From Aequorivita capsosiphonis DSM 23843 (GTDB taxonomy: Bacteria > Bacteroidota > Bacteroidia > Flavobacteriales > Flavobacteriaceae), in NCBI RefSeq assembly GCF_000429125.1, contig NZ_AUBG01000012.1:124001-188000 (forward strand): 64,000 bases of DNA, read 5' to 3'. A program made the translations under genes and the position numbers. The notes under the pieces are model-generated. The model ran no database searches and was not told the origin of the DNA. It saw nothing but the letters and a program-made list of their open reading frames with translations. Below are positions 1 through 64,000 of the stretch, one piece after another (the stretch's first letter is position 1; each line of letters begins with the position of its first letter).

Positions 1-1
1 A

Positions 2-1609
2 ATTTCAAATGAGACCTTACAAAACATTGTAAAACAACGGGAACATACATTTTGGTATAATCCGCATTTTGTGGCATTCTACGAAAGTGTATCTTTTGCT
101 TCACAACTGCAATATCAGATTCAAAAACTTAAAGTAGCATTTACCTCTCTTGAAAACGGTTTAGAGCAATACACGACGTCGCTTTATGAGATTGATTATC
201 TATATAGAAAATTTATTTTAAACTATAGAAGATCCAATCAAGACAAGATATTAGGTGGATTGGCTCAAAAAGTAGAAAAAATGTACACCAATGATTGGTT
301 ACTTCATTATACTGATAAATGGCAATCTGTAATTGACAATCTATACACTTGGCCTGTAAAGGAACCCTTTAGTCAAAGACAGTTTTTTAAGAAACATATT
401 AAACCGTTTGTAGATAAAAATCAACGTGTCTTTGTCATTATATCCGATGCATTGCGCTATGAGTGCGGCGTGGAATTAAATAAACGATTAGCGCAAGAAA
501 ACAGATACGACAGCGAACTTGAAGGATCTATAGCCTCACTACCTTCTTATACACAGTTAGGTATGGCTTCCTTACTTCCTCACACAGAATTGTCAATAAA
601 AAAAGGCTCTGATTTAATTCTCGTGGATGAAATGAGTTCAATGGGCATTCCTGCGCGATCAAAAATTTTAACTAAAAATTCCGGGGCTCGTGCCACTGCA
701 ATATTAGCAGAGGATTTTATGAAATTTAGCGCAAGTACCACAGGTAGAGACTTTGTAAAACAATATGATGTTATATACATCTATCATAATGATATAGATG
801 ATACTGGTGATGACACTACAACACAGGACAAAGTGTTTGAAGCCGTTGAAAGAGAGTTTGATTATCTGATTGATCTATTAAAGAAGATCTCTAATATGAA
901 TGGTAATAATATGATTATTACTTCAGATCACGGTTTCTTATATCAATATCAAACTCTAGAGGAAAGCGATTTTACTGAAGCTGAAATAAAAGGCGAAATA
1001 GACAAATTGAATAGAAGATTCGTTCTTGGAACTGACATAAATGGTAATGAAGCAGTAAAGTCCTTTTCCCACAACCAACTTGGTTTAACCAGCAACGGAA
1101 ATGCACTCGTTCCAAAATCTATTAATAGATTACGCGTAAGTGGATCTGGTTCTAAATTTGTTCACGGAGGCGCCTCTTTACAAGAAATTGTATTACCAGT
1201 ATTAAAAATCAATAAAAAGCGCCAGGATACCACAGCTCAGGTAGAAATAGATATTATTAAATCTACCGATAAGATTACTACTAACCTACTCGCTGTTTCC
1301 TTCATTCAAACGGAGCAAGTAGATGACACTATCTTGGAACGGAAAATTAAAGCATCCATTCAAGCAGAAGATGGCACGTTGTTAAGTGATCAGTTTATCT
1401 ACACCTTCGATATTACAGAGGAAAACCAACGACAGCGAGAAGTTAAAAACAGATTCCAATTAACTGCTCAAGCCAGTGGTAAATATAAAAATCAACGTGT
1501 AAAACTGGTACTGGAAGAACCAATGGATCGCGCTAACAAATGGAGAGTCTACAAAGAGTATTACTATACCCTTAATATCTCTTTCACTAACGATTTTGAT
1601 GAATTTTAA
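2..1609 (+). CDS. pglZ: BREX phosphatase-domain protein PglZ, C-terminal part (cut by window start)
   Basis: The reading frame is open from the first bases of the window, so the gene starts to the left and only its last 535 or so residues are seen. The alkaline-phosphatase-superfamily PglZ core is visible: a metal-binding segment VFVIISDALRYECG near base 430, the segment IYIYHNDIDDTGDD near 775, and the late metal-binding motif IITSDHGF near 915. PglZ is the core component shared by BREX phage-defence systems. The downstream neighbour is brxL, which fits the usual pglZ-brxL end of a type 1 BREX operon; pglX, brxC, brxB and brxA would then lie left of the window. The GTG at 71 is internal, because homologous-looking sequence (QREHTFWYNPHF) continues upstream of it. 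Confidence 0.9.
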   Translation: MSNETLQNIVKQREHTFWYNPHFVAFYESVSFASQLQYQIQKLKVAFTSLENGLEQYTTSLYEIDYLYRKFILNYRRSNQDKILGGLAQKVEKMYTNDWLLHYTDKWQSVIDNLYTWPVKEPFSQRQFFKKHIKPFVDKNQRVFVIISDALRYECGVELNKRLAQENRYDSELEGSIASLPSYTQLGMASLLPHTELSIKKGSDLILVDEMSSMGIPARSKILTKNSGARATAILAEDFMKFSASTTGRDFVKQYDVIYIYHNDIDDTGDDTTTQDKVFEAVEREFDYLIDLLKKISNMNGNNMIITSDHGFLYQYQTLEESDFTEAEIKGEIDKLNRRFVLGTDINGNEAVKSFSHNQLGLTSNGNALVPKSINRLRVSGSGSKFVHGGASLQEIVLPVLKINKKRQDTTAQVEIDIIKSTDKITTNLLAVSFIQTEQVDDTILERKIKASIQAEDGTLLSDQFIYTFDITEENQRQREVKNRFQLTAQASGKYKNQRVKLVLEEPMDRANKWRVYKEYYYTLNISFTNDFDEF

Positions 1610-1776
1610 GAGTCTGTTTAGTAATTTGTGATTAGAGTTTTTATAGGATATTTTTGATGCAGTATGAGGCAAAATTTTTAAGCATAGCCTAGTTACGGTT
1701 CAAAATTTTAACGAAATAATGCGCAAAAAGAGGCATAAAAAATAATTGACAAAATATTAAACAGATTCTACAACCT

Positions 1777-3780
1777 ATGAACGCACTCAATGTAAAAATA
1801 AACGAGCACTTTGCAGGTAAGGTAGTTCGTAAGGATTTAACCAAATTAGTAAAAGGTAACGCCATAGTTCCTACCTATGTTCTCGAATACTTATTGGGAC
1901 AATACTGCGCTACAGATGACGAAGCGACTATTGAGCACGGCGTAGAAACGGTCAAGAATATAATCGCAAAACATTTTGTGCATAGAGATGAGTCTCAAAT
2001 AATCAAATCGACTATAAGAGAAAAAGGATCTCATCGAATTATAGATAAAGTGGCTGTTCAACTAAATGACAGACAGGATAGATATGAAGCATCATTTGCG
2101 AATTTGGGGTTAAATCGTGTTCCAATTTCTGATGCACTTATCAAAGAACATCAAAAATTACTCTCTAGCGGGGTTTGGTGTATTTTAACTTTGGGGTATT
2201 TTCCTTCAGAAGAAAGAGATCACACGCCTTGGATGGTTGAGAGTTTAAAACCTATTCAAGTTTCCAATGTTGATATTGAAGAATATAAAGGCGCTCGCAA
2301 ACATTTTGACAAGGAAGAATGGATGGATGTTTTATTGCAATCAATTGGACTTAATCCAGAAGAATTTACATTTCGTTCAAAACTGCTGCAACTAACCAGA
2401 CTTGTTCCATTTGTAGAGAACAACTATAACTTAATTGAACTAGGTCCAAAAGGAACAGGAAAGTCGCATATTTATTCTGAAATGTCGCCACACGGTATTT
2501 TAATTTCTGGTGGAGAAGTATCAAAAGCGAAACTATTTGTAAATAATAGTTCAGGTGATATAGGGTTAGTTGGGTATTGGGACGTTGTTGCCTATGATGA
2601 ATTTGCAGGAAAAACAAAACGAGTAGATCGTGGCTTAGTGGATATAATGAAGAATTATATGGCTAATAAATCCTTTTCAAGAGGAACTCAAGTATATGGT
2701 GCTTCTGCTTCAATGGTATTTGTTGGAAACACAGACCATTCAGTAAAATATATGATGAAACATAGCGATCTTTTTGAGGCCTTGCCTAAAGACTATTATG
2801 ATACGGCTTTCCTTGACCGTATGCACGGATATCTTCCAGGGTGGGAAGTTCAGAAATTACGAAATGAGATGTTTACTTCGCAATACGGTTTTATCGTAGA
2901 TTACCTTGCTGAAGTATTAAAGAACCTAAGGAAAGAAGATAGAACGCACGATTATACAAAATACTTTGAATTATCGAGTACCATTACTACCCGAGATAAA
3001 ACGTCAATTGCCAAAACATTCGCTGGTTTAATTAAAATAATATACCCAGATAATGATTTCACTGAGGCTGATGCGAAAGAAATTTTAGATTTCGCTATTG
3101 AAAATAGAAAACGGGTTAAGGATCAACTTCGCAAAATGGACGAAACTTTTGAAGAAGTGGATTTTAGTTACGTTAGTAAAACAACAGGAGAACATTTTCC
3201 AATCCTGACACTAGAAGAGATTGAAAATGAAGTAAAACCTACTATACAGCAAACGGAAGTTGCTGAGAACAGTCAATCGCAGAAATCCGAAAACGTTAAT
3301 TTATTACTAGAACCTGGGCAAAAAATAATTAGAGATAATCAGTCTGGTATTTCATACGATAATTTGTTTGGAGCTTATTTATTAAATGCCACTGATTTTA
3401 ATATCACAGACCCATACATTAGGCTACCCTATCAATTGCGGAACTTTATGGAACTAGCAAAACTGATTGGCGAAAAGAAAGATCCAGACACAGAAGTTAA
3501 ACTTCACTTAGTAACTAGTAATAATGAAGAGTTTATTGAAAATGCCAAAGATGCCTTTGAACAGATGCGTTATTCATTGGAATCAATGGGTATTTTATTT
3601 TCCTATGAGTTTGACGATTTTATTCACGACAGATCTATTGAAATGAATAACGGATGGAAAGTGATTTTAGGGAGAGGACTAGATATTTGGCAAAAAACGG
3701 GTGGTTGGTATGACATCAATGAATACATCCAAGAACGACGAGTTTGTAAGGCTTGTGAAGTGACTTTTGTAAGAATCTAA
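1777..3780 (+). CDS. brxL: BREX protein BrxL: AAA+ ATPase with MITD1-like C-terminal domain
   Basis: This 667-residue protein has the BrxL AAA+ core. Walker A is GPKGTGKSH at about residues 223-231, followed by the family-typical GGEVSKAKLFVNN and VVAYDEFAG (Walker B region). BrxL is a DNA-binding ring ATPase needed for BREX defence against phage. The last 138 residues (from about 530) do not look like a Lon protease domain. They carry ITDPYIRLPYQLRNF, IHDRSIEMNNGW and GRGLD, which match by eye the C-terminal phospholipase-D-like domain of eukaryotic MITD1 (MIT_C). The gene lies 167 bases after pglZ on the same strand, probably in the same operon. The family is certain; the role of the C-terminal domain is inference. 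Confidence 0.9.
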   Translation: MNALNVKINEHFAGKVVRKDLTKLVKGNAIVPTYVLEYLLGQYCATDDEATIEHGVETVKNIIAKHFVHRDESQIIKSTIREKGSHRIIDKVAVQLNDRQDRYEASFANLGLNRVPISDALIKEHQKLLSSGVWCILTLGYFPSEERDHTPWMVESLKPIQVSNVDIEEYKGARKHFDKEEWMDVLLQSIGLNPEEFTFRSKLLQLTRLVPFVENNYNLIELGPKGTGKSHIYSEMSPHGILISGGEVSKAKLFVNNSSGDIGLVGYWDVVAYDEFAGKTKRVDRGLVDIMKNYMANKSFSRGTQVYGASASMVFVGNTDHSVKYMMKHSDLFEALPKDYYDTAFLDRMHGYLPGWEVQKLRNEMFTSQYGFIVDYLAEVLKNLRKEDRTHDYTKYFELSSTITTRDKTSIAKTFAGLIKIIYPDNDFTEADAKEILDFAIENRKRVKDQLRKMDETFEEVDFSYVSKTTGEHFPILTLEEIENEVKPTIQQTEVAENSQSQKSENVNLLLEPGQKIIRDNQSGISYDNLFGAYLLNATDFNITDPYIRLPYQLRNFMELAKLIGEKKDPDTEVKLHLVTSNNEEFIENAKDAFEQMRYSLESMGILFSYEFDDFIHDRSIEMNNGWKVILGRGLDIWQKTGGWYDINEYIQERRVCKACEVTFVRI

Positions 3781-3886
3781 TCAAATTGAAAATAAAAAGA
3801 CTGAAAAATAAAACAAGTCGCTAATAATGTTCTTACACTTAAATAAAATGTTCAATAACTTATTTCTAGGGAATAAACAATAGTCT

Positions 3887-5704
3887 ATGTATTTAAAGAA
3901 TTTAAAACTTTGGAACTTTAGAAAATATGGAAACACCAATCCATTTGATCTTAACCAACCGCAGTTAGATTTAAATTTCACTAAGGGTGTAAATGTGCTC
4001 GTAGGAAAGAATGACTCTGGCAAGTCTGCTATAATCGATGCTATAAAAATTGTTTTAAAAACGCATAGCTATGATTGGTATAAAATTGATCAAGATGATT
4101 TTTTCTTTGACTCTGAACGACTTAGGATAGAAATAGTCTTTGACGATCTGCATCCTGAAGAGGCAAAGCATTTCACCGAATGGTTGGGCTGGATCAAGGA
4201 CAGTGAGGGTAAAGCTAAATGTTATTTGAGACTGATACTAGACGTTCGAAGAAATTTAGCTAATAAAAGAATTTTTCCATCAGATGTAAAGGCAGGAATA
4301 GACCCAGTAGGTTTTCAATTGAATGCGGAGGCTAGAGAATATCTAAAAACTACATACTTAAGACCTCTTCGCGATGCGAAATCAGAACTTGTTCCTAGGA
4401 AGAACTCAAGACTCACACAAATCCTTCAAGCCCACGATGCTTTTAAAGATAAAGATCTAGATCATTTGCTCGTTGGACTTTTTAAAGATTTCAATGATTC
4501 TGTGGAACAATATTTTTTGGGTAAAAATAATGAAGGAAAGGATTTATCTAAAGATGAACTAAAAGGAAAAGAACTTAAGTCGGACATTGATAGATATATC
4601 AAATCCTTTTATGATGATTCAAAAGAATCTGCATTTGGAGTTAAGGGAAATAACCTAAAAACAATCCTTGAAAAATTAGAACTGTCCATAAAGGGTGAGA
4701 TCAATCCAGGACTTGGAACGCTTAACCGTCTTTTTATGGCTACGGAGTTACTTCATTTACAAAAAAAGGATTGGTCAGGATTGAGATTGGGATTAATTGA
4801 AGAACTTGAAGCTCATTTGCATCCGCAAGCACAAATGCAGATTATTGAGGCGTTACAAAAACAAAAAAAAATTCAGCTTATTCTTACTACCCATAGTCCT
4901 AATTTGGGATCAAAGATCAAATTAGAAAATTTAATACTATGCTCAGATAATTCGGCCTTTCCATTAGGCCCAGAGTACACAAAATTAGAATCGGATGAAT
5001 ATTCATTTTTGGAAAGATTTTTAGATACTACCAAGGCAAATCTATTTTTTGCAAATGGTGTTATAATGGTTGAAGGTTGGTCTGAAGAGATTTTAATTCC
5101 AGCAATAGCCCAACGACTTTTTGAACAAGGAACAATTTCAAAAAATTTAACGGAAGCAGGTGTTTCCATCGTTAATGTTGGCAATACGGCATTTCAACAA
5201 TATTCCAGAATATACCTACGATCAGATGCTTCCAAACAAATCAACATTCCCGTCTCAGTTGTAACTGATGTTGATGTGAGAGCTTACAAATTACATATAG
5301 ACAAAGATGAAGACGGAGCTATCGTTAAAACCTACATTAAAGAAGATGAAGTTGAAGTTCAGGATAAATCAGAAAAGAAGAAATCTGTAATTATAACGAA
5401 ATATAACGATCAGAATGTTAAAACATTCGTCGCGGAAAATTGGACTTTAGAATATGCTCTATTAAAATCCACATCGCTTTCGAAACTCTTTTTAGATGCA
5501 TTCAAGAAAGTGCATCACCAAGTTGATCTTGATAAAAAAGAAGAAGAACTTGGAAAGAAGTTAATTAACAAAGGTTTACATAAAACTCAAATTGCCTACG
5601 AGATTGCTGCCAATATTGAATTGAATACCATCCTTCCAATTATTGAAGATGATGCGAGCATAAAGTATATCATAGATGCAATAAAACACGCTTGTAATGA
5701 TTAG
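3887..5704 (+). CDS. gajA: GajA-like OLD-family ATPase/TOPRIM endonuclease
   Basis: This 605-residue protein has an N-terminal ABC-type ATPase: Walker A GKNDSGKS at about residues 39-46, and the late Walker B/switch region IEELEAHLHPQ with a TTHSP motif near 303-335. A C-terminal TOPRIM domain follows, with VEGWSEE near 394 and the acidic VVTDVDV near 457. That order (split ATPase, then TOPRIM) defines OLD nucleases such as GajA of the Gabija defence system, where the ATPase controls DNA nicking. The next gene is a UvrD-like helicase overlapping by 8 bases, which is the Gabija arrangement. Length is close to known GajA. A different OLD-helicase defence system is the main alternative. Confidence 0.8.
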   Translation: MYLKNLKLWNFRKYGNTNPFDLNQPQLDLNFTKGVNVLVGKNDSGKSAIIDAIKIVLKTHSYDWYKIDQDDFFFDSERLRIEIVFDDLHPEEAKHFTEWLGWIKDSEGKAKCYLRLILDVRRNLANKRIFPSDVKAGIDPVGFQLNAEAREYLKTTYLRPLRDAKSELVPRKNSRLTQILQAHDAFKDKDLDHLLVGLFKDFNDSVEQYFLGKNNEGKDLSKDELKGKELKSDIDRYIKSFYDDSKESAFGVKGNNLKTILEKLELSIKGEINPGLGTLNRLFMATELLHLQKKDWSGLRLGLIEELEAHLHPQAQMQIIEALQKQKKIQLILTTHSPNLGSKIKLENLILCSDNSAFPLGPEYTKLESDEYSFLERFLDTTKANLFFANGVIMVEGWSEEILIPAIAQRLFEQGTISKNLTEAGVSIVNVGNTAFQQYSRIYLRSDASKQINIPVSVVTDVDVRAYKLHIDKDEDGAIVKTYIKEDEVEVQDKSEKKKSVIITKYNDQNVKTFVAENWTLEYALLKSTSLSKLFLDAFKKVHHQVDLDKKEEELGKKLINKGLHKTQIAYEIAANIELNTILPIIEDDASIKYIIDAIKHACND

Positions 5705-7688
5705 CATTACTGAATCAGATATCGCTTATGCAGAAGAAATACTTTTAGAGTCAGGGAAAGTATTTGATGACGAGCGAAGAGCCTTTATAAAAAATTTCAA
5801 TACTATAGATTTGCAAGCAGTTCCTGGTAGCGGAAAAACTACTGCACTCCTTGCTAAATTATTGATTCTTGAAAAAAAACTACCACTATTTGGTAATAGA
5901 GGTATTTTAGTCATATCCCATACAAACGCTGCTGTAAATGAGATAAGAGAAAGAATTGGACATCACTGCCCCAAATTGTTTTCTCATCCCAACTTTGTAG
6001 GCACCATTCAAAGCTTTGTTGATACTTTTTTGGCTATTCCAGCATATCTTCTAAAATACAAACAAAAACCTGTACGTATCGATAATGAGATTTATAATGA
6101 GACGATTTCGAAATTCTTCAACTATGGTAAAACTGGATTTTCAAAACAAGAAAAAAGTAACGCAATCTATTACAATAAGAATTTCAACGTTCTTCACAGT
6201 TATCGTTTTCAGTATTCAAAGAATGGCATATTATTGATAGACAAAATCAGTGGAAAAGAGCTAATCGTCAAAACACCAAATGCAAAGAAAGTAAAGTTTA
6301 CACCATCGGAAATTTTAAGAATTGAGCAGTGGTTGAGAACAACTAAGGAAGATACGTTGAGAGCGGGAACATTATGTTTTGATGATGCGTATTTTCTAGC
6401 CGATTTACTATTAGCGGAAATTTTAAATTACGATAAATTGCTTCAAAAAAGATTTCAATATGTATTTGTAGATGAGATGCAGGATATGGAAGTTCATCAA
6501 ATGAACTTAATTGAAAGATTGTTTACTGGTCATAATTGTGATACCAAGTTACAACGACTGGGTGATATTAATCAGAGTATTTTCACAAGTAATGTTAACG
6601 CAAAGTTGATATGGAATCAGAGACAAAAAAAATTACTTTTTAAGGGAAGCCATAGATTGAGCAAACCCATAGCCGAGATTGTTAAAAGTGCTTCTTTGAC
6701 ACAAACTGAGGTCGATGGTCGTGGTACCGATGAAAATGGAAAAGCAATTGACTTAAAGCCCCTACTATTGGTTTTCAATGTAGCTGATGCTGATAAAGTA
6801 ATACCAACGTTTTCAGGTAAAATCAAAGAGCTTCAAAAAGATGGATTACTTCCCCTAGCCAAGCAAAATTATCACGCTTTTGGATGGCGAAAGGAAACTG
6901 ACCAAGACCATAAGCTCTGTTTAAATTCATATTTACCCGCTTTGAAAAACAAAACAGGCACTAACTCATTAGAATTTACAACATTAGAAGATTATCTACT
7001 ATTCTTTCCAAAAGAAGACCACTCTTTGAAGACATCTAGGAGTGCCATTTTAAATGGATTGGTTAAAATGCTTCGTATTGAAAACGTTAGAGATGAACAC
7101 AGTAGATATTTCAGTCCTAATCGTCTGCTGTATTATATCAAGAAACTTAATCTTCATAATTACGAGCTACTGAAAAGTAAAATTTTAAAATGGAGTATAG
7201 AGCTCATAGAGTTTAAATCAAATGATGTTCTACTAGATATGAGGATTTTTGCTCCTGTTTTATTTGGCTGGTTGAGTTCAGAGATAAAGTATTCTCAAAA
7301 ATTTATCGATACACCTTCAGTTGATAAACCTGCATCTAAAGAGGAAGAAGTTAAAAATTATTACGATAAGGATGGTTTCAAAGTTCAAGTTGGAACAGTA
7401 CATAATATTAAAGGACAAACTCACACCGCCAGTCTTTATCTAGAAACCTTTTGGAATGGAAAGTATGAATCTGAGCGCTTAAAAGATCAATTCTTCAATA
7501 TTTCCATAAATGAATCGCTTCAAGGTCTGACGGATTCAGCAAAAGAAAAGTTACGACAAACTGCTAAAATGGTATATGTTGGATTTTCGAGGCCTACGCA
7601 TCTATTAGCTTTCGCAGTTGAAAAAGATAGATTTGAAAAAAACTTAAAAGACATCGATAGGAATAAATGGCTGATTATTGAAATTTAA
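5697..7688 (+). CDS. gajB: GajB-like UvrD/Rep-family helicase
   Basis: This is a 663-residue superfamily 1A helicase. Walker A is VPGSGKTTALL near residue 41, Walker B FVDEMQD near 257, a GDINQSIF motif near 283, and a late motif TVHNIKGQTH near 567 (usually HxxKGLE in UvrD). The start codon lies inside the end of gajA (8-base overlap), which implies translational coupling and a joint function. In Gabija, GajB senses or unwinds DNA and activates the GajA nuclease. The protein is longer than typical GajB (about 500 residues); the extra length is mainly in the middle and C-terminal half. The helicase family is certain, and the Gabija assignment rests on the partner gene. Confidence 0.8.
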   Translation: MISITESDIAYAEEILLESGKVFDDERRAFIKNFNTIDLQAVPGSGKTTALLAKLLILEKKLPLFGNRGILVISHTNAAVNEIRERIGHHCPKLFSHPNFVGTIQSFVDTFLAIPAYLLKYKQKPVRIDNEIYNETISKFFNYGKTGFSKQEKSNAIYYNKNFNVLHSYRFQYSKNGILLIDKISGKELIVKTPNAKKVKFTPSEILRIEQWLRTTKEDTLRAGTLCFDDAYFLADLLLAEILNYDKLLQKRFQYVFVDEMQDMEVHQMNLIERLFTGHNCDTKLQRLGDINQSIFTSNVNAKLIWNQRQKKLLFKGSHRLSKPIAEIVKSASLTQTEVDGRGTDENGKAIDLKPLLLVFNVADADKVIPTFSGKIKELQKDGLLPLAKQNYHAFGWRKETDQDHKLCLNSYLPALKNKTGTNSLEFTTLEDYLLFFPKEDHSLKTSRSAILNGLVKMLRIENVRDEHSRYFSPNRLLYYIKKLNLHNYELLKSKILKWSIELIEFKSNDVLLDMRIFAPVLFGWLSSEIKYSQKFIDTPSVDKPASKEEEVKNYYDKDGFKVQVGTVHNIKGQTHTASLYLETFWNGKYESERLKDQFFNISINESLQGLTDSAKEKLRQTAKMVYVGFSRPTHLLAFAVEKDRFEKNLKDIDRNKWLIIEI

Positions 7689-7738
7689 AAACAAAACGAC
7701 GAGTACGCAGATAGTTAGTATTATATAAATAGTGTGGT

Positions 7739-9199
7739 GTGACATATATAGAGAAATACATAAAGAGCAAAGGTGGTATTCTGTCCGGAGACCTAGCACG
7801 GTATATACAGAAAAAACAAGGCATAACCAATGAAGCAGCACGTAAACGTGTTCAAAGACTTAGTAGTCCGATTCATAAAATAGCAGGGCTTTTTTCTGAT
7901 AAAAAAGTTTTTGTCTATCACTCTGACAACTTTCAAAACTTGGACTATTTTACAGATTTGGTGGAGTCTTTCAAGACTGATGGTAAGCGGTGCTATTCAA
8001 TTATTAATGCCATTAAATACCACCAGGGTCTAGTTCCAATTGATGAATTAGCTAATTACTCAATCAGTCCTGTAAATTCAATAAAGGGCCATATGAAGTT
8101 CTCTTCGGTTATAGAACTTCTCAAAAAGCATAATTTGATTCGTGAGACAAACACTGGAGAATTTGGACTACACATTTCTGTATCGGAAAAATTAAGCCCA
8201 AATGTTAGACATATAAAGGGAGTACAAATTTCTAAACGTTTAGTAATCCAACAATTTGAAATCTGGAGTAAAAATATTGGCCTCGTCTCTTTTAAAAAAG
8301 GTAAGAATAATAATATAGTCGGTGGATTTCAATTTGCCTTTACTGCGCCTACATATATAGATGGTCTTGTGGGTTATAACAATAAAATAAAAAAGCCGGG
8401 GTTTCTTGTTACCGATATTCTAATTGGAAATATAACTGATGAAAATACAGTAAGTTTTTTTTTAAGGAAAATTGCGGCTATAAAAGCATCAAATCCTTCC
8501 TTAAAATTATTCCCTGTATTAATAGTCGATGGTATTTCATCTGAAGGTCTCAATCAGCTAAAGAGTAAAGGTGTTCTTGTGGCATCCATAAAAGAACTTT
8601 TTGGCAAAGATTATAGTGAATTGCTTAAAAGCCTAATTAATACTGTAACCAATGCTGGTGCAATCTTAAAAACCGAACCAGAAAAATATTTGCAGATGAT
8701 GGAAAAACTCACAAAGTTGATTGACGGAAAAACAAACAACTTAAGGGGTGATTTATTTGAGTTAGCTGTAGGTTTCTATTTTAGTAAATATTCACAATCA
8801 CTGGACATTGGGAAAAGAGTACCTGTAACAGATTCTAATCGAACAAGAGAAATAGATGTTCTTGCCCGAAATGAAAACGAAATATGCATAGTGGAATGTA
8901 AAGGCTACAACTATCCTGTTGACATAGAATATATTGAAATTTATTTATCAGAAAAAATTAAAGAAATTAGAGGATGGCTAGCTATTACTCATTCAGACAA
9001 GAGACATCGATTTGAGATATGGAGCACTGGCGGATATACAAAGGAAGCTTTGGTCTTACTTAAGCAGACAAAAGATAAAGTTAGAAAATTTGATTTTGAT
9101 TATCTAGACCAAAATGATATTAAGGAAAGGGCCAATAAGTTGAACTCTGAAAAATTCAAAGAAATCTTGAGAGATTATTATTTGAAAGAAATAACTTAA
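7739..9199 (+). CDS. Winged-helix protein with C-terminal PD-(D/E)XK nuclease-like domain
   Basis: This 486-residue protein starts with GTG at 7739. The frame has a stop at 7730-7732, no ATG precedes this codon, and the first residues (GILSGDLARYIQKKQGI) already form a helix-turn-helix-like segment. The first 130 residues look like tandem winged helices. The C-terminal part has a restriction-endonuclease-like motif: E in GDLFELAVGFYF, D in REIDVLAR near residue 371, and ExK in IVECKGY near 386. It follows gajB by 50 bases on the same strand, so it may be a third gene of that defence unit or a separate nuclease. I do not recognise the family by name. The nuclease fold is a motif-based inference. 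Confidence 0.65.
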   Translation: MTYIEKYIKSKGGILSGDLARYIQKKQGITNEAARKRVQRLSSPIHKIAGLFSDKKVFVYHSDNFQNLDYFTDLVESFKTDGKRCYSIINAIKYHQGLVPIDELANYSISPVNSIKGHMKFSSVIELLKKHNLIRETNTGEFGLHISVSEKLSPNVRHIKGVQISKRLVIQQFEIWSKNIGLVSFKKGKNNNIVGGFQFAFTAPTYIDGLVGYNNKIKKPGFLVTDILIGNITDENTVSFFLRKIAAIKASNPSLKLFPVLIVDGISSEGLNQLKSKGVLVASIKELFGKDYSELLKSLINTVTNAGAILKTEPEKYLQMMEKLTKLIDGKTNNLRGDLFELAVGFYFSKYSQSLDIGKRVPVTDSNRTREIDVLARNENEICIVECKGYNYPVDIEYIEIYLSEKIKEIRGWLAITHSDKRHRFEIWSTGGYTKEALVLLKQTKDKVRKFDFDYLDQNDIKERANKLNSEKFKEILRDYYLKEIT

Positions 9200-9251
9200 T
9201 TTCTGTATTCAAAAACTCATTGTTTTTAAATGTGAAAATTCCTATATTTCA

Positions 9252-9515
9252 TTATTCGAATATTGATTTTGCCTCCTTATAAACCTGTTCAAAATTAGCC
9301 TCTAAATCAGCTTGGGTAAACTGCTTTGATTCCTCGGGAAGCTGTCGCTGTATTTTCTGCAATTTAAACCGCACCCTTTTATCCTTCCCATCAGCATAAG
9401 TAATAAATTCGCCCTGTTTTAAGGGAAAGAAAACATCAACACGGATTTTAGTGATTTCCTTTTTCTCCTGTGATAATTCGCATCAAAATTCAGTTCATGT
9501 TTTAGACTCCTATTC
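9252..9515 (-). pseudogene. mobC: 3' remnant of a mobC/TraG-type coupling protein gene
   Basis: Read on the minus strand, the stretch ends in a stop at 9252-9254. It encodes a tail such as GEFITYADGKDKRVRFKLQK that is nearly the same as the last 70 residues of the intact coupling protein at 13671-15251. DNA identity is roughly three quarters by eye, including one extra codon near 9327. Upstream of about 9465 the frame is shifted and a stop appears (9483-9485). Similarity stops near 9515. The fragment is therefore an old remnant of a second mobilization module. The stretch from 9516 to 9735 shows nothing recognisable. Confidence 0.8.
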
Positions 9516-9735
9516 AAAGTTGGTAGATACATTAAACAAAAGATTCAAAATTTTGCTATTTTGTATATATTTATCCCAATATTTTTAATTGAGAACTATT
9601 ATGTGTTTTAAATCAATTAGTAAGACACCCATAACAAAAGATAACCCCATAAAATTGAAGAGGTTGTAGTTTTCAATATGTTTTTAAAATTATCAAACAC
9701 TTTTCCAGAACCAACATACAATAGAACCTTTTATA

Positions 9736-11151
9736 ATGAACAGAAGAAAATTTTTTAAAAACGGGTCGCTCGTAACTTTAGGCACTGCCCTTCTTAACCC
9801 TTTCCACTCTATTGCGAGCAACATTGAATATGAAACGGGGAATAAAAACAAAAAAGCAAAGAACATTATAATTATAATTAGTGATGGAATGAGCAATGGC
9901 ACTTTAAATATGGCCGATTTATATCTATCAAGAAAAACAGGGGCAGGTTCTAACTGGTTACAATTATATAAGGATAACAAAGTAAACAGAGCCATAATGG
10001 ATATGGCTTCTGCTAGTTCCATTGTAACGGATTCTTCGGCGGCAAGCTCTTCTTGGGGTGGAGGCGTACGCATAAATAATGGTTCTTTGAACGTAAGTAA
10101 AGATGGCGAAGAGCATCTTCCAATTTGGCAAAAATTTAAAAAAGCCGGAAAAAAAGCAGGTTGCGTTACTACGGTTCCAATTACCCATGCCACACCTGCG
10201 GGATTTTGTATAAATTCCAAATCTAGAAATGCCCAAGAAAAAATTGCAGAAAATTATTTGGAACAAAAATTTGATGTGATGATGGGTGGTGGAGATAATT
10301 ATTTTTCTCCTGAAAAGAGAAAAGATAAAAAGGATATGTATCAAGCCTTTATATCCCAGGGTTACGAAGTAGTAAAATCAAAAAACGAAATGCTTTCTAC
10401 ACAAGCTGAGAAACCAATTTTAGGTGTGTTTGAGAGTGATGGACTTCCCTATTCTATTGATGGCATGAATAATAAAGAGTTTCTCCAAAGAGTGCCAACC
10501 CTAGCTGAAATGACTCAAAAGGCTATTGGCGCAATGAAAGATCATCCCAATGGGTTTGTATTACAGGTGGAAGCAGGAAAAGTCGATTGGGCTGCACATG
10601 GTAATGATATTGCTGGTCTTATTTATGATCAAGTAGCTCATGATGAAGCCATTCAAGTAGCCATGGATTTTGCAGAACAAGACGGACAAACATTAGTGAT
10701 AATTACTACAGATCATGGCAATGCAAATCCAGGAATTATTTACGGCAAAGAAGCAAATGATAATTTTGATTCTATTCAGAATTACAAACATTCAAATGAT
10801 TGGATTTTAAATGGTATTGGAAAAGAAACTTCCATATCACAAATAAAGGAAAGAGTAGACTATGCCAATAGTTTTGCTCTTACTGACCAACAGGCACAAC
10901 TGTTATTAAACTATTATACTGATCTAAAAACAGAAGATGGACTTTACAATCCAAGGCATCTTCCATTTAAAATCTTGGCCGACATACAGCAACAACATAA
11001 CTCTGTGGGATGGATAAGCATGCAACATTCAGCAGATTATGTTGAATTGGCAATGTATGGGCCTGGAAGCCATCTCTTAAAACCCTTTATTAAAAACACA
11101 GATTTGCACTACCTCATGCTTGAAGCCGCAGAAGTCACTAACACATTTTGA
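9736..11151 (+). CDS. Alkaline phosphatase, Tat-exported
   Basis: This 471-residue protein of the alkaline phosphatase family hydrolyses phosphate monoesters in the periplasm or outside the cell. The N-terminus has a twin-arginine signal: RRKFFKNGSLVTLGTALL. Seen motifs are IIIISDGMSNG (first metal site), the nucleophile region VTDSSAASSSWGGG near residue 100, TTDHGNANPG, and a late HSADYVELAMYGPG, which corresponds to the usual HTAEDVPV.AYGPG. The sequence is otherwise intact. It stands alone on the plus strand between a decayed mobilization fragment and the convergent CDF exporter gene, so it is likely cargo of the mobile region. Confidence 0.9.
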   Translation: MNRRKFFKNGSLVTLGTALLNPFHSIASNIEYETGNKNKKAKNIIIIISDGMSNGTLNMADLYLSRKTGAGSNWLQLYKDNKVNRAIMDMASASSIVTDSSAASSSWGGGVRINNGSLNVSKDGEEHLPIWQKFKKAGKKAGCVTTVPITHATPAGFCINSKSRNAQEKIAENYLEQKFDVMMGGGDNYFSPEKRKDKKDMYQAFISQGYEVVKSKNEMLSTQAEKPILGVFESDGLPYSIDGMNNKEFLQRVPTLAEMTQKAIGAMKDHPNGFVLQVEAGKVDWAAHGNDIAGLIYDQVAHDEAIQVAMDFAEQDGQTLVIITTDHGNANPGIIYGKEANDNFDSIQNYKHSNDWILNGIGKETSISQIKERVDYANSFALTDQQAQLLLNYYTDLKTEDGLYNPRHLPFKILADIQQQHNSVGWISMQHSADYVELAMYGPGSHLLKPFIKNTDLHYLMLEAAEVTNTF

Positions 11152-11306
11152 CCTTAGTATGCCAATTTCTTAGGCTTTAAAATATAAAGCTTTTTATGGA
11201 AGAAAAAATAGTCCACATCGAGTCATTGATTTATTGAGCCAACTTACTTTAGAGTGTATTCGAGAAATGCAGGGATTTTAATCAGATAAGTAATCTAACA
11301 ATTTGT

Positions 11307-12197
11307 TTAGTCAACCTCATTAATAGTATCTGGCTCAATATGAATCAAAATATTCATTAATTGGGGGAGTTCTTTATGCAATCTATCTTTCAGTTTATGT
11401 GCAAGGTCGTGTCCTTCTTCAACACTTATTTTCCCGTAGACGGTGGCGTGTAGGTCTAAATGGAATTTCATCCCTGCTTTACGGACAAAGCATTTCTCCG
11501 TGCCCAATATGCCATCAACTTTTAGCGAAACCGCTCTTATTTCTTCTACCAAATCATCATAAACGTGTTCGTCCATTATTTCCCCAAGAGCTGGTCTGAA
11601 AATAAGGTAGGAATTGTACAAAATAAAGGCCGATGCAAAAAGTGCTGCCCAATCATCGGCATTTTCGTAACCTTTGCCAAAATACAACGCTATACTGATT
11701 CCTATAAAAGCAGTTACGGATGTAATGGCATCGCTTCGGTGGTGCCAAGCATCAGCTTTGAGCGAAGAACTATTAGTTGCCTCCGCTTTTTTGGAAACAT
11801 ACCGATAAGATCCTTCTTTCCAAATGATGATTAACCCTAACACAATGAGCGTCCAAGCTTCAGGAACTTTATGGGGCGTTTGTATATTGATGACACTTTC
11901 ATAAGCGATAATGGTTGCAGATGTTACCAAGAAAGCAACTACCAAAAAGGTAATCAAAGGCTCTATACGAGTATGACCATAGGGATGATTTTCATCCGGT
12001 GGTTTTTGTGCATATTTCAAACCCAAAAGGACAAAGGTGGAAGAAAAAATATCAGCGGTAGATTCGATACCATCCGCTATCAATGCGTATGAATTACCTA
12101 AAATACCCGAACCAACTTTGATTAACGCCAATAAAAAATTACTACCTATGCTAAAATAGGTGGTTTTTACGGCAGATTTTTCGTTTAAATTTTCCAC
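11307..12197 (-). CDS. Cation diffusion facilitator (CDF) metal exporter
   Basis: This is a 296-residue CDF transporter of the CzcD/FieF type. About six transmembrane helices fill the first 205 residues. The metal site is seen as DGIESTADIF in helix 2 and HHRSDAIT in helix 5 (H/DxxxD motifs), followed by a cytosolic C-terminal domain with several histidines (HLDLHATVYG, NILIHIEPD). It exchanges Zn2+, Fe2+ or similar ions for protons at the inner membrane. It is the last gene of a three-gene minus-strand unit with the two genes above it (12211-13034), spaced by 13 and 5 bases. Substrate cannot be read from sequence. Confidence 0.92.
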   Translation of the reverse strand: MENLNEKSAVKTTYFSIGSNFLLALIKVGSGILGNSYALIADGIESTADIFSSTFVLLGLKYAQKPPDENHPYGHTRIEPLITFLVVAFLVTSATIIAYESVINIQTPHKVPEAWTLIVLGLIIIWKEGSYRYVSKKAEATNSSSLKADAWHHRSDAITSVTAFIGISIALYFGKGYENADDWAALFASAFILYNSYLIFRPALGEIMDEHVYDDLVEEIRAVSLKVDGILGTEKCFVRKAGMKFHLDLHATVYGKISVEEGHDLAHKLKDRLHKELPQLMNILIHIEPDTINEVD

Positions 12198-12210
12198 GGA
12201 TTATGCCACA

Positions 12211-12711
12211 TTATTTTACAAATTCAGAACAATCGGATGAAGGTTTGTAAGTTCCAGCTCCTTGCTGATAAACCAGAGAGGCACCTAAATGCCCTGTATA
12301 AAAAAGACCAATAAGACCGGCAGCCAATAAAATAATAGAAAAAGTCTTGGCCAATGATAACAACTTCGCGGGTATAAATCGAAACCCTATCACCAAAGCC
12401 AAAGCAACGGAATAGGTGATCAAACAGGCATAGCCCCACCATTGATGCTCTTGAAGCACTTCGGGATCACAGATTTTCCGTACCTCAATATCATAAGCCA
12501 ATTCTCCCGTATAAATTGCGATCCACCCACTTAACACTCCAATAAACAACATTACAAAGGTCGTTTGACCTAAAAAAAGTCTATGGCCATCATTAGAAAA
12601 AAAAGGCTTCAATAATGCTGCTATTGAAGCCAATAATAAGGTAACAATAGGCAAATGGACAAGAAAAGAATGCCACAATTCTTCCCTCCATATTGAAGGA
12701 ATATCCGCCAT
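12211..12711 (-). CDS. Small inner-membrane protein, DUF2231-like
   Basis: This is a 166-residue protein with four to five predicted transmembrane helices. The N-terminal HSFLVHLPIVTLLL resembles the HPxxVHFP start of DUF2231 membrane proteins, which often occur with metal or redox genes. Three histidines (two near the N-terminus, one in EHQWWGYACL) could bind metal or haem. It sits between a small lipoprotein gene and the CDF exporter gene with gaps of 5 and 13 bases, so the three are probably co-transcribed. The family call is by resemblance; the function is unknown. Confidence 0.65.
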   Translation of the reverse strand: MADIPSIWREELWHSFLVHLPIVTLLLASIAALLKPFFSNDGHRLFLGQTTFVMLFIGVLSGWIAIYTGELAYDIEVRKICDPEVLQEHQWWGYACLITYSVALALVIGFRFIPAKLLSLAKTFSIILLAAGLIGLFYTGHLGASLVYQQGAGTYKPSSDCSEFVK

Positions 12712-12716
12712 TAAAA

Positions 12717-13034
12717 TCAGTTTAGGATTTTAACCGAAATAGGCACGAGCTTATTACCCTTTTTCTCAACGGTAACTTCTACTTTGCCATCTTCTTTTAA
12801 ACTATCGAACGTGGTGGAACTACCGTCTTTGGTAAGGGTCGTTTCATCGGTAAAATAGAGTTCCAACAATTTATCATCTGAAGTCCTAACATAAATTTCT
12901 CTCTCTCCTGGCTCTACTTTTTCGGCAACACCCTGATAAGTACCTGAATCTACAATATCGGTTTTTTGATTTTCGCCACAGGAATTCAATAAAAATAGGC
13001 AGCCGAATAATACGGTAAAAATTAATTTTTTCAT
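12717..13034 (-). CDS. Small lipoprotein, first gene of CDF operon
   Basis: This is a 105-residue lipoprotein: signal MKKLIFTVLFGCLFLLNSC with the lipobox cysteine at residue 19, then a soluble beta-rich domain of about 80 residues with no cysteine or histidine cluster. It is the first gene of the three-gene unit with the membrane protein and the CDF exporter. I do not recognise a named family. Location in the periplasm or outer membrane is inferred from the lipobox. Confidence 0.75.
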   Translation of the reverse strand: MKKLIFTVLFGCLFLLNSCGENQKTDIVDSGTYQGVAEKVEPGEREIYVRTSDDKLLELYFTDETTLTKDGSSTTFDSLKEDGKVEVTVEKKGNKLVPISVKILN

Positions 13035-13168
13035 CTTTTTTAGATTTTTATTTTTCCAAAGTTACTAAAATCTCGTTCAAATGTTTATCAATATAGAGAA
13101 TAGATTGATGAATTTTTGAAAGCAGTAAATAATAATTATAGAAGAGAAGTATAAGAAATATATTGCGT

Positions 13169-13191
13169 TAGAGGTTTTTTTAAAACCTCTA
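13169..13191. terminator. Hairpin with A/T flanks between divergent genes
   Basis: A 10-base perfect inverted repeat (tagaggtttt / aaaacctcta) with a 3-base loop lies between the divergent lipoprotein and DUF2147 genes. It looks like a small terminator stem, but neither neighbour is transcribed towards it, so it may instead be a regulatory stem or a leftover of a removed gene. Confidence 0.4.
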
Positions 13192-13223
13192 AAATAATTT
13201 AGAAAAAAATTGGTTATCATCGT

Positions 13224-13655
13224 ATGAAAAATTGGTTATTAAGTGTAAGTTTTGGTTTGCTTTTTTGTTTTTACTCAAATGCCCAGGATATTTTAGGAAA
13301 ATGGAAAACATTCAATAGTCACACCGGCGAAGTTCGCTCTATCGTAGAGGTCTTTCAACAAAACGGAAAATTATATGGTAAGGTTTTACGGATTATGGAT
13401 GAAGAAGACCGGGACAACCTTTGCACCGAATGTGAAGGAGAAGATAAAAACCAGAAAATAGAAGGCCTTGTTTTAATGAAAAACTTTGAGAAGGATGGAG
13501 GGGAATATGTTGACGGGACAATTACCAATCCCAATGACGGAAAAATTTATCGGTCAAAAGTATGGATTGATGAAAATGACCCTAATATTTTGAACGTTCG
13601 GGGCTACATTGGCTTTTTCTATAAAACAATGGAATGGGAACGGATTATTGAGTGA
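13224..13655 (+). CDS. Exported DUF2147 protein
   Basis: This 143-residue protein has a signal peptide (cleavage after SNAQ) and a DUF2147 lipocalin-like domain. It begins with the typical DILGKWKTFN segment, has a CTECEGED loop and the conserved GKIYRSKVW, and ends in GFFYKTMEWERI. DUF2147 proteins are periplasmic or secreted; their ligand is unknown. The gene ends 15 bases from the convergent end of mobC and belongs to the cargo block between the two coupling-gene copies. Confidence 0.85.
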   Translation: MKNWLLSVSFGLLFCFYSNAQDILGKWKTFNSHTGEVRSIVEVFQQNGKLYGKVLRIMDEEDRDNLCTECEGEDKNQKIEGLVLMKNFEKDGGEYVDGTITNPNDGKIYRSKVWIDENDPNILNVRGYIGFFYKTMEWERIIE

Positions 13656-13670
13656 AAATAATTCATAACT

Positions 13671-15251
13671 TCAATTTTCAAATATTGATCGCGCCTCCTC
13701 GTAAACCCGCTCAAAATTAGTTTCCAAATCCATTTTAGTATATTGTGTTTCTTCGGGAAGTTGTCGATGAATTTTCTGTAGTTTAAATTGCACCCTTTTA
13801 TCCCTCCCATCTGCATAGGTTATAAATTCGCCCTGATGTAATCGAAAAAATACATCGGCCCGAATTTTGGGAATCTCCTTTTCCCCAGTTGTGATTCGAG
13901 TGTCAAAATCAAGATTATGTCCACGACTTATACTCTTGGTCGGGTCTTTAACAATCTCAAAAAACCGCTCATAATATTTTGCGGTGTCTGGGTCGTTGAC
14001 TTTTCCAAAAAATTGATAAGAAAGATTGCTTAATATCGCTTTGCTTGCTTTATCGCCATACATCATATCATTTTGGATTTTGTCCTGCATCACATAAATC
14101 GTAGAAATATTATAGCTTCGAAGTGTCGCAGGAATACGGTGCATATTCAATAAGCGAATAGTCGGAGCTTCTTCCATCAGAAGAAATGAAGTTTCGCTAT
14201 TGCGTACGCTCATTTGCTTGGTAATCGTGTGGATTATCGTTGCAATGACAGGAGAATACGAGGTTTCAAATTTCGGATTATTTACAATTGAAATTACACA
14301 AGGATTTTCTGGACTATTTATATTGAGTGGCACTTCATCTGCGGACAATGCCATAAAAATACGTTGGGTGCTAATTCTCTTTAAAGCATTGGCCAGGGTG
14401 CTTTTTACACCAGCAGTTTGTCTTTCAGAATCTTTTCCGCTAATAAACGCATCTGCCATTGCTCTAGATGTTGTATTGGTTTCCAAAAACTGTATCAGAC
14501 TATCGGTGTCCAGATATTGATAAATAGCTATTAAATGCGGAAGCGTACAGAATTGTGGATATGTAGTTTTCAACTTCCAAATCAACCCACCTATCAATCC
14601 TTCTGCTGCATCATTAAAAAATTTGGTCGTCCCTGTAGTTCCAGATTCCCGTTGCTCCAAAAGGTTTTCGATTAACACCCTTGAAACCTCATTTACGCTT
14701 TCCTCGTTCTCTAAATAGCGTGGTGCGATCGGATTTACCCTATGGATGATTTTATCGAAGGAAATGACCTTAAATGGGATATCCCCATCCTTGAAAAGTG
14801 GATAAGCCATTTCGGTCAGTTCAAAATCTTTATAGTCGTGAATGATTCCGCAAAAGCCTTCTTTACGGAAGTGTTTTAGAAAACCGTAAACTATACTTTC
14901 AGTCTTTCCACTTCCCGCAGAACCGATGACCGATGCACCGCGTTTTATATTGACAAGCTTGAAGTTTCCTTTAGTTGTGGCAAAGTTGACCTGATATTTT
15001 ATGCTCCCTTTTTTTGCGGTGTCAGTTTTATGTAAAAACACATACATTCCTATATTAACTAATATCAGAGGGCAAACTAAATAGAGTGCTACCAGAATCA
15101 ATCGTATTTCATTATTTAAAGAAAACAATAGAGCACCCAGCAACAGAAAATTAAGAATAAATGCATACCTGCTAATTCGGTACATTCCATAGAAAACAGC
15201 ACTGGCCAAACCAATAATTAAAAGCGCTGTTAATGGATTGTCTAATTGCAT
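13671..15251 (-). CDS. mobC: Type IV coupling protein (MobC/TraG-like)
   Basis: This is a 526-residue VirD4/TraG-class ATPase that brings the relaxase-DNA complex to a conjugation channel. About three transmembrane helices lie in the first 75 residues, then Walker A GSAGSGKTES near residue 110, Walker B FLLMEEAP near 345, and a conserved tail. It follows the relaxase gene by 9 bases in the order BfmA-like, mobB, mobC, which is common in Bacteroidota mobilizable elements. The C-terminal 80 codons are duplicated as a decayed fragment at 9252-9515. No mating-pair-formation genes are in the window, so transfer would need a helper or genes outside it. Confidence 0.88.
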   Translation of the reverse strand: MQLDNPLTALLIIGLASAVFYGMYRISRYAFILNFLLLGALLFSLNNEIRLILVALYLVCPLILVNIGMYVFLHKTDTAKKGSIKYQVNFATTKGNFKLVNIKRGASVIGSAGSGKTESIVYGFLKHFRKEGFCGIIHDYKDFELTEMAYPLFKDGDIPFKVISFDKIIHRVNPIAPRYLENEESVNEVSRVLIENLLEQRESGTTGTTKFFNDAAEGLIGGLIWKLKTTYPQFCTLPHLIAIYQYLDTDSLIQFLETNTTSRAMADAFISGKDSERQTAGVKSTLANALKRISTQRIFMALSADEVPLNINSPENPCVISIVNNPKFETSYSPVIATIIHTITKQMSVRNSETSFLLMEEAPTIRLLNMHRIPATLRSYNISTIYVMQDKIQNDMMYGDKASKAILSNLSYQFFGKVNDPDTAKYYERFFEIVKDPTKSISRGHNLDFDTRITTGEKEIPKIRADVFFRLHQGEFITYADGRDKRVQFKLQKIHRQLPEETQYTKMDLETNFERVYEEARSIFEN

Positions 15252-15260
15252 AATTCTAAA

Positions 15261-16292
15261 TTAGATTCCAATGGAACTTGATTTGATGGCCACTTCTGCA
15301 CCACGTCTTAGCCTGTTAAATATTTTCATTGCCAGTTGTGCTTGTGTGACTGGAATACTCGGCATCATCGGAATGCCAGCTTTACCCATTATTTTGAACG
15401 CTAATGCCTTTTCATTGGTGGGCAATTTCATCAATGATGCAAAATAGATTTTTGGGTTTTTGATAAAATCTTTCCTGGCCTTATAGGTTTCTGCAAAGTT
15501 TCTTTGGTAGCCAAAAGTTTTATCAAAAGTTTTCTCGGCACTCTCAAAAAATTTATCTCGATCAAAACCACGTTTCACGTTCTTACCGTGCATCTCAACT
15601 TCCGAGGCTTTGTGTTTGCTTCCTGGAGAAAGGCTGAACGTATTGGAAGCATCCTTCCGACTTACAATGATATGGATATGACTTTGGTTTCCATCCTTCG
15701 GCATTCCTTGAACAATTCGCTTACCGTTTTGTTGATGTGGTGCTTGCATTTCTAATTTTAAAATTTCCTTTTCCATATGTTTATTATTTCCCTCAATTGC
15801 TCCACTCTCAATTTTACGGATGTCATTTTTTAGCTGAAGTATTTTCGTGGCATAAGGTTGGTTTTCTTTTATTTGTATGTCAGTTCCTTTAAAGGTTCTT
15901 TGGTGTTCAATTTTTGCATAATATTTTATGTCGTCTATGTTTATTGGTCGTCCATTGATTTCACGATTGAATGATGCCACATAATCTTTCATCAGCTCAC
16001 GGGTGTATTTTTTTAAATCTTCACTATTATTCTGTAATCTGTTTAATTCGTATTTTGAAGGACTGACCGTAATGGTATAAAACTTAGGTTCGATTTTTTT
16101 GAGTTTTGCACCATTTCCATCAATATCCTTTGCCACTTCCTCTGCGGAAATCTCATCGCCATATTGATTAAAAAAGTGTTCCATTTCTTCTTTTTCCAGA
16201 CCTTGATTTTCTTTCTCCAGATAGCCCACAAAATCGGCTGAACTCTGGGAGTATGTGCCTCCTAATTTTTGAGGTGTGATTGTGATATACAT
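15261..16292 (-). CDS. mobB: MobB relaxase (DUF5712-type)
   Basis: This is a 343-residue relaxase of the Bacteroidota MobB type that nicks DNA at oriT. It opens with MYITITPQKLGG, has several tyrosines in the N-terminal third, and carries the metal-binding HIHIIVSRKD segment near residue 205, as expected for HUH-like or related relaxases. A conserved C-terminal helical part contains FGYQRNFAETYKARKDF. It lies between the BfmA-like gene (11-base gap) and mobC (9-base gap). The family is recognised from its overall sequence; the catalytic tyrosine was not assigned. Confidence 0.85.
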   Translation of the reverse strand: MYITITPQKLGGTYSQSSADFVGYLEKENQGLEKEEMEHFFNQYGDEISAEEVAKDIDGNGAKLKKIEPKFYTITVSPSKYELNRLQNNSEDLKKYTRELMKDYVASFNREINGRPINIDDIKYYAKIEHQRTFKGTDIQIKENQPYATKILQLKNDIRKIESGAIEGNNKHMEKEILKLEMQAPHQQNGKRIVQGMPKDGNQSHIHIIVSRKDASNTFSLSPGSKHKASEVEMHGKNVKRGFDRDKFFESAEKTFDKTFGYQRNFAETYKARKDFIKNPKIYFASLMKLPTNEKALAFKIMGKAGIPMMPSIPVTQAQLAMKIFNRLRRGAEVAIKSSSIGI

Positions 16293-16303
16293 AGCTCAGA
16301 AAT

Positions 16304-16705
16304 TTAAAGTTCGTTATTTGGGTTTTCCTTTTCTCGAAAGCCTGCCTCGCCGGCAGGCAGGCGTACTTCCTTCTTTTCCGTGATAAATTTTTTCTCTAAG
16401 ATCAAAGGTTTTTTTGTTGTGTCTTCGGTCTGAAAAAGCGATTCTATCATTGCGACCGTAGGCTTGGTTTGTGTCTTTTCCATATCTCGCATTATGGCAA
16501 TCACTGCATTGATACGTTTCTTAATAGAAGCCTCGATGGTTCTACCGGTTGGACCCAATTTTTCCTTTGGCGAGATTTCGTTGTAGAAGAAAAAATCAAG
16601 CATCGTAGCCATCGCCTCGGTGTGTGATTTAAAGTGTGTTCTTGAAAATTCCTGAAAACGTTTTGCAGTTTCCTTTTTGAATCTAATACCAATAAATGAG
16701 TCCAT
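16304..16705 (-). CDS. BfmA/BtgA-family mobilization accessory protein
   Basis: This is a 133-residue protein with a ribbon-helix-helix-like start (FIGIRFKKETAKRFQEFSR) and the family-typical PKEKLGPTGRTIEASIKKRI. These proteins bind near oriT and help the relaxase. It is the first gene of the mob operon. The last 20 residues are unusual: the segment RLPAGEAG is encoded by a GC-rich palindrome (16340-16362) that looks like a repeat inserted in the gene. Confidence 0.85.
   Translation of the reverse strand: MDSFIGIRFKKETAKRFQEFSRTHFKSHTEAMATMLDFFFYNEISPKEKLGPTGRTIEASIKKRINAVIAIMRDMEKTQTKPTVAMIESLFQTEDTTKKPLILEKKFITEKKEVRLPAGEAGFREKENPNNEL
16340..16362. repeat. REP-like palindrome inside the BfmA-like gene
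   Basis: An 8-base inverted repeat (gcctgcct / aggcaggc) encloses a 7-base GC-rich loop in otherwise AT-rich sequence. It keeps the reading frame and adds RLPAGEAG near the protein's C-terminus. Its base composition is unlike the flanks. Confidence 0.7.
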
Positions 16706-16782
16706 AATTCGCCGATTTGTCGCAAATCATCCCCTGAAAATGGGCTCTCGCAAAGCGTTTGTCGCAAATCGCTAAGAGTCAA

Positions 16783-17100
16783 GAAATTATATATTTTTCA
16801 AGTAGCTGTATATCAGCATTTTGAAAACGAAAAGGAGTGCTTAACATCGCATCGCGTGTTACCCTCTTGCTACTCCTTTTCGTTCGCCACAGGCGAACAA
16901 AAATTTCGTACAATCTGGCTATCCCGATAACTATCGGGAGCCAATTGCCATTTTAGGAAAATAAATTTCCGATATGTTATTTTTCGATGGGTACGGTTAT
17001 CGGCGAAAGTCGAAAAATGGATAACCCTACGTAAAATTGAATGCTGATTTTCAGCGAAATAAAGATACGGTTTTTTATCGAACTGGAATTAATCTAACAG
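16783..17100. other. Non-coding region with hairpins upstream of mob operon, candidate oriT
   Basis: This stretch upstream of the relaxase operon has no gene. It holds three inverted repeats: 13 bases (aacgaaaaggagt) at 16826-16838 pairing with 16872-16884 across a 33-base spacer; 7 bases (gttcgcc / ggcgaac) at 16882-16898; and 7 bases (cccgata / tatcggg) at 16923-16938. Mob-module oriT sites often lie here and carry such repeats. The nick site cannot be assigned from sequence, so this is a location-based inference. Confidence 0.4.
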
Positions 17101-17127
17101 AAAAACACCTCCAAGATTTAGAGGTGC
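17101..17127 (-). terminator. Rho-independent terminator after small ORF
   Basis: On the minus strand a 6-base stem (cacctc / gaggtg) with a 9-base loop is followed by five T residues. It lies just past the stop of the 65-residue gene and separates the ssb-side genes from the mob operon. Confidence 0.6.
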
Positions 17128-17149
17128 TTTAATTATTAAGTTTAGAAAA

Positions 17150-17347
17150 TTAGATGTTGAATATGAAAGTATAGGAATATAAATTTCGTAATGCTTCCTC
17201 CTCTACCATCGTTTCAAAACAGGTATAATTTTCTCTTACGTATTGCCGAATACTATCGCCAAATTTTCGTTTCACATCCTTTTTAGAATCTTCTAAAAGC
17301 CGGTTTTGAGCTTCTTCGCTCAGATCCGTAAAATTGAGATATACCAT
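17150..17347 (-). CDS. Small hypothetical protein of the mobile element
   Basis: This is a 65-residue protein rich in charged residues, with the phrase LSEEAQNRLLEDSKKDVKRK and the C-terminal half YTCFETMVEEEALRNLYSY. No family is recognised. It lies 11 bases after the DUF6876-like gene in the same direction and is followed by a terminator, which supports it as a real gene. Confidence 0.65.
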   Translation of the reverse strand: MVYLNFTDLSEEAQNRLLEDSKKDVKRKFGDSIRQYVRENYTCFETMVEEEALRNLYSYTFIFNI

Positions 17348-17358
17348 AGCTTTAGATA

Positions 17359-17739
17359 TTAATATTCACTTGGCAACATCAGCGTATTATTTACAAAAAA
17401 TAACCGCAATTCATCGAGTGGAAAATCAGTCACTCTATACCCGTGCTTTTCTAAAACAATATCATTGCCATCGGTGTATATAATTTCAGCTTCGTATCCT
17501 GTATAATCCTGTTCATCTTCGGATAATCTTTTAAAGTCTATTGTGATAAACTCACTTCGGTTCATTAGACTTTTTGCAATTACAGAAGTGTCCGTAATGA
17601 GCCAAAAACAATCTGCCACATTAGCAAGATATTTTAGTCCGTCCGTAAAACGTGTTCTTAATAATGGGATTTGATAAAACATTTCCGTTCCGTGAAAATG
17701 TTGCAATCCTTCTTTGATTTCGTTAACTTGTGCTTTCAT
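17359..17739 (-). CDS. DUF6876-like protein
   Basis: This is a 126-residue soluble protein with no signal peptide. The pattern (FHGTEMFYQIPLLRTRFTDG, ADCFWLITD, ITIDFKRLSEDEQDY, then YRVTDFPLDELRLFFVN) matches a small family common on Bacteroidota conjugative elements, remembered as DUF6876. Its function is unknown. It sits between ssb and a small unknown gene. Confidence 0.65.
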   Translation of the reverse strand: MKAQVNEIKEGLQHFHGTEMFYQIPLLRTRFTDGLKYLANVADCFWLITDTSVIAKSLMNRSEFITIDFKRLSEDEQDYTGYEAEIIYTDGNDIVLEKHGYRVTDFPLDELRLFFVNNTLMLPSEY

Positions 17740-17766
17740 TGTTCATTTATTTTATAAGTGAATAAT

Positions 17767-17815
17767 TAAAAGAGGGCACGAACTAATTGAAAACTGGTAT
17801 CTGTGCCCTCTTGGA
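17767..17815 (-). terminator. Strong terminator after ssb
   Basis: A perfect 10-base inverted repeat (aagagggcac / gtgccctctt) with a 23-base loop lies directly after the ssb stop. On the minus strand it is followed by TTTTAATTATT. It separates ssb from the next gene in the same direction. Confidence 0.75.
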
Positions 17816-17824
17816 TTTTTATGA

Positions 17825-18169
17825 TTACTTGTCGTTTTTGCTTCCGAGTAATAGGATTTCATCGGCTACAACTTCCGTTACATAGCGTTGTTCGTTATCA
17901 TCAGTTGTATAGCTTCTTGTTTTTAGTTTTCCCGATATTCCAACTTCTTTGCCTTTTTCGACAAATTTCTCAACGATTTCTGCAGTCTTGCCCCAAGCTA
18001 CAACCGTATGCCAATTGGTTTCTGTTTGCTTTTTGCCTTTGGCATCCTTGTAATATTCGTTTGTTGCGAGTGAAAAACGGGCTACTTTTTTACCGCTTTC
18101 AAGGTTTGTAATGGTTGGCTCTTGTCCAACGTTTCCGATTAACTGTACGTGATTTTTTAAAGTGCTCAT
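17825..18169 (-). CDS. ssb: Single-stranded DNA-binding protein
   Basis: This is a 114-residue OB-fold SSB: MSTLKNHVQLIGNVGQEP start, NEYYKDAKGKKQTETNWH and VGISGKLKTRSYT are typical. It covers single-stranded DNA during transfer or replication. It is shorter than chromosomal SSB and lacks the flexible tail with the acidic DDDLPF-like tip that recruits host proteins, ending in LLLGSKNDK. This form is usual on mobile elements and fits its place beside the mob genes. Confidence 0.9.
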   Translation of the reverse strand: MSTLKNHVQLIGNVGQEPTITNLESGKKVARFSLATNEYYKDAKGKKQTETNWHTVVAWGKTAEIVEKFVEKGKEVGISGKLKTRSYTTDDNEQRYVTEVVADEILLLGSKNDK

Positions 18170-18199
18170 AATAAAATATTTAAGAATTAATTAAAATTG

Positions 18200-18220
18200 C
18201 TATCTGAACTATTCAGACAG
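18200..18220. promoter_or_regulatory. Imperfect palindrome upstream of ssb, candidate operator
   Basis: An imperfect inverted repeat with core tctgaa / ttcaga and a 3-base centre lies 30 bases upstream of the ssb start. Its place and size suit a repressor site. No matching copy was noticed elsewhere in the window. Confidence 0.35.
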
Positions 18221-18589
18221 TTTATTGTTATATTTTTTTGAAGTGATTTACTTATTATATCTTGAGCGTTTTCCTTTTTTGTTTTTTTCGGTGCCGCTTC
18301 CTTTTTGATGTTTTTGTAAGATTTCATAAGATTCATTTTAGATTTACTTCCCATAGCGCCCTCGCTGTTACCTTTTTTTGTTGCTGATACATTTTCAATA
18401 TTTGGAATTGATAAGGACTTATAAAAAGTGAAGCGCAGCGTAGCGGTTTATGCAGTCCGTTCAACTTCCAAATGTTGGTATTTTGCTGGCAATAAAAGGG
18501 TATAACGGCGAGGGTGCGGATGGAGGTTTAAAGACTTTTGTGAAGTACGAAAACATAGGAAGTGGCACCAAATGATTAAATGGAATTCC

Positions 18590-19210
18590 GATTTGGCGGA
18601 CTCCGTTCACAATTTCGGATTGGGAATGAAGTGTCCCGTTCCAGTCCCGATAGCTATCGGGACGGACCGGGTTAGCGGAATGGAAAGTAGAAATTGGGGA
18701 TGGTGTCCAAGACTTTTGTAGAGAAGCTCTTTTCCCGAAATAAAGCTTTTCGCGAAATGTAGGGAAATGGGCTGAACGGATTATGAAAATGGATTGCCCT
18801 AATGCTGTAGGGTTTAAAGCGGACTGAACTTCAAAGATGGAGATTAGGAATGAAGTGTTTCTCGCTTTTTTGCAGGATTAACGTAATGGAAATCGGAATC
18901 TTTGGAGTTTTGTCCAAGACCTTTACAGGGAAGCTCTTTTCCTGAAATGAAGCTTTTCGCGGAATGTAGGGGAATGTGCTGAACGGATTATGAAAATGGA
19001 TTGTCCTAATGCAGTAGGGTTTAAAGCGGACTGAACTTCAAAGATGGAGATTTGGAATGAAGTGTTTCCCGATTTTTTTCGGGATTAACGTAATGTAAAT
19101 CGGAATCTTTGGAGTTTTGTCCAAGATTTTTTTAATGAAGCGCATTTACCGTAATGGAGTTTTTTACGGAATGCAGGGGAATGGGTTGCAATGGCTTATG
19201 TAAACAAAAT
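18590..19210. repeat. Tandem repeats of 207 bp in a 1.1-kb non-coding region
   Basis: No gene fits between 18170 and 19286. The segment beginning gctgaacgga at 18771 recurs at 18978, and a partial third start is at 19185, each exactly 207 bases apart. The phrase ggaatgaagtg recurs at 18847 and 19054. A more diverged copy lies at about 18590-18770 (ggaatgaagtg at 18623) and carries a 16-base palindrome (cccgatagctatcggg, 18646-18661) that accounts for the 17 extra bases. The repeat is GC-richer than its surroundings. It may be an origin, a structured RNA or a recombination array; the sequence alone does not decide. Confidence 0.8.
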
Positions 19211-19286
19211 CTATAAAATGAATTAGCTTTTTGTCTTTCTTAAAATTTGTCATTCTTATTTTTACAATCTAAATAATTTTTTCATA

Positions 19287-20339
19287 ATGGCCAATAAGAA
19301 AAAACAACACTATGTCCCGAAATTTTATTTACGATACTTTAGTTTAAATGATTCCACGAAAATAATTAAGCTCTGTCTAAAGGATACAGGTAGAATCATC
19401 CATAAAGCAAATTTGGAAGGACAAGCCCAAGAAGATTATTTCTATGGCAAGGATTTGGAAAGGGAAGAATGGTTTGGGACTATTGAAAATCAGAGCTCAT
19501 TAATTCTAAATAGGGTGGTTCAAACAAAAGAGTTGCCAAAGGATAAATCTGATAATTATTATCTTATTTGGCTATTTATCCTTCTTCAAGCGTATCGCAC
19601 CAAGTCGAATGTTGAAGATTTTAATCATATGATAGATACAATTATGAAAACGGCAATGAAGCTCGAACCTCAATTTAAAAATTTTGATTATGATACTCAT
19701 TTTTTTGCATACGAAGATGCAATAGAAAAAAAACTTGACTTACTTCTTAATAGTCTACCTATGATGATGGATATGCAAATCAAGCTGATTCGAAATACTA
19801 CTTCAAATGAATTGATAACAAGCGACAATCCTATTTCGAAATATAATCAGTTTTTGGAATCAAGAAAATTTCCCTTCGGACACAATGGAATGGCAAGTAA
19901 GGGATTACAGATTTTTTACCCATTAGCACCAGATTTGCTACTTATAATGTATGACCCAAAAGTCTATAAAATTGGAAATAAAAAACAATTCAGTAACATT
20001 CCTATGAATGAAAAAGATATTGAGTATTTAAATATTTTAACTTGTTTGTATGCTAATAAATCTATTTATTCTACGGATAATGTAACTGATTTTCAGCTTG
20101 AACAATGGGTCAAAGAATCGAATATTTATAAAGAACAAAAGAAACTGGAAGTAAAACATTTTGACCCCATACAAAGTGAGGATGATGCTGAATCGGTGAT
20201 TGTACAACATCATCAAACGCCTTATATGATTAAACTGACCCTATCCTTTGTTAAGCAAACACAGCACGCCAAATCGTATAAAATGTCGGGCTATTATGCT
20301 GAATTTAGGGATGAGCGTATTCGAAATAGAGAGCAATAG
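19287..20339 (+). CDS. DUF4238 protein
   Basis: This is a 350-residue cytosolic protein of the DUF4238 family. It starts with KKKQHYVPKFYLRYFS, has the family LITSDNPISKY-like segment (NELITSDNPISKYNQF) near residue 175, and a middle with YPLAPDLLLIMYDP. The biochemical role is unknown. The genes occur sporadically and often on mobile DNA. It is the only plus-strand gene between the mob block and the metal block. Confidence 0.85.
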   Translation: MANKKKQHYVPKFYLRYFSLNDSTKIIKLCLKDTGRIIHKANLEGQAQEDYFYGKDLEREEWFGTIENQSSLILNRVVQTKELPKDKSDNYYLIWLFILLQAYRTKSNVEDFNHMIDTIMKTAMKLEPQFKNFDYDTHFFAYEDAIEKKLDLLLNSLPMMMDMQIKLIRNTTSNELITSDNPISKYNQFLESRKFPFGHNGMASKGLQIFYPLAPDLLLIMYDPKVYKIGNKKQFSNIPMNEKDIEYLNILTCLYANKSIYSTDNVTDFQLEQWVKESNIYKEQKKLEVKHFDPIQSEDDAESVIVQHHQTPYMIKLTLSFVKQTQHAKSYKMSGYYAEFRDERIRNREQ

Positions 20340-20393
20340 ATTATCTTGTTTCATTACGAACGAACATTATGAACATTATAGTCTATACAACAG

Positions 20394-20558
20394 TTAATGT
20401 TTATGAATATTCCCTTTTACCACAAAATAGTACAATAACAACGCGGATATTATCACAAATAATATTGCAAGAATACCATTGAACTTATCTTTCCTTGTGA
20501 TTTGATTATTGGATTTACCAACTTTCTTATTTCTTTTTTTTCTTTGTTTTTGATACAT
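20394..20558 (-). CDS. Small single-pass membrane protein (54 residues)
   Basis: ATG at 20558 opens a 54-codon frame. The N-terminal half is very basic (MYQKQRKKRNKKVGKSNN), then one transmembrane helix (ILAILFVIISALLLYYFVV) and a short His-containing tail. An AAAAGG stretch lies just upstream of the start. It shares the basic-head-plus-helix design with the small protein next upstream (20603-20776). Both follow the metal ATPase gene in the same direction. No family is recognised. Confidence 0.5.
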   Translation of the reverse strand: MYQKQRKKRNKKVGKSNNQITRKDKFNGILAILFVIISALLLYYFVVKGNIHKH

Positions 20559-20602
20559 CCTTTTTAGTTATTTCTAAATAACCCTCTATAATAGCTTTGT
20601 AT

Positions 20603-20776
20603 CTAAATAGTTATAAAGTATTTCAAGAAAAGCAGGAATAGAATAAACAAAACAAACAATACAAATATGATTATAACACCAATCCATATTATTTTATCCC
20701 TTTTAGAAATGACAGTTTTTTCAGTTTGTACTTTACTTTTCTCTTTCAGACGTCTTTTCCTTCGATTTTCTGACAT
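20603..20776 (-). CDS. Small single-pass membrane protein (57 residues)
   Basis: ATG at 20776 opens a 57-codon frame just downstream of the P-type ATPase stop. The first 27 residues are basic and hydrophilic (MSENRRKRRLKEKSKVQTEK); the rest is a very hydrophobic helix (IIWIGVIIIFVLFVLFILFL). The layout mirrors its neighbour at 20394-20558, which suggests a duplicated pair. A role in metal export or as a membrane toxin are both possible; neither is shown. Confidence 0.5.
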   Translation of the reverse strand: MSENRRKRRLKEKSKVQTEKTVISKRDKIIWIGVIIIFVLFVLFILFLLFLKYFITI

Positions 20777-20799
20777 ATACTATTGTTTTATTTATATAT

Positions 20800-22764
20800 C
20801 TATTTCTTCCATTCCATCTTCTGTAACCTTACGGCATTCAATATTGCCAATAAAGCCACGCCCACATCTGCGAAAACCGCCTCCCACATCGTTGCCAGAC
20901 CTCCTGCACCCAATACTAAAACAACTGCTTTTACTCCGAATGCTAAAATAATGTTCTGCCAAACGATGCGACGTGTGGATTTACCAATTTTTATAGCCTT
21001 TGCAATTTTGCTCGGTTGGTCTGTTTGGATGATAACGTCTGCAGTTTCTATTGCCACATCACTACCCAATCCACCCATTGCAATACCTACATCGCTAACC
21101 GCCAATACGGGTGCATCATTGATGCCATCTCCAATAAAAGCTACTTTGTTGTTGTTTTCGGACATCAGCTTTTCGACTTCTTTCAATTTATCTTCTGGAA
21201 GCAAACCCCCTTTTGCCCAATCTACACCCATTTCTTTTGCGACTTGTTGCGTAATAGAATCCTTATCGCCCGAAAGCATTATTATTTTGGTAATTCCTGA
21301 TTCACGGATTTGTTTGATGGCTTCGTGAGCATCATCCTTCAACTCGTCTGCAATAATTACATAACCAGCAAATTTGCCCTCAATGGAAACCATCACGATA
21401 GATTCTACTATGTTGTCGGTTTCAGATGGAACTTCGATGTTGTTTGACGTCATCAATGGTTTGTTACCTACCAATACGGTTTTACCGTTTACTGTTCCCT
21501 TTAGACCTTTTCCTGCTATTTCAGTTACTTCGGAAGCTTGAAAATCTTCGCCATCGGCTTTATATTCCATAATTGCCTTGGCAATGGGATGGGTAGATTG
21601 TTCTTCCATCGCCATTAGGTATTTCATAAATTCAGGCTCATTCCAATCAATGGCTTTTATTTCCTTGATTTTGAACACACCTTTGGTCACGGTTCCGGTT
21701 TTGTCCATAACAACGGTATTAACCTTTGTCATTTCATCCAAATACGATGCTCCTTTAAACAGAATGCCATTTTTTGAAGCTGCTCCCAATCCTCCGAAAT
21801 AACCTAAAGGAATAGAAATAACCAAAGCACAAGGACAAGAAATCACAAGAAAAATTAAGGCTCTGTATAACCAATCGCTAAAGATATAATCGTCCACAAA
21901 AAAGTAGGGTATAAACGTCAATCCAATCGCAAGAAAGACAACAATAGGTGTATAGATTCTTGCGAACTTTCTAATGAACAATTCGGTTTTCGATTTACGA
22001 GCTGTTGCATTCTGCACCATATCGAGAATTCGGGCAATGGAACTGTCCTTAAATTCTTTGGTGGTCTCAATTTCAATCACACCATCCAGATTGATACTTC
22101 CGGCAAACACCTTTTCGCCTTTTGCAATAGTATCAGGTTTACTTTCCCCTGTCAAGGCTGCTGTATTGAACGAGCCTTTTTTTGATAGCAACACCCCATC
22201 CAAAGGAATTTTTTCGCCCACACGAACCTGTACTTTTTCGCCAATTTCAACGGTTTCAGGATTTACAGAAATGTAATCGTTGTTTCGATAAACCAAAGCT
22301 TCATTAGGTCTTACATCGAGCAAGGCTTTAATATTGCTTTTGGCTCGATTGACCGCTGCGTTTTGGAACAATTCGCCCACTGCGTAAAAAAGCATTACTG
22401 CCACACCTTCGGGATATTCGCCAATGGCGAATGCTCCAATGGTAGCAATGGACATCAAAAGAAATTCCGTAAAGAAATCGCCTTTTATGATGCTGTTCCA
22501 GCCTTCTTTTATCACGGGAAAACCTACTGGAAGGTATGCTATTACATACCAAACGATACGTACCCAATCCTTAAAAAATGCAACATCAAAATAGTCCATA
22601 GCGATACCGATAATCAGCATCACAAAACTGAAAATTGCTGGTAGATAGGTTTTAAATTTTCCTACACTTTCCGGGTCGCTATGGTTGTGGCCATCGTCGT
22701 GTGCGTGTTCTCCTTTATGTTCTTCGGTATTGATATCACGAAGATTTTGTTTTTTCTTGCTCAT
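20800..22764 (-). CDS. Zn/Cd/Pb-type P1B ATPase
   Basis: This is a 654-residue heavy-metal export ATPase of the ZntA/CadA group. It has SCPCALVIS at about residues 309-317 (metal-binding CPC), the phosphorylation site DKTGTVT near 354, an HP motif (STHPIAKA), and GDGINDAP near 565. The usual N-terminal HMA domain is absent; instead a His/Asp-rich stretch (HKGEHAHDDGHNHSD) precedes the first helix. A C-terminal helix pair follows. The SpoIIAA-like gene lies 9 bases upstream, so both are probably one transcript. The Zn2+/Cd2+ preference is inferred from the subgroup. Confidence 0.93.
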   Translation of the reverse strand: MSKKKQNLRDINTEEHKGEHAHDDGHNHSDPESVGKFKTYLPAIFSFVMLIIGIAMDYFDVAFFKDWVRIVWYVIAYLPVGFPVIKEGWNSIIKGDFFTEFLLMSIATIGAFAIGEYPEGVAVMLFYAVGELFQNAAVNRAKSNIKALLDVRPNEALVYRNNDYISVNPETVEIGEKVQVRVGEKIPLDGVLLSKKGSFNTAALTGESKPDTIAKGEKVFAGSINLDGVIEIETTKEFKDSSIARILDMVQNATARKSKTELFIRKFARIYTPIVVFLAIGLTFIPYFFVDDYIFSDWLYRALIFLVISCPCALVISIPLGYFGGLGAASKNGILFKGASYLDEMTKVNTVVMDKTGTVTKGVFKIKEIKAIDWNEPEFMKYLMAMEEQSTHPIAKAIMEYKADGEDFQASEVTEIAGKGLKGTVNGKTVLVGNKPLMTSNNIEVPSETDNIVESIVMVSIEGKFAGYVIIADELKDDAHEAIKQIRESGITKIIMLSGDKDSITQQVAKEMGVDWAKGGLLPEDKLKEVEKLMSENNNKVAFIGDGINDAPVLAVSDVGIAMGGLGSDVAIETADVIIQTDQPSKIAKAIKIGKSTRRIVWQNIILAFGVKAVVLVLGAGGLATMWEAVFADVGVALLAILNAVRLQKMEWKK

Positions 22765-22773
22765 TTTATTTTA

Positions 22774-23130
22774 TTATAAATTTATCCATTGCTTGGCTTG
22801 TTCCTTATCTTTTAAATCAAAATATCTTACCTCTGAACCGGTAAAGAAATCGGTTGCCTTGGCAGCCCATTCTTGCCATTTCCTTTCGCCCACAAATGCC
22901 ATTTTGCCATAATCGGAAAGATGGGAGTTGTCTACTTTAATATCTGCCCAAAGACCTTGCAGGTCGTAACCGTGGAAATCGTGCATTTCAAAATAGAAAT
23001 CAACCTTCTGGTTGCTGTTCAGGATTTCATCAATTCGGGAATGTATCAGTTCTACATCGCTTGTAGATATTTTGCCTTCCAATTTTGCGGCAATTAAATT
23101 TTCGTTTTTAGAATTTACAAACTGTATCAT
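22774..23130 (-). CDS. SpoIIAA-like (STAS-fold) protein
   Basis: This is a 118-residue protein of the SpoIIAA-like group. It starts with a short strand, has LEGKISTSDVELIH, then YFEMHDFHGYDLQGLWADIK, and the conserved KMAFVGERKWQEWAAKATDFF. These small STAS-fold proteins bind nucleotides or lipids; their exact job is unknown. It is directly upstream of the metal ATPase gene (9 bases). Confidence 0.85.
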   Translation of the reverse strand: MIQFVNSKNENLIAAKLEGKISTSDVELIHSRIDEILNSNQKVDFYFEMHDFHGYDLQGLWADIKVDNSHLSDYGKMAFVGERKWQEWAAKATDFFTGSEVRYFDLKDKEQAKQWINL

Positions 23131-23232
23131 AATTTTATTTTTTTATCAATTTAATGAAATATATAGTGCTATGGAAGTGCATTTATTGGCCACTTCATAT
23201 ATCGCAGATTATTTAATTTTAAAATATAATTG

Positions 23233-23502
23233 TCACTTATTATCGATATTCTTTTCCATTTTACCTAAATAAAAAATCAATGCAACACTTGCACCTAACA
23301 GTCCAAACAGAATATTCTCGACAATTTGATTCCCGTTTATATTCAAAATTTCGACTAAATTACTTTTCAAATATTGCAGCCAATTAATTTCATTAGCTTG
23401 ATTTCCATAGTTAAAAATAGTGATTCCCAAGGGTTGAATAATAAATACACCTATGGCGAACCCTACTAGTATGGGAATTGATAATTTCTTAATTTTTATC
23501 AT
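23233..23502 (-). CDS. Small two-helix membrane protein
   Basis: This is an 89-residue protein with two predicted transmembrane helices (IPILVGFAIGVFIIQPLGI and ILFGLLGASVALIFYLG) joined by a polar loop with NLVEILNINGNQ. The basic N-terminus suggests the N-in orientation. No family is recognised. It lies within the metal-resistance block, between the permease side and the SpoIIAA-like gene. Confidence 0.6.
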   Translation of the reverse strand: MIKIKKLSIPILVGFAIGVFIIQPLGITIFNYGNQANEINWLQYLKSNLVEILNINGNQIVENILFGLLGASVALIFYLGKMEKNIDNK

Positions 23503-23538
23503 CTATTTTAAAATTAAAGGAGTCCAAAATTTTAAAGA

Positions 23539-23715
23539 TTAACCTTCCAAATCATAAAACCATTCTTCAGCCATAACAATTGCTTTTTTGATGGCTAAAT
23601 CTTGTGAAAGACCTTCCTTTTCTATTAAGTCATTCGCAATTTCGATTGCCTTTTTTCGTACCGCTGGATTAAGGGTGTCAAGCTCTGTTCTAAATTCTTC
23701 AAATGTCCAGTCCAT
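23539..23715 (-). CDS. Small acidic helical protein (58 residues)
   Basis: ATG at 23715 opens a 58-codon frame, MDWTFEEFRTELDTLNPAVR and onward, ending EEWFYDLEG. It looks fully helical and acidic, with no cysteine or signal peptide. It sits 9 bases after the APC permease stop on the same strand, so it is probably co-transcribed. Similar short proteins are remembered next to metal and transport genes in Bacteroidota, but no name is assigned. Confidence 0.6.
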   Translation of the reverse strand: MDWTFEEFRTELDTLNPAVRKKAIEIANDLIEKEGLSQDLAIKKAIVMAEEWFYDLEG

Positions 23716-23724
23716 AAAAATGTA

Positions 23725-25041
23725 TTAGTGTTTAAACAATTCATTTTCTTTTTCAGCATCTACGTCTTTTTTCGGTCTTTTATCCAAAAAATAATCGAGT
23801 ATTATTCCCACTATTATCGCACCTACAAAGGCAGCGTAAACCAATCCATCATATTGAATAATTAGAGTAAGGCTAACCAATATGGCCAAAATGGGCAGTA
23901 CTGGAACTTTACCGATGGACAATGGCACTCTAAAAGGTCTGTTCTGTTTTGGTTCTTTAAAACGCAAAATTATAAGTGCAATATTTACGGCAACATATAC
24001 AAGTAGCGCACCCAAAGAAGACATCCCAGCTACAATTTTAATATCGCCCAATAGCAAAAAACAACCCACCGCAGCCATAACCACAAATGTGGTTACCCAA
24101 GGTACTTTTTGTGCATTTACTTTGGTCATAAATTTTGGAAGCTCGCCCACGATTGCCATTCCGAACAACAACCTGCTTATGGAAATAATACCGCTAAACG
24201 CTGCATTGGCCTTGGCAAAGAGAGCAGCAACAGCCAAGACAACAGGCAACCAAGCATTAAGGTTGGATGCCGCCAAAGACAATGGCGAATCTACCTTCGA
24301 AATAGCTAAAGGGTCAGCTATGTTAAGCACCGTAAAAGAAATGAGTAAATAAAAGATGGTGGTAATTACCATTGTCAATAAAAAAGCACGAGGAATCGTT
24401 TTTCCAGGATTTTTAACTTCTGAACCCAAAGATGCCATATGCTCAAACCCTGTATAGACAAAAAACAAAGTCGCTGTGGCCGCAAGTGTCCCAGAGAATG
24501 ACTTTATTTGAAAAATTTCAGCTTTTGGCAAGCCTGTTTCTTTAAGTCCTATAAAGATAAGAATGAGCAAACCCAACAATTGAATACTGACCATAATGAT
24601 ATTAGCTGTTGAAGACTTCTTTATACCTGTAACACTTATCAAAGCAAGCAACAGTAGTAAACCATAACTTATCAATAATCCCGGTACTTCAAAAAAAGTA
24701 TTGAAATATCCCGAAAAAGCCAATAGTACAGCGGCAATTGTCGCCGAGCTATGGAAGGCAACCGTCCAACCCGTAAGAAAGGAAGGAATGTCGATTTTTG
24801 GAAATGCTTTCCTTACAAATATAAATTCTGCGCCAGCATTTGGATACGTAGAGGATAATTCGGCATAGGACATTGCGGATATACTGGCGGCAATGGCCGC
24901 AAAAATAAAACTCAACCAAATGTCTGTTCCTGCCTGACCAGCAGCCGCGCCAATTACAGTGTAGATTCCTGCCCCCACAATTGTGCCAACGCCATAAAAC
25001 GTAAGCCGAAGCGTACCCAATGATCTTTTTAATTCTGCCAT
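23725..25041 (-). CDS. APC-family amino acid/polyamine permease
   Basis: This is a 438-residue secondary transporter with about 12 transmembrane helices. It starts with the family signature LTFYGVGTIVGAGIYTVIG (helix 1 GxG motif), with GFEHMASLGSEVKNPGKTIPRA in helix 6 and following loop. It carries amino acids or polyamines across the inner membrane. It lies between a Fur-family regulator and a small protein in the metal block; why it is there is not clear. Confidence 0.9.
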   Translation of the reverse strand: MAELKRSLGTLRLTFYGVGTIVGAGIYTVIGAAAGQAGTDIWLSFIFAAIAASISAMSYAELSSTYPNAGAEFIFVRKAFPKIDIPSFLTGWTVAFHSSATIAAVLLAFSGYFNTFFEVPGLLISYGLLLLLALISVTGIKKSSTANIIMVSIQLLGLLILIFIGLKETGLPKAEIFQIKSFSGTLAATATLFFVYTGFEHMASLGSEVKNPGKTIPRAFLLTMVITTIFYLLISFTVLNIADPLAISKVDSPLSLAASNLNAWLPVVLAVAALFAKANAAFSGIISISRLLFGMAIVGELPKFMTKVNAQKVPWVTTFVVMAAVGCFLLLGDIKIVAGMSSLGALLVYVAVNIALIILRFKEPKQNRPFRVPLSIGKVPVLPILAILVSLTLIIQYDGLVYAAFVGAIIVGIILDYFLDKRPKKDVDAEKENELFKH

Positions 25042-25112
25042 AGTAATCTGCTTTTATTTAAAGAATCATTTAATTAGTATTTTTTTACATATTTTGGTTT
25101 GAAAAACACTGG

Positions 25113-25529
25113 CTAATTACCACTACATTTTTCGCATATCCCTTTTACTACGAGGTTTACATCTTCAGCTAAATAACCTTCGGGCAAATTAATGTGGGGA
25201 ATTTTATGTTTTGTGAGACAAACCGTTTCATTGCAGTTTGAGCAATGAAAATGAAGGTGCAAGTCCTGTTCTATTTTGCAATTACACCCTTTTTCACAAA
25301 GGGCATATTTTGAAATTCCCGTGCCGTCATCAATTTGGTGGACAATTCCGTTTTCCTCAAAAGTTTTAAGGGTTCTGTACAAGGTAGTCCTGTCTGCTTT
25401 TGTGAAAGCATTTTCTATATCTGTAAGGGCGACTGCAATTTCTTTTTCGGCCATATACTTGTAAATCAGGACGCGCATTGCCGTAGGGCGAACTTTTTTG
25501 TCTTCTAAAAATATTTCTATTTCTTTCAT
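25113..25529 (-). CDS. Fur-family metal-dependent repressor
   Basis: Start ATG at 25529 gives 138 residues; a longer frame up to 25562 would overlap the upstream gene. The N-terminal winged helix has VRPTAMRVLIYKYM and DRTTLYRTLKTFEENGIV. The C-terminal half has HLHFHCSNCNETVC and a final CEKC pair, the structural zinc site of Fur-family proteins. It is a likely regulator of the surrounding metal genes. The gene starts 4 bases after the DUF1232 gene stop. Zn (Zur-like) versus Fe or other metal cannot be decided. Confidence 0.9.
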   Translation of the reverse strand: MKEIEIFLEDKKVRPTAMRVLIYKYMAEKEIAVALTDIENAFTKADRTTLYRTLKTFEENGIVHQIDDGTGISKYALCEKGCNCKIEQDLHLHFHCSNCNETVCLTKHKIPHINLPEGYLAEDVNLVVKGICEKCSGN

Positions 25530-25533
25530 CGAA

Positions 25534-25917
25534 TTATCTATTAATGAATATGTGGCTAACAATTAGGTAAACCGCCAAAATCCAGATTAAAGCAATTATT
25601 ACACCTGCCACTATACTTTTCTTTTTATCCCAACTGTATGTTCGGGCTCGCTCCCTACATTCTTTAATAACCTCATTGGGAATGAGTTTTATCGCCCAAT
25701 AAATACCCAAAGGCAATAGGATGATATCATCTAACAGACCAAGCACGGGAATAAAATCGGGTATCAGGTCAATGGGGCTTAAGGCATAGCCGATAACCAA
25801 AATTATTATCGCTTTAGCCGTCCACGGTGTTCTTGGATGGCCATAGGCAAGATGTAGCACCACAAGTTCCTGCTTGAGTTTTTTTGCTTTTTCCTTTATG
25901 GTTTTTAAGAATCCCAT
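25534..25917 (-). CDS. YkvA/DUF1232 membrane protein
   Basis: This is a 127-residue protein with the DUF1232 core: TPWTAKAIIILVIGYALSPI followed by DLIPDFIPVLGLLDD, the signature of the family. Another hydrophobic helix follows at the C-terminus (IVAGVIIALIWILAVYLIV). Function unknown. It is tightly packed between the PII-like gene (12 bases) and the Fur gene. Confidence 0.88.
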   Translation of the reverse strand: MGFLKTIKEKAKKLKQELVVLHLAYGHPRTPWTAKAIIILVIGYALSPIDLIPDFIPVLGLLDDIILLPLGIYWAIKLIPNEVIKECRERARTYSWDKKKSIVAGVIIALIWILAVYLIVSHIFINR

Positions 25918-25929
25918 TAGTCTACAACC

Positions 25930-26262
25930 CTAATCTTTCTTTAGGGAATCTCCTGTTTTTATCTGAAAAGCATCTTCAATATTTGCTATATAAATAATAC
26001 CATCTCCTGGCCCGTCGGTTTTGGCGTTGGCTATAATTGTTTCAATGGCCGCTTGGGATTCCTCGTTTTGACAAACCAGTTCCAACTTAACCACTGGACT
26101 ATCTGTCACGTGAAAATCCAGCGACGGTCTTGCACCTTTTGACTTAAAGGCGCCAGTTCCTTCTGCTTGTGAAAGGGTCATACTTTTAAATCCATTATCA
26201 GATAGTGCTTCAATGACTCTTTGGATTCGGTTCGGTTTTATAAATGCTTTTATTTCCTTCAT
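25930..26262 (-). CDS. PII-family signalling protein linked to RND efflux
   Basis: This is a 110-residue PII-like protein: MKEIKAFIKPNRIQRVIEAL start, a T-loop region (GTGAFKSKGARPS) and the GPGDGIIYIANIEDAFQI C-terminal strand, as in GlnB. It lacks the classical uridylylation tyrosine context (RGxExY). PII-like proteins next to CzcA-type pumps are known in Bacteroidota and probably sense a metabolite or metal for the pump. The gap to the adaptor gene is 113 bases. Confidence 0.85.
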   Translation of the reverse strand: MKEIKAFIKPNRIQRVIEALSDNGFKSMTLSQAEGTGAFKSKGARPSLDFHVTDSPVVKLELVCQNEESQAAIETIIANAKTDGPGDGIIYIANIEDAFQIKTGDSLKKD

Positions 26263-26375
26263 ATTATAAATTTTTAAAATGTTAATCGATTTTGAACCGA
26301 GCCTGCTTTTTAATTTTTAACTAACTAATTAAGACGGTAACAAACTCGGAATCAAAACCTTTGATTATTATTGAA

Positions 26376-27635
26376 TTAATGTCCGTGTTCCAGTTCGCCT
26401 TTAACCATTTCCGAAGATAGATTATAAGCTCCTTTGATAACCACTTTAGCATCTTTTGAAACTTCGGCAGGCAGATTGACTTCAACAAAGCCTAAATCAG
26501 TAATACCGACCGTTACGGGTATCATTTTAAACTTCAGTTTATTCGCTTCCATTTCTCCATCTTCATCCAGAATAAAAATAAAGGATTGCTCGCCTTCTTT
26601 TATAACGGCGGCTTCCGGTACGGCGAAACCTTTTTTCTCACCTTGCACTATTCGCCCTTCCACGTACATACCCGGCAATAGGTTTTTATCCTCGTTTTCA
26701 ATATCTGCCAGAACTTCCAAAGCTTTTGGGTCGGTGTTAAATGTTTTACCCACAGACCGAACGGTTGCTTTAAGCAGTTCATCTGGACGAGAGGCCGTAG
26801 AAAAATATATCTGTTGTCCTTTCTTGATTTGCTTTATGTCCTTCTCATATATTTTGAAGTTGACATAAATCTTTGAATTATCGCTTATTGAGAACATTTT
26901 GGATTGTTGCGCCACGTAATCGCCAAGGCTAATCATTACTTCATCCACATAGCCACTTATGGGTGTGGTAATGGGAACAGCGGAATATATTTGGCCTTCA
27001 GCCACTTTGTCCGGATTAATGCCCAACAGTCTCAATTGGGACCGCAAACCATTGACGCTGGATGTTGTGGAACGAAATTTTGACTGCGCCATCTGAAATT
27101 CCTTTCCAGAAGAAACACCTTTGTCATAAAGAGTCTGCTTGCGCTCAAAATCCTGTTTCAAAAAGACCAGTTCGTCATTTTTTTCCTGATATTCCTGTTG
27201 CATTGCAATGATATCTGGGTGTTCTATATATGCCAATACCTGTCCTTTACTTACATTATCTCCAGGTATTACTTTTATGGAACTCACATTTCCACCAACA
27301 AACGGACTGATATTCGCCTTATCCTGTGGGAAAAGTTCCAGCGTACCTGTTACCTTAATGTTGTTCCCTAAATTCCGTTCCTCCAAAGATTTCATTTCCA
27401 AACCGATGGTTTCAGCTTGTTGCTTTGTAAGTTCTACAACGCCTTCTTCCTCGCTGTGACCACCTTCTTCCTCTCCTTCAACGTGGCCTTCTTCGCCGTG
27501 TGCATCTTCTCCAACTTCATTGGTCTTTGATACACCTTCGGCTTCATTATGTCCAAGTTCAGATTTTTGGGCATCATTACAACTCATAAACATAAGTGTA
27601 AATAATACGGTACTAACTAATAGTATATTCTTCAT
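26376..27635 (-). CDS. Periplasmic adaptor of heavy-metal RND pump (CzcB/CusB type)
   Basis: The likely start is ATG at 27635 (419 residues), because it opens the lipoprotein signal KNILLVSTVLFTLMFMSC; the frame continues upstream into the preceding gene. A His/Glu-rich segment follows (HGEEGHVEGEEEGGHSEEE), likely binding metal. The membrane-fusion domains are biotinyl-lipoyl-like halves around a coiled coil (QEYQEKNDELVFLKQDFERK) and a beta-barrel. It joins the inner-membrane pump to the outer-membrane channel. It lies 16 bases after the CzcA-TolC gene; the C-terminus ends GELEHGH. Confidence 0.9.
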   Translation of the reverse strand: MKNILLVSTVLFTLMFMSCNDAQKSELGHNEAEGVSKTNEVGEDAHGEEGHVEGEEEGGHSEEEGVVELTKQQAETIGLEMKSLEERNLGNNIKVTGTLELFPQDKANISPFVGGNVSSIKVIPGDNVSKGQVLAYIEHPDIIAMQQEYQEKNDELVFLKQDFERKQTLYDKGVSSGKEFQMAQSKFRSTTSSVNGLRSQLRLLGINPDKVAEGQIYSAVPITTPISGYVDEVMISLGDYVAQQSKMFSISDNSKIYVNFKIYEKDIKQIKKGQQIYFSTASRPDELLKATVRSVGKTFNTDPKALEVLADIENEDKNLLPGMYVEGRIVQGEKKGFAVPEAAVIKEGEQSFIFILDEDGEMEANKLKFKMIPVTVGITDLGFVEVNLPAEVSKDAKVVIKGAYNLSSEMVKGELEHGH

Positions 27636-27651
27636 TTCTCTTTTTTTAAGG

Positions 27652-30600
27652 TTATAAATTGCCCAATTGATATTGCATATCAATGGTCTGCTGGTTATAC
27701 TGATTGATGTATTGTAAATGGTTTTGTTTAATACGGATGGCACTATTAAGAATGGTGATATAATTGACGTAATCTATTTCGCCTTCTTTAGAAGCCAACT
27801 GCGCTGTGGTAATTTGTTCTTCTGCCAACAATAGTGCGCCTTCTTCGTAATATTGCAAAATCTTCTTTGTTTTTTCGAGTGATTTGGTCAATTGTGAAAC
27901 ACGACTTTCTGTAACCGCTTTTTGCTCCAAATATTGATTCTCTGCTACCATTGCGTCTGCCTTGGCTGCCTTAACCCTTGACTTCTGCGGAAAAAACCAT
28001 AACGGAATACTAATACCTGCCTGATAGGTATTAAACCCTGAAACATCATCCACAACCTGCCTGCCATATGATAAACTGAATTTCGGTAGGAATTGCGATT
28101 TTTCAACGCCCACATTTGCTTTACTTACTTCGGCATTTTGCAAGGCATATTGCAACATTGGGTTATTGGCAACCGAAGTTGAATCCAATGTCGCCATAAA
28201 ATCCAATGGCTCGTAAAAACCATCTACCGTCTCGATGGTTTCATCCGTTCCCAAATATTGTTTTAAGGCACGTTTGGCAATTTCAATATCATCAAAAGCT
28301 TGTTGCCTCAACACTTGAATCTGTTGAAATTCGGAAGAGGCTGAAATAAATTCCAACTTGCCTGTTTCTCCAGTGTCATACCGAAGTTGGGCAGCGGACT
28401 TAAAATTGGCATAAATACTGTCCAATTGGTCTGCAAAACGCAACTGTGCCTTGTAATAATTAATTTGGTCATAGGCTTGCATCACATTGCGCACCAACTG
28501 TTGTTCACTGGCCACATAAAACTTTTCTCCCAAGGCAATGCGCTCTTTATAAAACTTCGATTTTGAAAATCCTGAAAGCAAATCGATATTGCCCTGTTGC
28601 ACGCCAACGGTTGTTTGCACTCCAGGAAGATTATTGCCATATTCTTCTTTGCCCGTGAAAACTTGTGTGCTACCAAGGTCAAAACTCGTTCCCTTTAGTG
28701 CCTTTTCCCGTTCAATAAATGCCTGACTTTCCTTAAGCGATGGATAATTCTGTTTTGCCATAGCAATGGCCTCATCTACAGTCAAGGTTTTTGGCATTGT
28801 TCCATTTTGATTGGTGTCTTGGGCAAAAGCAGTTCCAGAAGCCATCAAACCGCCAACCATCAATAATACGGTTACAATGTTCGTTGATTTGTTGACATAG
28901 CTTACACCTCCATCGTTATTGTTTCGTTCCTTTCTCGATTCAAGCCAATAATAAAGAATAGGAATAACCACCAAGGTCAGAAATGTTGCCGTAAGCATTC
29001 CTCCAATGACTACTGTCGCCAAGGGCCGCTGTACTTCGGCACCACCAGAGGTAGAAATCGCCATTGGGATAAAGCCCATAATTGTTGTAATGGCTGTTAA
29101 TAAAATTGGACGTAAACGTTCGTGCGTAGCTTCATATATACGTTTTTTTAAATCTGTCATTCCACTGTCTTTTAATTCATTGAACTTATTTATGAGTATG
29201 AGTCCGTTTAATACGGCAACTCCGAAGAGCACGATAAATCCGACTCCCGCGGAAATACTGAAAGGCATTCCACGAATCAACAAAACGAAAACGCCACCAA
29301 TGGCCGCCAAAGGCACTGCCATATAGATCATCAAGGCTTGTGTAACTGAATTCAAAGCAAAGTAAAGCAGAACAAATATTGTTAATAGAACGATTGGGAC
29401 TACAATCATCAATCGGTCTGATGCTCGTTGTAGGTTTTCAAATGATCCGCCGTAGGTTACAAAATAACCTGGTGGCAGTTTAACATCCGTTTCCAATTTT
29501 TGTTGAATTTCCTCGACCATCGATTTTACATCGCGCCCACGAACATTCACGCCCACGGAAGTACGACGAGAGGTATTGTCTCTTGAAATCTGCATTGGTC
29601 CGGGTTTATAGCTGATATCTGCCACCTCCTTTAATGGTACTTGTGCACCGTTTGGCAGGTCTATATAAAGGTTTTTTAAGCTATTGATGTCTTGTCGATA
29701 TTCCTCTGCCAAACGAATGACCACATCGAACCGTTTTTCCCCTTCAAAAATGACTCCTGCCTGTTCTCCTGAAAATGAAGCACTTACATAATCATTCAGC
29801 TTATCAACGGTTACACCGTATTGTGCCATTTTCGCACGGTTATATACCACCGTCATTTGTGGCAAACCACTTGTAGCCTCCACATTAATGTCAGCCGCTC
29901 CGGGAACGGTCCTAATTACTGCCGCGATTTCCTGTATCTTGTCTGCCAAAACGTCCAAATCTTCTCCGTACAATTTGATGGCCACGTCTTCACGGACACC
30001 AGTCAGCAATTCATTAAAACGAAGTTCTACAGGTTGTGTAAACACAAAATTTACGCCGGGAACTACTGAAATTTTTTCTTGAATCTTTTCTATGAGTTCT
30101 TCTTTACTATCTGCGGATGTCCATTTACTCTTGTCCTTTTCAAGAATAATATAACTATCGGCAATATCCATAGGCATTGGGTCTGTTGGTATTTCAGCCA
30201 CACCAATCCTTGAAACTACTGTTTTTACTTCCGGAAACTCATTGATTAAATTCTGAAGTTTCTCTGAGGCCTCAATAGATTCTGAAAGACTGCTCCCTGG
30301 TTTTATCAATGCTTGAAATGCAATATCGCCTTCATCAAATTTAGGGACAAATTCTGCTCCCATATTGCTAAAAATAAATCCTGCAATCAAAAGCAAGGCA
30401 ACCGCGCCTATAACCACACCTGCCCGAAAGCGAAGTGCAAAATTTAATATAGGCAGATAGATACGATTCAGAACCCCCATAATTTTATCACTGAACCTAT
30501 CAATCTTGTTTTCAAATTTGGCAAACCAACTATTTTGATTTTTAGCAGGTTTTAAAAATAATGATGACATCATTGGTACGTAGGTAAGGCAAAGAATAAT

Positions 30601-32067
30601 TGCCCCTAAAACGGCAAAACCAAATGTAAATGCCATTGGTCGAAACATTTTCCCTTCCACACCGGTCAAAAACAGAATAGGTGTAAAAACTATAAGAACA
30701 ATTAGTTGACCGAAGAAGGCAGAATTCATCATTTTACTTGAAGAGTCATAGGCGATTTCATCCATTTCAGCTTGGTTAATGGCGGTTGTGGATTTTTTCA
30801 TCCGTTGATGAATGTGGAAAACCGCTCCTTCCACGATAATCACCGCACCATCTACAATAATCCCAAAATCGATCGCACCCAAGGACATTAAATTTGCCCA
30901 AATGCCAAATTGTTTCATCAAAATAAATGCAAATAATAGGCATAAAGGGATTATCGACGCTGCTATCAAGCCACCACGGAAGCTTCCTAAAAGCAAGACC
31001 AAAACAAATATGACAATAAGGGCACCTTCTATTAGATTTGTTTTAACGGTACTTGTGGTTGCCTCAATAAGTTCACTTCGACTTAAAAAAGCATCAATAT
31101 AAACGCCTTCCGGCAGGGATTTTTGAATTTCTACAATACGCTTTTCCACATTTTCGATCACGTCGCCTGGGCTTTCGCCTTTCAGCATTAAAATTTGTCC
31201 GCCCACAGATTCGTGTCCATCTTGGGTAAAAGCGCCATAGCGTACTTGGCTGCCATATCCAACCTTTTCAGCGACATCCCGTATTAAAACGGGACTACCG
31301 TTTTGAGTAGTTACAACTGTGTTTTCCAAATCGGCGATACTTCGGGCCAAGCCTTCGCCACGGATAAAATTGGCTTGGTTATTTTTTTCTATATAGGCAC
31401 CTCCAGTATTGGCATTGTTCACTTTAAGGGCTTCAAAGACCTGGTTCATTGTAATACCGAAACTTTTTAGCTTATTGGGGTTTATGGCTACTTCATATTG
31501 CTTCACAAATCCTCCAAAAGCATTTACCTCGACGACTCCTGGAACTAATGCCATTTGGCGTTTTACAATCCAATCTTGGATGGTACGAAGCTCCATTGCA
31601 TCGTATTTATCTTCGTAGCCTTCCTTTACTTTTAGGCTGTATTGGTAGATTTCGCCCAAACCTGTGGTAATTGGGGCCATAAATGGCGTGCCGAAGCCTT
31701 CGGGGATTTCTCCGGCAACTTCGGTTAATTTCTCTTGCACTAATTGCCGGGGAAGATATGTGCCTGCCTCGTCCTCAAATACGATAGTAACAACTGACAA
31801 TCCAAAACGAGACACCGAACGCAGCTCGATCACGTCGGGGAGGTTGGCCATTGCCAATTCTACGGGAAAAGTTACAAATTGTTCAATATCCTCAGTTCCC
31901 AAATTGGGAGCAGTTGTTATAACTTGAACTTGATTGTTGGTAATATCGGGTACAGAACCCAAGTTTATAGTGGCCATAGACCAAATACCAGTACCTATAA
32001 GTACCACTATAAAGAGCCCAATAATAAATTTATTATTAATGGAAAATGAGATGATTTTATTAATCAT
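27652..32067 (-). CDS. czcA: CzcA/CusA-type RND pump fused to TolC-type outer-membrane channel
   Basis: This is a 1471-residue fusion. Residues 1-1035 are a heavy-metal RND pump with 12 helices, including the CzcA helix-4 motif DFGIIVDGAVIIVEG. After a membrane-like segment (VTVLLMVGGLMASGTAFAQ) that resembles a buried signal peptide, residues about 1085-1471 match a TolC/OEP channel (TVDEAIAMAKQNYPSLKES, ending in NQYNQQTIDMQYQLG). Pump and channel are usually separate genes; fused forms are known in Bacteroidota. The adaptor gene follows at 16 bases. It exports Co/Zn/Cd or Cu/Ag from the periplasm; the substrate is not decided here. Confidence 0.93.
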   Translation of the reverse strand: MINKIISFSINNKFIIGLFIVVLIGTGIWSMATINLGSVPDITNNQVQVITTAPNLGTEDIEQFVTFPVELAMANLPDVIELRSVSRFGLSVVTIVFEDEAGTYLPRQLVQEKLTEVAGEIPEGFGTPFMAPITTGLGEIYQYSLKVKEGYEDKYDAMELRTIQDWIVKRQMALVPGVVEVNAFGGFVKQYEVAINPNKLKSFGITMNQVFEALKVNNANTGGAYIEKNNQANFIRGEGLARSIADLENTVVTTQNGSPVLIRDVAEKVGYGSQVRYGAFTQDGHESVGGQILMLKGESPGDVIENVEKRIVEIQKSLPEGVYIDAFLSRSELIEATTSTVKTNLIEGALIVIFVLVLLLGSFRGGLIAASIIPLCLLFAFILMKQFGIWANLMSLGAIDFGIIVDGAVIIVEGAVFHIHQRMKKSTTAINQAEMDEIAYDSSSKMMNSAFFGQLIVLIVFTPILFLTGVEGKMFRPMAFTFGFAVLGAIILCLTYVPMMSSLFLKPAKNQNSWFAKFENKIDRFSDKIMGVLNRIYLPILNFALRFRAGVVIGAVALLLIAGFIFSNMGAEFVPKFDEGDIAFQALIKPGSSLSESIEASEKLQNLINEFPEVKTVVSRIGVAEIPTDPMPMDIADSYIILEKDKSKWTSADSKEELIEKIQEKISVVPGVNFVFTQPVELRFNELLTGVREDVAIKLYGEDLDVLADKIQEIAAVIRTVPGAADINVEATSGLPQMTVVYNRAKMAQYGVTVDKLNDYVSASFSGEQAGVIFEGEKRFDVVIRLAEEYRQDINSLKNLYIDLPNGAQVPLKEVADISYKPGPMQISRDNTSRRTSVGVNVRGRDVKSMVEEIQQKLETDVKLPPGYFVTYGGSFENLQRASDRLMIVVPIVLLTIFVLLYFALNSVTQALMIYMAVPLAAIGGVFVLLIRGMPFSISAGVGFIVLFGVAVLNGLILINKFNELKDSGMTDLKKRIYEATHERLRPILLTAITTIMGFIPMAISTSGGAEVQRPLATVVIGGMLTATFLTLVVIPILYYWLESRKERNNNDGGVSYVNKSTNIVTVLLMVGGLMASGTAFAQDTNQNGTMPKTLTVDEAIAMAKQNYPSLKESQAFIEREKALKGTSFDLGSTQVFTGKEEYGNNLPGVQTTVGVQQGNIDLLSGFSKSKFYKERIALGEKFYVASEQQLVRNVMQAYDQINYYKAQLRFADQLDSIYANFKSAAQLRYDTGETGKLEFISASSEFQQIQVLRQQAFDDIEIAKRALKQYLGTDETIETVDGFYEPLDFMATLDSTSVANNPMLQYALQNAEVSKANVGVEKSQFLPKFSLSYGRQVVDDVSGFNTYQAGISIPLWFFPQKSRVKAAKADAMVAENQYLEQKAVTESRVSQLTKSLEKTKKILQYYEEGALLLAEEQITTAQLASKEGEIDYVNYITILNSAIRIKQNHLQYINQYNQQTIDMQYQLGNL

Positions 32068-32184
32068 AAATATGTATTAATTCAGTTGAAAACTTACGAT
32101 GCGTATAGGTGCAACGTATTTATAAAGCAATGCCTACTTTGAAAAGCATCACGTTAGGACATAGCTGTCCTTAAAAAAACTGAA

Positions 32185-32580
32185 TTATACTTTTGGGGGT
32201 TGGAATGGGGATTCCAGATATCTGGAATTTAATTGGAAAGTGTAATGATTATACTGATTTTTAGCCTCGGGGGAAATCGTATTTATTAACGTAGGTTGAA
32301 AAGGTGTAAAGAACACAAAGTGTTGACAACATTGGTGGTTTATATGTACGGGTGCATCATCGTGTTCCGAATCTGGATGGTGGTTGTCCACTTTTCCATC
32401 GTCGTTTATATAATCTTCATAAACATATTCAAAAAAAGAATATCCATCATCTTCCTTGTGGTCTTGATAATGCGCAATAAAATGCGATATTTCTTCAATC
32501 TGCTCACAAACTTCCATATTGGCCGCTATTCCTTGAAAAAGGAATAGGAACGACATTGATATGGAAACGAATATTTTCAT
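32185..32580 (-). CDS. Small exported His/Asp-rich protein
   Basis: ATG at 32580 gives 131 residues with a signal peptide (MKIFVSISMSFLFLFQGIAA). The mature part is acidic and His-rich (HFIAHYQDHKEDDGYS, DNHHPDSEHDDAPVHINHQ, CCQHFVFF), a likely metal-binding surface. It is the first gene of the metal block, upstream of the RND pump gene on the same strand (117-base gap). It resembles the small HYC_CC_PP-like proteins that often precede RND metal pumps in Bacteroidota, but this match is from memory. Confidence 0.65.
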   Translation of the reverse strand: MKIFVSISMSFLFLFQGIAANMEVCEQIEEISHFIAHYQDHKEDDGYSFFEYVYEDYINDDGKVDNHHPDSEHDDAPVHINHQCCQHFVFFTPFQPTLINTISPEAKNQYNHYTFQLNSRYLESPFQPPKV

Positions 32581-32764
32581 AAAGTTTGACAAAGATACAA
32601 AATAATGGATGCACAGGTTGTGCAAAGAAAGAATGTTCACCTTTATATCCAAACACTATTTAGATATTTGATACTACTTATTATCAATAGAAGGCAAATG
32701 AGCATAAATAGAATTGAATTTTGAAAATAGGAATATTCTGTACTTATTCTGTACTATTGGAAAT

Positions 32765-32797
32765 AAAAAAAGGCCTCACATTTCTGCAAAGCCTTTT
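32765..32797 (-). terminator. Terminator after the initiator tRNA
   Basis: On the minus strand a 7-base stem (aaaaggc / gcctttt) closes just after the tRNA 3' end and runs into a row of T. It would end the tRNA transcript. Confidence 0.65.
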
Positions 32798-32806
32798 CTT
32801 TACTAG

Positions 32807-32879
<73 letters not shown>

Positions 32880-32950
32880 ATATGGATTTCCAAAATTTCA
32901 ACTTTAGCTTTTAGCTTTCGGTTCATAATGCCGATAGAAATATTGGACTG

Positions 32951-32980
32951 CAAAGATAAGAAGCTTTTTCGACTTCACAA
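32951..32980 (-). promoter_or_regulatory. Promoter of tRNA-fMet
   Basis: On the minus strand TTG, a 19-base spacer and TATCTTTG match the Bacteroidota sigma-A consensus (TTG-N19-TAnnTTTG). The box lies about 70 bases before the tRNA. Confidence 0.75.
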
Positions 32981-33304
32981 GCAGTCTTGCATTATTTTTT
33001 ATAAGTATTATTCGATTAAAAATCACCCCGTATATCTACGGACATTTATTTAATCGTGTTTTCTTGATTACCAATATTTTGCCCTACTTGGGCGGGTGAC
33101 CCTTAGACATTAAATAGAGTTGAAGAAAATAGAAATCCTCCAAAATCGAGTCCAAAATGGCAACATAAAATATCAATTAAACATTTAAATGGTATGCAAT
33201 GCGGTTTCCTAGAGTGCCCCGCCAATATTACGGGGCCACAATAATTTTTTACAAGTATTAAATAAAATTCTTTTTGAATTATTTTCTTTAGGTATCTTTA
33301 AATT
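32981..33304. other. Intergenic region with one small hairpin
   Basis: No gene is supported here. One short GC-rich hairpin (gccccg / cggggc, 33216-33236) followed by an A/T-rich run is present. It lies between the tRNA and the AsmA-like gene, where island and core genome seem to meet. Nothing else is recognised. Confidence 0.6.
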
Positions 33305-34852
33305 ATGAACAAACACCTAAGAAAAATAAGCTACATCATTCTTGCTATTGGTGCTGTATTTATTATCGCTACCATTTCAATAAACATAATCCTGAAAAAT
33401 AAATTAGAGACATTTATTCAAGAGCGTTTACCAGAAAACATGATCCGCTCTTATGACGATATTACCGTGGAATCTTTTGGTGGTTCGTTATCAATAACGA
33501 ATGCTTCACTAATTATAAAAAACAAGGTGGACAGTGTGGAACACACTTTTATAAATGTTGAAAAACTAAAAATCTCGCATATTAGTTATTGGGATTATTT
33601 GTTTAAAAATGAAATACATATAGAAACTATTTCGCTGGAAAGTCCGATTATGGCCTATTATAAGGATCGGGTAATACCGAACCCGGACACCACTCAAAAA
33701 GGTGTTTTTGAAATATACAAACCCATTCTTGTAGACAAAATACGTATAAACAACAGCAAATTTGCCATCTATGAAAAAGCCGAAGACTCTACCATGCTTT
33801 ATTCAAAAGACCTCTCTCTAGAATTAAATGGAATTAGAGTTGACGACGAAACCATTAGAAGAAAAATTCCCTTAGATTTCAAAGATTACAAAGCAAAAAG
33901 TGATTCTGTTTTTGTTAAAGTGGGACCTTATGAAAATCTATCCGTGAGCGACTTTTCCATAAAAGATCGCAAAGCTGTATTTGAAAACATAAAACTTAAA
34001 ACTAAGTACTCCAAAAAAGAACTTTCAAAAATCATAGAAAAGGAAAGAGACCACTATAATCTTTCGCTAAAATCACTATCACTTGATGCAATTGATTTCG
34101 GTTTTAACGACAATGGCTTCTTTGCAAAAAGCAAAATGGTCTCCCTAGCCTCCCCTTCCGCAGAAATTTATAGAGATAAGCTTGTGGCAGACGATCCCAA
34201 AATAAAACCACTTTACAGCAAGATGCTTCGGGAACTTGACTTTGAGCTTACGATAGATTCCTTAAAAATTAGCGATGCAAATATTACGTATGAAGAACGC
34301 GTGAAAGTAGACAATATGGGAGGTTCCATCGACTTTAAAAATTTGGACGCGGCAATTTCAAACGTTAGCAACACCTATACAAGCCCCGATAAAACCCATT
34401 TAAAAATAACAGCCGATTTTATGGAGAAAACTCCAATTTCCGTAGATTGGAATTTTGATGTGCAGAATGAAAGCGATCAATTTTTATTTATGGCGCAAAT
34501 TGGCTCTCTAAATGCAAATAGAATGAATGGTTTTACCGAACCCAATTTAAAGGTTCGTTTGAAAGGCCATACCAATAAAACGTATTTCACCATCGACGGA
34601 AATAATGATACCTCCTCGACAGATTTGAAAATAAATTATTCCGATTTTAAAGTCACTATTCTGAAAAAAAACGGGAAGGAAAAAAATAAATTCCTCTCTA
34701 CGATTGCCAATATATTTATATCCAAAGACAGCGAGAAAAAAGGAGATATTTACAAAGAAGGAACAGCAAAGGCTACTAGGAACAAAACCAAATCTATTTT
34801 TAATTTTCTATGGATAAGTGCAAAAAGTGCGCTAAGTAACGCTATGCTTTAA
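33305..34852 (+). CDS. AsmA/DUF748-like envelope protein
   Basis: This is a 515-residue protein with one N-terminal membrane helix (IILAIGAVFIIATISINIIL) and a long beta-rich periplasmic part. The repeated pattern of short strands such as ITVESFGGSLSITNASLIIK and LTIDSLKISDANITYEERV is typical of AsmA-like and DUF748 proteins, which form grooves that carry lipids between membranes. The gene stands alone with its own upstream region. The family call is by pattern and is moderately sure; the substrate is unknown. Confidence 0.65.
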   Translation: MNKHLRKISYIILAIGAVFIIATISINIILKNKLETFIQERLPENMIRSYDDITVESFGGSLSITNASLIIKNKVDSVEHTFINVEKLKISHISYWDYLFKNEIHIETISLESPIMAYYKDRVIPNPDTTQKGVFEIYKPILVDKIRINNSKFAIYEKAEDSTMLYSKDLSLELNGIRVDDETIRRKIPLDFKDYKAKSDSVFVKVGPYENLSVSDFSIKDRKAVFENIKLKTKYSKKELSKIIEKERDHYNLSLKSLSLDAIDFGFNDNGFFAKSKMVSLASPSAEIYRDKLVADDPKIKPLYSKMLRELDFELTIDSLKISDANITYEERVKVDNMGGSIDFKNLDAAISNVSNTYTSPDKTHLKITADFMEKTPISVDWNFDVQNESDQFLFMAQIGSLNANRMNGFTEPNLKVRLKGHTNKTYFTIDGNNDTSSTDLKINYSDFKVTILKKNGKEKNKFLSTIANIFISKDSEKKGDIYKEGTAKATRNKTKSIFNFLWISAKSALSNAML

Positions 34853-34983
34853 AGTGCCTAAATAGACTTATCTATTGAATAGCCGCAATGCTTCTTTAAC
34901 AAAGCATCAATTCTTATTTCTCCCTAAAAAAATCATGATGACTTTTATAATGAGTGTTCAACCATTTTTAAAGATCAAATCTC

Positions 34984-35160
34984 TTATCCCATCGTAGCTG
35001 AAAACCCGACTAATTCGCCAACTTCAAAAGAAACTTCCAGTTCAATGGGGTTGCAGCAAACTTCGCAGTCTTCTATATATTTTTGATGCCGAATGGAAGT
35101 ATCCAGCAGCATCGAAATCTCTTCCCAACAATGCGGGCATTGAAAAAAATGTTCGTGCAT
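34984..35160 (-). CDS. CPXCG-motif cysteine-rich protein (58 residues)
   Basis: ATG at 35160 opens a 58-codon frame, MHEHFFQCPHCWEEISMLLD and onward. It has two Cys-x2-Cys pairs (CPHC and CEVC, with a third Cys adjacent), a small zinc-ribbon-like fold known as the CPXCG family, and ends in VGFSATMG. The function is unknown. It is typical of Bacteroidota and Gammaproteobacteria core genomes. Confidence 0.8.
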   Translation of the reverse strand: MHEHFFQCPHCWEEISMLLDTSIRHQKYIEDCEVCCNPIELEVSFEVGELVGFSATMG

Positions 35161-35226
35161 GATTAATAATTTAGATGTGAGACGTTAGATTTGATATGAT
35201 AGACAAAAAATCAATATTGAAATCTA

Positions 35227-36951
35227 TTATTTTAAAAGATCATTTTCTCCCAATTCCTCTTTGATAGTTTCCTTTACAAATTTATAACCTGCGCTCCTGA
35301 TATAAAAGAAATTGGCCATAAAAGAAAGGAAGCGGTTTTTCAATAAATATTTCACTATCGATCCTATTCTATTTTTTATTTTCTTTTTATACTGCTTCTC
35401 AAGTTCTGTAAAGCTCAGTTTAGGGAAAGGTAAAGCTTTAATTTCCGCATCCACACCGTATTTAGCTGTATCCACTTGATTATTAAAATTGCGAAGTACC
35501 CGCATATCTGGAATTATAGGGAAGAATTTTTCACCTTTAATATCCATTGCCGGTACAGCAAACTGAAACCGTTCTTTAATCACATCATTCGGGATTATGT
35601 TTAATCGATTTTCTATATTTTCTGAAGAAACGGCAAAATAATACCTTAAAAATGCCTGGCAGTTCTTTCTTCCCAGCTGAAAATCGTGCGCCCTAAAATC
35701 ACGGCTCAAAAACCCAGCAAAACCAGCGATCGGAGCAGATGCCATATCACTTTTTGGCCGAACCCATTTGCCGTTCACTTCTATCTTTCGCACTGGTTCT
35801 ATCATAAATTTGGTGCGGTCACTTAAATCCAACGCGTCCAAAATTCCCTCTTGATTAAACATTACTTGATCGCGAAGTGCCCTTAAAAGTCCTTTGGCAA
35901 TACTCAGAATATCCTTTCCACTTTCCGAAACATCGTGATCTTTATTGGGAAACGGATCAATCATAATCACGCCATATCTATTCTCCTCAATGTGTTTAGG
36001 ATTCTTTTCTTTCAAAACTTTTAGGCCAATGCCATAAGGTTCATTATTAATAATGCCTCCATCAACAGAATTGAATTTATAAACAGCTCCTTCTGGCAAC
36101 AATGGCTCAATGCCCTTGGACTGATTAAACAGATATTTTGGATATCGTTTTATGTATTCGGAAGAAATAGAAACCTCCCTTGATCGCAATCCAATGGGGA
36201 AAGCGGCGGTACTTAAAGTTGCGTCCTTTAAATAGCGAAGATGTTTTTTTTTGGAAATATCAAGAACATAATAAAGTTCATCTTCACTTTCGGGAATGCC
36301 AGCTTTGAATTTATCATTTTTAAGCTTATACCGAAAAAAGCCTCCGTGATTTGTAATAACAGTTCCTTGTGAAGCATCTCCGCGTCCGTCAAAGTTCACC
36401 AGAAAATTTATACCGCGTAGGTTGGTCGTTGTTAGGATAATATCTAAGCTATCTGAAGCATATTTGGGTATTTTACGGGGTTCGCGGATTCTTATTGCCT
36501 CATTGGCTATACTATCAATTGCCGTAGTGTTTAAAAGCGATCTCACTTCGCCAAACTCTTTTAGATCGTTATTTTTTAAGAGCTTGTCCAAGGTACTGCT
36601 TCCGGATGTATCGGCCATATCCACCCAACTTTCGTAGAAAATATTGTTTTTCCCGGAAGGATTGTCCTTATTGTAACTCTTGAAATCTTTATCTGCCAAG
36701 GCCAATAATGTGAGCGAACTGGAAATTCCTCCTGCGGAAGATCCACTCATAACGTCAATTTCCACCTCGTGCATCGGGATAGAATGATCGTAATCTGGAT
36801 GATCAACCCCTCTACTTCGGTTTATTTCTTTGGCCTTTTCCCAAAGATCAAGCGTTTCAATCAAGTAATCCATAACGCCGGCAGTATATGCTCCCGCAGA
36901 AACAGCACCGGCCATGGTGATACATAGTTTAAAGGATTTTTCGTTTTCCAT
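35227..36951 (-). CDS. Patatin-like phospholipase
   Basis: This is a 574-residue patatin-family lipid acyl hydrolase. The oxyanion-side segment is AGAVSAGAYTAGVMDY, the nucleophile serine lies in SGSSAGGISS (GxSxG) near residue 72, and the catalytic aspartate in the DGG motif VDGGIINNEPYG near 295. The protein carries a long C-terminal part without recognised domains. No signal peptide is seen, so it probably acts in the cytosol or on the inner membrane. Confidence 0.9.
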   Translation of the reverse strand: MENEKSFKLCITMAGAVSAGAYTAGVMDYLIETLDLWEKAKEINRSRGVDHPDYDHSIPMHEVEIDVMSGSSAGGISSSLTLLALADKDFKSYNKDNPSGKNNIFYESWVDMADTSGSSTLDKLLKNNDLKEFGEVRSLLNTTAIDSIANEAIRIREPRKIPKYASDSLDIILTTTNLRGINFLVNFDGRGDASQGTVITNHGGFFRYKLKNDKFKAGIPESEDELYYVLDISKKKHLRYLKDATLSTAAFPIGLRSREVSISSEYIKRYPKYLFNQSKGIEPLLPEGAVYKFNSVDGGIINNEPYGIGLKVLKEKNPKHIEENRYGVIMIDPFPNKDHDVSESGKDILSIAKGLLRALRDQVMFNQEGILDALDLSDRTKFMIEPVRKIEVNGKWVRPKSDMASAPIAGFAGFLSRDFRAHDFQLGRKNCQAFLRYYFAVSSENIENRLNIIPNDVIKERFQFAVPAMDIKGEKFFPIIPDMRVLRNFNNQVDTAKYGVDAEIKALPFPKLSFTELEKQYKKKIKNRIGSIVKYLLKNRFLSFMANFFYIRSAGYKFVKETIKEELGENDLLK

Positions 36952-37030
36952 AAACCTTAGATTAGATAATACAAACTTGATATTAACAAGTTAACATAAA
37001 TAATCGAAAGCGTTTATAGTTTGATACTTT

Positions 37031-38944
37031 TTAGGAAAGCGTATCCAAAGTCTCCTGAAGCATTTCCCAATCCTCCATTAACTTTTTGAGCTTCTTTTTC
37101 TTTTCTTGATATTTATCGAAAAAGTGAGGTTTTGCAATGGTTTCTTCGTAATTGATTAGTAGTTCGGTATCGATCTTGGCAATTTCCTTTTCCAAAGAAG
37201 AAATGGACGCTTCTACATTGCTCAATTTGTTTTTTGCAGATTTTAATTTCTTCTGAATTTCATATTCCTCTCCAGCGGTTCTTTTTTGTTTTCCTTCGTA
37301 AGGAACTACGGTTCGTTTTTCAGCCTCGCGAAGATTTTCAAGATTCCGTTGCTCCAAGAAATAATCAATATCGCCTAAATATTCCTTGATGTGACGATCT
37401 TTAAATTCGTAAACCTTATTGGTCAATCCCTGCAAGAAATCCCGGTCGTGAGACACCAAAAGGAGTGTTCCTTCAAAACTCTTTAAAGCGTCCTTTAAAA
37501 CGTTCTTAGATTTGATGTCAAGGTGGTTTGTAGGCTCATCCATCACAAGCACGTTGAAAGGCTGCAGAAGTAATTTTGCAAGAGCCAAACGGTTTCTTTC
37601 GCCACCACTAAGCACACGCACATATTTCTCTACTTCATCACCTCGGAAAAGGAAGGAACCCAGAATATCGCGAACGCGACTTCTATTTTTCTCGTTTGCG
37701 GCATCAATCATTGTATCAAGCACCGTTTTAGTACCATCCAGATAATCTGCTTGGTTTTGTGCAAAATAACCGATTTGCACGTTATGACCCAAAGTTAGTT
37801 TTCCCCTATGTTCTATTTCGCCTACAATTATCTTTGCAAGAGTTGATTTCCCTTGGCCGTTTTGACCTACAAAAGCAATTTTAGCTTCCCGGTCTACCAA
37901 TAGATCAACATCCTTTAAAACATTGTTGCTTCCGTAACTTTTTGAAATTTTCTCTGCCTCAATTACTACTTTTCCGGGAGTAACAGAAACTGGAAAACGC
38001 AGTGTCATCACACTATTATCATCTTCATCAACTTCAATACGATCAATCTTATCGAGTTTTTTAATAAGTGACTGCGCCATAGTTGCCTTGCTGGCTTTTG
38101 CGCGGAATTTATCAATCAACTTTTCAGTCTGTTCAATCTGCTTTTGTTGGTTTTTTTGCGAAGCCAATTGTTGCTCACGCAATTCATTCCGAAGTACTAA
38201 ATACTGTGTGTATGGTTTGTTGAAATCATAAATCTTTCCAAGTGAAATCTCAATGGTACGGTTGGTAACATTATCTAAAAACATTTTATCGTGCGAAACA
38301 ATCACCACGGCACCAACATAGCCTTTTAAAAACTCCTCCAACCAAAGGATTGATTCAATATCTAAGTGGTTTGTTGGCTCATCCAAAAGCAATATGTCGT
38401 TGTTTTGAAGTAACAGCTTTGCTAATTCAATACGCATACGCCAACCACCAGAGAAGGTTTCTGTCAGTTTTGTAAAATCCTCCCTTTGAAAACCTAAACC
38501 TTGTAAAATACGCTCCGTTTCACCTTGATAATTATAACCGCCGTGAATTTCGTATTGATGCTGAACATCGTTTAGATCGACCATTAGTTGGTGATATAAA
38601 TCACTTTCATAATCAGTACGTTCGGCAAGTTGGGTATTTATATGTTCAAGCTTTTTTTCCAATTTTTTAATTTCGGTAAAGGCTTCATATGATTCTTCCA
38701 ATACAGTTCTTCCCTTTTCAAAGTCGATATCCTGTTTTAGAAAGCCTATTGAAACTTCCTTATCCATGGCTATTTGTCCCGTATCGTATTCCTGTTCACC
38801 AGCGATAATCTTCAGCAAGGTAGATTTACCGGCACCATTTTTCCCTACTAAACCTACTCGATCGCCAGGTTTTAGTTGAAATGTGATTTTCTCGAATAAA
38901 TAGTCGCCTTGAAAGGAAACGGAAAGATTGTGAATATTGATCAT
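37031..38944 (-). CDS. ABC-F ATPase (Uup/EttA-like)
   Basis: This is a 637-residue protein with two ABC nucleotide-binding domains and no membrane helices. Walker A motifs are GKNGAGKST near residue 35 and GQNGQGKST near 350; signatures are FSGGW and LSGGE. The linker between them is the ABC-F arm (KNQQKQIEQTEKLIDK). A C-terminal coiled coil follows (KNKLSNVEASISSLEKEIAK). ABC-F proteins bind the ribosome. This layout fits the Uup/YheS group. Confidence 0.92.
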   Translation of the reverse strand: MINIHNLSVSFQGDYLFEKITFQLKPGDRVGLVGKNGAGKSTLLKIIAGEQEYDTGQIAMDKEVSIGFLKQDIDFEKGRTVLEESYEAFTEIKKLEKKLEHINTQLAERTDYESDLYHQLMVDLNDVQHQYEIHGGYNYQGETERILQGLGFQREDFTKLTETFSGGWRMRIELAKLLLQNNDILLLDEPTNHLDIESILWLEEFLKGYVGAVVIVSHDKMFLDNVTNRTIEISLGKIYDFNKPYTQYLVLRNELREQQLASQKNQQKQIEQTEKLIDKFRAKASKATMAQSLIKKLDKIDRIEVDEDDNSVMTLRFPVSVTPGKVVIEAEKISKSYGSNNVLKDVDLLVDREAKIAFVGQNGQGKSTLAKIIVGEIEHRGKLTLGHNVQIGYFAQNQADYLDGTKTVLDTMIDAANEKNRSRVRDILGSFLFRGDEVEKYVRVLSGGERNRLALAKLLLQPFNVLVMDEPTNHLDIKSKNVLKDALKSFEGTLLLVSHDRDFLQGLTNKVYEFKDRHIKEYLGDIDYFLEQRNLENLREAEKRTVVPYEGKQKRTAGEEYEIQKKLKSAKNKLSNVEASISSLEKEIAKIDTELLINYEETIAKPHFFDKYQEKKKKLKKLMEDWEMLQETLDTLS

Positions 38945-39075
38945 TTACTTTAATTAAGAATTGTAAAAAATTGAAAGCTATTTTGAAGTGTAAAGCTCGA
39001 AATATCTTTTATTCAGGATATAGCCTCAAAATTTTTGCAAAGATGCTTAATTTTGCAGCGTTAAAAAAACTGGCA

Positions 39076-39462
39076 ATGAAATTAATAAAAGGCACAAAAC
39101 TCTACAGTATCCTTACAGGAACCTGCCCCGTGTGCCATAAGGGTGATATGTATATGGAAAACAATCCGTATAAAATCACCAAAATCATGAAAATGCACGA
39201 TCATTGTAGCAATTGTGGCAAAAAGTACAAAATAGAACCTTCCTTCTTTTTTGGCGCCATGTATGTTAGCTATGGTGTTGGTATCGCTATTGCCGTAGCC
39301 GCCTTTATTATTGCATTCTTTTTCATTGGTTTAGACAGAAATTATACTTTCCTCGTAATTATTTTAAGCCAGGTAATACTATTCCCATATATCGTAAGAA
39401 TCTCTCGTAATATTTGGATCAATGTATTTGTTGATTACGATAAAAAGATTGCCGAACGTTGA
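39076..39462 (+). CDS. DUF983 membrane protein
   Basis: ATG at 39076 gives 128 residues, the usual DUF983 length; the frame extends upstream without conserved sequence. The N-terminus has two zinc-type pairs (TCPVCHKGDMY and HCSNCGKKYKIEPSFF), followed by two membrane helices. The pattern is typical of the family, which is common in Bacteroidota and Alphaproteobacteria. Function unknown. A -7-like TAATTTTG at 39048-39055 lies upstream. Confidence 0.88.
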   Translation: MKLIKGTKLYSILTGTCPVCHKGDMYMENNPYKITKIMKMHDHCSNCGKKYKIEPSFFFGAMYVSYGVGIAIAVAAFIIAFFFIGLDRNYTFLVIILSQVILFPYIVRISRNIWINVFVDYDKKIAER

Positions 39463-39471
39463 TCTATTCAG

Positions 39472-40530
39472 TTAAATTTTTTTCCAGGTTCTTGCCCTTT
39501 TAATATTCATTTCTTTTAACAACGGCACATCATCTTCTAAATGCTTATAAAGAATTACTGCCAACAAGGGCGCCATTAAAAAGCCTCTCGACCCTAGGCC
39601 ATTAAAGAAAACCAAATTTGAATGTTCTTCCCAAGCTCCAAGAAGCGGTCTGTGATCTCTCGTGGTTGGCCGTACTCCAGCGGTTTGCCCTACTACTTCA
39701 AAAGAATAATTGATACATGTTTTCAGTTTGGATAGTATTTCGTCTTTAGCACTTTCCGTCGGGTTTAAGCTATAATCATCACGACTGTAAGTTGCGCCCA
39801 CCTTATAGATGTCATTTCCCATAGGAATAACATATACCGGGCCTTTTAGAAGAGCTTCCAAGTTTAAGTCGGGAGCTTTGATAATTACATATTCGCCTTT
39901 GTTACCAACGATTGCATGTTTTGGAAAAAATGGATTTTCAACAACTTTTGCACCTTCTGCAAAAATGATTTTTGAAGCAGAAAAATCCTTATAAAAAACC
40001 TTGCTCTCTTTCTGTTGCAACAATTCATATTGAAAGGTTTCCGAAAGCAATACATCTTGGGCATTTAAAAACTCGCGGTAACCCGAAAGCAATTTTTTCG
40101 TTTTAATTTGCCCCGTTCCCAAAACTTCACCAAAACCGAATGGGGCTTCAATAGCGGAATTTGAGTTTTTTAAAAATTCCGAAGAAAGAAAGTTTTGCAG
40201 CTCTCTTTTGTCGGTTGCAACAGACCAATTGTTTTGTTCTTCAACACATTTAAAAATTCTTAAAACTGGCGTTTCTTGAAGTATGTGGCTTTCTAAATTT
40301 TCAGAAATGGTTCCATAAAATTTCTTTGCTACTGGAAAAAAGGCGGCAGCATTCCAAGCCGCAGTAAAACGTTTTAACACCGTAGGATTAAAAACTCCTC
40401 CTGACTTTGCAGTAGACCCGTCTTCACCACTATCTATAACTATAAACCGTTTATCATTTTTTTGTAATTGCTCGCAAAAGCTGATGCCCGCAATCCCCAA
40501 CCCAACAACAATATAATCTAACTGCTTCAT
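39472..40530 (-). CDS. FAD-dependent oxidoreductase (DAO family)
   Basis: This is a 352-residue protein with an N-terminal Rossmann fold (VVGLGIAGISFCEQL, GxGxxG) and the C-terminal FAD/substrate part with GVRPTTRDHRPLLG and FFNGLGSRGFLMAP, typical of the D-amino-acid-oxidase family. It likely oxidises an amine or amino acid, or works in tRNA wobble modification like the MnmC C-terminal domain. Substrate is not clear. It is convergent with the DUF983 gene, 9 bases apart. Confidence 0.88.
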   Translation of the reverse strand: MKQLDYIVVGLGIAGISFCEQLQKNDKRFIVIDSGEDGSTAKSGGVFNPTVLKRFTAAWNAAAFFPVAKKFYGTISENLESHILQETPVLRIFKCVEEQNNWSVATDKRELQNFLSSEFLKNSNSAIEAPFGFGEVLGTGQIKTKKLLSGYREFLNAQDVLLSETFQYELLQQKESKVFYKDFSASKIIFAEGAKVVENPFFPKHAIVGNKGEYVIIKAPDLNLEALLKGPVYVIPMGNDIYKVGATYSRDDYSLNPTESAKDEILSKLKTCINYSFEVVGQTAGVRPTTRDHRPLLGAWEEHSNLVFFNGLGSRGFLMAPLLAVILYKHLEDDVPLLKEMNIKRARTWKKI

Positions 40531-40590
40531 TATAATTTAATTATTCAAAATCTACACGCTTGAGTCAATAGGCTCCCAGTTTCGTGGGAA

Positions 40591-40629
40591 TAAAAAACCC
40601 TTCAACTTCCTGAATGGAATGTGAAGGGT
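40591..40629 (-). terminator. Terminator of the gldKLMN operon
   Basis: Just after the gldN stop on the minus strand, an 8-base stem (acccttca / tgaagggt) closes a 17-base loop and is followed by six T residues. Confidence 0.8.
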
Positions 40630-40657
40630 CTTTGCTAAGAATTAATTTATCTATGGA

Positions 40658-41557
40658 TTAATAATTCCACAAATCTAATTCAGTATTACGTATTTGTTCC
40701 TTGATTCTATCAGACTCCAACAACTGCATTAATGCATTATCATTAATATAGTCTTTCACATCTCTGTCTCCTTGAACGTTATCTTCCTTGTATATTACAC
40801 CGTTAAAACGTCTTGAATTCAACAAATGGTCAAATGAGACTGGTTGTGAGGTATTCTTTCGGTTAAAGGCTTTGGCTTCGTGCAAAACTTCACGAGCGGC
40901 TGGAAACCAAATCCAAAACAATTCCACTTTTGCATCAAGTCCATCATCTGGGAAAGCTTTAGAACGTGCTTCATTGGCAACAGGACAAATACCCAGCAAC
41001 CTATATCTAAGCTCGCCTTGGCGCTTATCAATATACCAATAGCCTCTAATGTGATATTCTGAAATATCACCTGCGTCCAAAGAAAAACGACGAACGTATT
41101 GTGGATCTACCACACCTTCGGCATTGAATTGTTCAATCCCTAAGTCAGTGGTATCGCTATAGACCAGTGAGGCTTCAATATCCTTTAACGTACGTTTCTC
41201 AGTAAAATATGAGTCTGAATACACGCTTTCAATCTTTCCGTTTTTAATGTTTTTTACCAAAACATCATAAAGAGATCGTCTGCTAGCACCAATATTATTG
41301 GTATCTATGGGATAATACAAGGGGAAATTTACCCTCTCATCTAGGTCTATGATTTCCCAAGTTGCTTTAGACCACATAACATAGCGGTCGTCCGTATATC
41401 CATAAGGCAACGGCTTATCATTATCATAGGCAATCTGCGCTTCCGTCTTTTTGCCTATTTCTTCTGGTGTTTTGGCGTTAAGAATGTTTACCTGTGCATT
41501 TGCACCAGCCATCATTCCTAAACCAAAAACACATAAAACAAGGTTTCTCAAATTCAT
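40658..41557 (-). CDS. gldN: Gliding/type IX secretion protein GldN
   Basis: This is a 299-residue exported protein with a signal peptide cleaved after GANAQ. The body has the GldN pattern DRYVMWSKATWEIIDLDERVN and RLLGICPVANEARS. GldN works with GldK in the periplasmic ring of the type IX secretion system. It is the last gene of the gldK-gldL-gldM-gldN operon and is followed by a terminator. Confidence 0.95.
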   Translation of the reverse strand: MNLRNLVLCVFGLGMMAGANAQVNILNAKTPEEIGKKTEAQIAYDNDKPLPYGYTDDRYVMWSKATWEIIDLDERVNFPLYYPIDTNNIGASRRSLYDVLVKNIKNGKIESVYSDSYFTEKRTLKDIEASLVYSDTTDLGIEQFNAEGVVDPQYVRRFSLDAGDISEYHIRGYWYIDKRQGELRYRLLGICPVANEARSKAFPDDGLDAKVELFWIWFPAAREVLHEAKAFNRKNTSQPVSFDHLLNSRRFNGVIYKEDNVQGDRDVKDYINDNALMQLLESDRIKEQIRNTELDLWNY

Positions 41558-41576
41558 ACCTAAAAGGGTTTTAATA

Positions 41577-43160
41577 CTAATTTGTCAATTCAATAAATAC
41601 CGGAGAAGTTCTTTTTAACTTAACACTACTTCCAGAAATGCTTGTATTAATATCGAATATCTGAACGGTTTCTCCACGACCAGCTCTTTTTAGAGCAGAT
41701 TTTGCAGCTCCGTTCAATTTGTTTCCGTTTACTTTTACCGTTGGTTGGCCAGAAACTTTAAAGCTAAATCCAGTTACATTCAATTTCAGTGCAAAATCGA
41801 AATCTTGCAACGCGGCACCAATACTTGAAATCTCCAATCCTTGACGTTCCATACGTACAGGACCTCCATTACCATCTTCCCCACGAACGGTTCCAACTGG
41901 GCTAGGAATATCCTTGATACGGAATTCAGATTTGGAGCCTACAGGTTTACCATCTGGCAAAGTTCCATTGGCACTTATAGTAACAGTTCTTCCAGCTCCA
42001 GGACGCATTACATACTTGCTACCAGAAACTTTTGAAAGTCCAGCTGCCGAAGCGTTTACTTTATTGTCTGGAATTCCAGGAATAGAAACCGTCATCGGGT
42101 TGTCTACACCGCGATATACCACGTTCATTTTATCTGCAGCAATTACTGCCGAGTTAGGCATTGAAATGGTTGCAAAAGAGCGATCCACCTTTACTTCAGT
42201 TTCATCACCACCTTCACCATAGTACAAGTTTCCTTCAATCTTATGATCTCCAGGAGAACCTGCGCTCACGCTTAATTTAATTTTACCTCCTTCAAAGGTA
42301 TAATCAGTTCCTTCCACCAATTTTCTGCCATCTAAAGTAAGTTCTGCTCTCTTTGGTTTTGTACTTTCATCAGTACGGCCTAAAACAATAGAACCATCAA
42401 ATTGCTCCCCAGCATAATAAGCTGATTTTGAGGTTTCCAATAAAGTTGAGTAATTACTGAAAGATAATGCAGCTGCTTGTTGACCCGCTAACATTCTTTG
42501 TAAAACCTCACTTTTAGTGGTTTTAATATCTGCTTGTATCTGTGTCAATTTGGTTAAAGAGGCTACTAATGGAAAACCTTCGTAGTTATAATTTAACCAT
42601 TTTACCTTTTTACCGTTGCGATTTGTAACTTCGGAAGTAGAAAAATTTGATTCGATAGACGCTTTGATTTCCTCAACACCAGCAACTTTAGCTAATGCAG
42701 GATCAGACAAAACCGAAATCATCTCTGTACGGTAGGTATTTATTTTATCTAAAAATTCCTGCCCTTCTGCTTTATATTTATCGCCTTTGAAGAAACGCTG
42801 ATCAAAGAAATCTGCCTTATCCATTACTTCGTAATCTGACGGATCTTTAATTTTAGAAATGGATTCAGATTTAAGCGTTGTTAAATAGTTGTCCAATTCA
42901 TCAGAAATCTGTGAAATTTCATCTGCCTTTGCTTTTACAGCAGCATATTGTGCTGGTTCGTCAGATGCTTTAACAGCCAATCCGTCCATAAAAGCTTGGT
43001 TGCGCTCTCCAGTTGCTACATTGGCAACTGTTATTTTTTCGTTTAATAGTCCAAAAGCCGATAAGACTTCTTTAGACATGTTAAGTGCTAGCATTGCAAT
43101 GAAAACCAAATACATCAGGTTAATCATTCGTTGCCTTGGGGATAGTTTTCCTCCTGCCAT
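41577..43160 (-). CDS. gldM: Gliding/type IX secretion motor protein GldM
   Basis: This is a 527-residue protein. One N-terminal membrane helix (MINLMYLVFIAMLALNMSKE) precedes a long periplasmic part. The helix is the part that pairs with GldL to form the proton-driven motor; the periplasmic domains reach the GldK/GldN ring. Gene order and size match the operon in Flavobacterium johnsoniae. Confidence 0.95.
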   Translation of the reverse strand: MAGGKLSPRQRMINLMYLVFIAMLALNMSKEVLSAFGLLNEKITVANVATGERNQAFMDGLAVKASDEPAQYAAVKAKADEISQISDELDNYLTTLKSESISKIKDPSDYEVMDKADFFDQRFFKGDKYKAEGQEFLDKINTYRTEMISVLSDPALAKVAGVEEIKASIESNFSTSEVTNRNGKKVKWLNYNYEGFPLVASLTKLTQIQADIKTTKSEVLQRMLAGQQAAALSFSNYSTLLETSKSAYYAGEQFDGSIVLGRTDESTKPKRAELTLDGRKLVEGTDYTFEGGKIKLSVSAGSPGDHKIEGNLYYGEGGDETEVKVDRSFATISMPNSAVIAADKMNVVYRGVDNPMTVSIPGIPDNKVNASAAGLSKVSGSKYVMRPGAGRTVTISANGTLPDGKPVGSKSEFRIKDIPSPVGTVRGEDGNGGPVRMERQGLEISSIGAALQDFDFALKLNVTGFSFKVSGQPTVKVNGNKLNGAAKSALKRAGRGETVQIFDINTSISGSSVKLKRTSPVFIELTN

Positions 43161-43204
43161 TTTTATTCTTTTTTAAAGATTAATAATTAAGGTGAGAACC
43201 TATC

Positions 43205-43861
43205 TTAGTTTTTTGGTGTCATTGCAGTAAGCATACCTCCGTAAACTCCGTTCAAAGAAGAAAGGTTGGTAGCTAAATGCTTCATTTGTTGCTTTAATTG
43301 CTCTGCATTTTCAGCAGCTTCAATATTGGCCTCCGTTTGACGGCTAGTTGACTCGATTTGAACTTTGTAAAGGTTGTTCAATGAATCCATTTGTGCAGCT
43401 GCAAGCGCCATCTCTTCGCTATATTTTTTAGTAGAGCTCATTGCTTCGGCAGTAGGAGCCATGCTTTTAGTTGCTCCCTCAAAAGAACGAATGCTGGTTG
43501 AGAGGCTGTTCATAAGATCAGAGTCTATACGAGCATCTTTAAGCATCTCATCTAATTTTTTAGACAAAAGACCTTGTGTAGCTTCAGGCTCCTCTTTTAC
43601 TAATCCTTTACGGGTAGTTCCAGCACCTCCTGACAATTCAGGATAAACCAAAGACCAATCTAAATCGTCATCAACTGGTTCAAAAGCTGAAATTGCGAAA
43701 ATAATAGCCTCCGTAATAAGACCGATTGCCAAAAGAAGACCTCCGTTCAATGGGCCTAATTCCCAGTGAAGAATTTTGAAAAGTGCTCCCAAAATTACAA
43801 CGGATGCTCCAAGGCCATAGGCCATATTAAATAGTTTCTTTGATGATTTTGCTTGTGCCAT
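43205..43861 (-). CDS. gldL: Gliding/type IX secretion motor protein GldL
   Basis: This is a 218-residue inner-membrane protein with two helices near the N-terminus (YGLGASVVILGALFKILHW, then LLLAIGLITEAIIFAISAFE). The glutamates in the second helix region are the known proton-path residues of GldL. A long cytosolic helical part with SLSTSIRSFEGATKS and a coiled C-terminus follows. It pairs with GldM to power secretion and gliding. Confidence 0.95.
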   Translation of the reverse strand: MAQAKSSKKLFNMAYGLGASVVILGALFKILHWELGPLNGGLLLAIGLITEAIIFAISAFEPVDDDLDWSLVYPELSGGAGTTRKGLVKEEPEATQGLLSKKLDEMLKDARIDSDLMNSLSTSIRSFEGATKSMAPTAEAMSSTKKYSEEMALAAAQMDSLNNLYKVQIESTSRQTEANIEAAENAEQLKQQMKHLATNLSSLNGVYGGMLTAMTPKN

Positions 43862-43922
43862 AATGAATTGGGTTTTTGTTGAGAGTTTTAGTTAAGGTTA
43901 TTTTAGTTAAGTAATTACGAAA

Positions 43923-45296
43923 TTAGCGAGCGTCGCCAAAATTTTCATTTAAGGTTACATCAGTTCCCATATAATCCTGAACAGTTCTAAAGCCAATATA
44001 GCTTCTTGCAGAATCTGCATATTCAAAATCACGGGTACTCACTTGAAGATAGTATGCTACATCTTTCCAAGAACCACCACGAACAACTTTTCGCATATTC
44101 TCGGTGTCGTTCACATTTGGATTCATGGAAGAAGAATAATCATAAGAAGCGGGATCGTAAGAGGAAGCTACCCACTCGGCAACATTTCCAGACATATTGT
44201 AAAGGTTATAATCATTGGCCTCATAAGATTTTGCCTCTACCGTGTAAAGCGCCTGATCTGCGGCATAATCTCCACGAAGCGGCTTAAAGTTTGCCATAAA
44301 GCATCCTCTATCGTTTTTGGTATAAGGGCCACCCCAAGGATATGTAGCAGATTGCAATCCACCACGTGCAGCATATTCCCACTCAGCTTCACCAGGAAGA
44401 CGGAAAGCGTTTACTTGCTGACGTTTTTTAGATTTTTGATATGCATTTTTGTATAAAGTTCTCCAAGCGCAAAAAGCCTTGGCTTGTTGCCAGTTTACGC
44501 CAACTACAGGATAGTCACCATAAGCATTATGCCAAAAATAATCATTGTGCATTGGCTCATTATATGAATAATTAAAATCTCTAATCCAAACTGTAGTATC
44601 TGGATAAATATTTAATTCTTCTTGTTTTATGAAATCTTTTCTTCTCTTAGACTTATCGCGAGCAGCAGCTTCAATATCCATATAGGTATATTGAAATTTT
44701 AATTTGGAAACATCAATTGTTCTTTGACCGTTATACGCTTCTTCAGCAGGAATGTACATGGTATCCATTACTTCAGAATAGTATTCATCTGGATACTTCG
44801 AGGTGTCCCATATTAATGGAATTCTATCATTAAGCTTTCTTCCAGCATAATAATCTTCACCCATTCCAAAATAATTGTCATACATATACTGGTCGTATGG
44901 AGTCATCTCTTCATTTTCTTGGTCCACAAAGGCAAAGTCCCCAACACCACCATCTCCAGGGGTTGCCCCTACCTCATCGGCCATAATAGCCAAACGAAGT
45001 CTCACGGTAGAGTCTCGCACCCAATGAACAAATTGACGATACTCAGAATTGGTTATCTCTGTTTCGTCCATATAGAAAGATCGAACCGTAACGGTTTTTG
45101 TTGGCGCATCATTAAGGGCAACAAAATCATCGTCACTTTTCCCCATAATAAATGATCCACCTGGGACAAGCGTCATTCCATAAGGTTTTTCAGGAAACCA
45201 TTTTTTACCTTTAACCCCAACCAGTTCTCCCCTGTCTCCAGAGTTACAACTGAATAAAAAGGCAACGATCGCAGTCAATGCAATAAACTTCTTCAT
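43923..45296 (-). CDS. gldK: Gliding/type IX secretion lipoprotein GldK
   Basis: This is a 457-residue lipoprotein: signal KKFIALTAIVAFLFSC with lipobox. The rest is a formylglycine-generating-enzyme-like (SUMF1) fold: GMTLVPGGSFIMGKSDDDF start, VGVNWQQAKAFCAWRT, RLPGEAEWEYAARGG, and the late RGGSWKD. GldK sits under the outer membrane in the T9SS ring. A strong promoter lies upstream (45331-45361). It is the first gene of the operon. Confidence 0.96.
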   Translation of the reverse strand: MKKFIALTAIVAFLFSCNSGDRGELVGVKGKKWFPEKPYGMTLVPGGSFIMGKSDDDFVALNDAPTKTVTVRSFYMDETEITNSEYRQFVHWVRDSTVRLRLAIMADEVGATPGDGGVGDFAFVDQENEEMTPYDQYMYDNYFGMGEDYYAGRKLNDRIPLIWDTSKYPDEYYSEVMDTMYIPAEEAYNGQRTIDVSKLKFQYTYMDIEAAARDKSKRRKDFIKQEELNIYPDTTVWIRDFNYSYNEPMHNDYFWHNAYGDYPVVGVNWQQAKAFCAWRTLYKNAYQKSKKRQQVNAFRLPGEAEWEYAARGGLQSATYPWGGPYTKNDRGCFMANFKPLRGDYAADQALYTVEAKSYEANDYNLYNMSGNVAEWVASSYDPASYDYSSSMNPNVNDTENMRKVVRGGSWKDVAYYLQVSTRDFEYADSARSYIGFRTVQDYMGTDVTLNENFGDAR

Positions 45297-45330
45297 AGGT
45301 ATTTAGGTTAAATTTCGGGAGTTATGGGCG

Positions 45331-45361
45331 CAAACCTATCTATAAAATTTCTAAAAAACAA
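45331..45361 (-). promoter_or_regulatory. gldKLMN promoter
   Basis: On the minus strand TTG, a 20-base spacer and TAGGTTTG match the Bacteroidota promoter consensus. The -7 box lies 35 bases before the gldK start. Confidence 0.78.
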
Positions 45362-45409
45362 TTTTTTTTTTGAAAAATCATAGAACCCGGTATTAATTGT
45401 ATTGTTTGA

Positions 45410-46573
45410 TTATACTTCGTTTTTGTGGCGGGCTTTTAGCCACCGTTCAGGAATTTCCTGATCACACGCACCCAAATATTCGCCATAAGTGCAAGGTAAT
45501 AACGTTCGCCTTTTTAATTTATTATTAACATTTGAAAGAAAAGGCAAAACAATCCACCACCTTTCTGTTTTATTACTCTTTTTAAACTCCAATACCTCAT
45601 CATCAATAGGAACTTTATAGGAAGTGAAGAGCCTTTCATTTTCAAAATCATCATCTTCCACCCTAAAATTGAAACCTTCAATAAAGTACCAGACTATTTG
45701 GGCAACCAACATGGCGCCACTCTTACTCTCAATAGAATCGCTAAGCTCAAAAACACCAAAAGACTTCACGCTATTGCTAATGCCGGCATAACGAGAAATA
45801 GCACAAATCTCACGACCGTCAAAACCATTTGGACTTTCGTTAGTTTTATAACTTAATTCTGCGCTTTTTATTGCTGTAACATCTAAGGTAACCATATCTG
45901 CATCACGCAGTAAAGGTTCTACAACAGTAATATCTGCGGTAACTTCCCCCAATCTATAAGCATCAAAAAACAACTTTTCCATTAAGGCTATTTCCTGAGG
46001 GGCATTAAAAAAAGATTGGTATCCAAGTACGCTATAATTAAAAAGATTATAAGGTTGTTCCACCACCATTTTTCCTACATAAGACTTGTTTGAAATAGGC
46101 AATTCAGCATTTCCAAGATCAAAACGGTTGTCTATATTAACCACGTTAACCATTTCTCCCCTTCCATCATAGGCGCGATATTGTGCAAAAGCCAAGTCCT
46201 GACTCCCACCGAGAATTAGAGGTACTATATTTTTATTCAACAGAGCCGCGATAACTTCTTTGGCGGCAAAGCGAGTATCCTCAGGAGTTTCCCCTTTTTC
46301 AATATCACCAAGATCAATTATTTTGTAATTCCAATTTCCTGGATATAATGCATACAAGGCTTTTCGATAGGGATCAAAAGAGATGGTAGCACCCATAAAA
46401 TCGAGATCTGCGCGGTTTTCCTTAATACCAAGGATTGCAAATTTAACCTTCTTTAAATCGGGTAATTCACCTGCTTTTGAATGGACTTCAATTTGTTTTC
46501 CCAATGTTCCCAATGGCAAAAATTCACGATGGGCTAAAACTTTTTTAGAAACTGGTGCTAAAAATTCTATCAT
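45410..46573 (-). CDS. Arginase-fold protein (formimidoylglutamase-like), metal ligands degraded
   Basis: This is a 387-residue protein of the arginase/formimidoylglutamase (ureohydrolase) family. The fold motifs are recognisable but changed: GGDH is GGSQD, DAHxD is DNRFD, and SxDxDxxDP is TLDVTAIKS. Three of the six expected metal ligands are therefore replaced, which speaks against a normal dimanganese enzyme. Its start overlaps the topA stop by one base (TAATG), and gldK follows 114 bases past its stop, a context remembered from other Flavobacteriaceae. Annotation tools will probably name it formimidoylglutamase; a non-catalytic role is inferred. Confidence 0.8.
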   Translation of the reverse strand: MIEFLAPVSKKVLAHREFLPLGTLGKQIEVHSKAGELPDLKKVKFAILGIKENRADLDFMGATISFDPYRKALYALYPGNWNYKIIDLGDIEKGETPEDTRFAAKEVIAALLNKNIVPLILGGSQDLAFAQYRAYDGRGEMVNVVNIDNRFDLGNAELPISNKSYVGKMVVEQPYNLFNYSVLGYQSFFNAPQEIALMEKLFFDAYRLGEVTADITVVEPLLRDADMVTLDVTAIKSAELSYKTNESPNGFDGREICAISRYAGISNSVKSFGVFELSDSIESKSGAMLVAQIVWYFIEGFNFRVEDDDFENERLFTSYKVPIDDEVLEFKKSNKTERWWIVLPFLSNVNNKLKRRTLLPCTYGEYLGACDQEIPERWLKARHKNEV

Positions 46574-49107
46574 TATTTTTTCTTAGCTGTGGTTTTTTTC
46601 GTTGTTGTGGTTTTCTTCTTCGCCGTGGTTTTCTTTTTGGCAGCAGTTTTCTTCTTTGGGCTTTTCTTTGCGAGCATTGCTTGTGCTTCTTCCAAAGTGA
46701 TTTTATCGGCTTCCGTATCTTTTGGCAGTTCTACTTTGGTTTTCCCTTTAATCACATTAAAACGTCCCCAACGCGCTTTCTCGATTCGAATTTTCTCCTC
46801 TGGCCACTCGTTGATCAATTTATCAATTTCCTTCTGTTTTTTAACCTCGATGAGCTCTACAATGTCTTCATCAGAAAGATTATCAAAGTCGTACTTTTTG
46901 TTCACATTAATGAACATACTGTTCCATTTTATAAAAGGACCAAAACGACCAACTCCCTTTTGAACCGGCAGATCCTCATACATATATATAGGCGCATCCG
47001 CTTTTTTCTTCTCTTCGATAAGTTCTTTTGCGAAAGCCATATCAACATCCAGGGGATCCATTCCCTTTGGAAGCGAAATAAAGGTTTTTCCTAAACGTAC
47101 ATAAGGACCAAAACGACCGTTATTCACCTCCACCTCTTCATTATCATAAACTCCCAAACTTTTCGGCAGTTTAAAAAGATCCATTACCTCTTCAAAGGTT
47201 ACCAAATGCAATTGTTGGTCTGGACGAAGACTGGCGAATTTTTTCTCTTCATCGTCTGGCGCACCAATCTGTGCCATGGGTCCATATTTACCTAAACGCA
47301 CCAAAACAACTCTTCCAGATTCAGGGTCTTCACCAAGAATGCGCTCTCCACTTTCTCGATCGGCGTTTTCTTCCACATCTTCAACGCGTGGATGGAATTT
47401 TGCGTAGAAGTCCTTCATCATCTTTGTCCATTCCTCTTTTCCTTCGGCAATATCGTCAAAATCCTGTTCTACTTTTGCAGTGAAATTATAGTCGAGAATA
47501 TTTTCAAAATGCCCTACTAAAAAGTCATTGACAATCATTCCAATATCTGTAGGGACGAGCTTTCCTTTATCTGAGCCTACTGTTTCCTTTAAGGTTTTAT
47601 CTTTAACAGCATCTTCTTGAAGCGTTAGCTGTAGATATTTACGCTCTACACCTTCAATAGTGCCTTTTTCAACATAATTTCTGCTGATGATCGTCGAAAT
47701 AGTTGGCGCATACGTAGACGGTCGGCCAATACCCAACTCTTCCAATTGTTTTACCAGCGAAGCTTCCGTAAAACGATACGGCGCACGAGTAAACCTTTCG
47801 GTTGCCGTTATATAATTATTTTCAAGTGCATCGCCTTTTTTCATATTAGGCAACATTCCCTCTTGCTCTTCTTCCTCAAAATCGGTTCCTTCCAAATAAA
47901 CTTTTAGGAAACCGTCAAACTTTATCATTTCACCATTTGCACTGAAATGTTCTGAAACTTTCTCCTTCGAAAGCACATCAATTTTTACATTTGTACGCTC
48001 TAATTGCGCATCGCTCATTTGTGAAGCTAGGGTTCGTTTCCAAATTAAATCGTATAAACGGGCCTGATCGTGATCGCCTGTTATGGTGTGCTGGCTCATA
48101 TCTGTAGGGCGAATGGCTTCGTGAGCTTCTTGCGCACCTTTAGATTTCCCTTTATAATCGCGGGGTTTACTATATTCTTTTCCGTAGGAAGTAGTAATTT
48201 CCTTCTGCGCCGCACTTTTAGCGTCATTGGAAAGATTCACGCTATCGGTACGCATATAGGTTATAAGTCCAGCTTCATAAAGACGCTGTGCTATTGTCAT
48301 TGTTTTTCCAACTGAAAAATATAATTTTCGAGCGGCTTCTTGTTGTAATGTTGAAGTGGTAAAAGGCGCAGCAGGCTTTTTGCTTGCAGGCTTTTTCGTT
48401 AAATCTGAAATTTTATAATCAGCACCCAAATTCTTCCGAAGAAATTCACGTGCTTCTTCTTCTGTATCAAAATTCTTAGGAAGTTTCGCTTTAAACTTAC
48501 TCCCTTCCAATGTGGTAAATTCTGCATCAATTCTGTAAGAACCTACAGGGTTAAAAACTTCAATTTCCCGTTCGCGCTCAACAATTAATCGCACTGCAAC
48601 AGATTGCACACGTCCGGCGGAAAGTCCACCTTTCACTTTTTTCCAAAGTACCGGGGAAAGTTCATAACCAACCAAACGATCCAAAACGCGACGCGCTTGT
48701 TGTGCGTTTACCAAATTGTAATCAATTTGACGTGGATTTTCGATAGCTTTTAAAATGGCAGATTTCGTAATCTCGTGAAAAACAATACGCTTGGTTTTGC
48801 TTTTATCCAATTTTAATTCTTCAGCCAAATGCCACGCAATAGCCTCACCCTCGCGATCCTCATCACTCGCTAACCAAACCATTTCAGCTTTTTTAGAAAG
48901 TGCTTTCAACTCGGCAACCAACTTCTTCTTGTCGCTGCTAACTATATATTTAGGTGTGAAATCTCCAGCTACATCTACACCCAACTCCTTGGACGGAAGA
49001 TCTGCAATGTGCCCAAAACTGGAGGACACCTTAAAATCTTTTCCAAGAAATTTTTCAATGGTTTTCGCTTTTGCGGGGGACTCAACTATCACTAAATTCT
49101 TTGCCAT
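46573..49107 (-). CDS. topA: DNA topoisomerase I
   Basis: This is an 844-residue type IA topoisomerase that relaxes negative supercoils. The Toprim domain starts KNLVIVESPAKAKTIEKFLG and has SDEDREGEAIAWHLA. The active-site tyrosine is in GLITYMRTDSVNLS near residue 285. Instead of zinc ribbons, the C-terminus has Toprim-linked repeats (VRLGKYGPMAQIG, GRFGPYVRLGK, GRFGPFIKWN) and ends in a long Lys/Thr-rich tail with KKTAAKKKTT repeats. The next gene overlaps by one base. Confidence 0.96.
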   Translation of the reverse strand: MAKNLVIVESPAKAKTIEKFLGKDFKVSSSFGHIADLPSKELGVDVAGDFTPKYIVSSDKKKLVAELKALSKKAEMVWLASDEDREGEAIAWHLAEELKLDKSKTKRIVFHEITKSAILKAIENPRQIDYNLVNAQQARRVLDRLVGYELSPVLWKKVKGGLSAGRVQSVAVRLIVEREREIEVFNPVGSYRIDAEFTTLEGSKFKAKLPKNFDTEEEAREFLRKNLGADYKISDLTKKPASKKPAAPFTTSTLQQEAARKLYFSVGKTMTIAQRLYEAGLITYMRTDSVNLSNDAKSAAQKEITTSYGKEYSKPRDYKGKSKGAQEAHEAIRPTDMSQHTITGDHDQARLYDLIWKRTLASQMSDAQLERTNVKIDVLSKEKVSEHFSANGEMIKFDGFLKVYLEGTDFEEEEQEGMLPNMKKGDALENNYITATERFTRAPYRFTEASLVKQLEELGIGRPSTYAPTISTIISRNYVEKGTIEGVERKYLQLTLQEDAVKDKTLKETVGSDKGKLVPTDIGMIVNDFLVGHFENILDYNFTAKVEQDFDDIAEGKEEWTKMMKDFYAKFHPRVEDVEENADRESGERILGEDPESGRVVLVRLGKYGPMAQIGAPDDEEKKFASLRPDQQLHLVTFEEVMDLFKLPKSLGVYDNEEVEVNNGRFGPYVRLGKTFISLPKGMDPLDVDMAFAKELIEEKKKADAPIYMYEDLPVQKGVGRFGPFIKWNSMFINVNKKYDFDNLSDEDIVELIEVKKQKEIDKLINEWPEEKIRIEKARWGRFNVIKGKTKVELPKDTEADKITLEEAQAMLAKKSPKKKTAAKKKTTAKKKTTTTKKTTAKKK

Positions 49108-49127
49108 ATCCTATCTTATTAAGATTG

Positions 49128-49135
49128 CAAAAGTA
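49128..49135 (-). promoter_or_regulatory. Possible topA -7 box
   Basis: TACTTTTG on the minus strand fits TAnnTTTG and lies 20 bases before the topA start. No TTG is found at the right distance upstream, so support is partial. Confidence 0.4.
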
Positions 49136-49379
49136 TGTGAAATTTTTAATACGAAAGATTAAGCTTGTGAAATTTGAATTTGCTTTTGCGGTTTTTCACC
49201 GCGAATACACTAATAAATATAGGAAACAGCTTCATATTTTACACGATTTTTAAAACCCCTCCCACCCGAACCTATCAGTCATGAGACAGATACGAAACCT
49301 ATTTAAGTAAAAAAAATCATTCGAGCATTCGTGGCAAACTTTCACCCACAATTAAATTATCCAAAAACAAATCTGCCAC

Positions 49380-49411
49380 TTTGTCACCGTTAGCAATTAA
49401 TTGTATCTTTG
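49380..49411 (+). promoter_or_regulatory. miaB promoter
   Basis: TTG (49381-49383), a 20-base spacer and TATCTTTG (49404-49411) match the Bacteroidota consensus with the same spacing as the gldK promoter. The miaB start is 48 bases downstream. The rest of the 352-base gap between topA and miaB shows nothing else. Confidence 0.78.
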
Positions 49412-49459
49412 CCAGTTCCATGGCTGAAGTTTCAGATTTACATTGAAGATTGATTTTTT

Positions 49460-50896
49460 ATGAAAAAGGTACTAGACGAAAATACACAAGGAAACACGCT
49501 AACTTTAGAAGCGCGTGAAAGCAATTCCAAAAAATTATATTTAGAAAGTTACGGCTGTGCTATGAATTTTAGCGACAGTGAAATTGTGGCTTCCATTCTT
49601 GCCGACGATGGTTACAATACCACCAATATCATGGAAGAAGCAGATTTGGTTTTAGTGAACACCTGCTCCATTCGTGACAAAGCCGAACAAACCATTCGCA
49701 AGCGTCTGGAAAAATTTAACGCTGTAAAACGAATCAATCCTAAAATGAAAGTGGGTGTTTTGGGCTGTATGGCGGAACGTTTAAAGGAAAAATTTCTAGA
49801 AGAAGAAAAAATTGTTGATTTGGTGGTGGGTCCAGATGCCTATAAAGACATTCCAAATCTTTTAAAAGAAGTGGAAGAAGGCCGCGATGCCGTAAACGTC
49901 ATTCTATCTAAGGAAGAAACCTATGGCGATATTTCGCCAGTGCGATTGGGAGGTAACGGAATCACAGCTTATGTAAGCATCACTCGTGGTTGTGATAATA
50001 TGTGTACCTTTTGCGTAGTTCCTTTTACGCGTGGCCGTGAACGCAGTCGCGATCCACATAGTATTTTAAACGAAGTGAACGATTTAGGCGAAAAAGGCTA
50101 TAAAGAAATCACGTTGCTGGGTCAAAACGTGGACAGCTATTTATGGTATGGTGGCGGCTTGAAAAAAGATTTTAAAAATGCTTCGGCAATGCAACAGGCA
50201 ACGGCAACCGATTTTTCACAGTTGCTCGCTATGGTGGCAGAAGCTCAACCGCAAATGCGCATTCGTTTTTCAACTAGCAACCCACAAGATATGGGGGAAG
50301 ATGTTTTGCATGTTGTAGCCAAATACGAAAATGTTTGCAACCATATTCACCTTCCCGTTCAAAGCGGAAGCACGCGAATTTTAAAGGAAATGAATCGTCA
50401 GCATACTCGTGAGGAGTATATGAAGTTGATTGACAGGATTTGGGATATCATTCCTGATTGTTCCATTTCGCAGGATATGATAATCGGTTTTCCTACAGAA
50501 ACAGAAGAAGATCATCAAGAAACCTTGAGCCTGATGGAATACGTAAAATACAGTTTTGGCTATATGTACAAATATTCCGAAAGACCAGGAACTTCGGCTG
50601 CCAGAAAGCTGGAGGACGATGTTCCCGAAGAAACAAAAAGCAGAAGATTGACCGAGATTGTAAACCAACAACAAAAACATAGCGCCATTCGTACAGCCTC
50701 CTTTTTAGGAAAAACCGTAAAAGTTTTAATTGAAAAAGAATCGAAAAAAGATAAAGATGAATGGAGCGGGAGAACAGAACACAACAATGTTGTGGTTTTC
50801 CCGAAGGAAGACTATAAAGCAGGAGATTTTGTACTAGTGAAGATAAACGATTGTACTACTGCTACCTTGATTGGTGAAGCGGTGGGATATTCATAA
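49460..50896 (+). CDS. miaB: tRNA methylthiotransferase MiaB
   Basis: This is a 478-residue radical-SAM enzyme that adds the 2-methylthio group to i6A37 in tRNA. The N-terminal UPF0004 domain has YGCAMNFSDSE and NTCSIRDKAE. The radical-SAM cluster motif is CDNMCTFC (CxxxCxxC) near residue 178, and a C-terminal TRAM domain ends the protein (VKVLIEKESKKDKDEWSGRT). A 40-residue insertion after QNVDSYLWYGGG is typical of Bacteroidota MiaB. Confidence 0.96.
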   Translation: MKKVLDENTQGNTLTLEARESNSKKLYLESYGCAMNFSDSEIVASILADDGYNTTNIMEEADLVLVNTCSIRDKAEQTIRKRLEKFNAVKRINPKMKVGVLGCMAERLKEKFLEEEKIVDLVVGPDAYKDIPNLLKEVEEGRDAVNVILSKEETYGDISPVRLGGNGITAYVSITRGCDNMCTFCVVPFTRGRERSRDPHSILNEVNDLGEKGYKEITLLGQNVDSYLWYGGGLKKDFKNASAMQQATATDFSQLLAMVAEAQPQMRIRFSTSNPQDMGEDVLHVVAKYENVCNHIHLPVQSGSTRILKEMNRQHTREEYMKLIDRIWDIIPDCSISQDMIIGFPTETEEDHQETLSLMEYVKYSFGYMYKYSERPGTSAARKLEDDVPEETKSRRLTEIVNQQQKHSAIRTASFLGKTVKVLIEKESKKDKDEWSGRTEHNNVVVFPKEDYKAGDFVLVKINDCTTATLIGEAVGYS

Positions 50897-50907
50897 AACA
50901 ATTTAAT

Positions 50908-51765
50908 ATGAAAAAAATATTTCTTTTCCTTTTCACCTTAGTATTAATTAGTTGTTCGTCTGATGATTCGCCCAGTGAAGAGCAATCTGGCGATGAAGAT
51001 TTACATATTTCCAAATTAACGGAAATAAGCAATGACCGTGTATCTATAAGATATTATAATGAAGATGGGACTATTATAAAGGAACTAGGTATGAATGTTG
51101 GAGACAACGAGGATGACAGGTTCTACACGCGGTATGAGTACGACAATCAACAAAATTTAAAGAGTCTTAAATTTTATTCCGCAAATGATGAATTTATTAG
51201 AGACTACCGTACTTATGAATATGATAGTAGCAACAGGCTAATAAAGCTAATAGATTTTGGAGATGGAGCTCACGATCCTTATATTACGAGCTTCGTTTAT
51301 AGTAACAATAGAGTAGATTTTGAAGAAACGATAACTGAAAAAGTTGGTTCAATTTTATTTGACATAAACGGTAGAATTACTGAAACAAGACATCAGTCAA
51401 GTCCATCTGGTTTAACGATACATTTCATAAGCTACAATTCAGACAATCAAGTAACTGAAATAAGCCAGCCAAGCGGAACATCATACACTTTTGAAACTAA
51501 CACTACCACAAACCCTTTGTTTCAGTTTTTCATTAGTAAGCCTATGCAGTATATGCTTACCGAACATTATTTATATGATATCGATTTCACATTTGACACA
51601 TCATACTCCGTAAATAATGTCACTAAATTTATTGAAAGTCAAAATAATTTTCCAGTGGGCACGGAGGAAACTACTTTTCAATTTAACAACAATAATTATC
51701 CTATTAGCTCAACTACAATTAGAGTTAATGGTTCAATCATAGAAAGGACATTTGAATATTATTAA
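50908..51765 (+). CDS. Lipoprotein with YD-like short repeats
   Basis: This is a 285-residue lipoprotein: signal KKIFLFLFTLVLISC, then an acidic linker. The body repeats short strands such as YEYDNQQNLKSLKFYS, YEYDSSNRLIKLI and YNSDNQVTEIS, which resemble RHS/YD-type repeats common in Bacteroidota surface lipoproteins. It starts 11 bases after miaB. The function is unknown. Confidence 0.75.
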   Translation: MKKIFLFLFTLVLISCSSDDSPSEEQSGDEDLHISKLTEISNDRVSIRYYNEDGTIIKELGMNVGDNEDDRFYTRYEYDNQQNLKSLKFYSANDEFIRDYRTYEYDSSNRLIKLIDFGDGAHDPYITSFVYSNNRVDFEETITEKVGSILFDINGRITETRHQSSPSGLTIHFISYNSDNQVTEISQPSGTSYTFETNTTTNPLFQFFISKPMQYMLTEHYLYDIDFTFDTSYSVNNVTKFIESQNNFPVGTEETTFQFNNNNYPISSTTIRVNGSIIERTFEYY

Positions 51766-51800
51766 TCACACAAATTCCCCCTTTGGGGGTTAGGTGGCTT

Positions 51801-53102
51801 ATGGAAAACATACAAGCAACAAAACAACGTTTCGGAATTATAGGTAACGACCCAAAACTAAACCGGGCCGTGGAAAAAGCAATACAGGTAGCTCCTACTG
51901 ATATTTCGGTACTGGTTACAGGTGAAAGCGGCGTGGGAAAGGAAAGTATCCCAAAAATTATCCATTCGCTTTCACACAGAAAACATGCAAAATATATAGC
52001 TGTAAACTGTGGGGCAATTCCTGAAGGAACTATCGACAGTGAATTATTCGGTCACGAAAAAGGTTCGTTTACAGGGGCCACAGCAGCCCGAAACGGGTAT
52101 TTTGAAGTGGCTGATGGCGGAACCATCTTCCTTGATGAAGTTGGAGAACTACCACTGCCAACGCAAGTACGCTTACTTCGCGTCCTGGAAAATGGAGAAT
52201 TCTTAAAAGTAGGATCCTCCCAAACCCAAAAAACCGATGTACGCATTGTGGCTGCCACCAATGTGAAAATGGTGGATGCTATTGAAAAAGGAAAATTCCG
52301 CGAAGATCTTTATTACAGGTTGAGTACAGTGGAAATAAATCTTCCTCCGCTGCGCGAAAGAAAGGAAGACATACACCTACTTTTCAGGAAATTTGCGGCA
52401 GATTTCGCGCAGAAATACAAAATGCCAACCATCCGTTTAGATGACCGCGCCATAGATTTATTACTTAAATATCGATGGAGCGGAAACATCCGTCAGTTGC
52501 GCAATGTAGCAGAGCAGATTTCGGTTTTGGAGCAGACTCGTGAAATTACGTATGAAACTTTAAAACATTATCTGCCAGACATGGGCAGTAACCTTCCGGC
52601 AATTGTAAATCAAAAGAAAGCCGAAAGCGATTTCAGTAGTGAACGCGAAATTCTTTATAAAGTGCTTTTCGACATGAAACGGGATGTAAACGATCTTAAA
52701 AAACTAACTTTGGAATTAATGAAGACGGGCAATGCAGCCAAGGTGAAAGAAGAGCAATCCTCACTGATAGATAAAATATATTCTGAAGAAACTGAAGCGG
52801 AAGAAGAACTGGCTTCCATAATTGAAGAAGAGAACAACGGTGACGATAACGACGTAGAAGTTTTTAGCATTCCCGAACACTCTTCGGAATCCTACGGCTC
52901 CGTTCAGGAACCCAAAAGAAAAGACAAATATGAATATGCAGAGGATATTGAGGAAGAAGAAAATCTTTCGCTTCAGCAAAAAGAATTGGAGCTAATCAAA
53001 AAATCCTTGGAGAAATACAGCGGAAAGCGTAAGGATGCTGCCGATGAATTAGGCATTTCTGAACGAACGCTTTATAGAAAGATTAAACAGTATGACCTTT
53101 AG
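51801..53102 (+). CDS. Sigma-54-dependent transcription activator without receiver domain
   Basis: ATG at 51801 gives 433 residues (a TTG six codons upstream is less likely). The AAA+ domain starts almost at once, with Walker A GESGVGKES, the sigma-54 contact loop EKGSFTGA, Walker B GTIFLDEVGEL and the R-finger region. No N-terminal sensor domain is present. A highly acidic linker (EETEAEEELASIIEEENNGD) joins it to a Fis-type helix-turn-helix (AADELGISERTLYRKIKQY). It is upstream of lptE; the target promoters are unknown. Confidence 0.92.
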   Translation: MENIQATKQRFGIIGNDPKLNRAVEKAIQVAPTDISVLVTGESGVGKESIPKIIHSLSHRKHAKYIAVNCGAIPEGTIDSELFGHEKGSFTGATAARNGYFEVADGGTIFLDEVGELPLPTQVRLLRVLENGEFLKVGSSQTQKTDVRIVAATNVKMVDAIEKGKFREDLYYRLSTVEINLPPLRERKEDIHLLFRKFAADFAQKYKMPTIRLDDRAIDLLLKYRWSGNIRQLRNVAEQISVLEQTREITYETLKHYLPDMGSNLPAIVNQKKAESDFSSEREILYKVLFDMKRDVNDLKKLTLELMKTGNAAKVKEEQSSLIDKIYSEETEAEEELASIIEEENNGDDNDVEVFSIPEHSSESYGSVQEPKRKDKYEYAEDIEEEENLSLQQKELELIKKSLEKYSGKRKDAADELGISERTLYRKIKQYDL

Positions 53103-53177
53103 TAGTCGGTAGTCAGTAGTCAGTAGTCAGTAGTCAAAAGTCAATAGTCAATAGTCAATAGTCAATAGTCAATAGTC
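53101..53177. repeat. 7-bp tandem repeat (11 copies) upstream of lptE
   Basis: Eleven back-to-back 7-base units (agtagtc, ggtagtc, agtagtc x3, aaaagtc, aatagtc x5) start at the stop codon of the sigma-54 activator gene and end in a run of nine A residues, 22 bases before the lptE start. Copy number in such arrays can vary by slippage. Confidence 0.92.
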
Positions 53178-53199
53178 AAAAAAAAACATATAGTTTTAG

Positions 53200-53712
53200 A
53201 TGTCAAAAATAGTTTCAATTTTATTTTTTATAAGCCTCGCATTTTCTTTTCAGAGTTGCGGGCCCTATTCATTTACGGGAGCGGATATAAATTACAGCAC
53301 CACCAAAACGGTGCAGGTAAAATATTTTCAAAATAATGCACCCATTGTAGAACCAGGAATCGGACGCGATCTCACACAGAAATTACAGGATTTACTCCTT
53401 AATCAAACAAGTTTAGACCTTGTTAACAGCGGAGGCGATTTGGTGTATGAAGGTGAAATAACACAATTTTATATTTCACCAATCACGGCAACTTCTAACA
53501 GTACCGCGGCGCAAAACAGGCTCACCATATCGGTAGCAGTTCGATTTTTTAACACCAAAGACCCACTGAAGGATTTTGAGCAACCCTTTAGCTTTTACTA
53601 TGACTACGACGGACAAACCCAGCTAACCGGATCAAAACTGGACGCTGCAGTGGATATTGTGTTTGAGCGAATAACACAGGATATTTTTAACAAATCGCTT
53701 GCGAATTGGTAG
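53200..53712 (+). CDS. lptE: LPS assembly lipoprotein LptE
   Basis: This is a 170-residue lipoprotein: signal SKIVSILFFISLAFSFQSC, then the LptE pattern CGPYSFTGADI, VKYFQNNAPIVEPGI and GDLVYEGEITQFYI, with QNRLTISVAVRF. LptE plugs the LptD channel that places lipopolysaccharide in the outer membrane. Gene order activator-lptE-TPR-secG is recognised from other Flavobacteriaceae. Confidence 0.88.
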   Translation: MSKIVSILFFISLAFSFQSCGPYSFTGADINYSTTKTVQVKYFQNNAPIVEPGIGRDLTQKLQDLLLNQTSLDLVNSGGDLVYEGEITQFYISPITATSNSTAAQNRLTISVAVRFFNTKDPLKDFEQPFSFYYDYDGQTQLTGSKLDAAVDIVFERITQDIFNKSLANW

Positions 53713-53823
53713 CATTTTTTAATTAACCTAGCTTAAAGAGAAAAAGATCCCAGCCCAAAGAGAGCGAATTGCAGACTCCCCTTTAGGGGCTGGGGTAAAT
53801 TACAAAACATTGAAAATCAAACA

Positions 53824-54822
53824 TTGAACATTGAAAACTACACATATCTTTTAGCAAATCCACAGAAAATAACTTCTGGGGACTTATCGACGTTGGAATC
53901 TATCATTCAAAAATATCCTTATTTCCAGAGCGCGAGGGCATTGCAACTAAAAGGCTTGAAGAATGAGAATAGTTTTTTATATAATGACGCCTTAAAGCTA
54001 GCCGCCGCGCATACAACAGACCGGGATATTCTTTTTGAATACATCACTTCAGACCGATTTATACAAAACGAAATTTCGCAAAATATACTCCAGCACGATT
54101 CATCTGTGAATGAAATAAATGTAGTTTCCGAAGATATTTCTGAACAAGTTAGTGCAGCAAATGATCAAGCCGAAATGAAAAAGGCCGAGGATATCTTGAA
54201 TCCAGGGCTTTTCCAAAGAAAAATTCAATCTATTACTGATCTAGTTGAAAAGAAAGAGGAGGAACCAGCGGAACTTCTACAAGTAGATAAACCTTTGGAG
54301 TTCACAAAAAGCGACACCCATTCATTTTCTGAATGGTTAAAGTTGACAAAAGCCAAACCCATTGCGCGTATAGAAGACACAGCAGCATTGGATTTCGAAA
54401 ATACAGAAGAAGCAAATTTATCCCAAGAGAACTCGAAGCAGGACCTGTCCTCCGAAACGTTAGCGGAGAAGGACTTGTCCACCGAAGCTTCAGCGAAGGA
54501 GGAAGCTTCAGCGAAGGAGGAAAAAGAGCGGAAATCGAAACTTATTGACAGGTTTATCCAAGAGCGACCTAAAATAATTCCTACAGAATCACCCGTGAAG
54601 ACTGTTAAAAAGGATGATTCCACAAATATAGCCGCAGCTTTCGCACAAAGCTCAGAGTCGCTGATGACGGAGACTTTGGCTAAAGTTTATTTACAACAAA
54701 AGAACTATAAGAAGGCAATTCAAGCATATAAAATATTAATTTTGAAAAATCCCGAAAAAAGTGGTTTCTTTGCAGACCAAATTCGAGCAATAGAAAAATT
54801 GATTAATTCAGAACAATCATGA
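53824..54822 (+). CDS. TPR-like protein upstream of secG
   Basis: This is a 332-residue protein; TTG at 53824 is the only start before the conserved MNIENYTYLLANPQKI region. The C-terminal 60 residues hold a TPR-like helix pair (AKVYLQQKNYKKAIQAYKIL). The middle is low-complexity; residues about 205-240 carry the near-repeat KEEASAKEE and are encoded by REP-like inverted repeats (54447-54521). The stop overlaps the secG start by 4 bases (ATGA). Function unknown. Confidence 0.82.
   Translation: MNIENYTYLLANPQKITSGDLSTLESIIQKYPYFQSARALQLKGLKNENSFLYNDALKLAAAHTTDRDILFEYITSDRFIQNEISQNILQHDSSVNEINVVSEDISEQVSAANDQAEMKKAEDILNPGLFQRKIQSITDLVEKKEEEPAELLQVDKPLEFTKSDTHSFSEWLKLTKAKPIARIEDTAALDFENTEEANLSQENSKQDLSSETLAEKDLSTEASAKEEASAKEEKERKSKLIDRFIQERPKIIPTESPVKTVKKDDSTNIAAAFAQSSESLMTETLAKVYLQQKNYKKAIQAYKILILKNPEKSGFFADQIRAIEKLINSEQS
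54447..54521. repeat. REP-like inverted/direct repeats inside the TPR gene
   Basis: The unit at 54447-54474 is an imperfect palindrome (gtcctccg ... cggagaaggac). It is followed by two direct copies of agcttcagcgaaggagga (54486-54503 and 54504-54521). The insert keeps the frame and encodes Ser/Glu/Ala/Lys-rich filler. Confidence 0.7.
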
Positions 54823-55166
54823 GTACGTTTACAATATTTTTAGTTTTAATAATGATAGTGGCCTTTTTGTTGGTCGTAGTGATAATGGTTCAAAACCCAA
54901 AAGGCGGTGGACTTTCTTCGTCGTTTGGCGGTGGTGGTGGTGCACAGATTGGTGGCGTGCAGAAAACGAGTGACTTTTTAGATAAAAGTACTTGGACCCT
55001 TGCAACCATTATGTTAGTGTTGATTATGTTTTCCAATGTTTTTGTTATGGGAAATAGCACGATGCGTTCTAAAACATTTGACGAAAATGCAATTCAGAAT
55101 ACCATTCCTGCGGTTCCTACAACTACAGATACTCCAGCACAACCAACAACGGATAATCAAGAATAA
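54819..55166 (+). CDS. secG: Protein translocase subunit SecG
   Basis: This is a 115-residue inner-membrane protein with two helices (TIFLVLIMIVAFLLVVVIMV and TLATIMLVLIMFSNVFVMG) around the conserved QNPKGGGLSSSFGGGGG motif, and a Thr/Pro-rich tail. SecG helps SecYE move proteins. Start overlaps the TPR gene stop by 4 bases, so the two are translationally coupled. Confidence 0.93.
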   Translation: MSTFTIFLVLIMIVAFLLVVVIMVQNPKGGGLSSSFGGGGGAQIGGVQKTSDFLDKSTWTLATIMLVLIMFSNVFVMGNSTMRSKTFDENAIQNTIPAVPTTTDTPAQPTTDNQE

Positions 55167-55187
55167 CATTCTTTTATAAAATATTTG

Positions 55188-55226
55188 AAGCACCATTCCT
55201 CTTATTGAAGAATGGTGCTTTTTTCA
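55188..55226 (+). terminator. Terminator after secG
   Basis: An 11-base perfect stem (aagcaccattc / gaatggtgctt) with an 11-base loop is followed by TTTTTTC, 22 bases after the secG stop. Confidence 0.9.
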
Positions 55227-55279
55227 TGTACAATATCCTGAAGATGATTTTATTTTATGATTTACTCATATTATAATAT

Positions 55280-55441
55280 TTAAAGAAAATTGCTGTCTGC
55301 CACCTTGCTTTTGTCCAGCCCGCTTAGGGTGGTATTGATCTGCGTGGCAAAAGTAGTGTTGACGGTTTGGGCCGTTAGGTAGAAAAACGAGCCAAGACAT
55401 AGTAACAGTAAAGCTACCGTCTTTTTTAATTGTAGGTCCAT
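55280..55441 (-). pseudogene. Truncated N-terminus of an exported protein (53 codons)
   Basis: ATG at 55441 opens a signal peptide (LKKTVALLLLCLGSFFYLTA, cleavage at TAQ) followed by TVNTTFATQINTTLSGLDKS. This start resembles large secreted Flavobacteriaceae proteins that continue with DKSKVPHxxLxD, but here the frame ends after 53 residues. It is probably a remnant rather than a complete gene. Confidence 0.5.
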
Positions 55442-55479
55442 AGATAAAGATTTAGGGTTAATATAATTTAATTATTGTT

Positions 55480-56043
55480 TCATTCTGTAAATCTCATATC
55501 AAAACGACCATCACGTATTTCGTGTACAACGCCCGCACTATCTTTCACATCAAACCAAAAAGTACCAGACACGATATGATTGTCAAAATCAAGTTTGGTT
55601 ATTGTTAACTCTCCGGAGTGGACAAGGCTTGTATAAGAAAAATTAAGGTTATAAAAATAAGAACCATATGCATTTTCATCTATATTTTCCAAGAGATTAT
55701 AGGTTTCATTTTGTTGTATCTCCTTTCTTTTTGTATTAAGAGAAATTCTTATTATATTATTATTAGAATCTCTTTTGCTACCTTGTAAAGAAAGATAATA
55801 ACCACTATTTACATATTGATAAACACAATCCATCTTATTAGGTATATTACCTGGTAAATACACCTCCCCATCCAGCAAACAGCCAAAAGTACCAGCTCCC
55901 GTTTGGGTAGCAGGAGGCAGTTGGTCCACGGGTTCTGTGGGTGGGTCATCATCGTCATTTTGCCAACAGGAAATAGTGGTGGCCAGAAAAATGAGCAGGA
56001 TGTATTTTGGCAGCATAATTAGTTTAGAAAAGTTGTTTTTCAT
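55480..56043 (-). CDS. Lipoprotein, DUF6252-like
   Basis: This is a 187-residue protein with a lipobox signal (YILLIFLATTISC), an Asp/Pro-rich linker (DDDDPPTEPVDQLPP), then TQTGAGTFGCLLDGEVYLP. That last pattern is the start of the DUF6252 family of Bacteroidota lipoproteins. The body is a beta-sandwich-like set of strands. It lies just upstream of the truncated exported-protein fragment on the same strand. Function unknown. Confidence 0.8.
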   Translation of the reverse strand: MKNNFSKLIMLPKYILLIFLATTISCWQNDDDDPPTEPVDQLPPATQTGAGTFGCLLDGEVYLPGNIPNKMDCVYQYVNSGYYLSLQGSKRDSNNNIIRISLNTKRKEIQQNETYNLLENIDENAYGSYFYNLNFSYTSLVHSGELTITKLDFDNHIVSGTFWFDVKDSAGVVHEIRDGRFDMRFTE

Positions 56044-56468
56044 ATTGGGGCAATTTATGGGTTAACTATTGGATTATAAATGTAGTAAAAAAAGACTAAA
56101 AAGTATAGTTTAAAGCATACCCAATTGCTTTGGAGCGACAACGGTCGTGTTTTCGGTTTTATTTATCGTAAAAATACCCCAGCCTTAGCATCCATTCTTA
56201 AGGAAAAATATTTAAAACCCTTACTGAAATTATATCGGCTCTGTTGGATGTAGTTCGGAAGCTACTAGATCATGTAGTTTTTTCGTAATTCAAAAAGTAT
56301 TATTTCCATAAATATTAGGTTGTTTCTGACAAGCTGGCATTTTTATTTTATAAACTGTCAGTTTATAGGCAGTGGCACAATTTCTGCCCATTAGCAATCC
56401 GAACATTTGAACATAAGTTTAACAATAGATTCCCGCCTGCGCGGGAATTACAAAAATAAAATTTTACT
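56044..56468. other. groES upstream region with hairpin
   Basis: No gene is supported. A palindromic hairpin (attcccgc / gcgggaat, 56429-56448) ends 20 bases before the groES start. No CIRCE element and no clear TAnnTTTG promoter were found. Confidence 0.6.
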
Positions 56469-56744
56469 ATGGCATTAAAAATTCAACCGCTTGCAGACCG
56501 TGTATTGGTGCAGCCAGAAGAAGCAGAAACTAAGACTGCATCTGGTCTTTATATTCCAGATTCCGCAAAAGAAAAACCACAGCAAGGTAAAGTAATGGCT
56601 GTTGGTAAAGGAAAGGAAGACTACAAAATGACCGTAAAAGTTGGTGACACCGTTCTTTACGGAAAGTACTCCGGTAGCGAATTAAAGCTTGACGGGAAAG
56701 ACTACCTCATTATGCGCGAAGATGATATTCTCGCCATCATTTAA
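56469..56744 (+). CDS. groES: Co-chaperonin GroES
   Basis: This is a 91-residue protein with the whole GroES fold: [19 protein letters not shown], the mobile loop [16 protein letters not shown], and the roof-side [17 protein letters not shown]. It caps GroEL during protein folding. The groEL gene follows after 143 bases on the same strand. Confidence 0.97.
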
Positions 56745-56887
56745 ATTCCAAACCCCAAACACCACATTCCAAAGTTGGAATTTGGAATTTGTTTTTTGGA
56801 ATTTCTTCAATAGTCAAAAAGTTTAAAATTTATAAATATTAACCTGAAGATTCCCAGGTTCAAAAGGGAGTCACAAAATAAAAATTT

Positions 56888-58525
56888 ATGGCAAAAGATA
56901 TAAAATTTGATGTAGAAGCCCGCGATGCAATTAAACGTGGCGTTGATGCATTGGCAAACGCAGTAAAAGTAACATTGGGGCCAAGAGGTCGTAACGTTAT
57001 TATAAGTAAATCATTTGGTGCACCTCAAGTAACTAAAGATGGGGTGACCGTTGCAAAAGAAATTGAACTTGAAGATGCGCTGGAAAACATGGGTGCTCAG
57101 ATGGTAAAAGAAGTTGCTTCAAAAACCAACGATCTTGCTGGTGATGGAACAACTACCGCTACCGTTCTTGCTCAAGCAATTGTAAAAGAAGGCCTTAAAA
57201 ACGTTGCAGCCGGTGCAAATCCAATGGAGCTGAAAAAAGGTATAGACAAAGCTGTTGCAGCAATTGTAGCAGACCTTGAAAAGCAAACTACAACAGTTGG
57301 AAACTCTTCTGAAATGATAAAGCAAGTTGCTTCCATTTCATCAAACAACGACGAACTGATTGGGGAGTTAATTGCTAAGGCTTTCGGAAAAGTTGGAAAA
57401 GAAGGTGTAATAACCGTTGAAGAATCAAAAGGAACTGAAACTTATGTTGATGTTGTTGAGGGAATGCAGTTTGACCGTGGATACCTTTCTCCTTACTTCG
57501 TAACCGACTCTGAAAAAATGCAAACTGAATTGGAAAACCCAATGATTTTGCTTTACGATAAGAAAATCTCTTCAATGAAAGATTTGCTTCCAGTACTTGA
57601 GCCAGTGGCCCAAGCAGGAAAATCTCTTTTAATCATTGCCGAAGATGTTGACGGCGAGGCATTGGCTACTTTGGTAGTTAATAAACTTCGTGGATCATTA
57701 AAAATTGCTGCTGTAAAAGCTCCTGGTTTTGGTGACAGAAGAAAAGCAATGCTGGAAGACATTGCAATCTTGACAGGTGGAACCGTAATTTCTGAAGAGC
57801 GTGGCTTTACCTTGGAAAACACAACTATTGATATGTTGGGTTCTGCGGAAACCGTTACAATCGATAAGGACAATACAACTATCGTAAACGGTGCAGGAGA
57901 AAGTGATAACATCAAAGCTCGCGTAAACCAAATCAAAGCTCAGATTGAAACTACAACTAGCGATTACGACAAAGAAAAATTGCAAGAGCGTTTAGCTAAA
58001 TTGGCTGGCGGTGTTGCCGTTCTTTACGTAGGTGCAGCTTCTGAAATTGAAATGAAAGAGAAGAAAGACCGTGTGGACGATGCCCTTCACGCAACCCGTG
58101 CGGCTGTAGAAGAAGGAATCGTTGCTGGTGGTGGTGTAGCTTTTGTTCGTGCTATTGCAGTACTTAAAAAGCTTACTACTGAAACTTTAGATGAAACAAC
58201 AGGAGTTCAAATTGTGGCTCGCGCCATTGAGTCTCCACTTCGTACTATTGTTGAAAACGCAGGTGGCGAAGGCTCTGTAGTTATTAATAAGGTTTTGGAA
58301 GGCAAGAAAAACTTCGGTTACGATGCTAAAACAGAAACCTATGTTGATATGCTAAAAGCTGGAATCATCGATCCTAAAAAAGTAACTCGTATTGCACTTG
58401 AAAATGCGGCGTCAGTTGCTGGAATGATCCTTACCACTGAATGTGCTTTGGTTGACATCAAAGAAGACAGTGCCGGTGGCGGAATGCCAGGTGGTATGGG
58501 TGGTGGAATGCCAGGAATGATGTAG
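56888..58525 (+). CDS. groEL: Chaperonin GroEL
   Basis: This is a 545-residue group I chaperonin. Typical elements are [18 protein letters not shown], the nucleotide site [11 protein letters not shown], and [12 protein letters not shown]. The C-terminus has the Gly/Met-rich tail ([16 protein letters not shown]). It folds proteins with GroES in the cytosol. The only groEL in the window. Confidence 0.98.
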
Positions 58526-58535
58526 TATATCGTTG

Positions 58536-58555
58536 AGACAAGGCATGCCTTGTCT
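58536..58555. repeat. Perfect 20-bp palindrome after groEL
   Basis: The sequence agacaaggcatgccttgtct is its own reverse complement. It lies 11 bases after the groEL stop and before the terminator. It looks like a short REP-type element. Confidence 0.7.
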
Positions 58556-58574
58556 GTACGCAGTAAATTAGTAA

Positions 58575-58609
58575 AAACCCAAAGGTCTTCGAGACCTTTG
58601 GGTTTTTTT
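58575..58609 (+). terminator. groESL terminator
   Basis: A 14-base perfect stem (aaacccaaaggtct / agacctttgggttt) with a 3-base loop continues into a run of T. It is the strongest terminator in the window. Confidence 0.93.
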
Positions 58610-58661
58610 ATAATTGAAACAACTTCAAAATCACTTGCTTTATCGCTCGATCGGGCAAAAC

Positions 58662-58954
58662 TCACTTTCGCTTCCGCAACGGATCCTGGTTGGTGTTGAA
58701 AACAGAATAAACAATTACCGCTTCCTGACTTACCTCATATATAATGACATACGGAAATCTTTTTAAGGGAAGCTCTCTAAAGGAAGGTTTTTTTTTAATT
58801 CAAAGGTTGGAATCTCGGTTTTTAAAGTTTCAAAATAATCATCGAGATAAATAAAGAATTCAATACCTAAATTTTCTTTCTTGGATTCATAATAATCCAC
58901 AGCTTCTTTGATTTCAAAATCCGCTTCTTCTTTAATTATCAATTCAAGAGCCAT
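58662..58954 (-). pseudogene. parE: ParE-type toxin gene with -1 frameshift
   Basis: The frame starts with MALELIIKEEADFEIKEAVD, a ParE/RelE-like toxin start, and reaches TFELKK at about residue 53. A run of nine A on the minus strand (58788-58796) then shifts the frame and a stop follows after about ten codons. With one more A, translation continues FRELPLKRFPYVIIYEV and VFNTNQDPLRKRK, the normal ParE C-terminus, to a stop at 58662-58664. The toxin is therefore probably broken here, unless the run is a sequencing error or the site slips. The antitoxin gene overlaps its start. Confidence 0.85.
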
Positions 58955-59189
58955 ATTTTTCTCTAATATCGCTTTTAACTTCCTCCCAAGAATATGATTT
59001 TGATTCGCCCGACAAATGTCTCCGTCTTCGTGCCTCTACCTCTTTCCAATGCCATTCAGGAACTTGTGAAGAGCTTGCTTCTGTATTCAGATTTTCAAAG
59101 ATGCGTTCCAAGTACTCGAGATTTTTATCATCCTCAATAATTTCTGAGAATTGAGCTTTTAGTTTTTCCCTCAATTTTGTAGTTTCCAT
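58944..59189 (-). CDS. Antitoxin of ParDE-type module
   Basis: This is an 81-residue helical, charged protein with QVPEWHWKEVEARRRRHLSG and SYSWEEVKSDIREKY near its end, as in small antitoxins placed before ParE genes in Bacteroidota. It overlaps the toxin frame by 11 bases. It should bind and neutralise the toxin and repress the operon. The family is inferred from its neighbour as much as from sequence. Confidence 0.75.
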   Translation of the reverse strand: METTKLREKLKAQFSEIIEDDKNLEYLERIFENLNTEASSSQVPEWHWKEVEARRRRHLSGESKSYSWEEVKSDIREKYGS

Positions 59190-59225
59190 CGCTTGTCTGT
59201 TTTACTCAAATATAATTCAAAAATA

Positions 59226-60461
59226 TTAAAATGTAACCTCAACTTCCTTCAATTCCCCATCTCTTTGAATAGTTACTATTTCAGTTTTCCCCTTTTCAAA
59301 TTTTGAAAGACTCTCCATGTAGCTCATCATATCAGTTACAGGATACTCACCCATTTTAACAACTACATCTCCTTTTTGAAGGCCTGCTTTTTGGGCAGGT
59401 CTATCTTCACTCACACCATCAATCCGCATTCCTTTGCCATTGAAAAGATAATCGGGTACAACACCCAGGGTAACTTTAAAATCAGGAACCACTTCACTTT
59501 CATTTTTTGTTTTTCTGAAAGGAAGCTTTTTCTGACTATCCAAATCTTTAATTATGCTGAAAATATAATTTGAAACCATTTCCATCCCTTCAAAATTCAC
59601 TTTTTCAGTATCGTCACTTGGTTTATGGTAATCTTCATGCTGTCCGGTAAAAAAATGAAGCACCGGAATATCAGCTAGGTAAAATGAAGTATGATCGCTT
59701 GGCCCAACTCCACTTTCGTTTTCAATAATGTTTAAATCCCCAGCATTAGCATTGACTGTTTGCTTAAATATAGGCGAAGTTCCCAAGCCATAAACCGCCA
59801 AAGTATTTTCAGCGTTAAGTCTTCCCACCATATCCATATTGATCATATATGTCAACTTTTTAGTATCGATAGTTGGGTTTTTTACGAAGTAATTGGAACC
59901 CAACAATCCCTCTTCCTCTCCAGAAAAAGCGATAAAAAGATAATTATTATTTCTCGGCGATCCATCTTTTCGCAAGGAATCAGCCAGATGAAGCATCATT
60001 GCCACTCCACTCGCATTGTCATCCGCTCCATTGTGAATTGCTGGCCCTTCCCGATATAGCGAACCTTCGCCACCCATTCCCAAATGGTCGTAGTGCGCGC
60101 CGATAACCACGGTATTTTCGGCCTTATTATCTAAATAAGCAATTAGGTTTTCCGCAGTTTCGGTGCTATCGCTTTTCTCTGAAGTGAATTCGGCTTCTCG
60201 ATGTGGGTTTTTACTTGCTTTAAATGTAAATTTTTGAAAGTAACCATCGGTTCCTTTCGGTTGAAGTCCAATGCTTTTAAATCTTTCTGCTATATAGGAA
60301 GCTGCTTTTTTCTCATAGACTGAACCTGTTTTTCTACCTTTTAAACTGTCGTTAGCCAAAACAGAAACGTCGTCTTTCATACTTATACTTACAACTTGCA
60401 CTTTTGTTTCCTTGCAGGAAAGAACAAGCATTGCTAGAAATATCAATAAAATTGCACGCAT
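59226..60461 (-). CDS. Exported M28 aminopeptidase with PDZ domain
   Basis: ATG at 60461 gives 411 residues with a lipobox signal (RAILLIFLAMLVLSC). The M28 zinc ligands are seen in IGAHYDHLG, GADDNASGVA, SGEEEGLLG and INMDMVGRLN, with a late HFFTGQHEDYHKPSDD. A C-terminal PDZ domain (GLQKGDVVVKMGEYPVTD) ends the protein. It cleaves N-terminal residues from peptides in the periplasm. It is divergent from the TolB-like gene, 31 bases apart. Confidence 0.93.
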   Translation of the reverse strand: MRAILLIFLAMLVLSCKETKVQVVSISMKDDVSVLANDSLKGRKTGSVYEKKAASYIAERFKSIGLQPKGTDGYFQKFTFKASKNPHREAEFTSEKSDSTETAENLIAYLDNKAENTVVIGAHYDHLGMGGEGSLYREGPAIHNGADDNASGVAMMLHLADSLRKDGSPRNNNYLFIAFSGEEEGLLGSNYFVKNPTIDTKKLTYMINMDMVGRLNAENTLAVYGLGTSPIFKQTVNANAGDLNIIENESGVGPSDHTSFYLADIPVLHFFTGQHEDYHKPSDDTEKVNFEGMEMVSNYIFSIIKDLDSQKKLPFRKTKNESEVVPDFKVTLGVVPDYLFNGKGMRIDGVSEDRPAQKAGLQKGDVVVKMGEYPVTDMMSYMESLSKFEKGKTEIVTIQRDGELKEVEVTF

Positions 60462-60492
60462 ATCATTACTTTTACGTAAAAATACATTAAAA

Positions 60493-61617
60493 ATGAAAAT
60501 CTTATATGCGATAATCATGGTTTCCTTTTTTGTAGGCTGTAAAAACGAAGTGAACTCCTCGACTTCGCTCGGAGACCTAACTGAAAAAACTTCAGCTTTA
60601 GTTCTTGATCCTGAAACAAACGATACTTTAATTTATCCAGAAGAAAAACACTTTAAAAATATTCGCCAAGTAACTTTTGGCGGCGATAATGCGGAGGCTT
60701 ATTGGAGTTTTGACGACAGCCAGCTTGTCTTCCAAAGCAACAACAAAGACTGGAGCGTAAACTGTGACCAGATGTTTTTGATGGATGCTGATGAAACTTT
60801 TAGGGATAGCCAACCACCAATGATAAGCACTGGAAAAGGACGCACTACCTGTAGTTATTTTTTGCCGGACGGAGAGCATATTGTTTATGGAAGCACACAT
60901 CTTAAAGACGAAAACTGCCCAGAAACACCTTTAAAAAAAGAAGGAAAATACGTGTGGCCTATTTATGAAAGCTATGACATCTTTGTGGCAGATCTTAAAG
61001 GAAATATAACTGCGCAACTTACTGATGAACCCGGTTACGACGCCGAAGCCACCGTTTCGCCCAAAGGAGATAAAATTGTTTTCACATCTATGCGAAGTGG
61101 TGATCTGGAACTTTACACTATGGATATTGATGGCAAAAACGTGAAACAAATCACGAATGAATTAGGTTATGATGGCGGCGCATTTTTCTCACCTGACGGG
61201 AGCAAGCTTATTTTTAGATCCTCCCGTCCAAAAACCGAAGCCGAAATTCAAGAATACAAAGATTTATTATCCCAAGGTTTAGTGCAACCTACAGAAATGG
61301 AACTATACATCTGCAATGCCGATGGCAGCGAACTTAGACAATTGACGCATCTGGGCAATGCCAATTGGGCGCCATTCTTTCATCCTTCCGGAGAAAAAAT
61401 ATTGTTTTCAAGTAATTTTGAAGCAGAAAGAGGATTTCCATTCAACCTTTATTTAATTGATCTCGATGGAAAGAACCTTGAACGCGTAACGCACGGCCGA
61501 ACCTTTGATGCCTTTCCAGTATTCTCAAACGATGGAAAACATCTGGCTTTTTCAAGCAACAGAAATAATGGTGGCGGACACGACACCAATTTGTTTATTG
61601 CAGAATGGCAAGATTAA
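60493..61617 (+). CDS. TolB-like beta-propeller lipoprotein
   Basis: ATG at 60493 gives 374 residues with a lipobox signal (KILYAIIMVSFFVGC). The rest is a chain of PD40 blades: AEATVSPKGDKIVFTS, GAFFSPDGSKLIFRSS, WAPFFHPSGEKILFSS and FPVFSNDGKHLAFSSN. Such proteins occur in envelope or protease contexts. Its neighbour is a peptidase on the other strand, but a joint role is only a guess. Confidence 0.88.
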   Translation: MKILYAIIMVSFFVGCKNEVNSSTSLGDLTEKTSALVLDPETNDTLIYPEEKHFKNIRQVTFGGDNAEAYWSFDDSQLVFQSNNKDWSVNCDQMFLMDADETFRDSQPPMISTGKGRTTCSYFLPDGEHIVYGSTHLKDENCPETPLKKEGKYVWPIYESYDIFVADLKGNITAQLTDEPGYDAEATVSPKGDKIVFTSMRSGDLELYTMDIDGKNVKQITNELGYDGGAFFSPDGSKLIFRSSRPKTEAEIQEYKDLLSQGLVQPTEMELYICNADGSELRQLTHLGNANWAPFFHPSGEKILFSSNFEAERGFPFNLYLIDLDGKNLERVTHGRTFDAFPVFSNDGKHLAFSSNRNNGGGHDTNLFIAEWQD

Positions 61618-63068
61618 TAATTCCTGGGAAGGCAGGAATCTTTCAAATTAAGCTGTTGAATTTCATTAAGCTATATAAAATCCCCTTACTTTTTGCGATA
61701 ACTTCTATCGCATTCTACCTCAGCTTTGCATACGATTTGGAGCGAAGTGATTTCGCAAAGTTGATATCACTCTTCGGCGCACTTTTCATCATAGCTTATC
61801 TCTGCATTCAAAATTTCAAACTCAATTTCTGGTTTCTAGCCAGTTTAGGAATTGTCTTTCGATTACTTTTCATTCTAGCTATTCCAAATCTTTCACAAGA
61901 TTTTTATCGTTTTCTATGGGATGGACGCTTGGTAGCCCAAGGAATAAGTCCGTATCTCTTTACTCCAGACTTATACTTTAAGGAGTTATCAACTTCACTC
62001 GGAATAATAATTCCGCAGGCGAATGAACTATATCAAGGTATGGGTTCGCTAAATGCAAGCCATTTTAGCAATTATCCACCTGTAAATCAGTTCTTCTTTG
62101 CCATTGCTGCGTTTTTTGGAGGGAAAAGTATTTTAGGTTCAGTGATTATACTTCACACAATAATGATTCTTGCAGATATTGGAATTCTTTACTTCGGAAA
62201 GAAAATATTAAAACAGCTAAACCTTCCAATTAGAAACATCTTCTGGTATTTTCTGAATCCTTTTATCATCATAGAACTTACTGGAAATCTCCATTTTGAA
62301 AGCGTCATGCTTTTTTTCTTTATTTGGGCGCTGTATTTACTATTTAAAGGAAAATGGTTATGGGCTGCAGTTTTATTTGGTGTATCGGTTTCGGTAAAAT
62401 TGCTTCCGTTGTTGTTTTTACCGTTGTTTTTTAAATATTTCACAAATAAAAACAAGACTTTACAGGTTTTAGAAACCTATGAGATGTCTAAAAAAAAAAT
62501 ACTAGGATTCTATTTTATTACGGGAGCAACTATAATAATTACTTTTGTACCCTTTTTTTCTTCGGAATTTATTCAGAATTTTTCATCGACCATTGCACTA
62601 TGGTTTCAGGATTTCGAATTTAATGCAAGTATTTATTATGTAATTAGATGGATCGGGTTTCAGGTAGTCGGATGGAATTTGATTAAAACAGTTGGCAAGA
62701 TTCTACCTATTTTGGTTCTGTTCTTTGTTCTGGGAATCGCTTTCATCAGAAAAAATAAAACACAACAACAGTTAATAACTGCAATGCTTATTGCGGTTTT
62801 CTTTTACTTCCTTTTGTCAACTACAGTTCACCCTTGGTATATAGCCACGCCACTTTTGCTTTCGGTATTTACAAAATATAAGTTTCCAATCGTTTGGAGT
62901 TTTATGGTAATACTAAGTTATTCAGCCTATGGAAAAGATGGGTTTGATGAAAACCTTTGGTTGGTGGCTTTGGAGTATATTGTGGTGATCGGATTTGCAA
63001 TTTGGGAATTATATCCCTCTAACTTTTTTCTGAAGGACAAAAAGTTGACTCCCCAAAATGAGGAGTAA
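61605..63068 (+). CDS. GT-C-type mannosyltransferase-like membrane protein
   Basis: This is a 487-residue protein with about 10-12 transmembrane helices. An early periplasmic loop has the GT-C acidic signature DFYRFLWDGRLVAQGISPYL, as in polyprenol-phosphate-dependent mannosyltransferases, then NYPPVNQFFFAIAAF and later a PWYIATPLLLSV segment. The ATG at 61605 lies inside the upstream gene; its first codons match a short repeat-like sequence, so a TTG at 61656 (MNFIKLYKIPLL) could be the true start. Donor and acceptor are unknown. Confidence 0.8.
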   Translation: MARLIIPGKAGIFQIKLLNFIKLYKIPLLFAITSIAFYLSFAYDLERSDFAKLISLFGALFIIAYLCIQNFKLNFWFLASLGIVFRLLFILAIPNLSQDFYRFLWDGRLVAQGISPYLFTPDLYFKELSTSLGIIIPQANELYQGMGSLNASHFSNYPPVNQFFFAIAAFFGGKSILGSVIILHTIMILADIGILYFGKKILKQLNLPIRNIFWYFLNPFIIIELTGNLHFESVMLFFFIWALYLLFKGKWLWAAVLFGVSVSVKLLPLLFLPLFFKYFTNKNKTLQVLETYEMSKKKILGFYFITGATIIITFVPFFSSEFIQNFSSTIALWFQDFEFNASIYYVIRWIGFQVVGWNLIKTVGKILPILVLFFVLGIAFIRKNKTQQQLITAMLIAVFFYFLLSTTVHPWYIATPLLLSVFTKYKFPIVWSFMVILSYSAYGKDGFDENLWLVALEYIVVIGFAIWELYPSNFFLKDKKLTPQNEE

Positions 63069-63093
63069 CAATCAGCTTAAACTTTTTGGAAAC

Positions 63094-64000
63094 CTATTTT
63101 TTTACCCGTTCAAGTCTATAAAAATCCTTTCTTCTATCTTTCAAATTCCTAACGGCGCCGAAAGTGTGCAATTCACGAAGTAGGTCAAGATCCACGTCGG
63201 CAACCAAAATCATTTCGGTGTTAGGTGTGGCCTCCGCTTTAATTCCATTATTTGGGAAAGAGAAGTCGCAAGGTGTGAATACAGCGCTTTGCGCGTATTG
63301 TATGTCCATATTGTGAACTTTTGGAAGGTTTCCTACACTTCCTGCAATGGCAACGTAACATTCGTTTTCAACGGCTCTAGCTTGAGCACATAATCGAACT
63401 CTAGAATATCCATTTTGTGTGTCTGTAAGGAAAGGAACAAAAAGAATATCCATTCCTTCATCCGAAAGCAATCGGGAAAGTTCAGGAAACTCAACATCAT
63501 AACAGATAAGAACACCAATTTTTCCACAATCGGTATCAAAGGTTTTCAGAACGTTCCCATTCTGCATTCCCCAAACACGTTCCTCATCAGGGGTAACATG
63601 TATTTTTTCGAAACGTTCTACACTTCCATCGCGACGACATAAATAACCTACGTTGTATAGTTTCCCACGCACAATTTCAGGCATACTTCCCGTAATAATA
63701 TTAATGTTATAGGAAATGGAAAGTTGCGACATCCGTTCTGTAATTTCCTTCGTGTGTTGGGCCAATTCACGAATTGCATCAGGTTCGCTCATATGGTTGT
63801 ATGCCGCCATCAACGGAGCATTGAAGAATTCTGGAAACATTGCAAAATCACAACGATAACCGGCAACACTATCAATAAAATATTCTGCTTGGTGCATTAA
63901 ATCTTCCATGCTGGCATAACTTCGCATCTGCCATTGGATTAAACCAAGACGAACCACACTTTTAATAGCGGAAGGTTTCGGTTTTTTCTCAGGTTTGGTA
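63094..64000 (-). CDS. Carbon-nitrogen hydrolase, probably C-terminal half of a GNAT-nitrilase fusion (cut by window end)
   Basis: The frame stays open to the window edge, so the true start lies to the right. The visible part is a nitrilase-family domain with the Glu-Lys-Cys triad in AMFPEFFNAP, FEKIHVTPDEE and GVLICYDVEFPE. Before it, a Lys/Pro-rich linker (PEKKPKPSAIKS) runs into the edge; in Bacteroidota this linker joins an N-terminal GNAT acetyltransferase domain. GTG at 63957 is probably internal. It hydrolyses C-N bonds of an unknown amide. Confidence 0.88.
   Translation of the reverse strand, partial: TKPEKKPKPSAIKSVVRLGLIQWQMRSYASMEDLMHQAEYFIDSVAGYRCDFAMFPEFFNAPLMAAYNHMSEPDAIRELAQHTKEITERMSQLSISYNINIITGSMPEIVRGKLYNVGYLCRRDGSVERFEKIHVTPDEERVWGMQNGNVLKTFDTDCGKIGVLICYDVEFPELSRLLSDEGMDILFVPFLTDTQNGYSRVRLCAQARAVENECYVAIAGSVGNLPKVHNMDIQYAQSAVFTPCDFSFPNNGIKAEATPNTEMILVADVDLDLLRELHTFGAVRNLKDRRKDFYRLERVKK

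Follow-up and report, generated by a model that had tools for sequence, protein, structure and literature searches.

The BrxL protein of Aequorivita capsosiphonis DSM 23843 ends in a domain that resembles the C-terminal domain of MITD1, and this raises the question of what such a domain does on a BREX protein. MITD1 is regarded as a lipid-binding ESCRT cofactor without activity. The brxL gene lies in the window, by which we mean the whole analysed stretch of 64,000 nucleotides (contig NZ_AUBG01000012.1, positions 124,001 to 188,000), and the coordinates of its features are collected in Table 1.

The BREX locus and the layout of BrxL

The protein is a member of the BrxL family, in which the N-terminal and ATPase domains are both present. 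The pglZ gene, which starts upstream of the window and whose whole frame encodes 832 aa (L111 17111-19606), is the last BREX gene before brxL. Further upstream on the same contig (G000:C9), PADLOC models identify brxA and brxB, and NCBIfam models identify BrxC and BREX-1 PglX. The genes brxA, brxB, brxC, pglX, pglZ and brxL are all found on this contig in a single direction, and from this full set we take the locus to be a complete type 1 BREX.

Table 1. Features of the brxL region, with positions in the window
Feature	Position	Strand	Evidence or remark
pglZ, C-terminal part	2..1609	+	PF08665 E 1.8e-54; TIGR02687 BREX-1 PglZ type A, profile 314-842/844
brxL, 667 aa	1777..3780	+	TIGR02688 614 bits (cut-off 329.3); PADLOC PDLC02508 996.7 bits
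BrxL_N domain, residues 10-141	1804..2199	+	PF20442 E 8.9e-50
BrxL ATPase domain, residues 152-464	2230..3168	+	PF13337 E 2.3e-133
MIT_C / PLD-like C-terminal domain, residues 524-665	3346..3771	+	PF16565 E 1.9e-41; MITD1 by sequence and fold
DPYIR, residues 545-549	3409..3423	+	D545 in 242/243 aligned rows
HDRSIEMN, residues 617-624	3625..3648	+	HKD-like HxR(x)4N (H617, R619, N624)
GRGLD, residues 632-636	3670..3684	+	at PLDc_2 GSxN position in a low-probability alignment; D636 242/242, R633 239/242
Gabija pair	gajA 3887-5704, gajB 5697-7688		directly 3' of brxL

The BREX operon contains additional genes upstream of the window (L111:5778-17093, contig G000:C9). A 534-aa ORF 3' of brxC matches an Argonaute model at 42 bits, an AlkB-like protein matches the end portion of the CARF_2OG model, and two other proteins are RTasDUF1848-matching and HelD/UvrD-like; two ORFs of 560 and 481 aa lying 5' of pglZ have no match in NCBIfam or PADLOC. 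On the other side of brxL, a 486-aa ORF 3' of gajB (in the window region 3887-9199) has a weak NERD nuclease-like match, below the cut-off.

The N-terminal and ATPase domains are like those of Acinetobacter BrxL (8emc, 8emh; E 1.9e-152 over window residues 5-475). The C-terminal domain of the Acinetobacter protein is Lon/RadA-like in the consulted part of its description (PMC10164562), whereas the window BrxL is unmatched past residue 475. Similarly the match to TIGR02653, the model of Lon-tailed BrxL, stops short (residues 4-487, 617.9 against a cut-off of 628.25), and neither the Pfam scan nor a sequence search against structures gave a Lon-type match for the C-terminus. A Lon-like tail marks one type of BrxL and is not general to the family, and the 2023 PADLOC model PDLC02508 already takes in the MIT_C tail.

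Homology and fold of the C-terminal domain

The sequence-only reading had proposed a BrxL with a MITD1-like C-terminal domain, and this observation is confirmed. The search with PF16565 finds MIT_C at the end of the protein with 141.7 bits (curated cut-off 25) over model positions 1-141 of 142, and the tail matches MITD1 both by sequence and by fold, MITD1 being the closest solved structure in the fold comparison. The E-values and the fold match rule out a chance resemblance. The modelled fold is also PLD-like rather than Lon-like, as proposed, and matches MITD1 and PLD-superfamily chains. A Lon-like fold is ruled out by Pfam, the structure-sequence search and the fold matches; the Z-ranked list contains no Lon chain, an absence that proves nothing by itself. 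Where Acinetobacter BrxL has its inactive Lon-like domain, the C-terminus here consists of a phospholipase-D-superfamily domain with a single motif (Pfam MIT_C).

Behind MITD1 the chains ranked by Z begin with SauUSI (9.4) and phosphatidylserine synthase (9.1), continue with polyphosphate kinase and NucT (8.4), and run from 8.3 to 7.6 through PLD4, NgoAVII (8.3), PLD3, Nuc (8.1), Zucchini, TDP1 and BfiI (7.6). Differences in Z of less than 1 are ties, so that nucleases and lipid enzymes stand level and SauUSI is tied with phosphatidylserine synthase. Foldseek places TrmBL2, phosphatidylserine synthase, phospholipase D1 and Zucchini, in that order, behind MITD1. The modelled fold identifies the PLD superfamily and leaves the substrate unspecified. 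SauUSI (7clg), an ATP-dependent restriction endonuclease with a helicase, is 13% identical to the tail; the matching stretch lies close to its N-terminus (chain residues 24-157), not at the tail of an AAA+ ring.

Human MITD1 (4a5z, 2ymb) begins with a MIT domain at its N-terminus and is a binder of ESCRT-III according to PMC9477494, which cites a paper whose title states that MITD1 binds membranes. The window BrxL has an AAA+ ATPase instead, and no MIT domain turned up when the full-length protein was scanned against Pfam at E up to 1.

The exchange of tails is itself already published, and for the tail the words 'new idea' are too strong. Rakesh and Krishnan (2026, PMC12839542) report that, of 2913 BrxL-bearing taxa with type 1 BREX, 1030 have an 'HKD-endoDNase' in place of the Lon-like domain; they give its motif as HRD with the Lys changed to Arg, and credit an earlier paper, Li et al. 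2025. The window BrxL resembles these BrxL-HKD systems in having a PLD-superfamily domain in place of the Lon-like tail, but its motif is HRN, as in 32 of 109 aligned BrxL rows, where the variants of that paper are HRD. Their 1030 tails are probably PF16565 tails, and PF16565 is named among BREX-associated families in the consulted part of PMC12715929. MITD1, PF16565, MIT_C, ESCRT, DruE and dynamin are absent from the main text of PMC12839542, and among the papers listed from the open-licence literature none was seen to link the BrxL tail with MITD1. The present analysis adds the MITD1 link, the near-invariant residues held in common and a family of bacterial dynamins described below.

Conserved residues of the MIT_C domain

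The residues of the domain were counted, with gaps set aside, over an alignment of 243 rows, comprised of 109 BrxL tails, 120 tails from a dynamin search, seven from an IF2_N search, six of other architectures and MITD1. Most BrxL rows are the best 80 of 527 loci from one search, in which one of six patterns lay in the motif region. The domain was located with an iterative HMM that drew in ABC ORFs at later rounds and had no other use; a clean profile served for the later steps. Dropped before counting were eight loci with ABC transporter ATPases (L029, L030, L128-L131, L135 and L136), one with GidB (L028) and a short frame with a stop (L132); a 195-base match with an internal stop (L025) is also absent from the counted rows, and loci fetched twice (L023, L026, L027, L134) were counted once.

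The best-kept columns of MIT_C are mainly polar. R619 is kept in 242 of 242 rows, as is D636; T580 and Q553 are kept in 242 of 243, like D545, R655 in 239 of 240 and H617 in 240 of 242. Together with R633 these eight residues are kept in 98.8-100% of rows across the BrxL, dynamin, IF2_N and MITD1 sequences. The count includes three divergent non-BrxL rows, among them L140, where the motif His is lost; a Gln is at this position in one BrxL row (L016). The 243 rows hold near-copies (among them L001, which is the window copy itself, and the pair L142 and P0241), and therefore the count was repeated on 42 rows after thinning at 60% identity, with MITD1 and the copies of the window itself removed. 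H617 is kept in 41 of these 42 rows, R619 and D636 in all 42, and all eight residues in 40 to 42. At the fourteen best-kept columns the MITD1 residue is identical throughout.

Compared with the HxK(x)4D motif of the superfamily, the window copy keeps the His, has Arg for Lys and has Asn for Asp. Among the 109 BrxL rows, 75 have Asp at position 624 and 32 have Asn; the window copy and MITD1 both have Asn. In profile-profile comparison with 16 PLDc_2 domains, H617, R619 and N624 fall on the His, Lys and Asp of HKD, with modest scores. The wider profile scores 32.5 (E 6e-5, probability 65%), where 40 column-permuted controls reach at most 23.3, and the narrower profile of 63 rows gives E 0.002 and a probability of 14%. 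GRGLD falls on the GSxN region in a global profile alignment of low probability (2.3%). When single tails were searched against Pfam, two of 63 matched PLDc_2, with a best E of 0.004; such single-sequence matches were rejected as evidence, since unrelated families match equally well or better (Slx4, E 4.6e-4).

The MIT_C domain of the window has a net charge of -8, and the median over 109 BrxLs is -7, compared with +2 for the dynamin version (n=120). Acidic charge is awkward for simple DNA binding, and no less so for attachment to anionic lipids.

These data bear on the possibility that the tail has lost catalysis and serves as a structural piece, for pairing rings or for contact with a further BREX protein, in the manner of the inactive Lon-like tail of Acinetobacter BrxL. 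That tail, in the consulted part of PMC10164562, pairs rings tail-to-tail and has no protease site, and the exchange is at the same position of the protein, with Lon-like tails in L144 and L168. The acidic charge and the HRN of the window copy, in place of HKD, also fit a structural role. A scaffold, however, is not expected to keep eight residues in 98.8-100% of rows, and we consider this explanation unlikely.

MIT_C partners, predicted activity and distribution

The MIT_C domain co-occurs with several other domains. In L137 (3663-9734) it is at the C-terminus of a 2023-aa helicase that matches Druantia DruE models, one of them to position 2017 of 2055. In L139 (7868-10706) and L140 (1919-4188) the gene after an NsnB-like (Menshen) ATPase encodes about 305 aa and matches MIT_C weakly, at 32.1 and 23.6 bits respectively (cut-off 25). 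The motif His is Ser in L140, so that this copy may be dead. A 1065-aa protein in L138 (410-9310) contains MIT_C followed by many Sel1 repeats, and the same locus also holds a 1299-aa Eco57I-type methyltransferase. On the Paenarthrobacter plasmid pYJN5-1 (L142:7416-8465) an IF2_N domain is fused to MIT_C; this is a small family, with both domains present in three of seven search matches.

A dynamin-type GTPase with a C-terminal MIT_C is found on plasmid pTs485 of Candidatus Thiodictyon syntrophicum (L143:5613-8456). At E up to 0.001 the family to which it belongs has 172 members, mostly of about 900-1000 aa. Among the best 120 of the 172 (P0121-P0240) the dynamin domain is present in 116, and D545, Q553, N556, T580, H617, R619, R633, D636 and R655 are kept in all. 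Dynamin-type GTPases act on membranes. The family is a third setting for the same residues, beside BrxL and MITD1, and it makes membrane action a real possibility for some members. MIT_C thus accompanies both nucleic-acid machines and membrane GTPases, and the active-site-like residues are kept in both, which favours a phosphodiesterase whose substrate depends on its partner. For the predicted phosphodiesterase on BrxL, the natural substrate would be DNA.

The sequence-only reading had suggested a membrane- or lipid-binding module. While its MITD1 homology and PLD-like fold stand, membrane binding does not hold as the leading idea. Under this explanation the tail would bind membrane lipids and so bring BrxL to the membrane, in line with what is reported for MITD1; that MITD1 is the closest solved structure and that bacterial dynamin-type GTPases carry MIT_C too are consistent with it. 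The BrxL version is negatively charged (-8 in the window), though, its conserved residues are polar HKD-like columns that look catalytic rather than surface-basic, and the fold matches include restriction endonucleases, level with lipid enzymes of the superfamily. BrxL also has no MIT domain, and MIT_C ends a DruE-type helicase and adjoins NsnB-type ATPases. Membrane binding is possible, less likely than nuclease activity, and for this BrxL we regard it as quite improbable.

Alternatively the tail may be a phosphodiesterase that acts on a phospholipid or a small nucleotide, not on DNA, and so causes membrane damage or signalling in infection. PLD enzymes cut lipid or nucleic acid, both kinds are among the structural matches, and the dynamin-associated MIT_C and MITD1 keep the same residues. 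On the other hand, Lon-tailed BrxL forms an ATP-dependent ring on DNA in the consulted part of PMC10164562, the BREX operon here is centred on a DNA methyltransferase, and the NsnB-type and DruE-type partners point to nucleic acid. We give this explanation little credence.

We favour the reading in which the tail most likely serves this complete type 1 BREX as a nuclease arm, with a predicted activity and DNA as its putative substrate, and put its probability at roughly 0.58. The near-invariant, mainly polar columns and their HKD register argue for it, as do the restriction endonucleases SauUSI, NgoAVII and BfiI among the top Z scores after MITD1, the DruE-type helicase and NsnB-type ATPase partners, and the complete BREX operon. 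Independent authors have also assigned BrxL-HKD as a DNase (PMC12839542, in the part consulted). The charge of -8 counts against the nuclease reading, as does the window copy's departure from the HKD motif at two of its three residues. Among MIT_C domains we know of none with enzymatic activity.

Enzymes of the PLD superfamily build an active site from two paired domains. In the proposed mechanism BrxL would form ATP-dependent rings around which the steps are arranged on DNA: the C-terminal domains of a pair of rings, or of a pair of subunits, would meet, and the paired HxR(x)4N half-sites would cut or nick DNA marked foreign by BREX, which would also trigger catalysis. Point mutants of H617 or R619 offer a direct test of whether HKD-type BrxLs cut phage DNA.

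Among the bacterial tails sampled, those closest to MITD1 belong to three BrxLs (L002-L004), with 44-45% identity over 132 positions, and the brxL gene of L002 is within a complete BREX operon. The tree of the tails contains one MITD1 sequence and has no well-supported branch that holds it. An origin of MITD1 from this BrxL subclass is no more than suggested by the similarity. The agreement of MITD1 with the bacterial immune and dynamin domains at fourteen columns makes its standing as a lipid-binding fold free of activity worth an assay. It is conceivable, if doubtful, that MIT_C is one catalytic phosphodiesterase family serving immunity (BrxL, DruE-type helicases, NsnB-type ATPase partners) and membrane machines (bacterial dynamins, animal MITD1), and that MITD1 is a captured bacterial immune domain which is still enzymatic.

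In 395 Bacteroidota genomes PF16565 has a match in 30 (E up to 0.001), above the cut-off in 27, and BrxL_ATPase has a match in 43. MIT_C is present at 25 of 46 places with a near-full-length BrxL ATPase (at least 300 of 313 positions; tables compared by eye). Twelve of the 46 have frames of 644-712 residues without MIT_C, two of which (L144 and L168) are confirmed to have Lon-like tails; the other nine have frames of 477-577 residues, two of them extending past the fetched stretch. On the idea that tails were exchanged several times independently, a tree of 63 ATPase rows (52 with MIT_C, 11 with other long tails) needs at least two label changes, and its well-supported branches, in a tree where some rows are very long, force just one change of tail.

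PF16565 also exceeds its cut-off in 7 of 398 genomes of the phylum of the Pseudomonas locus, 1 of 194 of that of the Woesearchaeota locus and 4 of 199 of that of the Phycisphaerae locus, one of these four being an ABC transporter frame (L135). False weak matches to PF16565, recognised by a Pfam check, comprise eight ABC transporter ATPase frames (model positions about 59-127) and one GidB; one of the ABC transporter frames scored above the cut-off, which is a caution for annotation.

A search of 50,697 phage records gave no MIT_C match at E up to 0.1, and plasmid records contain MIT_C in 25 cases (E up to 0.01) against 324 for BrxL (E up to 1e-5). A mobile or phage-borne domain is rejected on these grounds. 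On a plasmid of Hymenobacter sp. BRD67 (L141) the annotation splits brxL into several pieces, of which the final one is labelled a MIT C-terminal domain-containing protein, so that the gene looks broken.
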